A DNA stretch of 64,000 nucleotides from Paracyclopina nana (Eukaryota; Arthropoda; Copepoda; Cyclopoida; Cyclopettidae). Below, piece after piece: positions 1 through 64,000 of this stretch; position 1 is the first letter of the stretch, and every line of letters begins with the position of its first letter. The notes below the pieces were generated by a model. The model saw only the letters and a program-made list of their open reading frames with translations. It did no database searches and had not been told where the DNA came from. The position numbers were made by a program, and so were the translations under genes. The stretch spans positions 9,436,501 to 9,500,500 of the forward strand of contig JAGUCH010000002.1 in NCBI GenBank assembly GCA_019096065.1. The letters run 5' to 3'.

Positions 1-3000
1 GCCAAATAGGCCTACTAATGTAGGAACATCACGATCGCTATTCAGGCTTTTATTAAACCGAAGAAAAACAATTTCTTTGAAACAATGAAAGCTGCTCGCG
101 TGCAGCCACGGCCAACAGCATTTTTCTGCTCATTTCGTTTAGCAACAACAATGCAAACTTGGGTGCAGATTGACCTGTTGCACGGCATATAGTATGAGGA
201 GAGACTTTTCAGCAACTCAGGCCGCGCATATGTGTACATTATTATGGAGTTGTGGTAGAAGTGGTGGTTCCTGCTCTTCAAATAATACTGCAGGCGAATG
301 TTGAGAGCAAACTTTCAGCTAATAACCCCTTTCATATATATATGGTTGTAGCTTTCTAGCAATTATACAAGTTGCTGCTGGCTGCCATAGTTCACAAGGT
401 TACACCAGTCGGAAGCCTTGCATGATGAGCATTAATCTGAGAAATCCATCAGTCTCCTTTTTATGCCTGCTAGCCATTTCTAGAATTTACTCTTGTTGCT
501 TCAGCAGCCCTGTTTTTCCTATCCACAGCTAGACTTGGATATGTGGCTAGACGCGAGATGAATTCCGCCAGGCCAAGCTCCTCTGTGTAATATGTGCAAA
601 AAAAGTCGGGCTCCGTTAGAATACTAATGACTTCTGGCGCGGTGCTTCGACAACTCGCACGGCTTACCACTATTCTCTTTACTGGCGGTACGGTGGCTCG
701 TGCGGTTATACATGGGTGGAATTACCAAAGTTGTGCCCCGCCATGATCATCACAAAGGATAAAAAGGAAGGGAGACCAGGGATTGAATGGTTTTCGGCGA
801 TCTCATGCATTTTAAATGTCCTACCCTCGCGAAGTTGTGCGACGCGGTGGCGAAATAAAAACGCGCGCTAGCCACTTAGGCAGCATAATAAGCTTTTCGT
901 TACATGGCCTGGATCGCGTCTGGGGTGAATTACGGTTGCAGCCATTCTGGCCCTCGTAAATCAAAGGCTCAAAAAGATCGGGAGGAAATGTGACAGGCAG
1001 TAATGTTGTCACTTACGTGAAATGTGCAGCAGCAGCTGTACGCATTTGGGATAAGCGGAAAAAAAATTTGTAGCAATTTGGCAGGTTGAAGCAGACGCAG
1101 CCCGTTCGAAAAATGAGTTATTGCTCGAGAATAAGCAGAACGAAAGGGAAATAATGTCGAATTGGAAAAAAGGCCAAAAGAAGAAGACCCCCATATATTA
1201 TAAGAGAGTGTGCGGCGGCGCGGGTGGAAGAACTTTTCATGTTGTCGGCCACCAGCAAAAAATCATGGCTAATTCTATCTGTAGTAGTATAATGCTTAGC
1301 AGCAGCCGCATCTTTTGCCTTTTTGACAGGAGAAAAATGGCTTTGAATTGGCTCCCCATAGATCATGAAAGCAAGCAGCTTTTTTCGAAAAAGCCTTAGG
1401 CGGTCATTTGTCTGTAAGTGAGGAGCTCGTTTTTTTCCACCACAACGACGAAAAGGGAGAAAGCGACCAGCAGCAATATATCTCGTTTTCCTTTCTTACC
1501 TCATTGGCGGCCAGCTGCTGAGGGAATTTTCATGCACTCTTTCAATAACAATAAAAGCGGCTGCAGAAGTACGAGACCGACGCACCCAGGAATCTAGCTG
1601 GAACTAAACCCGTGATGACTGGGTGGTGCGCGCCTTTAAGCAGCCAAATGCTCACGGCTACTCCGCTCTCCAGCTCCGGTCGCGAAGACGTCGAAGAAGA
1701 AGAAGCCTCGAGAAGACTTCAACGGAAAAGTGAAAGCCTATTTCTTCTGTATACTTGTATGACGAAGACGTGCTTACATTTTATCGCCCGCAGACAAGGT
1801 CAAGTTCGTTGGCCGTCTTGGCACGTTTCAATGACGACATTTTCGAGCGCTAATGAGGAATCATGATGACCACACACATCCAGTGGTTGTCGTAGTTGGC
1901 CGATGGCTAACAAATCGCGGAGCGACGGCCGTCCTCGATCTCCTCCTTCGACTTGATCGTCTTTATCTTCTTTGCTACTTCCAGTTTTATCCTTTTATCT
2001 GGAGCATTTGCCAAGAAGATACTCTGCGCTTTAGACTACTCTCATTCCAGAGCCTCTCAAGAGGTTCATAACTCATACAGAAAATGCTAAACACCCTAAT
2101 TTAGCAGGCCATAATTGCTGGGCTATAAAATGTGCATGTAGAATATGTATCATACGTCAGCCTGAGCCAACGTAGGCACGAGAAGGCTTTTCCATCACCA
2201 GAGAAGACACAAAGCAAGGCTTGCCATGGCAATCAAGGAAAACTTTTCTAAGTAGGAAGATTTTGCTAAAAGCCTACTGCTGCTACGACAGCAAGTCTCG
2301 TTGCTCAAATTCTACTGGCCCAAAAAGGAGAAGAGAAATCCGATTACTTTGAAAATGCAAATTGGCACCAACTCTGGCTGGTCTGTTGCTGCTGCTGTAC
2401 AAAAACACTCACGTACCTTACTTGGCATCCCCTTTGATCAATCATGGCAAGGGTTTTCCACTTTGCTCGGAATTAGTAGCTTGTTTGTGGTCACAGCTGT
2501 ATCTGGCTGCGTTCTAGTCCCCGAAAAAACAGCCCAATAGTTTCTTCACCCCTACTACCTTCTTTTTCCCCAGAGAAGCAGAGCGGTGGAGTGTTTTTCC
2601 CTTTGAATACTTGGAGCTCTTTGATGAGGGGACGCACACACTTGCTCCATATTCCGATTTCACTGCAAGGCGAAGCTGTTTTCTCCTACACAACTGATTT
2701 TAGGCTACAACGCTCAATCAGGATCAGCTATTAAGGTCAATTTGCAGCTACTTATTAACCCAGCTGTTAATGGCTTTTGGGGGATGGGCAAAAAATAGCG
2801 GTACATCAAACACTATACCATGAAACGCAGCCAGCGACTCGATTCACCAAGAGCAGCATTACCAGCACTACTTCAATTAAGTTAATCGATCTGCTGCAGC
2901 CTGCAAGAAAAAACTTTTCGCGAGAGCACCTAACAGTAGCTTACAGCTCGTATATGAGAGCCCTGCTACAACAAAATGCTTTTAGCTGCTACACGTGTAA

Positions 3001-6000
3001 ATTTTACCCTCGCTTGTTGCTGCTGCGCTTTATGGCATATTTAATAAGTAAGTAGTGTGCCCCCTCCGATGTTCCTTGGCCACGAGGAAAAAGCCGTAAA
3101 GGAATATTTTTTTGACATGCTTGGCTGCAGAGTCGAGGATTTATCTTATGCTCTTGCACTCCGTACCTTTTTCTTTGGCAAAGATCAAAGCCGGCGTGTT
3201 GAGCACTCGATCCATACAGAATAAACAAAACAGATGCCTTTGACAATTGAGTCTCCAATTATTATCAGCAGTCGCCGTTTTCCAAAAGAGAGAGAGCTCA
3301 GGAAAGTTACTGTAGCAGTGGGATGCCTTTTAGAAATCCAATTTAGAATGGCCTCGCTTATTGCTCCGTCAACGCTGTATGTTGTAGTACATGTCATCGG
3401 AAATGCCTTTCCAGCGAGCTAGTGCATCACAAATATTTATTGCTGAGCTTGGTTGGTGGCCCTTATAAAAGAGTCCGTAATGAGAGTCAATTCTTGCACG
3501 CGTGCGGGCTTTTGTTGGCCAGGCAAAACTCTAATATAATGGCGGGAGTAGCGAGCAGCATAGCTAAGGCTCCATTCTTCTTTTGAAATAGCCCGAAAGT
3601 GAAACAGCAAAGTTTTACTGCGTACGTGCATATACTATAGCTCGCAGTCTCATTATTTGACAGTTTACCAGAGAGGACAGAAAGATTCTACTTGGTCGTG
3701 AACGGCCTCAGAATGGCCAATTAAAGGATTGTTTAAAGGCCAACGCCTTATTTCCGAGGCAGTCGAAAAAGAAAAGCACCCCTTACTATTATACACACTG
3801 TTGATAAGATATGACTGCGCAATCAGACTAGTACTTTCTTCAATGGATGGCATGAGGTGCCAGACCAAAGTTGTGCCGGAGTTTGTTAACTTCGTTAAAC
3901 AGTCCCCATGAGGTAGGAAAAAACGGGGAGAAATGTGGCTGCAGAAAGTAAGATGAAATTATTTTTCCAGCCTCCTGCGACCAATTTAAGGCCCCATGAA
4001 ACCCATTCGAGATATTCATCATCATAGTAGTAGTAACTTTTTTGGCCTTATCAATCTTCTTAGCTGAGTCATCATCCCTTCAAAAACTCACCCTCGATCT
4101 AGTTGCGGAGTAGCAGGGGACACATCATTTTCTCCTTTTTCTTCCTCTGGCTGTTCGAGGCTTTCGCAACATTTCCACAAAATTAGCAGCTATTGAGCTT
4201 TTTGCAGAAGCAATGGCGAAAGAAGGTGACTGCAACAATATAGTATACTGTATATTATTGCTGCAGCCAGAGAGAGCAAAAGCCATCATAATTCCCAGCT
4301 GTTTTTGCGATACATCATATGAGGTCGCCCAAGGGGAAATGGCAGTTTTGATCTCATCTACAGCACATATACTTCTACTAAAGAAAATTATTGGCAATGA
4401 AGCAAAAGTCGATCGACCTGTCAAAAAAAGGAGAAAGAGGCCCAAGGCTCTTTTTTCTCGGAATACAATTTGCCCGTGATGGCTGGTGGCCTTGTTACAA
4501 GAGAACCTCGCGGAGCAAAGAAAGCCACAGGATATTAAAAAGTAATTACGGTGTGAACCGAGGGATACAAGTGTAAAATGGAACCACGTCCGCACATGAG
4601 CCGAGAACGTTTTGATTAATTTACTCCTCTTGACAAGGCATAACGCATAATCTAGCTATTTCGTTGAATGGAGAGGCCTGCCTAAAGGAAAGATAATTGA
4701 TAATGTTCCTGTCAAGTCTTCTAGGAAACTCGCAAGAAATGCCACGGCCAACAACGACGGCATCTGCCTGTGCTGAGAAATTACAAAATCATCCGCGGCG
4801 ACGACCATCTTGATATTATTTCTGGACACCCTACCGGCAGCCTCGTTTTTCAGCCTCATAGTACTATGTAAATCGTTATTAAATTAAGGGAGGAACTCTG
4901 ACACCCGTTGCGTTTGTTGGCTTTTTACGCTACTAGTTTGCATTCATGCACCATTATTATTTTCTTCTCTGTTTGGCAGTCAAGTGAAAAACTAAGACTG
5001 GCATCAGACTTGAAATACAATTTTCCTGTTTTATCCTTCTGGTTTCTTCAGAGGACGTGTTTTATGTGCTTTTCTGAATATCTGCTGCGGCGAGCAGCAG
5101 ATCATTTATTTTGAAAAAAAAGCTTTTAAAGTGTGAGCCGAAAAATGCAGCAAAGCAGGATAATCTTACCGAAGCCTTTTTTTGTCTTTCTGCTTGTGAG
5201 TTTGTGGCATTATTACGCCTTTCAAGGCAAACATACCTAATTGGCCACGACACACAGAAGCAGAAAAAATCAAACGAAGAAACGGCTGTGGTCAAATACA
5301 GCTTCTGTAAGCCTCTAACAAACCCAGAATTATCTCATCAACTGCCAGCCAGTATTTCACAGAGCAAACAACAATCGCTTATCGTAGTACGTTCTGCTAC
5401 CTTTCGATACATGGCATGACCAAGCATTTTGCTTGAGCTTTTGACCTTTAGTCAACATGCTGGCACATTCGTTACAATTAGGCGACACAAATGCCATTAC
5501 AAAAGACCCTCTTTTGTGCTTTGCTGCCTGTAAGATCGATTAAGTAGTGCATTAGAAGTTACACTCAGTCCTCAATTGTATTTATTGCCAAAAATAAATT
5601 TGGAAAATCCTTGGAACTGTAAACGTGTAGTCAACTCCTTGACACTTCAACTCAGATGCTTTCAATCACTTTTTAAGGAGTTTTTTAAAATCTCAGTTGT
5701 CTCCCTTATTTGCTTCATTGATACATTTTCAGAAGCACACGCAGAATCAACTGCTTTGGGAGCAAATTGAGCAACAAACAGCTTTTTGTAAACTGTCAAG
5801 TTTCCGCACGTAAGATTGTTCAAGCTTGTTTGCTCAGCTCTCAATACATGGCTTTTCTCTCGATTCTCATCTATAAAGAGAAAAAGGGATCCCCCATCTA
5901 CGCTTATTCAAGAACTTGAACACGATTTCAGACGCCTCATTCTCCCCTCTCCGAGCTCTGTGACATTTGAAAGGGCATTTTTTCTTCGAATTATGACTGC

Positions 6001-6866
6001 TGCAGTAGAATGGAATAATACTGCGCCGACGGCTGATTTAAGATTTTCATAAGTTAGATTGGAACAAGTTGAAAGACAAGAGCAGCATATCAACAAGAGA
6101 AACCGACGACGTGACATTTTGTCTGCTAAAAAATATCCGATGGCAAAACTTGGTACAGAGCGAAAAAGCAATATTGTGAGTCTATTGACTTTCAGAGGAA
6201 ACATAAAAAAGTGTCAGCATCCTTGGGCACCCAAAGGGCATAATGCTGGCTGGTCTATTTCACTTAGCCGGCTTTTCCGGCTCCCGATCATTCACTTCGT
6301 CGCTTATATCAACAGCGAGCTTAACACGCCGTTGTGGTCACCTTCGGGCACGTTGAAGAGTCTGCGAAAGCTTTCCAAGTAATCTCCACCTTCTAGAATG
6401 CCAAGCATGTCTGGCATACAACAAAAAAATAAAAACCACGAGAAAATGGACTAATTGGACAGGCGAGCTCGTTTTGGAAGAAAAGCGTGATAAAAGGATA
6501 AATAATTCACGAACGAGCAATGCCTATCCTACATAGTGGATGAGGACAAAAACCAGCTGGGTAAGCAAGTAAACATGCTAAGCTAGTAGGCCTGATTCTT
6601 CCTAATGAATAGAGCACTTAATCCGGAAGCTTTCTTTTTCTCCTGCCAAGCATAACCTTCTTATTACTTCTATTATCCGCGTACGTAGTAAGCGTAAATT
6701 GGATGCAACATATGTAAGCCATGGAGTAGCAGTTGTGTGCATCCGGATTTGAGGCAAAATATGAGCACCTTATCTCATATCTTGTTTGATTTATCTCTGT
6801 TTGCTTTCAAGTCACAGCAGCTCAAGCTAACTGCACAGAAGAAGAGTGTCTACTATTTTTCGCATT
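1..6866. other. No supported gene, about 6.9 kb
   Basis: Both strands were read. Open frames are short (the longest is 156 codons on the minus strand near 4.1-4.6 kb) and show no recognisable motif, no signal-peptide plus cysteine pattern and no convincing chain of splice-compatible exons. It may be intergenic or intron of a gene outside the window. Confidence 0.6.
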
Positions 6867-8548
6867 ATGTCGGATCTTATAGCCAGCGTGGCAGAAGAAG
6901 AAGATGAAGCTCATGCTAATAGAGTGGATGCTAAGAGCATCCAGGAAATGAAGTTCGAAGTGCTAATGCAACGAGTAGGCACGTCGTGTCTGGTGACTTC
7001 TGTGATCCTTTTCGTTGGGCACATCGTATCAGCAGCTGCTACGCATAATCCAGATGGTGGCTCTTCAGTCACTGGCTTCGCCCTTAGTCTCCTCCTATTT
7101 TTTGTATGGTTTGCCATCAATAGCGTCCACGGAGGACAACAAAGCAATGCAGCAGCCAAAATCTCAGATGTAAAAAGTTAAGGCACGGCGTAAAATTTTA
7201 TAAAGCCCAAACATTTTCCATTCCGCAGGAGGAGCAAACTTTTTCGCCGTCACCGCTGGACTTTCAATGGCGACTTCGAGGACTCGATGAGATTAGGTTC
7301 ATGATTCCATCCAAATGGTTGTCTGCGTTGGCCGCTACCTACTTCGTTTCCAGCATTTTGATGGCAAGTTGCGAAGCGTTTCTCATGTCCATCGGAATAG
7401 TTTCGTACAACCAGGACATTGGGCCTATCCATGGAGTTCGCATTGGATTGGCATTGGTGTTCATGGCCACTGCAGGATTTTGCATGGTATTGATGCGACA
7501 GCAACCTCCGAAAATGTCAACCATATTGGCCACGCTCGTTTTGGCCTTGACATCCCTCATAGGCTCATCCTTCCTTGCCTCGTTTTGGTTCATGCGATCT
7601 GATTTGAGACTGATTACGCGCATGGAAATGGGATATGAGGTGGGTAGTCTACAAGCCAGAATTTTGGAGCAGATGAAGGCTACCCACCATGGACTCTTGT
7701 ATTTTCCCTTTTTTCCCTGGACACCCCTAGTAGTCACCATGAATTGCTTCCCCATTCCTCTCGTGGCCACTTCACTTGCCACCATAATTATATGCGTGCA
7801 CTTGCTTTTTTCCATAAAACTATCTCAGGAGCAGACCAATGAAACGAGCAAGCCAAATGCGAAAACTTTTGCCGTTTGCGGGGCAGCTCTGATTGTGAGT
7901 GGATTCGCCATCAATGTCATGATTCTGATCATCCCCAATTTGACAGATTTCCACTTTACCTTGACCTTGGATTCCATTTACAAACCAATGGTGTTTTCCA
8001 CGCTATCCTTGATCGGTGGTGGACTGCTGTCTTTGTCTGCGGCAAGCAACTCAGCCTCAATGGGCAGGAAATTTTCATTGCTGATCGTATCAGTCCTGAC
8101 TTTCGCGGCAACCATTCATCTAGTATTACAGACCAGCAATTTAGTGCAATGGCACGATAGCATGGGCAGCTATACCAATTTATACCATGATCGCTACATC
8201 GGCCCGTGCATCTCAAGAAACGAGAGCTCTTTGTGTCACACTTGCTGCCATAAGAAATGTATCTCCATTGAGAAGCAGTGCAACGGTGTGTTGGATTTCT
8301 TTGAGATACCGTTCAACTCATCGAATTGCTTGGAAGGGCATTTTATCGAGGTCAGCCTCCTCTATGATGAGATCACTTGTGAGCAACGTTGGTTTGGACT
8401 TTATGTGACACTTTTTACTATGGCAGCCATTGGTATGATTGTCTGCCTCACTATCTGGATTAAAACCTGGTCAACATTGCCAACAGCCTACGCTTTCGTC
8501 ACTCAGATGATACGGCAACATTTCTGCAACCAAATTCCGCTAGAATAA
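6867..8548 (+). CDS. Polytopic membrane protein, unrecognised, two exons
   Basis: Exon 1 is 6867-7169 and exon 2 is 7229-8548. They are joined in phase 0 by a 59-bp GT-AG intron (donor after ISD, acceptor ttccgcag), giving 540 aa. The ATG at 6867 (MSDLIASV) is the first in frame. The protein has an acidic N-terminus and about ten hydrophobic segments: two in exon 1, including CLVTSVILFVGHIVSAA, and eight in exon 2. Before the last helix lies an extracellular-type loop with eight cysteines (around SLCHTCCHKKCISIEKQC) and NxS/T sites (NES, NSS). The polyadenylation signal AATAAA at 8544-8549 overlaps the stop codon. I do not recognise the family: the spacing recalls repeated four-helix modules but no signature motif is visible. 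It is probably a plasma-membrane or vesicle protein. The exon model is well supported by phase and by length divisible by three. Confidence 0.75.
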
Positions 8549-11500
8549 AATCTTTGCTAAGCGCAACATTTTTCCGCGAGAGTCACGCAACCTTTACGAG
8601 CTAGCACTCAAGCCATATAGGGGATTCTGCTCACGATTCGATCGAGGCCGCGAGATTTCTCCACAAATCCACCTTTACAGAAAGAAATGCTGATGATGGT
8701 GACCAACCAATTTCACGGAGAAGTTCATGCTATACAGCTGAAACAATCATAAAGGTCGAACCGCCAATGTAAAGTCAATATCGAAAGTTATTGGAAACGG
8801 GAGCCATGACAGAGGAATTATAAGGGAAGCTAAGAAGAAGGGGTGATTCTTTATCCTCTCCACGAAATTACCCAATGGAGAATTCTACAATTGAAGTAGT
8901 GTCAGAAAACACTTCTTCTTTCGAAAGGCTTCGTGAGGCTTTTTCCCTAATTTTGCTCGATTGCTTTGCCCTCCTCAAAGCTGGAGGAGCGCGCGTTGGC
9001 CCAATCCGATCAGTTCCAATCAGGGGGAATTTGGGAAGGGCGGATCAAAATTCAGAAAAAGGCCTGAGAGCTTGACGATAAAGACGTCCAAAGTTATTAT
9101 TCCCACGAAATTTGGCTCGACACCAAAATGATGTGATGGTGTGCTGACTTAGCACCCGAGACAATTACGACTAATCCCAAGAATATGAGAATGAGTAGCC
9201 GATCATAAACACACCCCTAGCTTCCTCCCCCCGCGTGACACACATATAGTGAAATATGGCCTCTCCCAAAACGGTCGTTTTGAAATGTGCAGCAATATTT
9301 TCAAAGTGGGAGGAGAGAGAGAATAATGACTGGACGCGCAATATCAGAGTGAAGGTAGCGACCAAAGGAGAATGGCCATTTTGGGGATGGTCATCTCTCA
9401 CTCGCTTGCAAAGAAACAGGGGTTGTGGGAACAAGGTGAGTGTACGTTAAGTTAAGCGTGGCTTTTTTATGGCCTTTTTTAGCTGGCTGGCTGGCTGCTG
9501 CTAGAGCTGTTGGAAAGCTTTCTTTAATGCGAAGACAATTTGGTGTATTAGCTTAGCAGGTCCTTCTTCCCAGCTAGCACTTTTTTCTGGTGCTTTTTAA
9601 ACAGGTTCAGGTGCTTCTGCTGCAGGAAATCAAGAAAAACAAACATGGACTGACACATGCTATCAGGATCGCACCTAATCACGAAACAGTCTCGCATACG
9701 TACTACATACACGTAGAGTGGAGTAGTATTTGCTTTTCTTGATTTTGTTTTTACTGGCAGCTAGAAGAAGTAGTTGCTAGCAGTCGGAAAGTAGGCCCCG
9801 AAATAACCTGCTTTAGCTTCTTCTCACACGCTTCCAAGAGGAGCTGTAAAAAAACCCTGATCGTTTTCCCTTCCTTGCCATCTAGCCCGTCTCGGAAAAT
9901 AGTGGATATATACCATACCAGATAGAGATGCTGAGTCAATAAAATAGAGAAGCAATCATCATATTCTTAGCAGCAATAATGATTTGTCAAAACCGACCCA
10001 TTTTATTGACACTGCGAATCGCACCGCCGCCAGGGAAAATGGCTCCATTCAAAGAAGAATAGTCCTGAACAAATAGCAGAGAATCGGGCTTTCTTACATC
10101 CCACCAACTTTGCTACTGCTCCAAGACCCTCAAAGCTGAAGCCCATAAATGTCGCCAAGATGACGTATTACAGTTGTGGCAGCATCAGTCAATGGCACCC
10201 ACCTCCTGTCTCTTTGATGTGAAACAACTGAAACTTACAGAGAAGATTGTAATCCGAGTTTTTTCTTCTTCTTCCTACTCCTCTTCCCCGCTGCAACAAC
10301 AATGGCAGCAGCAACAATAGTTATTTACTACACACCCCTTACTTGGTGGTAGCTGTTATTGCTGCATTCCACGAAGTCACCCCTATATCCCATCTTTGAG
10401 GTGGGAACATTATCGTGATACGGTGCGACCCGCTCTAAGGCCCCCTTGAGACATCAGCATTGAGATGGTCAAAGTTTTGTTTGGAAAGTGACAAAAGGGA
10501 GAGAGTCTCGCGCGTTGGCTGCTTAAACACTGAAGCGCAACACACTCCATGTCAAAGAACAATCGCAAAGTGGGTCATAAGCGATAAGGGGACAAATGCA
10601 AAAAAGCTGGGGAGGGCTAGTAACAGATGACATTTTTTTGGACATGGATAGCCGCTTGACAGATTGGCTGGGTGTCCCTTTTTTCCGTGCCTAAGTACAT
10701 CATGGGACTCGGGGGAGACTTGAGAGAAGACGAGGAAACGCATTATGAGATAAGTTTTACCCTTATTTTCCCCTTAAGAAGCAGCGGCCAGGCCATGGTA
10801 CTTGATTTGGGTGCAGAAGCACTGGAATTTCATTAGTTTCCTTCAAAAAGGGTTGTTGCTTTCTCAGCAGCCGCCGCGAAAGTTTGCGCTGTCGCCCTAC
10901 GATGGCCGGGCTAGAAAATGCCAACTTTTGGCATGCATTTGCAGCAGTCAGCCACCGACTTAATTCTTCATCCTCATCTTCGGTTTCAGCCTCTTTGATT
11001 GTGTTCACGAGGACGAAACAGCTTTGGTAGTTGGGGCGGGCTGGTCTAGTTGCAAAATAGGGTTGGTTTCCCATTAATTATTCTCCCCATAGCAGCAGCT
11101 TCTTCGAGGTATTTAACTACATATGGTCTCCCTCCCGTTCTCTCTCAACATGCAAAATGTTTTCAATGGAGCATATTTTTCACAAGTTTGCACCAGCTTA
11201 AGTAGTGGTGGTACAATATGTCCCTGCCGCTGCTACCCTTAGCGCCACTTCCAACTGTGTGACACTTGGGGGGCTCAAAGGAAAAAGCAATTGAATTTGT
11301 AGAATGAGGGAAACTGCCGGCTTTCTTCATGCTGCGAGAAAATGGCGAGAAAAGTACGGCGACTGTGGCGTTGAAAACAGGGCCCAGGGTGCTGGAGGAA
11401 GTCAGTTGACCTCTCCCAGCTTTAGCTCAAAATGATGACAAGGAGAGCTAGCTGCTTAGCTCAAGAAAGAGGGAGACGACGACGACGACGTAGAAGAAGT

Positions 11501-14500
11501 TAGCCCAATGACAGAATACACATAGAGAATTCTTCGTTCTTCTGCTTACCATACACCGAGCTACTTCTAGTAGTCTGCTATAAGTGAAACTTTTCTCTTC
11601 GACTACTTTTCGGCTGCTTCACAAAAGACTAACCAAAATTGGGGGGAGGACGAAGCCAAGTTCGGCCACCGCCACCACTCTACAACTACGGTGATAGTGT
11701 CCCACGAGAGAATTAGAAAGCAGTAAGCTGATGACGAACGACCTGATTGAGTTCAAACTTTGCGCTCAGCTGGGGACTTTTTTACCTTTTCAAAATCGCG
11801 TCTAGCTCCGAGCTACACTGCTGTTAACAACTCGATTTCCAACGAGGAGGAGCCCCTTGACCCTAATTTGCCAAAGGCACATGCATGGCAGCCATAGTAG
11901 CAACGTGTCAAAAAAGTTGCTTACCGCATCATCATATGCACAAAACGCTCCTACAAGGAATTCGAGCATACAGTGTAGTATCTATTCGAGAAAGGCTCTC
12001 GTGCACAGCAGCCGTGGAATGTTTGCTCACAAGAAATAAATCCGTTTGTGCGCGATACACACACACACAAAAAGGAGCTCATTTATTCATTCGTAGTCGT
12101 AGCTAGTTTGTAAAAAAAAGAAGAACTACCTCCTCCGGCTTGATCCCTTGGAAGTATGCGCTACGTCCCCTGAGGGAAAGATGATCCAACTGGGTAGTAT
12201 TCGATGAAAGCCAATATCTCAAAATGGGACAAGATTGACCACAAAATGAAGGGAAGAAGAGGCGAAAAAACCTCGCAGCAAGCGTGACACGGTGGCCCCC
12301 CATTATGTACTAAGGCTGCTACTACACTATAATAATAATCGTCATGGTACAGTGGCAGTCGTCTAGTTCTTTGCTACGGCTAGCGGAAGGAAAAAGAGCC
12401 TTAATATCATCCAGCTGGTGGATGGGGGAAGGCAGCTCGCACAGGCTCATCAGAAATCCCTTCTCCAGTGACTTTTTGCTGTGCTCGATCTTGGTCTGAT
12501 TGTTATTCTATTGAGGCTCAGTGAATTTTCCTCCCCGCATCTCGATCTCTCGAGTTGCAGCGATGTTATTGACCGTGATCTGATTGCTGCTACCGTCAAT
12601 AGCATATTTTCTCATTTCATGCTTAAGGTAAACAATCAATGCAGTGTGTGGTACGTGTGGTGGAGTGCAAGCAACAGTATAAGGCTGGAAATGTAGGTCA
12701 CCCTACGTGGGGATGGATGCTTCAACGTCGTGACCCTGGGTGAGGATTCAAACAATGCAGTTCAAGGGAGGAGGGAGAGATCATAGGCAAATATAATAAT
12801 GCACCTCCTGGCTAGCTAGCTATTTATGCTGTATTCTGGGTCAGCCAGTCGCTGCTGCTGCTGCAGAAAATGCCATTTTTCAAGGGATACAACTGCACGT
12901 GCTGGTGGTAGTAGTAACACATGCTGTCAAAAGGTTATGGATATGAGGCGCAATCGTGATGATCGGCCAAGGTGCAAAATAGCATCATTGTGCGGGAGCA
13001 AATGAGCGTAAATTACACCAGTGCTGCTAATGCCCTGTTCATGTAACGTCCCAACTTCAAATGAATATTTCCAGCGAGCAAGCGAAGAGAGCTAGGATTT
13101 AAAAAAAACTCGATTAAGATGGGCCCAAAAATGCCAAATTTGCGCGTGACAGCTAGCTAGATTCACTTAGTCTGAGGACAATTTTTACCATGCATTAGCG
13201 CATATTCTTTATACATGAACAGGGCATGCATGAAAGTAAGGGGAGGCTGCTGACCATAGAGAGTAGTAGCATGATCTGAAAGCTTTGTGCCATATCACAC
13301 AGAATAGAATAGTTGCACCCCCTATATTGCCATTTTCCTCTCCTTCTTCTTCTCACATGCTTCTGGTATTTTTGATGAACTCTCGTGTAATAATAGCATG
13401 TAAATGGGACAAATGGAGTCGGCCACGACATCATGATGAAGGAGCCGTAGAAGACGACGACGACAGCCATCAGTATTATTGTCCTACTCCCCCCTGCTGC
13501 TGTTGCTGTTGCCATCGTCGTTGAAACTCGTGGAAAATAACCCCCTTCCTCACCGCCACGCTGCACGGGGGACCGACTAGACGAAATTGCGTCTGTTCTC
13601 TAGCTCTCACAAAATGTCCTTAGGGCCGCCGACGAAACTGGCTAAATCAAAAGCTGCAGCTCTTTTTAAACTGTCCATCACAACATTACCCCCTTGAATG
13701 CAACTCCTTTGATCTTTGAACCCTTTCAGCGAGAGCAGACGACGAGGCCGCACCCCGGCCATTTTCATCGAAATTGAAATGGACTCGAGCGGTGGAAAGG
13801 AATCATCAATTCACTCTCACGAGCGAGTGGCTAGCTTTAGGAATGCGTCGGCCTTCAAAATTCGGCAAGGAGGGAGGCCGCGGGAAGGTCAATCCATTCT
13901 GAGAGGAAAAACTACTGGTCTTGAGAGGTGGCAGCAGCCATTATTGCTATGCGACCAATCAATATCAAAGTTTTCGCAGCAGCTTTCTAAACTTGGCCTT
14001 CTCCTCCTCCTCCTCCTCGGCGCGGAGGAGTCCTCAACAAGTGCCCCTCAAAAAACAGAGTTATGGCCTGCACGGTCGAGGCCATCCAATATATTGGCCG
14101 GGCCTCAGGAACAAGCGAGAAATTTATTTGCTGCTCTCAAGGGCATTCACAAAACGGCGGACGAAAGAACGACGAATGGCCATCAGTTATATGGCATGCC
14201 ATGTTCATTTTCGCGTCATTATACGATGCCGCTAATTAGTGTGCTCGCACGCGCGCGCGTGTCCCTCCCAAGGGACTATCCCTCTTAGGTGCAAAAAATG
14301 CACACAAACCAATTTGCCGGACGACGGACGACTATTAGTGGGGATATGGCCGGGATGCACTGCTACTCACCATATAGCACGCGGTTACCTTGTTAGCTCC
14401 TGACAAACTTGATCACAGAAAAGGATTAGTAGCCGTGACAGACCTAGTTTTTGTGCTGCTCCAGCAAAAAGGGTGAGTGCGACACAACAACAATGCGTCA

Positions 14501-14597
14501 CGCTTTTCTTAACATGCATGATTAAAGTCACCCCCATTCTACGTACGAGGAGCTAGACTGGCATCTGGCAGATATCAAAAGAAACGCCTCGACTCAC
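8549..14597. other. Gene-poor stretch; may hold 3' exons of the minus-strand gene
   Basis: No recognisable coding exon was found. The minus-strand gene whose last identified exon ends at 14598 must continue to the left, because its last donor is in phase 1, so one or more small exons may lie here. Low-complexity runs occur (gac repeat near 11,475; ac repeat near 12,057; gctagc repeat near 12,825), and a small MITE sits at 13,030. Confidence 0.5.
13030..13227. repeat. Short MITE with ATGCCCTGTTCATGTA ends
   Basis: 198 bp bounded by the inverted ends ATGCCCTGTTCATGTA (start) and TACATGAACAGGGCAT (end), a perfect 16-bp terminal inverted repeat. The same ends bound the 411-bp element at 17,800. 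There is no coding capacity. I see no clear target duplication. Confidence 0.7.
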
Positions 14598-17500
14598 CAA
14601 TGTTGCAGTTGTCCTCGAAGCAAGCACCAACGTATTCGTTCACAATTGCACTGAATTTGGCCGGGTTCCGTTTGTTGGCGGCCGCATTCTGGGCCGCCCT
14701 CTGCTGGCCTCCGGGCGTGGTGAGGATGTGATGCTCGTCCGACGAGCCGAGGCCGATGATTTTGTGCTCCGTCTTGCCCAGCAGGTGGCTGACGGGCCCG
14801 GTGACGGCCGTGGTCGTCCCCGGCACATTGATGGTCACGGACTTGCGGAAGCGGTGATCATCGTCGTCGACGGGAACCACGGGTCCCAGGTGCTCGTGAA
14901 AGCTGCTGGCCACTACATCCATCTTGTCACAGGCTGCTGCTGCTGCTTGCCGGATAGTAATGGACCCAATGCGGAGGACTCGCGGATCGGCGACCAGACA
15001 GCATTATTAGCACTGAACTCAGTTGTTCGGACTGTGTGAATTCATGCTCCAAATGGCCGCAATTGCTCAGTGTAATGAGAAACGTCTCCTTCCCCCCCAT
15101 GATTCTTCTTTTGCACTACGACATGCGGCAGCCGTGTGAAAAAGGGACGCGACTTACTTGGAGCACCTTGGCACTGCTATTCTCTCTGGTAGCATATTAT
15201 GGTCATGAAGAATGCATGCACATGACATGTACTTCTCTGGTGTGCCACGCAGCTAGCTAGGAATGCGAGGAGAAGAAGCTAGCAGCAGTGTTTTTCTCCG
15301 CTGCCACCACCTTCTTCCTCACAAAAGTTAGAGCTCACATGAACAAGCCATAAAGTAATGACCCCGGGAGACAACGCCACTTCCTTTTTCCAAACAAAGT
15401 TGTCAAATGGCTCGATCCCAACTTCAGCAGCATCCTGGGGATTGATAGGCTCTTCTATTCTACTTACGCGCGGCTAAGGGGATCAAGCTAGCAATTCACT
15501 TAGGCGAGAATACATTCTCATTACAAACAATGGATCCCCGACTAATGAGATCGTTACTTGCCCACACCGCGTTGTCGTCGCTGCATTCAATTGTGGATGC
15601 AAGGAATTAGCCAACCTTTTGTTTTCTTACGCGGCTACAACTCCTAATGCACATGCAATACATAATGCTCCCACCTAAGCCAAGCTTGTATTCCTACAGC
15701 TGCTGGGGTGATAAATTATCTGTAATTACAACCTCGCAACTGAGATGAGAAACTTGTCGTCTCTCTCGCCTTGCATGACCTTTTTGGCGCAATAAAATGC
15801 AACTACTAAGGCTATAGACACAACAAGAATGGGGTGCCAAACATTATCTGTCCTTATTTGGGTCACATACTACTACCACGGACGGCTCTCGCGAAAGCAT
15901 AATTCGCGAGGAATACACACACACCGCACGTATGCTTCCAACTGACTAAATGCGCACTTGACTGGTTTACAATGGCTTTGAAACGCGCTAGGTTGAGGAC
16001 ACCACGTAGCAATTGCCATGCAAAGAACATGTCGAGGAGGCAAACTGTACAACTACACATAATTCCCCATTGTACACTACTCCTGCTTCAACGCACTTGC
16101 CAAGTTCCAGTCGGGCTTCTGTCACTTATGATCTCTCCAGTATGCTCGTGAGGAGCACGACAAACAACAAGAGCAGTTTTGGCAAAACGAGCAAATATTT
16201 TTTGCTCAACGCCTCAGGTTGCAATAATATTTGTCAAAGGGGTTCCTTCACGTACGGCCCGACGACGGCACCCAAAATCAAGCTGACTGCTTTCCCTCAA
16301 CTCGCGGCCTAATGATTTTTCAGTTTTTTCGCACCGCGGCCATTTGAAGCTCGCCAAAGTCACACACAGACCAAAACACACACTTTTCTTCCCTCTTCTC
16401 CGTCACCACGATCTCTGGCCGCCGGCTTTTGAGCAACTACTTTTGCCTAAGCCGAGAAGTAATTGTTGGAGGTGCTTTCTAATGCTGCTTCGACGGCGAC
16501 CACCATCGACCGGCCGCAATCCGCTAGCTAGCAAGCGGGCGGGAGAGTGCGAACCGTCATATGAGCCGCCAACCTCCGCTAGATTAATGAATCACAGGAA
16601 AGGCTCTTATTGGCAAGAAACTGTCGATCTGGGGCCAAGATGTGCTATTTCAAAGGCCGGAATAAGTCATTTTTCACGCCGCCATTAGACATTTGCCCCC
16701 TCATAAACGAGTTTGCGAATGGAGAGCAGGATAAGGTCATTGCGAGATGGCAAGCCTCGATCATACCAAACTGGGAGTGAGCTAGGAAGGATTGCGAATA
16801 CCGTTTCTCTCTCCTCGCATTCTACTATTATGGAACCACTTCTAGATTGCGAAGAGGAAGCTAGACGGGGTCGAGCGAAAGCACACATCAACCATACACT
16901 ATATACGTAAATTGCTCATTCACATTTAATTGATATTCGAAAGAATTATGCAGGAGCGGCTCCACCTCTCTGCTTTCAACAGCACGCGCGCGAACACACA
17001 ATTTGTTGACTAACACCTTCTTCGTCTCCTTTTATCACCAAATTAGATACAGCAAACATGATATACATAACTCGCAATTAGCATGACCCAGAAAGGCTTA
17101 CACACACACACAACATGGTCTTGGAAGTTTCATATGAAGTGTACTGCTGCTATAGAAGAGCTATATGCCGTTTCCTCTCGAATAATACGCGGCTAATTGA
17201 ATACCTAGGTCCCTCTGCACAAAGGGTTAGCCTAGCTAAGAAAAGCTCATTGTAAGTATCTGCACTTTGCTTCTTTAATTTTCAATTCCGATTGAGGATG
17301 CTACAAGTCAGGAAAAACGCCCTCCTGTATAAAAGCAGTTGCTTTCCGAATGCTCCATTGGGAGTGGTCTCCATTTCCAAATTAAAAATATGAAAACAAA
17401 CAAATTTGGTCGCAGTTGTTCGACCATATGGGACGGCCACGGAAGTGAATGACACCCCAATTGTGGCAAAACATTGACAACGCGCACACGCCAGCCACAA

Positions 17501-20500
17501 ATATGGCATTTACAGACTTAGGATAGACCGACATAACGAAACGAGCTTTCACTTTTGAGCACCCTCCTTGTAAAAAAAATAATCGAGACCTAGATCGTAC
17601 CTTGGCATGAATAGACTGAACGCATTCAATTGATACTTCCTCACAGAAGCACAAGGGCAACAACACATTTAGCAATAAAACTAGTCAAACAAACGAATGC
17701 AAACGCAATCAACAACTATAGTGCGTAGCATGTCTAAAAAATCAGTTAGCTACAAAAAAATAACGAAATCGCCGCCAGCCCGGTTCAAGCAACAAACGAA
17801 TGTCCTGTTCATGTACGCCCCAAACTCCTTAGGAAAATGCACGAAAAACACCTCAAGGAAAGGAGAAAAATTGTCTTATGACAAGCGCCAGCTGATACTA
17901 AAAATAATCAGATCGACTTGAAGCCAACTTGAAAGTAAACAAATCTAATTTTGGCTATTAAATGCTACACTTTTAAGACCTATTGAGCAAAAACAATAGT
18001 TGAATGTCATCTTTTACCAAAGAAACGTAATGCAAGATAGTTTGTTTTCAAATATGCTGAAAAGCATGAGACAAAATAGCAAAAATTGCCATTAAAAACG
18101 CTGCTTGGCCCCAAGCTGAACTCGTTGAGTGACAGTCAGCAACAGATTCTCTTTTCCTTATGACAATTTTTTCCATACCTTAAAGCATTCTTTATACATG
18201 AACAGGGCATAAGTCTAGTTTAAGGCATGGTTCACCTGCTTATAATATCTGATATTTTGTCAGAATATCGAAGCGAAATAATGAGAAACTGAGAAATTTA
18301 AAACCATAGGGCGTTCCCGTATTGGCCTGTTAGTGAAGTTAATTTAGGTTAAAAGTAAGTTTAGTTCCGTTCCGTTCCCAGATATTTATGTAGGTAGAAC
18401 TTAACTTAGCTTAATTTTATGTAGTACTAGCTTGCTTGCCTAGCTAAGTTCAGTTGCCAAACTGAACTTAGCAACAAAAAGTGTTCTCATATGATGATCA
18501 TATTGCAGGTGAACCAGGCCTAAGTACGATTAACCAGTATAGTATGGTACAACTGAGCTCGCGAGCTAGCACGGACCATACTATAAATATTAGTAATGTC
18601 CTTATACTTTTCTGATTTTGATGTTGGAACCGGGCTACCATATGACCAGCTTATACATATGTCAATTCTGGCATATTGAGCTAGCTATGCTCTTGGACAT
18701 GCATGATCCTTAATGTCCTGTTCATGTACAACCAAAACTCCCTAGGAAAATACACAAAAACACCTTAGGGAAAGGAGAAAAATTGTCTTTTGACAGGCGC
18801 TAGCTGATCCAAAAAAAAAATTGATCGCCTTTAAGCCAGCTTGAGAGTAAACAAATCTAATTTTGGCAATTTATGGGCCTCATTTTAGATATTTTCAGCA
18901 AAATCAATTGCTAGTTTTCATCTTTCACCTAAGAAGCTTGAAGAAAGCTAGTTTTTCGAGAACATGTTGAAAGCAATGAAACAAAATAGCAAAAATCGCC
19001 ATTATAAGTGCTGCTTGGTCCCAAGCTGAACTCGTAGAATGGCAGTCGGCAAGAAGGCCGTTCTCATATTGCCGAAAAAAGCTAAGGTCCTGATCATCTC
19101 GTAATTCAGCTTCAATTATGAGCGCCGTAACATCGATCGCAATAACAAGCATAACATGTGTCACCACTCACCTGGTAATTTTACTGCGCTTTTTGTTGGT
19201 TTAATATTGAGCTTTTTTGCTAAAATTCTTTCTTGCAAATTAGGCAGCGTTGTATGCGAATTATAATTATGGAAAAAACCATCTTTTCTTTATTAAAAAG
19301 TCATCAAAATAGCTAAAATCAGCTTTAGAGGTTTGGTGAATTGCAATTTAAAAGTTGCTATGCTGATAATTCACCTTGTATTATGGTCAGCAGATGATCA
19401 GCTATAATTCACCCCTTAATAACAAATTGAAGCTGACGTAACGCTGATAATATCGCCTGAATTACGGGCAGATGATCCAAGCCCAAGCTATGGTAAAAAT
19501 ATAAGCAAACGCTCAACATTTTAAGCAAAGTAGCTGCATCTTCGAAATGTTGAGCAATTGCTTAGCTTTTTTACCTTAGCTTAGCTATTTTTGGCAAAAT
19601 GAGAACGAAGAGATTCACTTTTCTTTACTTTATTTGTCTTGAGGAATATTAGGGCGATCCCGTATTCGAATTTTTAGTCAAGTTACCTTGCTTAAAGAGA
19701 TACCTTACTTGAGCAGTTAAGTTTGGTTCCAAAGTCAGAAATGTTTGCTCAAGTCAGAAATGTTGACTCAAGTCAGAAATGTTGATTCAAGTCAGAAATG
19801 TTGGCTCAAGTCATAATTGTTGACTCAAGTCACAAATTGTGCCTCGAGTCACTACTTAAGTGGCTGCACGCTTGAATTAAGAGCAGGTGATTCGTTACAA
19901 AAAAATAAGAATTATTTCCTCAGATCTTTTTGAACACCGTTTGCAAGTGCATGGCTCGGAAGTCATCTTATTTGTCAAGAGTTCTTGGGATTAATGGTTT
20001 TAATAGTAGTATTTCTTTACTGCCTAATGCCCAGACGTATTTTTCCAGGGGCCTAGACGATTTATTTCGGCAAGTAAATCTTCCGCTGCTGCCCACACAC
20101 ACTGTTGCTTTACAAAAGGCAAGATTCTTTCTTAAGAAATCGAAGGTTGAAGGAGGATCTTTACGGCCCACCCCACCAAGACTAACTTCCTTGCTATTTT
20201 ATGCTCCCTTTGAAATGTGGTGAAAGCTCAGCCAAAAACACAGACTCCCTACCAATATTACAGACGAATGAGGTGCTGCAATGCAGACAACGATGCTAAA
20301 CAACACGTACCAAAAAAACATGGAAGTGATGGTGATGATGATTATAGAAAACTGTGAAAAATTGCCTTTCTCATATGTCCACAAAAAGACACTCGAAAGT
20401 TTTTCATCAATAATTCTCTCAGTTGTGATGGAAGTAGTAGCCCCAGTAAATATTGCCCCGAAAAATAGAACGCTTTCAATAAGCAATCTAGGTCATAGAA

Positions 20501-23500
20501 ATGCTACTGCTGACGCAAATACCAAATGAAGATGGAAACTGGTTGAATTCCTTTATGCTTTGAGGTTGGCTGGCGTAATGTCATAAATTGCGCAACTTCT
20601 ACTTGCGCTTTTACCTTTTCAAAGGCCAGCGACGCCTTCCAAGTATCAGTGCATGTGCCTCGAGTAAAACATGCTAAGTATGCTCCAGCTCAACAATAAA
20701 ACAATAGAAACTAGCACAAAAGCATTGATTCTTGCCCATGAGCTCTTTGAGGCCGCGAGTCGGAGTTTTTCTCAGCAGCACATGAAGAAGAAGACGAAGT
20801 AAGCTAAGCTTCACCTGTCCCTCAGCATGAGACTTGAGTAGCATGACACTAGGTGAAAATTCGAGCTTAAAAAGAGCGAGTGAGGGAAAGAAGGAGGTTT
20901 TCTAATGCCTTCATACTACTACGACCACTATGCGAGCAGACCCAAGTTAAGCGGCAGGACTAGAAACGTCACTATCCGGCTTACCCAACGTCTGATGAAT
21001 AGTTTCAAACTTTTTATTAGATTTCTGACGACTTTTCAAAAAGCTAAGCTTCTGAATGAAGCTGGCAAAGCCAAGCAGGGTAAAAATTGGTAGCAATTAG
21101 CTCTCCCCTCGTCCTCGACACAACTATACTTGGAAAAGAGCAGGAGAGCTTATTATTTTTTTACTCCAGATAGTGAGTACTCAACGTGACGACTGCTAGC
21201 ATACCAAGAGCTGGGATACTACTCGACTGTAGTATGTTTTATGCATTCGTCACAGCTGAAGAGCAAGCACTTTTTTAGCGTCGTTGCTCTTGCGATATTT
21301 ATCAGTTAGCATTCATGCCAACAGGCCATTGGTGAAGACTATTATTATAAGTCAACCCACGACCCGTGTGGCCCAAACAATGGCCTTTCAGGGGATCAGG
21401 AGAGGCTTAAATCTTATCCTTCGAGGTGGGAGCTAGGCCACAGTAGGTAGCCTGACATTGGGCCCAATTAAACGAATAATCAAGAGCAAACACCGAGCAA
21501 TGGGCTCCATATAACACTGCTAGTTCGGACGACGCACAAAAAAGCCCCACAAAAAATATCACAGGCCTCGATCAACCTTGAAGCTGAACGACTAATTGAT
21601 GGGCGGTCGTCTAGTATTGGTGATCATTTCACGGTCAGCTGGCCGAATTTCCGCTAAACTGTGCCAAAGATAAAGCCAATGTACAGACTCTGTGTGCTAT
21701 GATGTTACCTTTAACATTTACCAAGGCCAAGATAGAATATCTGGATCATGCCAGCGAAGCCAAGTCAGGATCATCTATGGCCTCTAAGGCGCCAAAGGTG
21801 CCAAACGTTGGAGAAAGAGGGCGGGTTTGCTCCCTGCCAAAAGAGAAAGCTCTCACCAGAGCGCCTCATGGTGGAATTTCTCAGAACCATCCGCACATGG
21901 AAATTGCATACATTATATGTATGTGTTTTGTGACATCAAGATTACGAGGATAAACAATGAGGTTTTCGCCCCGAAATGCACCCTAACCACACCACCCGTT
22001 CGCTTGTATAATTAATCAAGACCCTGAGACACTGCAATTTATAGCTCCACCGCAATGAAATGGCATCAATTCATTATCTGACATCGATATATAAAGATAA
22101 ATTGCAATGGGATAATTTTAGATAGGGGAAAGGGGGAAATGAAGCCAGTGCGTACTGAACCCAAAGCTACGATCATTTACACCTCCATATTTCAGTCATA
22201 TTCAGATGGGATAAGCAAATAAAATGGGCTTACCTAATTTCAGAGCCGGCTTTCACCTCAGAGAGTAATTAGGACATGGCGGATTCCAAGGTCACTTTTT
22301 ACCTTGGTATGCTTGAATGAGGTCGGAAAAGGGCAAACCAACAACTCGAGCTTGCCAAGGCTCTTTCGTCAGATTCGCCACAACAATAGCCTTAGTCGCG
22401 GAAGTTGATGAAGCACGGCCTTCCTAGTAGCTGGCGGTTTCTTCTTCTTCATTACGACGAGTAATTTTGGCCTTTCTCCGGCTCATCGCTTCAAAGAAGA
22501 CTCACAAAATCTTGGAATCCTCGAGCAATTTCATAATGCACGCCACGACTGGATTTTGCTGCATTTTCAAGAATCTTCCTGTATTTCGTCGAGCTGAGAC
22601 GAACTCAAGCATTCATGCCGAAAGCCGACAAAACAGCTAGATTTTTGCCAAATAATACGTCATTGTTTACAATAAGAGTACCGATAACTCTGTACGAAAG
22701 CTTCGTCTTTTAAGGCATACGAAAGTGGCCAAAATGGATGGTTTTCGGGCAAAAGTTATGAGAATCAGATTCAAAAAAAGGCAAAGTTGCCTCAATCATA
22801 GTGATGTCGAAAAAAATGGGCTCGAGCGAGTTCCGATTTGCTGAAAATTTTTCCAAGCGAGTTCGAGTTGCCTCTAAGGGAAAACGAGCTCGGTCGAGTT
22901 GGCAATTTTCAAAATCCGAGTTAATTCGAGTTTCAAGCATTGCCACATAACCTGAATTGTTATTTGCATTTTTATTATATTTTAGCTCTAATTTAATGCA
23001 TTAGAAAACTGCCCTACAAGAAGATAACAGTCAAGAACCATTCACAAGTTGGTTTGCAAAAATATTAGCATATTAGCCATTTTCCTTTTCTAATTTTTTT
23101 CGAACTTTCGAGCTCGCAAAAAATTGCTTCCGAGTTCTCCCGAAATATTTTTCGAGCGAGTTCGAGTTAAATGCTTATGTAGTCCGAGTCGAGTTCAAAC
23201 TCGTTCCATCACTACTCAATCAGCTGATGATGCCAATTACAAATAATGATGAAGGTTTGAAACATGCAGTGCCGCTCAATGTCGGCCTGATTTTAGAATG
23301 AGGTCTCTTATTTATGAGAGAAGTTGAAGCTGGAGTTTTTTCCATATGATTGGCCACTTTGCACGTGTGTCGAGATCAAGATAAATTTCCCTCAGCAGAA
23401 ATAGTGCATCTAAGTTCGGTAATTTCTTCTCTTTTTTCCAAGGTGCCGACTGAAATAATAACCTTGTCAAATGACTTTTCCCCAGAGTAAGTTTCTGGTT

Positions 23501-25158
23501 TCTAGCTGCAAAGTTGGATGGAGTTGTGAATCCCTGCAAAAGCTTCAAGACTATGATCCCAACCAGCAGCACCACCACCAGCTGGGTAAGATGACTTGAG
23601 ACTGCCTTTTTTCAGATCATTTTCAAGTGAGATTTCACTCGCAGGCCTTATGGAAAAATGTAAGCCATTAGGCGAGATATGCAATGCGTTTGAAGACGTT
23701 CTAGCCTGGATCACTTGGATTTGAAACTCAGCATGCAGCAGCACTGGTTTGAGTGCTAAAGGTAAGGGGGCAAAGTGCAGCCATAATTCATGTCCTTCCA
23801 CTTCCTTGCATTCGTGCACAAACTATCACTCTTGGAATGGCGGCTTCCAGCTGACGCGGAGCAGCTCATTTTCTCAAGTCTATCATTTGTTGAGAAAGTA
23901 ATAGACCTAATTTGGATGACATGAATAATGAACTCACAAGAACATTTTGCAAGGGCACACCCATTACATTTGCAGAAAGAACTGATCGCTGCAGAGTAAG
24001 GGAAGCTTTCGACAACCCCTGCTTTCAATTTTTCACCAGCTACTGTCTGTCAATAATGTGCAGATTATGCGATAACCGTTAATGCTATATAAATTATATA
24101 GTCTGTTTACCGTAGAATGTTTGGATTCTGTCCAAATACTCGAATTACATTAAATGGGGCTATGCTATGCTTTTTACGTTAAGTCGAACGGCATTTGGGC
24201 CTAACTTCATTTGAAGCGATGAGTTTCATGTTTCCCTTTAGTAAATTCTTATCGCTGAATGAGGTGAAAGCCTTCACCAGCGAATGCTACGACAATGTAC
24301 TAATGAGTGCATATATGCCATATTCACTTTCTCATGGCCATCACCAAGCAACATTGTTTCTTTTATTGGGTTTTGCTTACAGCCAGTACGCCTCCAAGAA
24401 AGACTAGCTTTTCCGGAATTCCAATAGCTCGCCGCCCGCAGATCTTCATCATCATCCATAATATGCAGTAAGTCCTAATCAATTTTCCACCTTTTGGGCT
24501 TACCATTCCTCGCACATCATTTACATGCGTGTGCGCGCGTAAAAGACAAAACGCGCTGGGCAATCGACACATGCATGCATGGCCTCAATTTTTTTATTGA
24601 GCTCAAGCTCAGAATCAAGGTAGGGGTAGCTTTTAATCAACGCGTGCTCCCGGTCAACAACTATAACCTAATTTTGCGCGAGCGAGCAAGCTAGAGCTAA
24701 TCAAGAGCTGCGTGCAACTTACTGAATCCATCGACGACAGTGTGCCAATTGTACTTGTCTTTGGTTCGTCCGGCCTCGGCGAAATTGCCGCCCGACGTTG
24801 AGGCCTGGACGATGTGGCCCAATGGGGGTGGTTTCACGGGGGGCGGGGGTAGAACCAGCGGCGCAAACGCCCCGTTGTTCGACATGTTGATCCGGAGCGT
24901 GAAATGATCCGACAACTGGAAATAATGCGCATAATATTCAAGTAGAGCCTTTTCTGCTTGGGAAGTTGCATGCATGCATGATTTGTGTGCGCATTACGTA
25001 CGAGTAATCAAAAAGTTGGTTTAGCTCCTCTTTCGCTCTGACGTGACCAAAGTGTGGCGATTTCTTCGACAGTTTGCTGCAGATAATTACCACCACCACC
25101 GTCGCGACGACGACCACCACCAACTTTTTCTTGATACTGTGGATGCTGCCATCATGCC
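14598..25158 (-). CDS. Single-pass membrane protein, partial, three exons seen
   Basis: Three minus-strand exons join in compatible phases: 25158-24998, 24915-24723 and 14945-14598. The first opens with two bases of a split codon, so at least one exon lies upstream. It encodes a short basic segment (SIKKKL), then a valine-rich transmembrane stretch (VVVVVATVVVVIICSKL): an N-in, type II or signal-anchor topology. The second has an NMS glycosylation site and a proline run (LPPPPVKPPP). The third is GC-rich, encodes an acidic DDDD stretch and a CFEDNC pair, and ends at donor G|GTGAGT in phase 1, so the gene continues left. The intron between exons two and three is 9.8 kb and carries several MITEs, unlike the 53-60 bp introns elsewhere. 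I do not recognise the family. The first intron (24916-24997) is 82 bp. Linkage across the large intron rests on phase and style only. Confidence 0.5.
17800..18210. repeat. MITE, 411 bp, ATGTCCTGTTCATGTA ends
   Basis: Bounded by ATGTCCTGTTCATGTA and the inverted end TACATGAACAGGGCAT (one mismatch). A diverged second copy starts at 18,713, a short copy is at 13,030 and an inverted fragment ends at 57,737. It is AT-rich and non-coding. It lies inside the large intron of the minus-strand gene. Confidence 0.75.
18222..18522. repeat. MITE-like element with GGTTCACCTGC ends
   Basis: About 300 bp bounded by AAGGCATGGTTCACCTGC on the left and, inverted, AGGCCTGGTTCACCTGC on the right. It begins about 12 bp after the preceding MITE ends. 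Part of its interior (GGGCGTTCCCGTATT) recurs near 19,650, suggesting another relative there. Confidence 0.55.
18713..19055. repeat. Second copy of the ATGTCCTGTTCATGTA MITE, 3' end lost
   Basis: Aligns base by base with 17,800-18,140: the same start, then the shared blocks GGAGAAAAATTGTCTT, GTAAACAAATCTAATTTTGG and CCCAAGCTGAACTCGT. Similarity fades after about 19,055 and the right terminal repeat is not visible, so it is truncated or decayed. Confidence 0.65.
19732..19850. repeat. Tandem repeat, 19-bp unit, about six copies
   Basis: AAGTCAGAAATGTTGACTC recurs with starts at 19732, 19751, 19770, 19789, 19808 and 19827, an exact 19-bp period with increasing divergence to the right. It is a simple minisatellite with no evident function. 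Confidence 0.85.
22799..23214. mobile_element. hAT-type MITE, 416 bp, with 8-bp target duplication
   Basis: Ends are TAGTGATG (left) and CATCACTA (right), perfect inverses, flanked on both sides by the direct repeat CTCAATCA (22791-22798 and 23215-23222). An 8-bp duplication with this type of end is the hallmark of hAT-superfamily transposition. The interior is rich in CGAGTTCGAG-type motifs and non-coding. Intact ends and duplication indicate a fairly recent insertion that depended on a transposase elsewhere. Confidence 0.9.
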
Positions 25159-26118
25159 CTGGGGGGAAAGAAGAGAGAGTTTGTTTGTTGGCTCGTATCT
25201 TTTTTAAAAGAGTTCAACTCGCGACCTCATTTTCTGAGGAATTAACAGAGAATTAGTGGATGCTGATGCCCATTTGAAAGAAGAAGAAATTTCTGGGTCA
25301 CACTATAATTTCATTAGCATTAGTAGCAACCGCCCTACTTTCCCGCCACATCTTTCTTCAATTCAGCTAAACAAGACTTTCAGACGAGATGGAGTAAATG
25401 TTATTTATGAAAAAGTACAGGTAAGTCAATATACGGAAAACGGATTGGCCATAATTACCCGTTGAACGATCAGCGACATCGCAAGTTTCTCTGCATTTTG
25501 GCAACGTGCTATGCAGGGAGGATAATCATAACGCAAATATAACTGCTTCAGCAGTATTATGCAACATATACAACAGCTAAGAAAGCTGTACTTCCCGCAA
25601 CATCAACACACTAGAGACGAAAGTGACAACAGCATTTTTTCCCATACGACTTTGCTAACAATGCAAATAGACTGGGCCTGACGGCATTTGCAGAGACAAA
25701 ACCAGCCTTAAAAGTGAGGTCACACTCTGCCTCCATATTATTTTCGCTAGCTTTTAAAAAGATATCAATCAATGCTGACAGCTAGACATTTCGTTAAAGC
25801 TCGAGCTTTCCCTTTGTGGTTATGAAATTTGAACCATCGTAGTATTCCACTTTTTTATTTTATCCATTCCTCTTTTGGGCTCAAGAGAATTCGAAATGAA
25901 AGCCAGTCTTTGAGTTCGACGCAAAGAATTGAAACAAAATCTTGCCTTTTCCATTTGAAGCGTTGGAAAAAATATTTGGTACCGCACAGTAGTTTTGATG
26001 TGTGTTATGCTAGGCCTCATAGGACTGTCCACTTTTGACATATTTACTGGACACTTACGATATCCCACAAGGACTTTCCAAACACATGCTTAGAAGTTGA
26101 GCGAAAGGAAGGACATTT
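25159..26118. other. No supported gene; insertion flank of the large transposon
   Basis: Short open frames only. The 5' exon of the minus-strand membrane protein could be here but I cannot identify it. The right end of this stretch is the target flank of the 13.4 kb transposon. Confidence 0.5.
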
Positions 26119-26122
26119 TTAA
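26119..26122. other. Target-site duplication TTAA, left
   Basis: TTAA immediately precedes the left terminus CAGCTCCTGACTGTAAGCC. It matches TTAA at 39505-39508 after the right terminus. TTAA duplications are typical of the piggyBac and Kolobok superfamilies. Confidence 0.85.
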
Positions 26123-28352
26123 CAGCTCCTGACTGTAAGCCACAGGCAATCCTGATACAAGGTTTCGGATTCGAAAATCAGTTTTTTGGCCCAAATCCCT
26201 TGTAATGGTGTGAAAAGTACAAAAATTAAGTTTCATGACCACTGGACCACTCTAGGGTGGTCAAGTGGTGCAGTAAGCAAAAGGCTGTTTAGATTAAGGC
26301 AAAAATGAATGGGGGCCTAGCTGGAGGTGTGGGTATGGCCAGAAATCAACTATACCCTAATTATCTAGGCCCTGGGGGGGTCTCTAGGTGTCAGGGAAAA
26401 AAAGTTGAAAAACGTAAACAAACTAGTTGGAAATTGGCCAAAATTCACTTTTTCGGACCCTACTTTGAGGGCATTTTCCTCCCATGTCAGTGGATGGATT
26501 TTTGATTTTTCAACTCTGGATGAAAGTCAAAGATTGGAACTGTCATTACAAAAAAGAAAATTCATTATATGTCTGCAGATGGAGCTCCTGGAGCGATTCA
26601 AAAATGCACATTTTTTACAAAAATGCCTTTACAGTAAAACAGATAAAACCGACAAGTGAAAGTGAAGTCATGGACAAACTTTTTTTTGTCATCACAAACA
26701 TGTCAGTGCACACCCAGAGGCTTCTCCCAAACAAAAAAATTCAGGATACATAGGCCCTGCCCCTGGCCAGGAGCCTGGGCGGTGCCTATTATGCTCTGCT
26801 GCAGCAGCAACATAGGCCAACAGGGAGCCCCTGGCTCCCATGTCAGTGGATGAAAGTGTCCTTTTTCAGCCTCCTGAGGTCTGTGCTGGCCTGGAGGCTT
26901 GGGCCAAGCAAAAAAATTCAGGGTACATTGGCCCTGGCCTGGAGCCTGGGCGGTCCCATTTATTCTCTGCTGTAGCAGCTACATAGGCCAACAGAGAGCC
27001 CCTGGCTCCCATGTCAGTGGATGAAAGTGTCCTTTTTCAGCCTCCTGAGGTCTGTGCTGGCCTGGAGGCTTGGGCCAAGCAAAAAAATTCAGGGTACATT
27101 GGCCCTGGCCAGGAGCCTGGGCGGTCCCATTTATTCTCTGCTGTAGCAGCTAAATAGGCCAACAGGGAGCCCCTGGCTTCCATGTCAGTGGATGAAAGTG
27201 TCCTTTTTCAGCCTCCTGAGGTCTGTGCTGGCCTGGAGGCTTGGGCCAAGCAAAAAAATTCAGGGTACATTGGCCCTGGCCTGGAGCCTGGGCGGTACCT
27301 GTTATGCTCTGCTGTAGCAGCTACACAGGCCAACAGGGAGCCCCTGGCTCCCATGTCAGTGGATGAAAGTGTCCTTTTTCAGCCTCCTGAGGTCTGTGCT
27401 GACCTTGAGGCTTGGGCCAAGCAAAAAAATTCAGGGTACATTGGCCCTGGCCTGGAGCCTGGGCGGTACCTGTTATGCTCTGCTGCAGCAGCTACATAGG
27501 CCAACAGGGAGCCCCTGGCTCCCATGTCAGTGGATGAAAGTGTTCTTTTTCAGCCTCCTGAGGTCTGTGCTGGCCTGGAGGCTTGGGCCGAGCAAAAAAA
27601 TTCAGGGTACATTGGCCCTGGCCTGGAGCCTGGGCGGTACCTGTTATGCTCTGCTGCAGCAGCTACATAGGCCAACAGGGAGCCCCTGGCTCCCATGTCA
27701 GTGGATGAAAGTGTCCTTTTTCAGCCTCCTGAGGTCTGTGCTGACCTAGAGGCTTATGCCAAGCAAAAAAATTCAGGGTACATTGGCCCTGGCCAGGAGC
27801 CTGGGCGGTCCCATTTATTCTCTGCTGTAGCAGCTAAATAGGCCAACAGGGAGCCCCTGGCTTCCATGTCAGTGGATGAAAGTGTCCTTTTTCAGCCTCC
27901 TGAGGTCTGTGCTGGCCTGGAGGCTTGGGCCAAGCAAAAAAATTCAGGGTACATTGGCCCTGGCCTGGAGCCTGGGCGGTCCCATTTATTCTCTGCTGTA
28001 GCAGCTACATAGGCCAACAGGGAGCCCCTGGCTTCCATGTCAGTGGATGAAAGTGTCCTTTTTCAGCCTCCTGAGGTCTGTGCTGGCCTGGAGGCTTGGG
28101 CCAAGCAAAAAAATTCAGGGTACATTGGCCCTGGCCTGGAGCCTGGGCGGTCCCATTTATTCTCTGCTGTAGCAGCTACATAGGCCAACAGGGAGCCCCT
28201 GGCTCCCATGTCAGTGGATGAAAGTGTCCTTTTTCAGCCTCCTGAGGTCTGTGCTGGCCTGGAGGCTTGGGCCAAGCAAAAAAATTCAGGGTACATTGGC
28301 CCTGGCCTGGAGCCTGGGCGGTACCTGTTATGCTCTGCTGCAGCAGCTACAT
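26123..28352. repeat. Left inverted terminal arm
   Basis: A 719-bp unique terminal block followed by a diverged 140-bp repeat copy (starting 26702) and nine 171-bp units. The whole arm is repeated inverted at 36216-39504. The inner edge is abrupt: the last unit breaks off in 'acataggggcttggcccaag'. Confidence 0.88.
26842..28352 (+). repeat. 171-bp tandem array, left arm, nine units
   Basis: Units start with GTCAGTGGATGAAAGTGT at 26842, 27013, 27184, 27355, 27526, 27697, 27868, 28039 and 28210, an exact 171-bp period. The last unit is partial. Variants (ATTTATTCTC versus GTTATGCTC) alternate between units, indicating higher-order mixing. 171 is a multiple of three, so two frames stay open across units for long distances. 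I regard these frames as incidental. Confidence 0.95.
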
Positions 28353-28463
28353 AGGGGCTTGGCCCAAGCAAAAAATTCAGGGTATATTTTCCCCAGTTAT
28401 GATCCACTGTTCTAGTTAACTTAGTCTTCAAGATAAGCATAAACTTCTTTATTTTTCTCATTT

Positions 28464-31400
28464 TTACTCTAGAACTAAACAAGCATCAGAGCAATTTTCC
28501 TCAACATACTTAGTGAGTGCTGTTGAAATGTTTCCATGTGTCATTTTTTTGGGGAAAGGAATTGAAAAAGCCTCCATTACTCTGATGAGTATTGATTTCT
28601 CAATCCCAAAAAATTGGGAGACTCTTTTTTTCTTTTGGTTCTTGAAGTCTTTAGCTAAAGCACATAGCTCTATTCCACAGGCCTGCAAGCATGAAAAATC
28701 ATGTCAGTCTATTGGCTTAAACATAGCTTTTTTATATACTTGAATTGGATGCTGCTTGTCCTGCTCATCATTTGAGTTGACATTGGCAAGAAGGATTCTC
28801 CTGATCTTTGACTCTTGTAGTACTTCCATGTCACTTTGAACCTCCTCAATGGCTTGAGTTGTCTCTTCAGCCTCATGAGATCCTTTTTTCAACCTTAGCA
28901 GATACTTAGCAAACAGGCCCTTGATCTAATAATGAAGTATTACATTACTGCTCAAATTAACCTTCAATAGTACCTGTGATTCTGAGAGCCACTCTTCAAT
29001 TGTGAACAATGGAGACCCATCAGGATCTTTGGTGGTCCTCATTAGCCTGGCAACATCAGCTGCTTTGCTTTTCTGACCACTTGCTTGTCCTTGATTGAAG
29101 GCATCAAGCACAAATGATTCTTGCTTTGCATTGAAAACTGAATGAGATTTCTTTTTGCTGAGAGCAAAGCCAATTTCAAAACTAGTCTTGACAGGAATGA
29201 GTGCCTTAGGAAGATCACTTGGTAACTCAATCCTCTTCAGCTGCTCCAGATTTGTTTGAAAGTGCCTTCTTTGCCATTGTGATGACCTGTCAAGCTCACC
29301 ATACAGGCCATATTTTGAAAAATAAGCCTTTCTTAGCCTGTTGGTGGCATTTTGGCTTGGTAAATGCACCTGGCAAATGCCATTTGCAACATGCTCTTCA
29401 AATCTTTTGAAAGTCAGAAATTCTGCTGAGCAATGACTGTTTGGGCATTGAAAATGAACTGGTTGGACAATCATTGAGGTTGCTTCGCCAATGTCCTCAG
29501 CTGAATCCTCATATCCCTCAACTTCTTCAATTGCTCCTGATCTTTTGACCAAATGCTTCAAGACTTCTTTTGGAGGATGACACAGGTTTGGATCTAATGA
29601 AGGGACCACTTGAACTCTCGAGCCATCAGGCATAATAATTGAGCAGTCATACACTGCTGTTTGCTCCACTTTATTCACTTTGATCAGTTGTCCTTCCCCA
29701 ACTCCACTTTGCTTTTTGACTTTGATTCCATCATGAAGAAAGGTAAACTCATTCAGAGACATGATGCTCTTAATTTGCCTCTTCTGAGGCAGCTTTTTGA
29801 TGTCAACAACTTTTCCAGCTAGTACCAAAACATTGGCAACTGGATTAGACCTTAAGGAAATTAGTGAATAAACATTAGAATAAATAAACATAAGATGTGG
29901 CAGATTTCTTACATCGTGAGAGCAACAGCAAACTCCATTGGGGTGACAGCTTTGTGTCCTTGTGAAATGTATGTCCAAGCTTTCCTTTTCATAATTGCAG
30001 CAATCTAAAGTCTAAATTGGCTCATCATATTTATAATGTAATTTACTTTTTCTTACTGAATCTGCCTTTGATTTGCCTGCTCCAGGGGTACTGAAAACAT
30101 ACTTCACAATTTTCATGTTTCCAAAGGAATTCCTCATGAAGTAAAGAGGCAAAAGAAAGTTTTCAGAATGATATGTCCTAAAAGTAAACAGAATATTGGC
30201 TTCGATGGAATGAGTATAAGTACTGCTTACCCAGCATTGTCACTGCGAATGTAACACTTCTTGATTTGAGGATTGGCCTTGGAAAAAAGGCTCAATGAAG
30301 TCTTCAATAATGCAACATTGACACAGCTTTCCTGGTTTTCCGAGTTTGTCATAATGCTCACATGAGAGCTGATTTTTTTGGACCATGAACCATCTTTGCT
30401 CTTGATGAAATGCTCAAAAACGGTTATGTGCCATGGGATGCCAGCCTTGCCAAACCAATCACGTTGGGACTCCCTGAATTGAGCTGGAATCCATTTCATT
30501 GCCCAATCCACAACACAAATGGCAATTGTGTCATCCTTCATGCCACCAATGAGATCCCACTCCCTACTCTGTGCAAAGTCTTGCATGAGATGTTTCTTGT
30601 AATTGACAATATGCTCATGGCACAATCTAGTGTCAAATTCAAGTTCATTAAGTTCGTCTGGAGAAAGAAGGAAATTTTTGCCTCCCATCTGGATTAGTCC
30701 TTGAATGCCATCAATGACATCACCAAGACTGGAACAGTAATGGCACTCCTCAGTGTGGTCAAACTCACACTCACTTGCAAATTGCTTGTTGAGTCCATCA
30801 CTTAGACCATGAGTGACACAATGAGCTGCAACACTGCTTGTCATTGACAGGCTGTAGGGGAAGTAGTTTCTAACATAAGCCAACAAAGTTGAGAGAGCTT
30901 CAATTATTGGCTTAATGAACTTTTCTTGTATTCCATGGTTTTGAAGTTGGATGCAAATTCCCTTGAGCTTTTCAAAAGCACCCATTCCATCTTCCTGAAA
31001 ATGCATAATATAATTTTTCTCACATGTTTTAGTAAAAATGCTCTTTTCTGTGTGACTCCCTGATATAGGCAGAATGTCAAACCAAGAGTGAGAACATTTT
31101 CTATAACATTTAGTACTAACTTAACTTTTAGAGACATTCTGTTCAATATATATTTTTATTAGTTACCTGGGCACTGTTGATGCCTCTCATGATTTTTGGA
31201 CTAGCTGCTGGTAGCTCCCTTAGAAATCTGAATATGGTTCTCTCACATGGGACTGGCACAGCCTGCTGGCTAAGAAAGCTTTGGCATAGCCTGACAAGCT
31301 CTGCTTTTGTCTTAGTTCTGATGACTTTTGGCAAGGTTTTCTGCACCCCTGATTCATCATGAACAGATATGGTTCCATAAGCCACATTCTATTGGTGGTA

Positions 31401-33051
31401 TTACTCATCAATTGACCAACTTGAATTATGTATTTGAAATGTACTTGTTGAAAGGCTCAATAGATTTGCACAATTTTATTATTGCAAATGCTGGGTAGCA
31501 GCAGTTTTGATGAGCAATTGATGAGTAATAAGCTCCTGGGTAATTGCAGGAGAAGTGATAAAGTCAAAAAGAAGTGCTACAACTTCTGAGCTGAGCTTCA
31601 TGCGCTGCTTTGAAGGTGCTGAGACCTCAACAAAACCTCGATTGTTGCGGTAGTAATGGTGCTTGGCTTTGTTGTACAAGTGCCTGCTCAGAGGAGGGTC
31701 CCATTTTGGCCCATGAAGGAGAATGTCATGGAACTCCTCTAAGTCATCTTCATCCTCAGTAATGTCTCCCACTTCCATGGCTTGATCTCCATCTTCTCCA
31801 ATGTCCACTTTCTTGTTGAAAATGGCCAATTTTGAATAACTGTATCGTGGTGGGAGAATTGATAGAAGTTGGATTTTCTCTCTGAATGAGGTAGAGTCAT
31901 TGTAGGCCAAGATTATTTCACTCAGCAGTGTGTCAACATTTTTTGGGCTTGAAAGATACTTTTCCACCAGGTCTGAAGATTTGAGGGCCTCCCAAATCAT
32001 GGAATCATCATCAGGATTAGCTGAAACAGTGTGGATGGCAGCAACAACTGCAGAAGCTAACACCCTTTTCACTTCTCTTTGGGTGGAGGAGGCTGCATCC
32101 ACAAATATCTTATTGAGTCTGAATCGGCATTTGGTGCTGAAATGGTTTTCCTCTAGTAGCTTGTTCAATGTTTTGACTGGATCTTCTGGAGGATCTTCAA
32201 ACTCAACAATGCAGTGTCCACTCTCATCTAGATCCATGTGATCATTGAATGATGGTGCAGATGGAAGAGACCATGTACTGCTTGGATGATTTGAAGGAAG
32301 TGAACTAGTACTACTTGGTTGAAGAGATACTAATGTGCTGGTGCTGCTTCCTTGGCCAGAAGCTTCCATTGCCTTCAAGACTGCTCTTCTCATGTGGATA
32401 TAATCTGAGTTGCAAATCAGTCCTCCAACTGGTAGACTGACACTCAAAAAGTTAAGGGCATTTTTTGACATCTTGGTTGATATAGGCTTCATTTGATGGG
32501 AATAGTCAAGGTATCTTTTTCCTTTGTGAGCTGGCCAAAAGCAAACATTCAGGCTGATATACTTTCTGAAGAAGCCTTTGCCCAGATTATAATGATGAGT
32601 CTCACAGATGTCTCCTCTGTTGATCTGGTCTTGATCCACTGCTGAGCACCTGTCATGGAGCAATTTTGCATCTTCTTCAGAAAAGCTGGAAACTGGAATT
32701 CTCTCTCCAAAGCAAGGTGCTTCAAACGGGGTGCCAATGACTTGTCTCCCCACACTGCAAGCCTGTGTTTACAGATAAAATATGAGGCATAAAAGATATT
32801 ATTTCTCTCAAAAAAATGCTTTACCGAAATGTAGGACCCTTCAATTTTCTTGAACATTTTGCTCCATAGCTGGCTACAATCTTGACTGAGGATCATCAGC
32901 TGAACTGAATGGAAGTGAGTCACATGGCTGCATGGAGTGAATCATAAAACAAAGCATTCTAGGCTGCTTGGCAGTTTGAAGGATCAGGGCAGAAACAGTT
33001 CCCATGGGATGACCCATTTTTGACGATGAATTTCTTGCATTTATTACACAT
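28464..33051 (-). CDS. RNase H-fold (DDE/D-type) transposase, multi-exon, interrupted
   Basis: Minus-strand exons with matching phases: 32762-31536, 31388-31167, 30994-30231, 30177-30057, 30004-29913, 29850-28974, 28925-28740, 28682-28464. An exon ending at 32825 lies upstream. The start is uncertain: an ATG at 33051 opens MCNKCKKF, but its junction is unresolved. The total is about 1,250 aa. Motifs in order: a Cys/His-rich N-terminus, VVDWAMKW (probable first catalytic Asp), IRSDNAG (second), GKSKAD (probable third), a C2H2-like finger CPNSHCSAEFLTF...H...C, and the tail block LFTIEEWLSESQ. From memory, uncharacterised proteins with SDNAGxYH and GKxxxD are common in sponge and cnidarian genomes. 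Between 31536 and 31388 there is no GT donor; a 128-bp TA-flanked insert lies there instead, so this copy may be non-functional. AATAAA (minus) lies at 28447-28452. Confidence 0.8.
31401..31528. mobile_element. 128-bp TA-flanked mini-element inside the transposase gene
   Basis: Inverted ends TTACTCATCAATTG and CAATTGATGAGTAA (14 bp, perfect) flanked by TA at 31399-31400 and 31529-31530, the duplication expected of Tc1/mariner-type MITEs. It splits a conserved part of the transposase between LLFDFITSPAITQ and VAYGTISV. Stop codons occur inside it. Without it, the two coding blocks would be separated by a short link that is one base out of frame. Confidence 0.65.
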
Positions 33052-33658
33052 TTATAAAGGATTTTTTTGTTTGCACTGATGCATTTCTTTTTTACCATTT
33101 CAAGACTTGACATATTATTGTGGAGAGCATGAACCACCACGTTTTTTGCCTTTTTGTGCCCTTCTTTTTGGTTTTGTAAAAAATCAAAAATTGCATTTTT
33201 TCAAGTCTTCTGAGTATGAACCACATGCTTTTAGGATACAATTCAGCTGTGAAAAGTGTTGGATTGAATTTTTTTAGATGCATTGCATGCTTCAGGCCTG
33301 CCCATCTTTTTTATTATGGGACAAAAAGCAAAAATGGATTTATTCCTAAGTCTTGGGCTGAGCATGAACAACATGCTTATAGGATATAGTTCAGCTGTGA
33401 AAAAGGCATTGAAACTTTTTGCATGCTTCAGGCCTGCCTTTCTTTTTGGGTTTGTGAAAAAAAGCAAAAATGGATTTTTTTGCTTGAGCACAACATGCTC
33501 ATTTTTTATAGCTCAGCACTACAAAGTCATTTGGGTGGACTTGGTAATGAAGAATTTATTAAATGTTCCATCATTTTGTATCAAAGATTTCCGCACAAGA
33601 GTCAAATTTCGTTGAGTGCACAGATTTGGATCAGTACAAAGCTATCTGCCATTGCAAA
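33052..33658. promoter_or_regulatory. Intergenic region between divergent transposon genes, with 134-bp repeats
   Basis: It lies between the starts of the transposase (leftward) and the glycoprotein (rightward), so it should contain both promoters. From about 33150 to 33530 it holds three diverged copies of a unit of about 134 bp, recognisable by GCATGCTTCAGGCCTGCC (33286 and 33420), GAGCATGAACAACATGCTTA and TTCAGCTGTGAAAA. Repeated promoter-proximal units could bind the transposase or a host factor; that role is inference. Confidence 0.5.
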
Positions 33659-36073
33659 ATGGACGTAAGGAAGCTTTTAGAGATTCTTATAGTTATTTTT
33701 CATTGTGAATCAGTGATAGCTACCTCAAAAAAGCCTAAGGTTTTCAATATTCTGAGCCAAAATGTTGAGGCCTACGACTGCCAAAACCCTGACTCAAAGG
33801 TGAGCTTTTTTTAAATTAGTTTTTGCCATCTGAAATATTTATGATATTACTATTTGCTGCTCAGCTGTGGACATTGGATGTGACAAAAGTTGACAACTGC
33901 ATGAAGCCAAATGAAATGGACCAGCCTACGACCTTGACAGTGCAGATAATCAGCCAAGTGAATGCATTGACCCAAACTTTTCAAAGCTGCCATGTCTCCA
34001 AGTATAGGTGAACACATCTATTTTCTTAGAAACAATTAATAGTCAATGAAAAGGCAGATCACAAGCCAAACATCCTCAAAAACATCAATTTTAATCTGAA
34101 AATCAAATCTCTTGAATTTACAGGGTTGCCTATCATTGTGGTATGCACAGCCATACCAGTGGGCTTGAAATCTTGGATTGGGGCCCTGAAGAAGTGACAG
34201 TGGATATGTGTAAGGAGATGACAAAAAAACGAATTTTCAAGCCTTCTGCTGGAGACTCCCAAATCTATGATCTGAAGGACTCAGTGAACAGGTTCCAAGT
34301 GTTCAGAAGAGGCTGGTTGGATAATGGCAAATGCCATGAGCCAGGATCTTGGATTCAAAATGGAAAAGTCTACACTGGATTCATCAGTAAGTTTTATGAA
34401 CAAACTGTGATGTGAAATGCCTAATTATATTGTATAATAGTTGCTGACTACTACACCATAAAGCTAGAGGAATTCAGTGGAACTCTTGTGAAAGGGAGGT
34501 ACAAGCTGCCAAACTCAAAGATCACGGTTTCATCAAGGGGCTTTGATGAGGATCTTGGAACATACTTCAGCGACTCAGAGAAGGTTAAAAATGATATGAT
34601 GATATTTTTTTCAAATATATGACAGCTTTATCTTTTAGAAATGCTTGGATGACTATGAAGAGCTTTATTATGGTGTCTCGGTTGGGCCAAAGGAACCACA
34701 ATTTGACTCTGTTATTGTTACAGCTAACAATGACACTCAGAAATATGGGGCTACTAAGCTGCAGAAGCTCACAGCCATTTGTGGAGAATTTTCTGTGTTT
34801 GAAACACCTTACTCTGGCATCTATTACAGATTTGTGGACTCATATTCAGAGAGGTACATACTATATAAAACAATAAGTTTCAGGTCAATAATTTGTTCAT
34901 TTTTAGGCTTGATATCAATCCAATATCCCCCTTGAATGTCCGCTTGAATTCAGCCATTGGTATGCTAGCCTCCTTTGTCCATGAGGATGTCATGCAGAAA
35001 TTGAAGCTAGCTTATGAGGATACTCTGCAACGAAGTTGTGAGCAAACTCGGTCATGGGCTTTGGTAAGCAAGAAAGGCTAGAATTTTCTTTTCAAAGAAG
35101 TCCTTCACTAACTATTTTTTAGAATGCACTTGCATTGATCAACAATGAACCTTCCAATGCTTACCTTGTCTTTGGACAAGGATTTTTGGCCAAGCCAAAG
35201 GGAGCTGTGATCGAAGTTGCACAATGCTCACTTGCTGAGGAAGTAAAAATGAGAAAGACAACAGCTTGCTATGAGGATCTACCCATCTGGCACCAAGGAG
35301 CCCAAAAGTTCAGAGATCCCTTGACATTCATAATTCTTGATGTGTCTCCTCTTTGTGACTGCAAATTGGACTACAGAGTTCACCATATTGGCAACTTCTA
35401 TGTGGCACAAAAGCCAGAACTCACATTTGAAAATGCCACCATCAAGCAGATGAGTCCATATGACTATCACAGCAATGGAAAATCTGTGATCAGGCATGCA
35501 TTTGTGACACTTGGCAGTTTGGCTGGATCAACCCTTGACAATGCTTTTGTTGCTCTCATGTTTGCTCATAGCAAGAGGACTGTCATGAGGCGCTACAATG
35601 GAGAATTGGTGGTTGGAATGGGCTACTCCAAGGACAAGAATATGGTGGAAGCAAGCATGGGGATGTTTGACAAACTCAATTCTGCATTCCAAACCATGAT
35701 TGATGCCTTCTATAGGTATTCAGGAGTTGTCTCTTTGAGCATCTTCTTAGTTGGAGTTATGATTGTGCTATTCATCTGGATCTTGGCAGTCCTTCGATCA
35801 ATTTGCAAACATGGAGTTAGATCTGGAGCAACAGCAACAGTGATTCTGTCAATCCTATTTTTACTCTGGGACATCCTCATGGTGGTTGCCAGGTACACAG
35901 GATTGATCAACAAGGAACCCAAATCAAGACAAAAGTGTTGCCATGACATGGAAAAAGGTTTATGTATGACCACAAAGAAAAAGGATCAATCCAGAAGCAA
36001 GAAGGATCAATCCGAAAGCAAAGAAGATCTGAACACCGATGAATTGTGGGTTGAAATGGAGTCCCATTTGTGA
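33659..36073 (+). CDS. Virus-type envelope glycoprotein (mononegavirus/chuvirus-like), seven exons
   Basis: Exons: 33659-33799, 33865-34007, 34124-34386, 34441-34583, 34639-34853, 34907-35063 and 35123-36073. All junctions are GT-AG with matching phases; the total of 2,013 nt is divisible by three and gives 670 aa. Residues 1-20 form a signal peptide. The ectodomain is cysteine-rich with an N-terminal AYDCQNP. Hydrophobic helices lie near residues 551-577 (probable membrane anchor) and 589-611, followed by a basic Ser/Lys tail. Size, the opening YDC motif, the ADYYTIKLEEFSG strand with following paired cysteines, and the single C-terminal anchor resemble glycoproteins of chuvirus-type negative-strand RNA viruses, which are predicted class III fusogens. 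No frameshift or internal stop is seen. Five of the six introns are 53-65 bp and one is 116 bp, like host introns. AATAAA lies at 36099-36104. The assignment rests on pattern recognition; the exact viral family is uncertain. Confidence 0.75.
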
Positions 36074-36215
36074 TCAAAAGGTCTAATGAATCCTTGAGAA
36101 TAAATTTGAAAAACAGGCTATTGATCTGAGAGTCTGAAAAAACTAATAAGAATGAAAATTACCAAAATGTATAACTGAAACTGCCCAGACCAATAAACTC
36201 TGAATTTTTTGGACA

Positions 36216-39200
36216 CTTTCATGGGAGCCAGGGTCTCCCTGTTGGCCTGTGTAGCTGCTGCAGCAGAGCATAACAGGTACCGCCCAGGCTCCAGGCCAGG
36301 GCCAATGTACCCTGAATTTTTTTGCTTGGCCCAAGCCTCTAGGTCAGCACAGACCTCAGGAGGCTGAAAAAGGACACTTTCATCCACTGACATGGGAGCC
36401 AGGGGCTCCCTGTTGGCCTATGTAGCTGCTGCAGCAGAGCATAACAGGTACCGCCCAGGCTCAGGGCCAGGGCCAATGTACCCTGAATTTTTTTGCTTGG
36501 CCCAAGCCTCCAGGCCAGCACAGACCTCAGGAGGCTGAAAAAGAACACTTTCATCCACTGACATGGGAGCCAGGGGCTCCCTGTTGGCCTATGTAGCTGC
36601 TGCAGCAGAGCATAACAGGTACCGCCCAGGCTCCAGGCCAGGGCCAATGTACCCTGAATTTTTTTGCTTGGCCCAAGCCTCTAGGTCAGCACAGACCTCA
36701 GGAGGCTGAAAAAGGACACTTTCATCCACTGACATGGGAGCCAGGGGCTCCCTGTTGGCCTATGTAGCTGCTGCAGCAGAGCATAACAGGTACCGCCCAG
36801 GCTCCAGGCCAGGGCCAATGTACCCTGAATTTTTTTGCTTGGCCCAAGCCTCTAGGTCAGCACAGACCTCAGGAGGCTGAAAAAGGACACTTTCATCCAC
36901 TGACATGGGAGCCAGGGGCTCCCTGTTGGCCTATGTAGCTGCTGCAGCAGAGCATAACAGGTACCGCCCAGGCTCCAGGCCAGGGCCAATGTACCCTGAA
37001 TTTTTTTGCTTGGCCCAAGCCTCCAGGCCAGCACAGACCTCAGGAGGCTGAAAAAGAACACTTTCATCCACTGACATGGGAGCCAGGGGCTCCCTGTTGG
37101 CCTATGTAGCTGCTGCAGCAGAGCATAACAGGTACCGCCCAGGCTCCAGGCCAGGGCCAATGTACCCTGAATTTTTTTGCTTGGCCCAAGCCTCTAGGTC
37201 AGCACAGACCTCAGGAGGCTGAAAAAGGACACTTTCATCCACTGACATGGGAGCCAGGGGCTCCCTGTTGGCCTATGTAGCTGCTGCAGCAGAGCATAAC
37301 AGGTACCGCCCAGGCTCCAGGCCAGGGCCAATGTACCCTGAATTTTTTTGCTTGGCCCAAGCCTCCAGGCCAGCACAGACCTCAGGAGGCTGAAAAAGAA
37401 CACTTTCATCCACTGACATGGGAGCCAGGGGCTCCCTGTTGGCCTATGTAGCTGCTGCAGCAGAGCATAACAGGTACCGCCCAGGCTCCAGGCCAGGGCC
37501 AATGTACCCTGAATTTTTTTGCTTGGCCCAAGCCTCTAGGTCAGCACAGACCTCAGGAGGCTGAAAAAGAACACTTTCATCCACTGACATGGGAGCCAGG
37601 GGCTCCCTGTTGGCCTATGTAGCTGCTACAGCAGAGCATAACAGGTACCGCCCAGGCTCCAGGCCAGGGCCAATGTACCCTGAATTTTTTTGCTTGGCCC
37701 AAGCCTCTAGGTCAGCACAGACCTCAGGAGGCTGAAAAAGGACACTTTCATCCACTGACATGGGAGCCAGGGGCTCCCTGTTGGCCTATGTAGCTGCTGC
37801 AGCAGAGCATAACAGGTACCGCCCAGGCTCAGGGCCAGGGCCAATGTACCCTGAATTTTTTTGCTTGGCCCAAGCCTCCAGGCCAGCACAGACCTCAGGA
37901 GGCTGAAAAAGGACACTTTCATCCACTGACATGGGAGCCAGGGGCTCCCTGTTGGCCTATGTAGCTGCTGCAGCAGAGCATAACAGGTACCGCCCAGGCT
38001 CCAGGCCAGGGCCAATGTACCCTGAATTTTTTTGCTTGGCCCAAGCCTCAAGGTCAGCACAGACCTCAGGAGGCTGAAAAAGGACACTTTCATCCACTGA
38101 CATGGGAGCCAGGGGCTCCCTGTTGGCCTATGTAGCTGCTGCAGCAGAGCATAACAGGTACCGCCCAGGCTCCAGGCCAGGGCCAATGTACCCTGAATTT
38201 TTTTGCTTGGCCCAAGCCTCAAGGTCAGCACAGACCTCAGGAGGCTGAAAAAGGACACTTTCATCCACTGACATGGGAGCCAGGGGCTCCCTGTTGGCCT
38301 GTGTAGCTGCTACAGCAGAGCATAACAGGTACCGCCCAGGCTCCAGGCCAGGGCCAATGTACCCTGAATTTTTTTGCTTGGCCCAAGCCTCCAGGCCAGC
38401 ACAGACCTCAGGAGGCTGAAAAAGGACACTTTCATCCACTGACATGGAAGCCAGGGGCTCCCTGTTGGCCTATTTAGCTGCTACAGCAGAGAATAAATGG
38501 GACCGCCCAGGCTCCTGGCCAGGGCCAATGTACCCTGAATTTTTTTGCTTGGCCCAAGCCTCCAGGCCAGCACAGACCTCAGGAGGCTGAAAAAGGACAC
38601 TTTCATCCACTGACATGGGAGCCAGGGGCTCTCTGTTGGCCTATGTAGCTGCTACAGCAGAGAATAAATGGGACCGCCCAGGCTCCAGGCCAGGGCCAAT
38701 GTACCCTGAATTTTTTTGCTTGGCCCAAGCCTCCAGGCCAGCACAGACCTCAGGAGGCTGAAAAAGGACACTTTCATCCACTGACATGGGAGCCAGGGGC
38801 TCCCTGTTGGCCTATGTTGCTGCTGCAGCAGAGCATAATAGGCACCGCCCAGGCTCCTGGCCAGGGGCAGGGCCTATGTATCCTGAATTTTTTTGTTTGG
38901 GAGAAGCCTCTGGGTGTGCACTGACATGTTTGTGATGACAAAAAAAAGTTTGTCCATGACTTCACTTTCACTTGTCGGTTTTATCTGTTTTACTGTAAAG
39001 GCATTTTTGTAAAAAATGTGCATTTTTGAATCGCTCCAGGAGCTCCATCTGCAGACATATAATGAATTTTCTTTTTTGTAATGACAGTTCCAATCTTTGA
39101 CTTTCATCCAGAGTTGAAAAATCAAAAATCCATCCACTGACATGGGAGGAAAATGCCCTCAAAGTAGGGTCCGAAAAAGTGAATTTTGGCCAATTTCCAA

Positions 39201-39504
39201 CTAGTTTGTTTACGTTTTTCAACTTTTTTTCCCTGACACCTAGAGACCCCCCCAGGGCCTAGATAATTAGGGTATAGTTGATTTCTGGCCATACCCACAC
39301 CTCCAGCTAGGCCCCCATTCATTTTTGCCTTAATCTAAACAGCCTTTTGCTTACTGCACCACTTGACCACCCTAGAGTGGTCCAGTGGTCATGAAACTTA
39401 ATTTTTGTACTTTTCACACCATTACAAGGGATTTGGGCCAAAAAACTGATTTTCGAATCCGAAACCTTGTATCAGGATTGCCTGTGGCTTACAGTCAGGA
39501 GCTG
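36216..39504. repeat. Right inverted terminal arm
   Basis: Inverted counterpart of the left arm, about 1 kb longer because its repeat array has six more units. Its outer 721 bp match the left terminal block without any visible difference in the translated comparisons. It ends at 39504 followed by TTAA. Confidence 0.88.
36219..38783 (-). repeat. 171-bp tandem array, right arm, fifteen units
   Basis: Unit borders (inverted orientation) fall every 171 bp from 36389 to 38783, 14 full units, with a slightly degraded unit at the inner edge (36219-36388). The 140-bp diverged copy at 38783-38923 mirrors the one in the left arm. Unit variants occur in the same order next to the outer edge of both arms, so the arrays expanded or contracted after the arms were established. 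Confidence 0.95.
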
Positions 39505-39508
39505 TTAA
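39505..39508. other. Target-site duplication TTAA, right
   Basis: Directly follows the right terminus (GGAGCTG|TTAA) and matches the left copy at 26119-26122. Confidence 0.85.
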
Positions 39509-41488
39509 ATGGAAAAAAGTCCCTCGAGACAATTTATTTGGAAGCGAAAGAAGTTACGCACGCACTGTTTAATGGTCACGAACTGCATTTTCAATGAAAA
39601 GGAATCGGCGAGCCATCTGCTATATTTAGATAATTGGCTTTGCAATGCTTAGATAAGGCCATGTCTGTCTATTTGCAAATGCCCGCTTGCCCCACAGCCA
39701 CATCTGGTAGTACATGACCATATGCCCTCGGGAAAAGTGCGCATCTCCAGCACAATTTCTACCTACTTTGCCACATTTGCACACTCCATTGGGTAGATAT
39801 TGACTTTTACACCTTTTTCCCATGCCTGTCCTCACACCCAAAGAGATTGCTGCTGTTTCACCTCGAAGCAGCACTTTTGTGCATTTCCACAAGCCTTCTA
39901 TAGCCAGCGCAGTGATTGTTGTTAGAAAAAGGGTTAGCACGCATGGAAAGATCGAAATCTCGGATCAAAGTGCCATGAGGTGTACTTTAAAATTGCTTTT
40001 GATGTGCGCACCTACTAATCTTAGTTTTCTTTAGCCTTCAATCTTGAGCGATGAGAGAATGCTTAGCAAGCACAAAAAGACAAATAGGTCTTGCGCACAA
40101 AAAAGTTATGCAGCTTGTTGTGTTACTCTCTTTTCTTCCTTTTTCTATCATGCTGACTTCAAGTATGGCTTCTCCTTTTGAATCACTCTCCTCCATGTTC
40201 TGTAATACAGCGTATGTGCTATCGCGTGGGCAAAGTACGGAGGAGATTTATTGTGTTTGTGAGATGGCTACCTATTTTGCAACCGGACTTTTTTACTGTT
40301 CCAAGTATTTTTTGCTGCGTCATCTTTTCCATACATTTACAATGCTAGTATTTTCTCCAAATCAGTCGACAGAACTATTGCGCATTTACATGCGTGCAGA
40401 CTAGCTTTTTTTGACCATATCTCCGGTGGCAAAGCAACATGGCTATGATGGATGGCTTTTTGCTCGTCAAGAAGAAAAAAAAGCTGGTGCTTGTTGGATC
40501 TTGCATTAAAAGTGACGAAAACAGATGTGTCGACGATATGGCATTTGGTGGCCTCAAGAGCGTAAAAATTGCAAAATATGGCTTGCGCGAAAAGTCCGTA
40601 ACTTCAGTGCAAATACCACCTAGAGCTGTCGAAATTGATAATGTTCTACATGTTCACAATGGAATTCAGAAGTGACAGCCAAGTGTGAAAGCTGCTGTTT
40701 TGAAAAAATTCGGGAGTGGCTACGGCTGCTCTCTCGCAATATTTGACGGATGATGCTGAAACGCCTCTGGCTTGAACTCGGTGAAAAATTAAGCAATTCT
40801 GCAGCTCTTTTGCTTAAGGTCAGGCAGAGAAAAAAATACTTTTTGCTAGGCTAGAAGGTAGGTCCAAGTTCAACATGACTTGGCAAATGGCAATTTTCCT
40901 GAGTGCTTCCCACCACGTAGCACAATTTATCAATCAAGGCGGCGGAGGAGAAGCATTTTACAATTTTCTTGTAAACTTGTTGCGCGATAAAATACAATGT
41001 GGGAAACATAAAAAGCTTACCTTCAGTATGCAAATTTCAACAAGTAACAATATATCACTTATGAGAAGGGGCCAAACTCTACTTTCTTTCAGTGTCACTC
41101 TTGTTCACACGTACGTAGCTGTAGTTGAAGTAAAACGCACTCGGCAGCAATAAGTGAGTGTGTGTAGACCCTGGTTAGTAAACGACTAGTGCTTTCACTT
41201 TTCTGGTCTACTGAGAAGTGAGCTGAGCTCAACTGGTTGCTCGCGGCCTCTCGAAGCCGGGGAGGATACTATGTACTGCTACCGAGGCCGAGGCGCGCAG
41301 AACGTGGTTCGCCTCGTAGGAGCTTTTTTGCTTTTGAGACTTAATACGAAGCCTACGAAGCAGTTTGAGGTCATAAAGGTATCCCAAGTTACCCCAGCGT
41401 ACTGGATCAATGGCAAATCAATCTTTTCATCACGATATTCACAAATTCTGCTCAATGGGGTGTAAAAAAGACTTTATTATTGCTTCAT
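39509..41488. other. No supported gene, right flank of the transposon
   Basis: Short open frames only. A minus-strand frame at 39626-39940 opens with a hydrophobic stretch and has five or six cysteines (RCKSQYLPNGVCKCG) but lacks an ATG. I cannot support it as a gene. Confidence 0.5.
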
Positions 41489-44400
41489 TTAAACATAATT
41501 AGGGTCAGAGTACTTGGTTGTCACTCCGCTTGGCTTGGAGCCCTCTTTTAACCATGAATATGAAGAGTGCAGCTTCCCTAGTTTGGGACAATCGGAGCCC
41601 GCTTTCTCCTGATACTTGTGCTCCACCTGTGGAAGATGATGAAAAAACACCAATATAAAAGCAATTGACAAAGCATGCAAGGCAACGTTGTTTGCTTGTT
41701 ACCAGAGATAGCAATGTGTCCAGCAGGAATGCGGCGTTGCGTTGCACGAACTTCGGGTCCACGTGCTTGAGCCGATCCGAGCGGAGCTGAAATTATAGGC
41801 GCATTATAGCATGAAATAATAGCCGAAAATAGGAGATTACCGCCTGATCAATGTGCCTCAGGTGAGCGTGGAAAACGGTGACGAGGCTTTCGTTGACAAG
41901 AGCCCTGAAAAAGAGAAAAAGTTTACTCTCACGTTTCGGATAAGCCACAAAAGAGACTGTAGTAGTGCAAGCAAACAAGCGCCTACTCTATCAAAGCAAT
42001 CTACTCGCGCACAAAAAGTCTATACGACTGCTAGAAGCCAGCTTTGATGCTTGGGTAATTAGGGCTTGATACTCGAGCTTCGCTACCCGTGCTTCATTGG
42101 TGCCGTTACGCCGTAAGAGCTGCATATCATGAGGATGGAACTCAAAGCATTAATATTACCTAGTTGATGGACTGAATAAGCGGAGGAGGCTGTCGGTCAA
42201 GTTGAGGTACGAGAGCGAGAAGCTTGTCGTGTTTCTCGTCAAGGCCACAAAACACTGATCTTGCACGTACGAGTGGACACTTGGAAGACCAGCTGAAGCC
42301 ATTTCCTCCAAAAACCTGTCGGTGCCAGCTTTGTTGAAACAGTTGATGGGCTCCCACTTGTCCTCTTGGGCTCTTAGCTTCACCGCGTCCACATGCTTGT
42401 CCCGATGCTCGCAAATCTATTTCATAGGAGTGAACGAGAAATAAACAGGCAAATAAATTGCAGCATTCCGCTACTCACTGTCCGCTCCACGTTTCGCCGC
42501 AAGTGCGAGTCCACCAGGAACAGAAGGTCGAGGCCAGATTCTCGAAGGCCAGAACACTGCTTACGAATCGTTTCCACGCAAACAGAGATCACCTCAAGCG
42601 GCGTGGAAGGCGAAAATATTTGCTTTTCCACACGTTCCAAAAACTTGGTCTGCTGATCACGCACCCAGACCAGCAAAGATGACATCTTGAAGTCGGACGA
42701 CTCCTGGTCGTCTGAGGCTCGGCAGAAAGCCTTTCTGAACTCAACGGCAGAATCGAGAATGCCAGCGAAAAAGACCACAGATTGCCTTTGAATGTAGTTG
42801 GCAGTAGCGCTGTCAAGCTTTCCGCTCCTGCAATTAAGAAGGAAGCGAGAGGTAGACATAGAGAACTTTTAGGAGCCTCAGGTAATGAGCGTCACCTCAA
42901 CGAGGCCAGACAAATGGCCTCGCGATGCTGGAGGAAAAGATCTGCAGCCTGGGCTGACCGGCCGAGTCGGCACAAAAGTTCAACGGCATTACGAGCTGCC
43001 CTCGGGCCTCCCTGGAAGGACTTTTCGGTGCTCAACTCGTTAGCGAGGACGTCAATGAGATGCTGAATTTTGGCCTCTACCCTCGCTGACGCATCTTGTG
43101 CAACGGGGCTGTCGGATCCATTGGCTCGGCAAAACTCGGAGGCCTTGAGCACGAGGTCTGCCGCTTGAGAAAACTCTCGTTGTGCTATGTACACCTAGTT
43201 GAGAAATTTTAATCTTCTCAGAAAGACACAAGTGAAGTTGACACGACTCACGTCTAGATCTTCCGGGAGCTCCACTAGCCACTCGGGCAGAACGATATCT
43301 TCTCTCGTTTTGGGATTGTGTTTTGAATTTTCGCCACCACCTGACGATGATGATGACCTTGCGGCAGTGTCAAGGCTTTGATCTTGGCCATCTTCGTCAA
43401 AAGGATTGGCGGAGGACGGCGGCTCCTTTGATTCCCTTTTCAACGCCCCGCGTCGGGCACTCCTGCATCAAAAGGGAAAAATCAACGTGCAACAAAATGA
43501 GTAAGAGGACTGAGGGCATACTTTTTAGATAGTGTCTCTCTTCGATACAGCAGCTGGGCAGCCTCCATTTCCTTTTTGGCGCTCTTTGCCTTCTCAAATG
43601 CATCCATCCAAGCCTGAAACGTAAGCTTCACTTGCAAATGCAATGGCATGATGTAGCATATAATGAAAAGACCTGTTTAGCCTCAGCGTTGGCGCACTGG
43701 AACAATCTGGCCTCGGGAGAAACGAGGAGCTTGAATGTGTGTTTTATGCCACCCAAATCTCGCACGTTCACCACGGCCAAGCTATCCAGCTCGTAAAAAC
43801 AGGAGTACTTAAATCTGAAAATGGAACGGTTGGCCAAAGGTAAATCTACCTCAGAAACTCGTGATGAAAGCGATTTTTTGCAACATTATACGTAAGGGAA
43901 AATTGCACAATGTACGTTTTTTATGATCTTGGAAAAGACCTTACCAGTAAATAATGGCAGTAAAAAGGCTGCTAAGATGTTACAGCATTAAGGAAAAATA
44001 TAACGAGGTCGTGACATTCTTTCAATATTTAGTCTTTCAGGCCTTGGGTTTCATCGTGCAATGCTAACAGATGCAAAATACTATAATCAGTGTAATAAGT
44101 ATCTTTCATCAGGAGTAAGAGCCTTAGGCTTTCGCAGGAAAGCAATTGCAAACATGCAAACTGAATGCAGATTATGAGAGCACTCATAGATGCGATCGTG
44201 CATATTTCCAGATAGATACTTTCCTCGGTGATCAGCCCGCTAAGCCCTTGTGGCATCTTGCGTAATATATGTAAAAAAGGTTATATATGGCCAGGTAGTG
44301 CGGTAACTTCTTAGCTAGCTCAAATGGCGACAAGCGAACACAAAAGTGACATTTAGCAAAGCTGCCAACAAACTCGTGGCAAGCATTCGGGGAAAAAGCA

Positions 44401-46521
44401 TATATACTTGTTATGTTTGAAAAATGACATTTTCCATCTAAAAAAAGAAACTGGAATACAAGTCGGCCTACTTCGCTAAATAAAATCATAAATAATGGGT
44501 TGTGATGCCAGCATAAACATAATTATTATATATGGCTGCATATCATTACTCACCGAACAGGACCGCGGCGATTTGGCAACCATGTTGCAACCATAAAGCC
44601 ATCATTGGTCAAATAACCGTGAACACGGTGCAACGCCGTATTTTCCGCAATATCCATTTCTACCAGGTCACCATCGTGCATCAAATAACGAGTTGGAACG
44701 TCAGCAATGTGCGAGCAATCCTCCACTTTTTCCAGCAACTCATACAATCGTTTCCTCCCCTCGTCAAACTCGCTTTTTGATGCCTTTCCTAAGGTCTCGG
44801 GGTCGACATTGTTGATTTCCTCCTCTTCCTCAACTTCAAAGTCATCCGAGTCAACTTTTTCTCCACTAACACTGAACTGCATCAGCTCTTGGAGGAGGTT
44901 TCTTTGTTCGGTTATCATATGCGAAAGCTGGTACATCTCTGATTCCAGAAATGCGATTTCCTTTGCGGTGTCGATAAACTGCCTATAGTTTTGATAGACA
45001 TTCTTCTTTAATTGCGAATGGGTATTTTCAGATAGGGTCTGAAAGAAAGATTGATCATCAAAGCGTTGCATTCCTTACAATCAGATGTATGCCTTTCAAA
45101 AGTCAGTAAAGCGAGGGGAAAACTTTGCTCTCCATTAATTTACGAATAGTTGAAGGTCGAGCAAGTAAATAACCAGTGCAGTGGGGAATTGAAACGAAAA
45201 AGAAAAGCTGTTGAAAGCACAACAGGTGGATTAATTGACACGTTAGCATAATTAGTGCCCTTAATTAGACCACAAGAGTGATGCAGCATATTGTTTCAAG
45301 CTGTTACGGGTCTAACGTTAAGAAGGCCAATTTACGCCAATAAATCATCTGCTGCAAGGCCTCTTGTGAATATTGAAAAAAATCCAGGGTCTGGTACTTC
45401 CCGATTCCAGCTTGAAAAATCAGCAAATTAGCAACTAGCTCGCGCGATTAGCTCGACAATACTTAACTGGTACTATACTATGCTGATGCCCTTTATTGGA
45501 ATCGGGCTAGTAGTTACTTTCTTGTGCATTTTATCCTCATTCTATTACAATTAATGCCGCTTCGACTTAAAGTAAGTTTACCTATGGCTATTCCTATTCC
45601 ATTTCTGAGATTGAATACACGAGACATTTTAGCAAAAATCTGACAAAAAATCATGTATACTGTAACTGAAACTCTTTATTCATTATCTATGCTAGTCCTT
45701 TTGAATAAAATGAGAAGCAGTAATCATGAGTTACACTTTGCTGAACCAATAAAAAATGACGTAAAGTAATTCTCATGTTTCTCATGGGGTTTGCTAGCAT
45801 ATACGGTACCGTCAAATGTATGCGTAAGCTCCCCTTCAATCAGTTCCCCATTTTAGTTGCTGAATTAAAAGATGGTGTTGCATAGTTTGTCTGGAGCTTT
45901 GGTATGACTACTTGGGCGCTTTGACTTGAGGGCCTACTTTTTTCTTAAGCGGAATAAAAATTATAAGTAAGATCAATCTGACACTGTCAGTTTGCACAGT
46001 TGTAGTAAATGTCAAACCCAAACTGACGTTAGCTCAAAATCTTGTCCCTCTAGGCCACATGGATATGTAAGTATGCAAATAGGATAAAGAAGCTTTCACT
46101 TTCCTACAATTAAAAATTCTTGAATCAATGTAAGACGCACATTCAATAGAAAATTATGCATGCATCTATTTGTGAGCAGAATGATATATTGCTTCATTAC
46201 AAGATCAAGAAGTGAAAAGCTACCTGTTTATGCTGACAACGGAAAAATTCAGGATTTTATGTGTCTAATCGAGAAATCGAGAAATGCTCACAAAAATTAA
46301 CCTTGCCTGAATTCCTTCAAAGACATTTCTTGCGTCAATAAAATCAGCTTCTACTGGCACTTAAAAAGTGATGAACATACCTTGATGTTATTTCTTTGCA
46401 AGAGTAGTTCGTGACCTCCAACGCTCCTACGAGCGATTTCCTTTACGTACACGCCCGGATCGTAGTCCAAGGCACCCAATTTTCGCCCCAAAAGCGTCAA
46501 ATCTGACGTTGTTGAAGTCAT
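41489..46521 (-). CDS. EXOC8: Exocyst complex component 8 (Exo84), eleven exons
   Basis: Exons: 46521-46381, 45038-44554, 43814-43673, 43613-43522, 43462-43252, 43194-42896, 42827-42479, 42416-42160, 41904-41841, 41786-41703, 41626-41489. All junctions are GT-AG and in phase; the total of 2,262 nt gives 753 aa, close to human EXOC8 (725). The exocyst tethers secretory vesicles at the plasma membrane, and EXOC8 is a Ral-effector subunit. Residues 48-105 hold the conserved coiled coil (YQNYRQFIDTAKEIAFLESE, YQLSHMITEQ). A PH domain spans about 175-265 (YLMHDGDLVEMD to FKLLVSPEARLFQ, then AWMDAFEKAK). LPEDLDVYIAQREF opens the helical Exo84 C-terminal domain, which ends in DPNYV. The first intron (1.3 kb) is much the longest; most others are 57-80 bp. 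AATAAA (minus) lies at 41473-41478. An acidic, low-complexity linker (EVEEEEEINN) lies before the PH domain. Confidence 0.95.
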
Positions 46522-46906
46522 TCTTTGGTTAATCTAAATCCGCGAAATTTCTCGCCCAAATTTGTTGATCCTCCCCTCAGTGATGGTTCGAATCGGCTCT
46601 AGCTCAATAATATAATATACGACACACCGCTAAATGACCAGCATATTGAAAGTCAAAAGTCTCTTAACTTAAGCTAAGAGTTTTTTATTTCATCAATATC
46701 CGAATCATACAATTTATCTGTGGCTTTTGATGTAGTTCAAGTCTTCGAAGAAAAAAAACGTGAGGCTCAGAATGTGTAGTTCGCTTCACAGTTTCAGTAT
46801 GCATGACAGTGACAGCTAGCACAGCAGCACTCAATGGTAACATTATGAAATGGAAAGTGATTAACATTCAAACGTAGGCGGTTTCCTAGATAAGCAAAAC
46901 CGGAAA
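46522..46906. promoter_or_regulatory. Probable shared promoter, EXOC8 and PRMT-like gene
   Basis: A 385-bp gap separates the divergent start codons of EXOC8 (46521, minus) and the PRMT-like gene (46907, plus). I see no TATA box I would defend. Head-to-head spacing this short usually implies a bidirectional promoter. Confidence 0.45.
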
Positions 46907-48036
46907 ATGAAGGAAAAGAATTGGCATGTCTCTCAACTCGAGACCACGATGAAATACAAGGAAGTCTCTGCTCTATATCGGAATGCAATTATGAACGTTA
47001 AAACAAGGATAAATGGGAGCGTTGTGCTTGACTTGTCACTCAGTGGCGGCCTTTTCAGCCTTTTTGCAATTGCTGCTGGAGCAAAACGGTGCTATGTAAA
47101 GGTAGCTAGCACTGACGACATTGCCACGAAAACGGAACTTTATACAGACAACCACTGCAGTGACAAAATTATCCTGTTTACTGACCAGAGGCAAGTTCGC
47201 GACTCAGTGTACGTAATACTCAATCAGGCCTATGGCCAACTTCCGTTTGTGAACGGAAAAATCCTGGAAGTAATTGAGGCTCGTGATAAGCTCCTGGTTT
47301 CTGATGGAATTATTATACCTCATGAAATTAACTTCCTCATTGGTGCTTTAGAAGACCCCAATGCTACCAAAGAAATGGCATCTGATTGGCAATTTCCGTA
47401 TGGCATTACCTTCAACCATGCCTTACAGGTACTTTTATTTTCACTTTTATAGTTGCATGAATGTGGGCCTACAAACAAACTCCCAAGAGACCGTTTTCAT
47501 AATGCAGTAGGTATAAAGCAAGTAGTTGTTAATGTTACTTGTTATGAATAATTAGAATGGTTTACATTTCAAAACTTTTTATTTTCCTAAACTTATAAAT
47601 CTTTCTCAAGATTGCAGGTCAATGCATCACAGCCAAAAGAATTGATGGTCGCTCAGTGGCAAATGATCCTGTGTTGGTTGGCCAGGTTAACCTTCTCACT
47701 ATGAAACGAGATAAATGTGAAAACTTCCTAAATTCTTTTGACATTTCGCTAAACCGAAATTGTACGGTACACGGCTTTATTTTTTGCTTTGACGTGAACC
47801 TAATGTCAAGCAGATTTACCAATTGGCCAGGATCAAAGAGAGTTTTGTATGAGCCAAACGTTTTCACATTGCCAACACCCATAAAAGGGGAAGAAAGCGA
47901 TTTAGTCAGAGGCTCTCTAAACTTTCATGCTAAGAAAAACTCCATCACTGTGGAAGGGTCCATGACAATCAATATCGACCTCCCTTTGAAAAAATTCGTT
48001 GAGAAACGGCTGCGCGAAATCCACTATGAACTATGA
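46907..48036 (+). CDS. PRMT-like protein lacking catalytic motifs (pseudoenzyme or pseudogene)
   Basis: Two blocks: 46907-47427 (174 codons to the donor CAG|GTACTT) and about 47618-48036 (ending REIHYEL, stop). The fold is that of class I protein arginine methyltransferases: YRNAIMNVK aligns with the helix before motif I, ARDKLLVSDGIIIP with the ARxxWLxxxGxxxP block, WQFPYGITF with WDNVYGFDM, and VHGFIFCFDV with the barrel strand VHGFAFWFDV. Key residues are gone: the SAM-binding glycine loop VLDVGCGTG reads VLDLSLSGG, the double-glutamate loop (SEWMGY..ESM) reads LNQAYGQLPFVNG with neither glutamate, and THW is not conserved. The two blocks do not join in frame with the obvious donor and acceptor, so a small exon is missing from my model or a frameshift exists. 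AATAAA lies at 48099-48104. It runs divergently from EXOC8 and convergently toward the next gene. Confidence 0.65.
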
Positions 48037-48136
48037 TGCAAGCTGTTCTTCATGTATACTATGTTATTATAAACTTTTGTCATAAAATCAGCGCAGACAA
48101 TAAAATATAGCGAGTAATATGAATCATCTGATAAGA

Positions 48137-50593
48137 TTAGTCCACAATGACAGTTCTTTGGCTGCAAGACATGCTCACATGCCAATTGAGGTTGCGGGCC
48201 TCGATCCTATCACATTTCGGACAATTGGTCATTTTGATAGAACAATCCAGATGGAAGACAGTGTAGCACTTGGAGCATTGCATAATTGCATCAAGATCGA
48301 ATGGGTAGATAACTTGATCATGGCGGCAAAGCTCGCAGAAGAAGCCCTTGCCAGAGCACAGAACGCAGTTCAGTATGTGGCTACGGGCAAACTTCACAGC
48401 CGAGGTCAACAGAGCCGTAAGCCTGCCACTATGGACTTCCTCAAGATCCTTAATGGCAAACATATCGATCTCCTCGTACAAATAAGTGCGGGGCCAGAGC
48501 ATTTTGGCGAATGCATACTTGGCTTGGCTCTTGCCGTCAGCACAGGTCGCTAGGTATGCGTTCATGTAGCGAAGCTGTTTGCGCATGTGGAACACGTCAT
48601 TTAGATTGGGAGCAAAATTGAACAGGTCCCCATTGAACGATTTCACATCGATGATTGGCTCGATGCTGACAGCGGTGAGGAATAACTTGGCCTTTTTGCA
48701 CACTCGGAATTGGCGAAAGTCCCAGTTGTACATGATCTTGGCAGGTATTGTGGACAAGTCATCCGCGTGGCATTCTTCGCAGTAGCACCGTTTTGTGTAA
48801 GCGCAAATTTTGGCTGGGCCAAAAATGGTACCGATCGCTCTCGTACACTCCGCACACTCGTAGTTTTGCACGTCGAGGCCAGCCTCGCAAACCACTTGGT
48901 CGAAAATTTGCATTAAGAATTGAGACTCTCTCTCGTTCAGATTTCCTATTTGAACATTGGGTTTGAGCGAAAATCCACAACGCACTTCTTCACTTTTGGG
49001 AGGTGTGTCGAAGAACCTCCCGCTCCCAAAGGGGTTCCAGCTATCGATGAACCCAGCAAGGTACGGAACTGCAGCCAAGGTTAATGATGAGCTTGTGCTA
49101 CTACTACTCTTGGAAGAGCCAACACCAAAGCATGATCGTTGGACAACGACACTTTTCTTTCCATAATCGCTGCTATCATCGGGCTTGGAATCTCGTTCAT
49201 CGTCAATATCATTTTCATCGCCGCCATCCTTGATGAGCGGACAAGTGACATACGCTAGAGACGTTTCGTCGCCTTGCAGCCTCTCCTTATCAACGGAGCA
49301 GGATGACGAATCTCTACGTCTGTATACGTCAAGCATTTCTTCCTCATCATCATCCTCAGCAGTTGAAGGCACGGGACTCACAGCATTAATCTTGTCATTC
49401 TCAAGGGCCTGCTCTGGCATCATACTTTCAAGAAGCTCATCTTTAACTTGCGCCAGAGGCTCTGGCTCATTTGGCAGTTGGCTGATTAGAAGTTCTCCGT
49501 AGCTTGAGCCTTTTGAGGGTTCTTCTGATATTAACCGTTCGCTCTCGCTATTAAGGCTCTTCCCATCGCCACTACTTCCAGTAACTGCTAATAGTGGAGG
49601 AGATTTTTGCCGATTTGATTGGGGCCTGCTTATTTTCTTAACTTTCCTCATTGCAAGGGGCGACGTCGGTGTGCCCACAGTTGAGCCAATAGCGGGTGAA
49701 GAAGATCTGCTGTTAGTTGCTGACGAAGAGACACCAGCCAAAATGAGCTTGAGAGCTTCATCTTCGTTGAGAAGTCCTCTGTTCAAGTATCCTCCAGGTC
49801 TAGCAATGACCTCAAATTCGTGTGCATTCGATCCGCCAGTAGCTGGGGTTGAAGCAGCAAGCGGATCCAGCCTATTGGAGTCTTCAATCAGCATCGAAGC
49901 CGCATCTACTGCCAAAGTTGTGAGTGGCTCCGATGCCACGGTTGCACTTGATGTGGACGAAGCAGTGCACAGCCCGGCTAGAACCAATGGGCCAGTGGCC
50001 CAACGATTGAGCAAGCCGGAATTGACAGCCAGGTCAAATCTGTAGATTTCGATGCCCGACAAGTATCGACGAAAAATATCCATCAAGTCTGAGTCACGCA
50101 GCAACGCGTGCCTTTGATAGTAGCGTCTAAGAGTGCCTTTATCCGAAGTCATCGCGGCCAAATAAGATCCAAAGAGGCCATCATTGAGAGCGAGTCGAAT
50201 CCATGCCCTTCCTCGGCCAATGTCAGTGTTGACAGCCGTGAGCTTTTCTATCGTGTTGATGGTTTCGCGGTGCGAAAAGACAAGGACAAAGGTCCAAAAA
50301 CTCGGCTCTGGCAAATTCCTCCGATGACTACTGACCGCAGTTGAAGGCTGACCTTTGAGACCGTGAATAAACATGGCCTCCAGGGCGGTGACCATGGCGT
50401 AGGTGAGTTCGTTCGATTCAATTGGCTTGGCTGGGTTTCCCTCTCCATGTTCCATTTGCAGATCTTTGATGCTTTCCGTGAGCTTGGCTTTGATGCCAGT
50501 TTTAGTGGCTGAAGCGACTTCATCGGCGATGCCCTCAACAACTCCACCACCCTTGTTAGTGAGACGAAAAAAGGACATTTTCACGTATTTCAC
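48137..50593 (-). CDS. PLEKHM1: RUN and Rubicon-homology domain protein, PLEKHM1-like, intronless
   Basis: A single 818-codon exon; the start is MKYVKMSFF at 50593 or the second ATG at 50578. Residues about 35-200 form a RUN domain (LTYAMVTALEAMFIHGL; GRGRAWIRLALNDGLFGSYL). Residues about 200-535 are Ser/Glu-rich and look disordered. Residues 539-800 are a Rubicon-homology zinc domain: YECAECTRAIG, KRCYCEECHADD, IPAKIMYNWDFRQF, NCVLCSGKGFFCELCRH and MQCSKCYTVFHLDC..CPKC. These match PLEKHM1 more closely than Rubicon. This domain binds Rab7, and PLEKHM1 links late endosomes and autophagosomes to lysosomes through HOPS. Vertebrate PLEKHM1 also has two PH domains, which I do not see here. Absence of introns contrasts with EXOC8 next door and raises the possibility of a retrocopy or wholesale intron loss. 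It ends 100 bp from the convergent PRMT-like gene. Confidence 0.88.
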   Translation of the reverse strand: MKYVKMSFFRLTNKGGGVVEGIADEVASATKTGIKAKLTESIKDLQMEHGEGNPAKPIESNELTYAMVTALEAMFIHGLKGQPSTAVSSHRRNLPEPSFWTFVLVFSHRETINTIEKLTAVNTDIGRGRAWIRLALNDGLFGSYLAAMTSDKGTLRRYYQRHALLRDSDLMDIFRRYLSGIEIYRFDLAVNSGLLNRWATGPLVLAGLCTASSTSSATVASEPLTTLAVDAASMLIEDSNRLDPLAASTPATGGSNAHEFEVIARPGGYLNRGLLNEDEALKLILAGVSSSATNSRSSSPAIGSTVGTPTSPLAMRKVKKISRPQSNRQKSPPLLAVTGSSGDGKSLNSESERLISEEPSKGSSYGELLISQLPNEPEPLAQVKDELLESMMPEQALENDKINAVSPVPSTAEDDDEEEMLDVYRRRDSSSCSVDKERLQGDETSLAYVTCPLIKDGGDENDIDDERDSKPDDSSDYGKKSVVVQRSCFGVGSSKSSSSTSSSLTLAAVPYLAGFIDSWNPFGSGRFFDTPPKSEEVRCGFSLKPNVQIGNLNERESQFLMQIFDQVVCEAGLDVQNYECAECTRAIGTIFGPAKICAYTKRCYCEECHADDLSTIPAKIMYNWDFRQFRVCKKAKLFLTAVSIEPIIDVKSFNGDLFNFAPNLNDVFHMRKQLRYMNAYLATCADGKSQAKYAFAKMLWPRTYLYEEIDMFAIKDLEEVHSGRLTALLTSAVKFARSHILNCVLCSGKGFFCELCRHDQVIYPFDLDAIMQCSKCYTVFHLDCSIKMTNCPKCDRIEARNLNWHVSMSCSQRTVIVD

Positions 50594-51534
50594 ACCTTCA
50601 TCACCATTTCTCAGCTGATGCTTTTTTGTTGTGGCCTGTGGCAGGGCAATAAAAGGAGAGTATAGTGCTTGCTGAGTAAAAAGAGAGGAATTGTCACATT
50701 TGAGTCTACCTCAGCTATTTACTGCCCACAGAAAAATTGGCCAATCGAGCAAAGGCAATCAAAATGGCAGATTAGTAAGGTAAGGGAAAACTTAAGATAC
50801 TTAAATGACTTTGACTCTAATTTATCACATGGTTCACAATTGTGGATTACATTTGTAAAAACAGAGTTAGTTATGCTGCTGGCCGCCACTTTTTGTCAAT
50901 GTTCATTAGGTAAACCCAAAACTAAAGTTCCATCCCTCCCCCTATGAAGCTTTATTTAGTTGTAGTGATAGGCTGAGCTTAATCTGCCATTGACAGAGAA
51001 TTGAATAACTATACATCGGATGATCACACAGTGCATGAACTGTTGAGAATCAACAGTGTTGCTTGATCAGAGATACCATCTCCCTTCAACTAGAGGCATT
51101 TTGCTAAAACTTTTGAACAAAATGTAAAAATTACTCTTGTCACACTGACAAATTATCTTCAGAGCTGCCATGACTGCCAAAGCTGCCAAAAAAGAGGGAA
51201 TATTCAGTTTCAAAGTTATTTTAATAATCAATTTCCTGATCAAGTCAAAGTTCCCTTTTGCTTGATAATTACAGCAAGGATCTTTTTTAAATTGGCATAT
51301 GTTCTAATACTTCCAAAAACATCATAGGTGTGACAGGAGAATAATTTTAGTACATAGACTCATGGGTGCAGACTCAAATTCGCAAAGTGACTCTCAGTTT
51401 GTCTCAGCAAGCACTATACTCTCCTTATATTGCCCTGGCCTGTGGCTGTGGGAGAGTTGAGACGCCCATCCATAGACTTCTACTAAAGTACATAAATATA
51501 CATCTGTAGAAAATGTTTTCGAGAAACAAAAACA
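50594..51534. promoter_or_regulatory. Intergenic region between divergent PLEKHM1-like and SPRTN
   Basis: A 941-bp AT-rich spacer between the divergent start codons of two intronless genes, with no credible coding frame. It should hold both promoters and 5' UTRs; individual elements cannot be called. Confidence 0.45.
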
Positions 51535-52806
51535 ATGGAGGAAGACGAAGAAATTGCGCGAAGGCTTCAGGAGGAATTTTTCGCAGAGGAGGCATTGGAA
51601 ATCAATGATGACCTATCTACTTTTCTGCCTTCTAAATCTCAAATGCGAGATTCTTTGAGTCCGGTAAAGACCAAAGGACTGTCCATTGTGGCTCCAGAAT
51701 GGGAAGATATTGACCCCACACCAGACTTGCACGCCCTATTTTTGCAATACAATGAGCAATTTTTTTATGGAAAACTTCTTGGCTGTGAGGTCAAGTGGTC
51801 ACCAAGAATGACGCTCTGCGCCGGAGTGTGCAGCTATCAAAGAAGATCTGGTTATTGCTCAATTCGACTCAGCGTTCCGCTTTTGAAGCTAAGACCAAGG
51901 AAAGACTTTGTAGAGACTCTACTTCACGAGATGATTCATGCTTACCTTTTTGTCACCGATGGGAACGATGATCATGATGGCCACGGACCAGCTTTTCACG
52001 AGCACATGTTTCGAATCAACAAAGAGACAGGAACAAACATCTCGGTCTACCACAATTTCCATGATGAGGTCGATGCGTATCGAACTCATTGGTGGCAATG
52101 TGACGGACCTTGCAAGACTCGAAAGCCATTTTTCGGCCTCGTTAAGCGAGCCATGAATCGTGCTCCTGGACCTAACGACAGATGGTGGGCGGACCATCTG
52201 AACTCTTGCGGCGGAATTTACACGAAAATCAAAGAGCCAGAAAATTTCGGCAAGAAGAAGAGAAAAAAAGATAGTGCAGATATCTCAGTGGCAAAAGGAC
52301 AAAAGGATATTCGTTCTTTCGTCAAAACGTCGAAAATTGACCCAATAATCAACCGGGATCGCAATGAGCACACAACAAATAGAAGCAGCTCAGCAATTAT
52401 GTCATCAAACAGTGAAAGCTCGACTTCATCAGGAAGTTCACTTTCAGTCCAGTCCCAATTAAGAAAAGTGTGGTCCGATAAGTTTTCCGGACAACCGACT
52501 GCCAAAACAATTGAAGCTGGAAGAGCTTCTTACAGCTCAGAAATAGCCTCAGTAATTGATCAGATTTGCTGCCCCGTTTGTGCCAAACAAATTCAAGCAA
52601 ATGCCATCAATGCACATTTGGATAAATGCTTGGAATCGAACTCCGGCAAGCCGAATCCATTTGTTGACGATGAAGACACCTCCTCAAAAGACACATTGGA
52701 AAAGAAAGTCATCACTCTTGACGGGTCTACGGTTCCTTGTCCTGTTTGCCAAAAAGAGGTTTATGGTGAGGAAATGAATCGACATCTTGACTTTTGTGCA
52801 GCTTAG
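51535..52806 (+). CDS. SPRTN: SprT-like metalloprotease Spartan, with two UBZ4 fingers
   Basis: A single 423-codon exon. Spartan is the DNA-dependent zinc protease that degrades DNA-protein crosslinks at replication forks. Residues 1-20 resemble a ubiquitin-interacting helix (EEIARRLQEEFFAEEA). The SprT domain covers about 60-235: active site HEMIH at 131-135, third zinc ligand in DGHGPAFHEHM (His150), and zinc subdomain C189, C193, H221, C225 within WWQCDGPCK and HLNSCGG. A PIP-like motif (GQKDIRSFV, 255-263) and an SHP-like p97-binding motif (DKFSGQPT, 315-322) follow. Two C-terminal UBZ4 fingers have perfect Cx2Cx11Hx3C spacing: C346/C349/H361/C365 and C402/C405/H417/C421. Human SPRTN (489 aa) has one. 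It is intronless like its divergent neighbour. Downstream, GGAATAAG near 52,857 may serve as polyadenylation signal. Confidence 0.95.
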   Translation: MEEDEEIARRLQEEFFAEEALEINDDLSTFLPSKSQMRDSLSPVKTKGLSIVAPEWEDIDPTPDLHALFLQYNEQFFYGKLLGCEVKWSPRMTLCAGVCSYQRRSGYCSIRLSVPLLKLRPRKDFVETLLHEMIHAYLFVTDGNDDHDGHGPAFHEHMFRINKETGTNISVYHNFHDEVDAYRTHWWQCDGPCKTRKPFFGLVKRAMNRAPGPNDRWWADHLNSCGGIYTKIKEPENFGKKKRKKDSADISVAKGQKDIRSFVKTSKIDPIINRDRNEHTTNRSSSAIMSSNSESSTSSGSSLSVQSQLRKVWSDKFSGQPTAKTIEAGRASYSSEIASVIDQICCPVCAKQIQANAINAHLDKCLESNSGKPNPFVDDEDTSSKDTLEKKVITLDGSTVPCPVCQKEVYGEEMNRHLDFCAA

Positions 52807-53159
52807 AAATTGTGATAGGTAAAAAAGTTTTTGTAACAAGTTATATTAGTAAAAAGGAATAAGAATGAAGCTATACTATAATGGGAAAAATCTCTACACA
52901 ACTCTACGACAAACACATGAACAACCTAAATATGCCTGATGAATTTATGAATGAATTTACTTGCACACTTTCTTGTCGTTTTCTTTGAAATTGCCTTTAT
53001 GGCCATTTTGTAGCTTGCCTTTTCCATTAACATCTTATAATCTGAGAGCGAATACCTTCGTTAATTGGATTTTTAGGCATTTCTTTCTTATTTCAGCTCT
53101 AGTTGAAGCATTCGTAACTATAAAATTCCAAATTAGCTACTTACTATGTTAACTTAGAG

Positions 53160-53690
53160 ATTTTGTGCTGGTTCCTTGGGGAGCAAAAGACAGACAAAAT
53201 GCAATAGATGGTGCTGAATTTTTGGTTCTTTGGCGTACGAGTAAGCGTGCGTAGCAATTGCGGCAAAAATAGCGCTTCGAACAAAAAGTAAACAAAAAGT
53301 TTTTTAGAGGTGTAGGCAACAAAATGACAAAGAAAGCTCTCTTTTTGAGCTTGTAACAGTACAATTGATTCAAGGAACAGAATGGTACCATTTTGAGCAA
53401 GATTCATGAAAGTCAAGAAATTTTGGATCATGAGTCAAATCATATCCAGACCTGAGCATGAAGGATCGAATAAGAAAAAATAGCCTCACTTTTTGCAGCT
53501 CCACTCTGTGTGCGTTCAAAACAAACATGTTCATCTAGTGTGGGTTCAATAAAAAGAGCCAGTTTTTTGACAAATAAGCCATTTCTTGCAATGAATTGAG
53601 GAAAAAGTATTTTCTGGTAATCATGATGGCCATGCTATAGTTGTTGTACTGGCATGGCAAAAGCTAAGAAAATTGGAAAAAGCCAGCCCA
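53160..53690 (+). repeat. Interspersed repeat copy A, about 530 bp
   Basis: Shares with 55410-55945, in the same order and orientation, GCAATAGATGGTGCTGAATT, GGAACAGAATGGTAC, ATTTTGGATCATGAG and CCAGCCCAAAAGTAGTGA. No terminal inverted repeats or coding frame are seen. A short inverted relative (CACCATCTATTGAAT...) appears near 57,765. Confidence 0.75.
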
Positions 53691-55409
53691 AAAGTAGTGA
53701 ATTGTCCCTAATTTCTAGAAATAGTCCTCAAATAACTTGATAATATCTTTGAATCTAGGGCTTTGAAAATAGGTATTCTTAGCATAGGAAATCTTTTAAA
53801 CTACAAGTAGTTTAGAGAACCAAGGAGAACCAAAAGATACTGCACCTCTATTCAGAGAACCAGCCAATTTTAATTGAGAGTCCACCTAGACAAGGCAGTT
53901 CTCAGCCCTCCATGGTTTCAACTAAAATCCGCTACCAGAAATATGGTACTTCTAGTTTCACCCTTTTCACGTAACCTTTTAAGCAAATCGGAAAGTTACT
54001 TTTATTCTCTGCAAAACCTAGGTAGTAGCATTGGGAGCGGGAAAAATCAAAACACACTTTTAATTCTTTGCTTAATTTTTCAATTATTTGCTGTTGTTAC
54101 GGTAAAATTAAATACCGTATTCCTTAGCAAAGGATTCGGGTTTTTCCTTAGACATCAAAAATTCTAAATACAGTTGCGCAATTGCTTCAGATGCGTTAAA
54201 TTCAGATGGCTTGACGTCATGTTCGCGTGATCGCAGATGACCCATTGGCCATTTTGGATCGGAGTCGTTACCAGAATTTGATCTCAATAAAAGCCATAAA
54301 GAGCCAGCTGAATAAATTAAAGTAGCCACTTTTATTGCGTAGGCTGATCTAGTAGCACTTTTAATTAATGCACAAGCAGGCCCAAACGCCAGCCCAAACG
54401 CCAGCCTTAAAGTTGGGAAAAAAGTTGATTATTTAGCAAACAAGATCTTGCAAAATGGTAAGATTATAACAAAATCGTATTTTTTAGTGCCATAAGTAAA
54501 TTGGGCTTGAAAAAATGCCCCTTTTCTAAATAAATTAAGGCAGAACTATGCATTTTGCCATCTGAGATGGCACACGCAGGCAGCTTTCAGCCATCTGAGA
54601 ATCTACGCGCTGACCGCTGGGCGAAATATGGGCCGATTTCCAGTACCCTATTCCAAACTAAAAACTAAACAAGACTGAAAACTTTAAGCCTAAAGAAGTA
54701 TTTCATAAGAAAAATTTCAAGAATGTCAAAAGTGGCATTAATCAGAGGTGGCACCACTCAAATTATAAGAGAGAGTACTCAAAATTACATTCTTCCTACT
54801 CAGATTTTGTATTTTAGGAAATTTCTTATCTTCAAATATGTTCTTCTTATATTGCTCTCTATGTATTTTAGGATATTTTTTAGCTTCTATTATTATTGAA
54901 CTTAAAATAAAATTAAGCATTTTTTAACAGAATCATTTGGTTTTTGAATAAAAAATGGTCTGCCATAAAATTAGGTAATTTTACACAATTCCATGTAAAT
55001 TGACAATAGTATTGTCGACAAAAAAATAAAATACCTTTATTTTGAGTTTTTAATTAATAAAAAGTTTGAAAATATTATTTTGATTTAAAAAATCTGCTCA
55101 ACGATAGCTTTCCAATAAAATGCAATGCAATGGTGTAATTACTTTTGTAGTATGTAGCCTTCGTGGTTTTAAAGATTGAAGGCAAAATGAGAATCGCGAG
55201 CGAGCGATTAGAAAAATAAAAAGTGATGTATTTTCGCTAGAAACAATCATGCTGCATAATTCCGGCAAGCTTAATGGCTAGTGTTTGAGCCCTCTTTTCA
55301 ATTGTATCTAGCCTTTGTCTTGACGGTCATTTGCAATAGAAGTTGCGGGACTCAAAACTAATATGTTTCCGTTAAATGTGGATGCTTTTATTAGGCCAAC
55401 TTTCACTTA

Positions 55410-55945
55410 TGGTATAGGGAACAAAAGACAAGCATAGTGCAATAGATGGTGCTGAATTTTTGACTGTCTGATGTGCATGCGTTCACGCGTCGCAATTGCC
55501 AAAAAAATAGCGCCTTTTCAAAAACATAAACAAAGCTGTTTTTGCTAATTTAGTTAAACAAGTGGCAAAGAGGGTGCTCAGATGGTGCTTGTAACACTTA
55601 GAATTAAACAAGGAACAGAATGGTACAGATTTGAGTAATTTTCATGAAAGTCAAGGAATTTTGGATCATGAGACATATCATAACTAGGCTTGAACATGAT
55701 GGATCGTAAATGAGAAAAATGCCTTAGATTACCTTTCTCAATTTTCCTACAGTTCTAAACTAGCAGGTTCATCTTGAGAGGATTGAAAATAATAGCCAAG
55801 ATTTTGACAAAACAGTCAATTCTTTGAGAAAAATATAGCAAACAGTACTTTCTTGCAATGATGTCTGCCATGCTGTAGTTTTTGTACTGGAATGGAAAAG
55901 CTAAGAAAAGTTGGAAAAACCCAGCCCAAAAGTAGTGATCAGGCT
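55410..55945 (+). repeat. Interspersed repeat copy B, about 535 bp
   Basis: Partner of the copy at 53160-53690, spaced by about 2.2 kb. Substitutions and small indels throughout indicate an old duplication or two independent insertions of one repeat family. Confidence 0.75.
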
Positions 55946-57075
55946 AAATAGTAGTTTCATGAAGCTTAGGTTAAATGTGGAAATACAAGGGTTGAAAATT
56001 AGTCAAATCTTAATAAATTATATTCAAAATTAGCATATGATTTTGGTGACTACATTTTTTGTTTTAGTTACAAGCAATCTTCTAGAGATAAGCCGTGTTG
56101 AGAACTTTAGTCAACCAACGCAAGGCAGATTTTTTACAGCCAAAATTTATAAGCCGGGCCGCCAGTTAATTATGGCTTTTCTAATTGTTACCTATGGGGA
56201 GCAGATGTTAAGCAAAATGCTGAAAAAGTTGGTAAATTTTTTGTTCCTGGTTTTTTTGGGGAAAAATAGTCATTTTTGTCAGCTTGGCGGTGGGTTCACT
56301 ACATACGGCAGTGAAGCGAAAATCCCGGTATTTTGCTGAGATTTGGCGTGCGCTCGCATCTACCGTACAATAATGACTTTTTTCATCACACGTGAAGAAA
56401 TAATATCCATTATTGTACAGTTGGCAACTTGAGTTTTCTTCCTCAATTAAAAAAGACCTTATCCAGGAATCGAAACTGGGTCGGCTGGGTGAAAAGCTTG
56501 CACACTGCCAATGTACTAGCTGAACTCACATGTCTAGTACGGTCTGTAATTTATATTATTTAAAAAACTTTTAAAAGATGGCTATCAATTCCAAGTCATA
56601 GAACTTTGATTAATTTTAGGTTTTTAGCCAATAATTGCCTACTTTTAACGATATATATGTATGAGTGGATTTACAGAAGAATTATGCTGCACCCAGCGCT
56701 CTGCCAGTTAGTAGGAGGAATTAGTGATGGAATAAACACTTTTTTCATCAATTCAATAAATTGAATAAAATTGAATAAAAACGGCTAGTTAATTGCTGAA
56801 AAATAAAATGAGCTAGTCAATGCGAATTTGCTCGAAAATTTCCGCAGCACAGTACACTATCATAATAAAGTTGAACTAACACTATCGGTCGATCCCGATT
56901 TTTTCGGCTCACTTGATGGAATGCTGAGCTGCTACCTGGAGATGCGCGCACGCTATTGACCTCAAGGCTTGACCTGATAACGAGCTGTCTTTTTTAGGGC
57001 CAATTTAATTGTAATATTTTTATATTTTCAGCATTAAAAAGTACTTTAGGGATTCAGAACCATCACGAAGCTGAC

Positions 57076-57195
57076 AAAAATGTCAATACTGTCCTGATGA
57101 CTCGTCCATATAGGGTTTTTCGCTCATTCGTAGTAAAATTCCAGATCACTCGTGGCGAATGGACTCGTCATCAGGACAGTATTGTTACATTTTTG
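57076..57195. repeat. Inverted repeat, arms of about 35 bp
   Basis: Left arm 57076-57110 (contains AATACTGTCCTGATGA) pairs with right arm 57159-57195 (contains TCATCAGGACAGTATT), with one 2-bp indel and two mismatches; the spacer is about 48 bp. It may be a tiny foldback MITE. Confidence 0.75.
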
Positions 57196-57639
57196 GGCTT
57201 CCGGCCAGCTTTTAGGCCCAAAACGACCACTTTTTGCTCACTCACATTATTTACGCAAAAATTTCCCTTTTTTCTTCTACAAAGCCTTTTTAATTTGTGG
57301 TAAAACATTTCACTTATGAAAAACATTTCACTTATGAAAAATTGACAAGGAATCAGAATTTTTCTTTTGATGTCGCTGCTCTTGCCAAAAAGTAGCATGA
57401 CTCACTAGAAGCTGCTGCCCATCCAAGTCAAGCTTTAATTTTATATTTTTATTGAGATCAATCTTATTAGCTAGTTTTTAATACCTAGAATTGTTTCTTA
57501 AAGAAGGAATGTGCCTGTTAAAATCGCTTTTTTGTCCTTTTTGGGCTAAAAGTATCTATTTTGGGTTTGATAAAAAATCGCCAATTATTTGGCAATCTAG
57601 CCATTTGTTTTGATGTAGGCTTAAAGTCTGATTTTTCTT

Positions 57640-57737
57640 TTACAGCTAACGTTTGTCATTAGACAATTTTTGACCTTTATTTAAGGTGTTTCTCGTGTAT
57701 TTTCCTTAGAAGTTAGGGGCGTACATGAACAGGACAT
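57640..57737 (-). repeat. Inverted fragment of the ATGTCCTGTTCATGTA MITE
   Basis: On the minus strand it begins ATGTCCTGTTCATGTACGCC at 57737 and follows the left part of the 17,800 element (CTAAGGAAAATACACGAGAA). The other end is not visible. Confidence 0.6.
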
Positions 57738-58016
57738 AACACGCATGCGAAATTTAGCACCACTGACCACCATCTATTGAATGTTGCTTGTCTTTTTTTC
57801 CCCTTTACATTAAGCTAAATTGAATGGTTTAAAGTGGTCTAATTTGCTCTCAACCTTTAGTTTTTTATATAGCGGTTATAGTTTATGAAGTTGCTAGTCT
57901 TTTTTTTACCTTTTTTTTACTTGTTGATTGGCAACTTATTATGCTTTATTCTTTCGGGCTGCAATGCTGTAAAAATCCTTGTGCTTACTTATGTTTTCCT
58001 TCCGTAACGCAGACTG

Positions 58017-58163
58017 AGGCTTAGTCTCTTCTGGAGATTTCATAGTGACCAAGCCACGGTCATTATCGTTTCTTATGTACTGAGTAGGTTGCGATGGAAC
58101 TACATAAGAATCGATAATGACCGTGGCTTGGTCACTATGAAATCTCCAGAAGAGACTAAGCCT
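58017..58163. repeat. Long hairpin: 63-bp stem, one mismatch, 21-nt loop
   Basis: Arm 58017-58079 (starts AGGCTTAGTCTCTTCTGG) is the reverse complement of 58101-58163 (ends CCAGAAGAGACTAAGCCT) over 63 bp with a single mismatch. Transcribed in either direction it would form an almost perfect double-stranded RNA hairpin. Too long for a typical animal microRNA precursor; closer to hairpin-RNA siRNA loci or a recent foldback insertion. Confidence 0.85.
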
Positions 58164-59009
58164 GAACATAAATTACGAACATGCAATATTGCTCTGCTTA
58201 CGTTCTGTTGTAAACCTACAAAGCTTGGCCCTATCTATTTGAGAGTTTGAATATTGGCATGCTTGTAAGCAAGGGGAGCCAATCTGGAGAGGGCCAGAAT
58301 GTCGTGCAGCTCATGAGTTTGCTATATTCTGGTAGCCTCAAGCAACTTAAATCAACATCTACTTGTGGTCTTTGAATCTATAGGTGGCACCAATATTGAG
58401 AGACCTTTTAAAGTTATTTCTTACTATTTTTTCCCTTGCGTCCCAGAAGGTAAGGACAGAAAACGGGGCCTTTGTGTTGGGAAATTGGAATTATTGGTCC
58501 TGTACGCTGAGGTTGTTTCCTAACAGCTCGTTATCTTTTCTCGTTTAACCTGAAAACAGCCAATAATTTGGTGTTTACTCTCAAGTAACTTCTTTTAGAA
58601 CCACCTTATTTATCCTATGGGGTATTTTTTCTTGGTCGATCAAGAGTTCAAACAACCCAATATTCCACTTGATTTCATGCGCTCTTCAGCCAGCCTTTCC
58701 GCTTTTACAAGCTTTGGGGCAGACAGCTTATTTCTTGCATGTCATGTCATGTGCGGCGTCTTCCTTCAAACTTTCACGATTTTTCTCTTTGCGTTCTCGA
58801 GGCCGTTTGAGCAAAGTCTCTTAAAATTGGGCATAGCTAGCTCATTGAACGGTTTTATTGAATGCACGTTTTTAATATAAAATGCAAGTTAAGCTGGCAC
58901 CTCCCCTCCGCTGAAAAAAGAGCTCACATGAGTGCCATCTTGACTTCTACCACCAATTTACAATGCAATGATGTTGATGAGAGAGAGAAAGAGAGAGCGC
59001 GAGAAGTGT

Positions 59010-59515
59010 CTAATATAGGCGAATATCACGCTTTCGATACAGCCGAATTCCGCCATTTTTCTTGTACAATCGTATCTCTTGATTTCTGTTCTTGGACCGG
59101 GGCTGGACTTTTGGAGGCACCTCAGCATCACGAGAAAGCCATTTTTTCTCCTCCATTGGTTCATCTTCGGGAAAGAATTCTTCGTCCGTGTGCTGAGCTC
59201 GTTTCCTGTACAGTCGCAACTGGTCTGCGTTGTTTCTTTTGAAATAGTTCGAGTTGTAGATGGGGTCATAGCCAGCCGCATGCCTTCGTTCTGACAGCCG
59301 TTGAATGTAGTCAAGGATTTCTTGCGGACTTCTGATTTGCCGTAGCATTTTCCCTGAGCTGACTAAATAGGGATCCTGCGAGAAGCAAATAATGCACTTT
59401 ATGTCGAGTAGTGGAGATATTACTGTACCATGTCTGAGGCCCCAACAATGTTTGGGTAAGCCACAAAGAAAACGACTACGAATGCTCCCAATGCTGTCGC
59501 TCTTCGGTTGTCCAT
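59010..59515 (-). CDS. Putative neuropeptide precursor with four (I/L)RLY repeats
   Basis: Exon 1 is 59515-59429 and exon 2 is 59375-59010, joined in phase 0 by a 53-bp GT-AG intron, giving 150 aa. Residues 1-26 are a classic signal peptide (hydrophobic core ALGAFVVVFFVAYPNIVG). The rest has dibasic cleavage sites and no cysteine. LRLY at 82-85 is followed by RKR, IRLY at 130-133 by KK, IRLY at 139-142 by RKR, and the chain ends exactly in DIRLY (147-150). An N-terminal block, residues 40-75 (QEILDYIQRLSERR ... NYFKR), could be a separate longer peptide. None of the RLY ends carries the glycine needed for amidation. I do not know a described family with this C-terminus. AATAAA (minus) lies at 58854-58859, about 150 nt downstream. 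Confidence 0.7.
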
Positions 59516-60868
59516 CTCTTGTATCCCCACCAACACCTGGCGCAGGAATGGCAACCGTATCCTGACACTTTCCGCTATTTATGCCACCCCAGCTTGTGAT
59601 GCAGCTTCTCTCACTTTTCTTAATGTCAGGGGAATTGACCTTGTTCGTCAATTGAGAAAAATCCCCTCTGCCGGATGATGCTGAGGTTATTATCTATACT
59701 ATCTTTAACGATGCTATTCTTGGTGGCACATCGACTTGATGACGTCTTAGACTAAATCAAGCTTTTCCTAGTGGACAGCTTTGCATAATTGACGCCAATG
59801 TTCGTGAGCTGTTGCCTAAGGAATGGCTCCATGGGGTGACATTGACGCACGTTTGAGCCTAAACGACTTTTTCTTCATAATGAGCGCAGTTTACGCGCTT
59901 CAATGGTTTTCCGCACAATATGCGGCCCCGTTGATAATGGTCATCAAACAAGCGCCAAATGTAATTATAAATGCATCAAGTAAATGTACATGGTGATTTG
60001 AGAAACTGCATTATTGTCACGGGTCATGTAGCTGTTTTATGGTAATTAAATGTTGCATTGAAGCACTAGGCATATTTTCTGCTACTCTTTTCTCAGCCCC
60101 CCAAAATTCACTATAGAGTTGGATATAAATGTGACATTCAAAGTATTTCCTCTTTCTGTAATGGTTTCTTTTAAGCAAAATAGTGAGGCTTCATTATGTT
60201 TCATTATCTTAAGCCTTCGCATCCTCTAGTTAGAGTACGTCGTACGTTTAAAAAGTACTCATATTTAACGGAAGCTCTGACTTCATTTTCTTGGCTAGAC
60301 TTTAATGGCCGCATAGTTAGTTCAGCAGGATACTTGCAATGGCTTAGCTATATTTTGTCCATGCCTGGGAGAAAAGAGTACAGATGCCAATTCTTTTTTT
60401 GTAGCCCGAGCAGGTGCGCGATCGCTATATATTCTTGCGCGTACTAGTACATATTCCAGTATCTTTGGGACACGAGAACAGTAATAGCAGGCGGCCCTTT
60501 CTTCTTGTCAGAGGCCACATCAGACCGGCCTGCCGTCGTCGTCGTTATTGGCCTTCACCATGCATCCACGAGGAGCTGGCGCTGCAGCAGCAGCCTTTCT
60601 TCTTCTTCTTCAAGAGCGCTCTCTGGTCTTCGTCCGGATGGGACAGAGATTTGGTTTGCCAGTCTGCAACTGTCATCGGATCCATCAGCCCCCTTCACGA
60701 GGGACTCAGAAACGCGACTTCAGTTACAACAAACAAACATTCATGGTAAGAAGCAGAGCACTCAAATAGTCGCATGACCGTACCTTTTTAGCTTCGGCTC
60801 ACGGAAGCACCAATATAATACTTTTCTTGCCCCTTCCTTCAGCCATAAGCTCGATAAACGTGAATGGA
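59516..60868. other. Intergenic between divergent peptide precursor and Ly6 genes
   Basis: A frame at 60560-60748 (MHPRGAGAAAAAFLLLLQ) looks signal-peptide-like and ends at a donor-like ATG|GTAAGA, so it could be an upstream exon, but nothing downstream fits it clearly. Otherwise nothing is seen. Confidence 0.45.
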
Positions 60869-61476
60869 ATGGCCTTTGACGGACGCCATCGAAAAATGGC
60901 GTTGGCCTCTCTGCTTCTGTGCATTTTGCTCGCATTCTCCCAAGGTAATTTGCGGTATATTACTGTGCAACGCGTAAGTGTAAGAGCACGTGTTTCTGCT
61001 GCGATCATCTCGCGTAGGTGTGAGCGGCCTCCAGTGCTTCGTAGGCCTCGGCAATGCGAGCAAGCGGAACGAAATGAAAGTGGTCGAGTGTCCCGAGGGA
61101 AAGTTTTACGTCTGTGTCAAAATGTTTGGCGGGGGAATGGGCGATCAGATTCGACGCTACTGCGAGGCCATCCCCAGAGAGGTTGTAGTACATATGGTAC
61201 TTAGGCTCCATAACATAATAACTTTTGCTCTTGATTGGATCTTAGGACTACAAAGACCTCCAGGAGAAAGAGGAGCTGAAGGAGACCGAATTCCCCGCCA
61301 TCGATCCTGCGTGCTACGAAACCGTTCACAACGGGAGAGAAGTCAAAGTGTGCATTTGCACCGGTGACAAGTGCAATGGAGCAGAAGGGAAGCAATCGCC
61401 AATGTTGCTCATGGCTGTATTGGGGTTAATATCGGTGATTTTCTTCATATTGAAGGAGGACCAAGAGTGCTTTTAG
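60869..61476 (+). CDS. Ly6/three-finger protein, GPI-anchored type, first of a pair
   Basis: Exons: 60869 (or inner ATG at 60896) to 60944, 61018-61181 and 61246-61476. Junctions are GT-AG and phases 1 and 0 match. From the inner ATG the protein is 147 aa. The signal peptide is MALASLLLCILLAFSQG. The mature part starts LQCFVGLG, continues ECPEGKFYVCVKMFGGG and RRYCEA, and ends its finger domain with VCICTGDKCNG, the CxC...CN signature of Ly6/uPAR domains. A hydrophobic tail (LLMAVLGLISVIFFIL) suggests GPI attachment. Invertebrate relatives modulate channels (sleepless/quiver) or help build septate junctions (boudin, crooked); which applies here is unknown. AATAAA lies at 61531-61536. The inner ATG gives the better signal peptide. 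Confidence 0.85.
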
Positions 61477-61766
61477 CATGTTGTGCACCATTTATTTGAT
61501 GGCGACAAATTTGCCTTGGAACAAATATGCAATAAAAAAAGCCTTGCACGGGTATATATTTGATTTTTCATTAATAATAATAGTTAGGCAGTATCGCGTG
61601 CTTTGCTGCTAAATTGTTGGGTAGCAGTAACCGTCAAATTCATTGGGGCTTAGCGTGCAAACTCTAGTGCATACATGTAGTTGGGCTATGACCGTCCCTA
61701 AGGTCACAGCAGCAGCCTTTTTCTCCAAGTATTAGGGGAATCAGAGTGGAAACGAGGATCATCGCG

Positions 61767-62470
61767 ATGGAGACTGTTCCAGTTTGCGTTCTCCGTTCCT
61801 TTATCCTACTTTCACTGGCTCAACGAGGTATAAGTATGATATACTTGATATGGCAATAAAGAAGATATTTTTATGTATCATTTAGCTTGGCCCTTAAAAT
61901 GCTTTGAAGAAGGCCCTTCCCAGTCCCTGAGCATAGTGAGCTGTGCTTTTTTCGCTTTTGGCAACACCCAAGTGTGCTACACAATTCGGCAGGGCAGCAG
62001 CCCATTGAGCAGCAGCAGGGGTTGTCAATACATTGCTCAGCTTGGTAAGTATGGCGAAACTTTGGTGCCTCTCAAATCAGCCACAATCTCAATAATTCAA
62101 GGTGTGCAGTTGGGCCCTGCCAAGAATCTTACAGAGGAGCTAACGTGCGCTTGGCGAGAGCCTTCGAATTCGAAGGAGTCTGAGGTAGCCGATGCAACTT
62201 TCGTTGAAGCTGGTGGGGAAATGGTCGAGGTTTGCGCCTGCTCGCAAGTAAGAATCATGTCTGAATTAGGGGCATGGTTTCTGCATTTGTCTTCCACCTG
62301 CTAATGCGAGACATCTCTAGGACCTGTGCAATACCCAGAGCGAGGCCACAATCGTGCTGCCAACTTTGCTAATGGCTCTGGAAAACGCTGCACCCAGCTC
62401 CAACTTGGCACTGCCGCTTGGCCCCCTTTTGTACTACTCATTTGTGTACACAACAGTGACGACGGAATGA
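61767..62470 (+). CDS. Ly6/three-finger protein, second of a pair
   Basis: Exons: 61767-61827, 61886-62044, 62102-62247 and 62321-62470; introns are 57-73 bp, GT-AG, and phases 1, 1 and 0 match. The total of 516 nt gives 171 aa. The signal peptide METVPVCVLRSFILLSLAQR is followed by LKCFEEG, SIVSCAFFAFGNTQVCYTI, RGCQYIAQL, LTCAWRE and VEVCACSQ|DLCN. The CxC...LCN ending identifies a Ly6 fold, and the intron before the last LCN is shared in style with the upstream gene. The C-terminal hydrophobic stretch (ALPLGPLLYYSFVYTTVT) is weak for a GPI signal. It lies 290 bp downstream of the first Ly6 gene in the same orientation, so tandem duplication is likely, though the sequences have diverged strongly. 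Confidence 0.82.
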
Positions 62471-62685
62471 GAGACAGACACATCAATATGTATTATTCTA
62501 ATAATAAGGTAACAATGCTCTTTGATGTTGTGCGCTCGTAACTAGAAACTATAGTAACCTTCGTTCATTAAAAGTTGATTAAGGAAGGCAGTAAAGTATG
62601 AGATGTATATCACAGCAATTGTGCATCGCTAAAAAATGGAGGGATTCGCTGCAAAAGGCAAGATTCGTCGAACACGTGAATACTA

Positions 62686-64000
62686 CTAGGCAAACATTTC
62701 ATCCTCTTTGAGTGGCACACCGGACCTTTCAACTTCCATTTGTGGAGGAGGCGGGGAAAGCGTGTTGTTTTGCCTCAACTTTTTGTACTTGGCAGCTCGC
62801 TTTCTCGAACTTCGCGGCAAGGAGTTCACATAAGCGCCATTCCCACTCGTTAGCGAAGCTCTCTCGCGGCTATTGCGAAGCAATTGCGACTGTCGGAGGC
62901 TGTAGTCGGTGCAATTCAACGAGTGCTCCAGCAGCCGCTCGTTGAATTCCAGTCCACTCACTCGCCTCGCAGCTCCCCTATAGACCAAAGGGTCAATGAC
63001 GTCCCTTTGGGGTTCATTGTCGGCTGCTCGCTCTATGACAAGATAATTTTCACCGTTGAGCTCGATTGCGGAGGCTCGTTTCTTTGATGGGCCACCCATT
63101 TGCCGCCAACGGCCTTCATTGTTTAGAAAGTCACGGCTTAAGCTCCGATTGGGGTGAAACGTCCGAAACACCGGAGCTTTGCTCACTTCATTTTCCTCAC
63201 ACTTTTTGGCAGCCTCACACTTGGAAGCACTGCTACTACTGTTCGACGTGCTGCGGTCACTCACAACAATAGAATTGGAGGCCGAAGGAATGGCCTCGCC
63301 ACAGCCATCTTCTTCGTCTTCAAACTCGTAGTCACCAACACTTGTCAGACCCGTGGCTTCAAAGTCAGTCAACGAGATTGTCGACTCACCACCGCCTTGT
63401 CGGGCCACTAAGGGCACTTTAAGAGCTCCTCCACTCTCCTCTTCTGGTTTAAGAGGCTCTTCTTCAGAGTCCAGGTTATCACGGCTTTTTCTCGAGTCGC
63501 CCGTTCCAGAGTCTCGCTCGGACGAGGAATCGTGATGGATGACATTTTGCAGAAGCAAGAGGCTCTTCTCGGTTGGCGGACCAACGGGCGAGAATTCAGC
63601 ATGATCCACTTCAGAGGGTGGCAGCGAAAAATTCACGGGCCCATTCACGAGAATTCGCGTTTCTTCGAAAGATGCAGTGGGATACTGACAGTCGTCCGCG
63701 TTGCGATTCAAACGACAAATGCCTTGATCATGGTCAAAGTGGCTGCTGCTGCTTCGACGTATTTGGTGATCCGTGTACTGATTTGCAATCACCAATGGCC
63801 TCTGGAGTCCGACCAGGCTATCAGCTGGCACAGCCTCATTCTTTCCATTAAAGCCAAACGATCCACGTGGTGCCCTTTCATGGACGCTGCCTCTCCGTCG
63901 TTGGAGTCGTTGACGAACCATATAGACAATCACCCACACTAACGACGTGCCCATTATGCAGCACACGACAGCCACTATGATGATCCCAGTTGTTTGATCA
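62686..64000 (-). CDS. LRIG: LRIG family receptor, transmembrane and cytoplasmic part, partial
   Basis: Open from the window edge (in frame at 63999) to the stop at 62686, 437 codons, apparently one last exon. It begins just before the membrane helix TTGIIIVAVVCCIMGTSLVW, nearly the same as the strongly conserved helix of LRIG1-3 (leucine-rich repeats and Ig-like domains), followed by the basic stop VRQRLQRRR. The tail of about 400 residues is Ser/Glu-rich and probably disordered, with acidic patches (EFEDEEDGCGE) and a basic C-terminal region (SRKRAAKYKKLRQ). LRIG proteins restrain or tune receptor tyrosine kinases and BMP signalling; the fly member is lambik. The extracellular LRR and Ig domains lie beyond the right edge. 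It converges with the Ly6 pair, whose last stop is 215 bp away. Confidence 0.88.
   Translation of the reverse strand, partial: DQTTGIIIVAVVCCIMGTSLVWVIVYMVRQRLQRRRGSVHERAPRGSFGFNGKNEAVPADSLVGLQRPLVIANQYTDHQIRRSSSSHFDHDQGICRLNRNADDCQYPTASFEETRILVNGPVNFSLPPSEVDHAEFSPVGPPTEKSLLLLQNVIHHDSSSERDSGTGDSRKSRDNLDSEEEPLKPEEESGGALKVPLVARQGGGESTISLTDFEATGLTSVGDYEFEDEEDGCGEAIPSASNSIVVSDRSTSNSSSSASKCEAAKKCEENEVSKAPVFRTFHPNRSLSRDFLNNEGRWRQMGGPSKKRASAIELNGENYLVIERAADNEPQRDVIDPLVYRGAARRVSGLEFNERLLEHSLNCTDYSLRQSQLLRNSRERASLTSGNGAYVNSLPRSSRKRAAKYKKLRQNNTLSPPPPQMEVERSGVPLKEDEMFA

What the first reader, a model, noticed from the sequence alone, without database searches (positions are those of the whole stretch)
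26123..39504. Envelope-carrying DNA transposon: transposase plus virus-type glycoprotein inside TTAA-flanked inverted arms
One bounded element (matching inverted ends CAGCTCCTGACTG..., TTAA on both sides) contains a cut-and-paste-type transposase and, divergently, an intact secreted and membrane-anchored glycoprotein resembling negative-strand RNA virus spikes. Known precedents join envelope genes to LTR retrotransposons, and to Mavericks or herpesvirus-like elements. A simple TIR transposon with this transposase class carrying one is, to my knowledge, not described. It could allow cell-to-cell or horizontal transfer of a DNA transposon. Boundaries, arms and both genes are read directly; the mobility role is inference.
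Basis: partly seen in the sequence, partly recalled or inferred. Interest (0 to 1): 0.95.

Follow-up and report, generated by a model that had tools for sequence, protein, structure and literature searches.

The report
Jumping gene carrying a viral spike
In an animal genome, a small jumping DNA element that carries only two genes, one apparently for jumping and one for a virus-type membrane spike, has kept both together through divergence into distant families, so the spike looks like a working part of the element and not a passenger.

Summary
Window 26123-39504 is a DNA element with TTAA on both sides and inverted arms of 2.2 kb (outer 638 bp identical). Its core holds two divergent multi-exon genes: a transposase-like gene and a membrane glycoprotein matching Pfam PF24664 (Monjiviricetes fusion glycoprotein, chuvirus type; E 6e-12). 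It is not a one-off or a chimera: a second family (46-51% amino-acid identity in the long exons, different arms) has two 12.9-kb copies at separate sites with the same genes in the same arrangement. A third, decayed lineage has pieces of both. Four of five testable glycoprotein introns are shared, so one old capture is most likely; codon patterns indicate protein-level constraint on both genes. Twenty-five of 25 paired non-autonomous copies are TTAA-flanked; one insertion has paralogous empty sites. No capsid, polymerase or reverse transcriptase gene was seen. Ends break the piggyBac and Kolobok rules; the transposase class is unrecognised. Ten literature searches listed no such element. Use of the spike in cell-to-cell or horizontal spread is inference. 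A strong new variant of envelope capture.

The parts
26119..26122 (.). left TTAA target-site copy
   Evidence: sequence
26123..28355 (+). left inverted arm, with array of 171-bp units (26761-28355)
28467..28703 (-). transposase-like gene, last coding stretch (conserved in family B)
28707..28925 (-). transposase-like gene, coding stretch (conserved in family B)
28929..30011 (-). transposase-like gene, open stretch with a C2HC-type zinc-finger-like motif; its first part (about 29852-30011) holds a short exon read in another frame and an intron
30015..30239 (-). transposase-like gene, stretch with the most conserved block (76% identity over 46 aa) and the third candidate acidic residue
30230..31120 (-). 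transposase-like gene, exon with the first and second candidate catalytic aspartates (VDWAMKW, RSDNAG); its 5' part is probably intron
31146..31388 (-). transposase-like gene, open stretch conserved in family B
31482..32768 (-). transposase-like gene, long N-terminal open stretch
33659..33799 (+). glycoprotein exon 1 (predicted), candidate signal peptide
   Evidence: no match found in family B
33865..34007 (+). glycoprotein exon 2 (predicted)
34124..34386 (+). glycoprotein exon 3 (predicted), PF24664 N-terminal part
34441..34583 (+). glycoprotein exon 4 (predicted)
34639..34853 (+). glycoprotein exon 5 (predicted)
34907..35063 (+). glycoprotein exon 6 (predicted)
35123..36073 (+). glycoprotein exon 7 (predicted): PF24664 C-terminal part, transmembrane stretch, second hydrophobic stretch, charged tail
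36011..36210 (+). core piece kept in 13 of 25 non-autonomous copies (last 63 bp of the glycoprotein reading frame plus 3' flank)
37272..39504 (-). right inverted arm; the array of 171-bp units runs 36220-38866
39505..39508 (.). right TTAA target-site copy
   Evidence: sequence

Best explanation
A two-gene DNA transposon that moves as a TTAA-bounded unit and has long carried a captured chuvirus-type fusion glycoprotein as a standard gene. Shown by sequence: bounded unit, both genes open in the window copy, whole-unit copies of a second family at separate sites, TTAA duplication with empty sites for one non-autonomous copy, both genes kept together across diverged families, shared introns in the glycoprotein, codon divergence of the constrained type. 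Inferred: the minus-strand gene is a DDD transposase acting on the arms, with the 171-bp arrays as possible extra binding sites; the glycoprotein is made in the secretory pathway and sits on cell membranes or vesicles; by fusing membranes it lets element DNA or the transposase complex pass between cells (for example soma to germ line) or, rarely, between hosts, which would explain why selection kept it. With no capsid gene seen, any carrier would have to be a vesicle, a fused cell or a helper virus particle.
For: Whole-unit mobility: the family B copies at C1:7399769-7412643 and C2:16928654-16941579 are 97.2-100% identical in the main aligned pieces, and those alignments stop at the element ends. 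Linkage: both genes in the same divergent order in 3 of 3 full-length copies (window, C1, C2), and pieces of both in the decayed family C stretch at C1:15495524-15497880, where the transposase-like match is weak (E 1.7e-4, 33% over 60 aa). Constraint: codon positions 1 and 2 are 62-80% identical against 28-56% at position 3 in 12 of 12 exon pieces compared; dN 0.19-0.58; dS not computable in 8 of 12 pieces and 1.9-4.0 in the other 4. Single capture: four of five testable introns present in both A and B, read by eye. Active ends: 25 of 25 paired non-autonomous copies TTAA-flanked; paralogous empty sites for the L021 insertion. Glycoprotein identity: PF24664 in A (44.7 bits) and B (52.7 bits), cut-off 27.
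Against: No transcript, particle or transfer data. The presumed transposase matches no Pfam family, and the single-sequence fold of its core exon failed (pLDDT 33.6). The window copy is the only full-length member of family A found; family B has two plus one truncated copy. No empty site was found for the window copy. Family B at C1 reads ATAA, not TTAA, on its left side. The C2 family B copy reads with frame shifts in both genes. Two glycoprotein exon pieces and the third-lineage exon matched less well or not at all. No relatives were found in the protein database by one exon of each gene or in viral contigs, so nothing here shows the element in a second species.
Confidence: 0.66

Rival explanations
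1. Passenger or useful cargo: the glycoprotein was captured by the transposon but serves something other than transfer, for example blocking infection by related viruses (receptor interference), which protects the host and so the element.
For: Chuvirus-type glycoproteins are common endogenous elements in arthropods (PMC10084718, passages; PMC12282059, passages, which names co-option by the host as a possibility). Constraint on the gene fits this too.
Against: Both genes stay together across diverged families, and the window copy keeps a transmembrane stretch and a candidate signal peptide. Neither excludes this rival.
Confidence: 0.25
2. Two independent captures of different chuvirus-type glycoproteins by related transposons.
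For: Amino-acid identity between the A and B glycoproteins is only 38-62% by exon, and one intron of A is missing in B.
Against: Same position, same divergent orientation, and 4 of 5 testable introns at matching places; genes of negative-strand RNA viruses do not carry such intron sets (general knowledge).
Confidence: 0.06
3. The core is a virus-derived insertion or assembly chimera between transposon arms, unrelated to mobility.
For: Only one full-length family A copy is present.
Against: Two family B copies carry the pair as one unit, and 13 of 25 family A non-autonomous copies keep the end of the glycoprotein frame, although that piece could have been transposon DNA later taken up as coding sequence.
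Confidence: 0.03

Closest known systems
Teratorn (piggyBac transposon fused with an alloherpesvirus, medaka; PMC10175614, passages)
   Same: DNA transposon with TTAA target sites and inverted ends that carries viral genes, an envelope glycoprotein among them
   Different: 180 kb with a whole herpesvirus genome; piggyBac transposase and CCYT ends of 12-19 bp; here 13 kb, two genes, ends CAG, arms of 2.2 kb, glycoprotein of the negative-strand RNA virus type
Mavericks/Polintons of nematodes with a putative fusogen (PMC10680173, one passage)
   Same: DNA mobile element with a fusogen, linked there to transfer between species
   Different: Mavericks code integrase, DNA polymerase and capsid proteins; none of these was seen here
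LTR retrotransposons with chuvirus-type glycoproteins (Anakin, Pao type in mosquitoes; PMC10084718, passages)
   Same: a mobile element with a captured chuvirus-type glycoprotein; this genome also holds a Ty3-like one (L011)
   Different: RNA-based class I element with reverse transcriptase and integrase; here class II with inverted repeats
Kolobok and KolobokP (PMC9587614, abstract and passages)
   Same: TTAA target duplication, DDD/E transposase, extra genes in some lineages
   Different: Kolobok ends are 5'-RR..YY-3'; here 5'-CA..TG-3'; extra genes there are nucleases, a helicase and the KolX protein, no glycoprotein in the passages seen
Sola3 (recalled, not tested; one search listing only)
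   Same: TTAA target sites (recalled)
   Different: transposase sequence could not be compared

Membership tests
TIR (class II) DNA transposon | inverted terminal repeats with a fixed target-site duplication | tested here: met
   25 of 25 non-autonomous pairs and the window copy TTAA-flanked; empty sites for L021
TIR (class II) DNA transposon | encodes a recognisable transposase | tested here: inconclusive
   no significant Pfam match in 8 pieces; conserved D..D..D pattern between A and B
piggyBac | TTAA target and ends beginning CCYT (rule as given in PMC10175614) | tested here: not met
   TTAA met, but ends begin CAGCTCC and CAGCCAG; no piggyBac Pfam match
Kolobok | TTAA target and 5'-RR..YY-3' ends (PMC9587614) | tested here: not met
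   TTAA met, but ends are CA..TG
Sola3 | transposase homology and TTAA target (recalled) | not testable with these tools
   no reference sequence held; a recalled id for the superfamily paper is not in the library
Monjiviricetes (chuvirus-type) fusion glycoprotein | profile match above the curated cut-off | tested here: met
   PF24664, last exon: 44.7 bits in A, 52.7 in B, cut-off 27; exon 3: 26 and 19.9 bits, below the cut-off
Monjiviricetes (chuvirus-type) fusion glycoprotein | class III fusion fold | tested here: inconclusive
   single-exon model of low confidence (pLDDT 42.5); whole-protein fold not attempted
Maverick/Polinton | DNA polymerase, integrase and capsid genes | tested here: not met
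   the core holds two genes; the other open frames of 40 aa or more are at most 111 aa; they were not each scanned

The most novel reading that the evidence does not exclude
A capsid-free, envelope-bearing DNA transposon: a transposase and a viral fusogen alone form a mobile unit that uses membrane fusion to move its DNA between cells or hosts, a minimal route from transposon to infectious agent.
Probability: 0.4. Interest if true: 0.97.

Novelty: new variant of a known kind. Interest (0 to 1): 0.86.

Why it matters
Envelope capture is known for LTR elements, Mavericks and transposon-herpesvirus fusions, which carry replication or particle genes of their own. Here a minimal element has kept a fusion glycoprotein beside its transposase-like gene through deep divergence. 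That makes the open question of how DNA transposons cross between cells and species directly testable, and suggests that a fusogen alone may be useful to a transposon.

Tried and rejected
Single-sequence AlphaFold of the last glycoprotein exon and of the transposase core exon gave useless models, so no fold search was run. The protein database gave no relative for the one exon tried of each gene (candidates are limited by length, so full-length relatives could be missed), nor did viral contigs. PDB sequence search gave nothing significant. An empty site for the window copy was not found. piggyBac and Kolobok were considered and rejected on their end rules.

I first counted stop codons in the transposase-like gene of the C1 family B copy as damage. 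Searches show that the stop of the core exon lies before a splice-acceptor-like site and that those of the next stretch lie in a frame other than the conserved one, so I dropped that claim. I also first read the C2 family B copy as decayed. Against the C1 copy it differs by 74 mismatches but 114 insertion/deletion places, most of those inside exons not multiples of three; that pattern fits unpolished long-read sequence as well as decay, so its state is left open, and the many TGA codons counted may simply be a shifted frame. Two of the four unpaired end motifs (L038, L039) have no TTAA and were counted as chance.

Literature: ten searches in the held open-access library, without bioRxiv; no listed paper, as far as its listing or the passages seen tell, describes a simple inverted-repeat transposon with a viral glycoprotein. 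Most hits were seen as listings only. Passages were seen in PMC12282059, PMC10175614, PMC10084718, PMC11521997, PMC10680173, PMC9587614 and PMC5718144; of PMC9587614 also the abstract and outline. PMC10084718 mentions one unclassified complete element with a chuvirus-type glycoprotein in Bemisia tabaci, which may be related and could not be checked.

Full report
What was checked. The window lies at G000:C2:9436501-9500500 of a 92-Mb genome in ten contigs. Of five neighbouring reading frames scanned, four match known families: Exo84-type, PRMT, RUN plus Rubicon homology, and Spartan.

Anatomy. The element starts with CAGCTCCTGACTG after TTAA at 26123 and ends in mirror image at 39504 before TTAA. 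The arms are 2238 nt and 99% complementary; the outer 638 bp are identical and 33 of 2233 positions differ overall, so the insertion is young or the arms convert each other. Each arm holds an array of a 171-bp unit, 9.3 and 15.5 copies. The core between the arms, about 7.9 kb, holds two divergent genes; the other open frames of 40 aa or more are at most 111 aa long and were not each scanned.

Glycoprotein. On the plus strand, 33659-36073, I predict seven exons; the six introns, placed by eye, are GT..AG and 53-116 bp long. Their phases were not tested by joining. The last exon matches PF24664 with 44.7 bits (cut-off 27) over profile positions 360-635, and exon 3 matches positions 80-169 at 26 bits, just under the cut-off; two further pieces scanned gave no match. 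There is a strong transmembrane stretch, a second hydrophobic stretch and a hydrophobic start in exon 1.

Transposase-like gene. On the minus strand, open stretches run from 28467 to 32768. Eight open pieces of that strand gave no significant Pfam match. Between the window copy and family B, three acidic positions are kept in the contexts DWAMK, SDNAG and GKSKAD, with spacings of about 88 and 41 residues counted by hand; I read these as a DDD triad, which is inference. A C2HC-like motif follows.

Copies of this family (A). The 13-base end occurs 29 and 27 times on the two strands (reversed control 0 and 1). These make 26 facing pairs, the window included, and 4 single ends. All 25 other pairs were fetched (448-5516 bp long); 25 of 25 have TTAA on both sides (20, 5). 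Thirteen of the 25 keep the window sequence from 36011 on, that is, the last 63 bp of the glycoprotein frame and its 3' flank; the blastn test found no other core sequence in the 25. Of the 4 single ends, 2 have TTAA (L040, L041) and 2 do not. One insertion (L021) lies in a repeat, and continuous copies of that repeat in L042 (two), L004 and L008 span the junction; in L004 and L008 the site reads a single TTAA, and in the two L042 copies it has drifted to one-base variants.

Other families. The exons of both genes find the same pair in the same order at C1:7399769-7412643 and C2:16928654-16941579, with 46-51% identity in the long exons at C1. These two are copies of one family, B: arms of 1.6 kb, ends CAGCCAGTATTG, 97.2-100% identical in the main aligned pieces, and those alignments stop at the element ends, so they are separate insertions. 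The C2 copy has TTAA on both sides; the C1 copy reads ATAA on the left and TTAA on the right. A third family B stretch, C2:73513-76414, is nearly identical but cut off inside the transposase-like gene. A further, decayed lineage at C1:15495524-15497880 has a weak transposase-like piece (E 1.7e-4, with stops) and pieces of six glycoprotein open stretches in divergent order, one of them with a stop. C3:6772886-6773600 has only a C-terminal transposase-like piece. Thus 3 of 3 full-length copies carry both genes, and the searches found no complete element without the glycoprotein; those searches score only the best candidates.

Selection and history. Between the window and the C1 family B copy, 12 exon pieces were compared one by one (exon 1 of the glycoprotein and the stretch 28707-28925 were not among them). 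Amino-acid identity is 38-76%; codon positions 1 and 2 agree in 62-80% and position 3 in 28-56%, in 12 of 12 pieces. dN is 0.19-0.58; dS could not be computed in 8 pieces and is 1.9-4.0 in the other 4. Both genes have therefore diverged under protein-level constraint. Of five glycoprotein introns that can be tested, four are present in B at the matching place and one is missing. Shared introns in a gene of RNA-virus origin are best explained by one capture before A and B split.

State of the copies. The window exons are open. The stops first counted in the C1 family B copy fall before a splice-acceptor-like site or out of the conserved frame. The C2 family B copy reads with frame shifts in both genes, but it differs from the C1 copy by 74 mismatches against 114 insertion/deletion places, which may be sequencing error as well as decay.

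How it may work. The inferred transposase cuts at the arms and inserts at TTAA, duplicating it. The inferred glycoprotein is secreted to membranes and may fuse them. With no capsid or polymerase seen, a vesicle, cell fusion or helper particle would have to carry the DNA. Long retention under constraint argues for a benefit to the element; interference with related viruses is the main alternative.

What is known. Teratorn, fusogen-bearing Mavericks and chuvirus-glycoprotein LTR elements are the nearest cases. This genome also contains one of the last kind: L011, with reverse transcriptase, integrase and two PF24664 frames, whose glycoprotein is only 21% identical to ours in the part matched. 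Ten searches of the held literature listed no simple inverted-repeat transposon with a viral glycoprotein; preprints and most subscription papers are not held, so prior description is not excluded.

Noticed in passing
L011 (G000:C2:12430001-12440000), 3086-9960: Ty3-like frames (RT, RNase H, integrase) followed by a chuvirus-type glycoprotein in two frames: apparent envelope capture by a class I element in the same genome. PMC10084718 (passage) reports no clear case of such capture by a Gypsy element.
   Followed up: partly
window 33157-33517: Imperfect repeats spaced about 122-148 bp in the stretch between the two divergent genes, a possible shared promoter region.
   Followed up: no
window 26761-28355 and 36220-38866: 171-bp subterminal arrays; 171 is 57 codons, so frames stay open through the array by arithmetic and give spurious long ORFs (27363-27749, 37707-38264).
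   Followed up: partly
G000:C2:16932001-16940935: The C2 family B copy differs from its C1 twin by more insertion/deletion places than mismatches, which may mean a poorly polished stretch of the assembly.
   Followed up: partly
L023 (G000:C3:6710401-6711400): A 448-bp family A copy, the shortest TTAA-flanked non-autonomous form among the 25 fetched.
   Followed up: no
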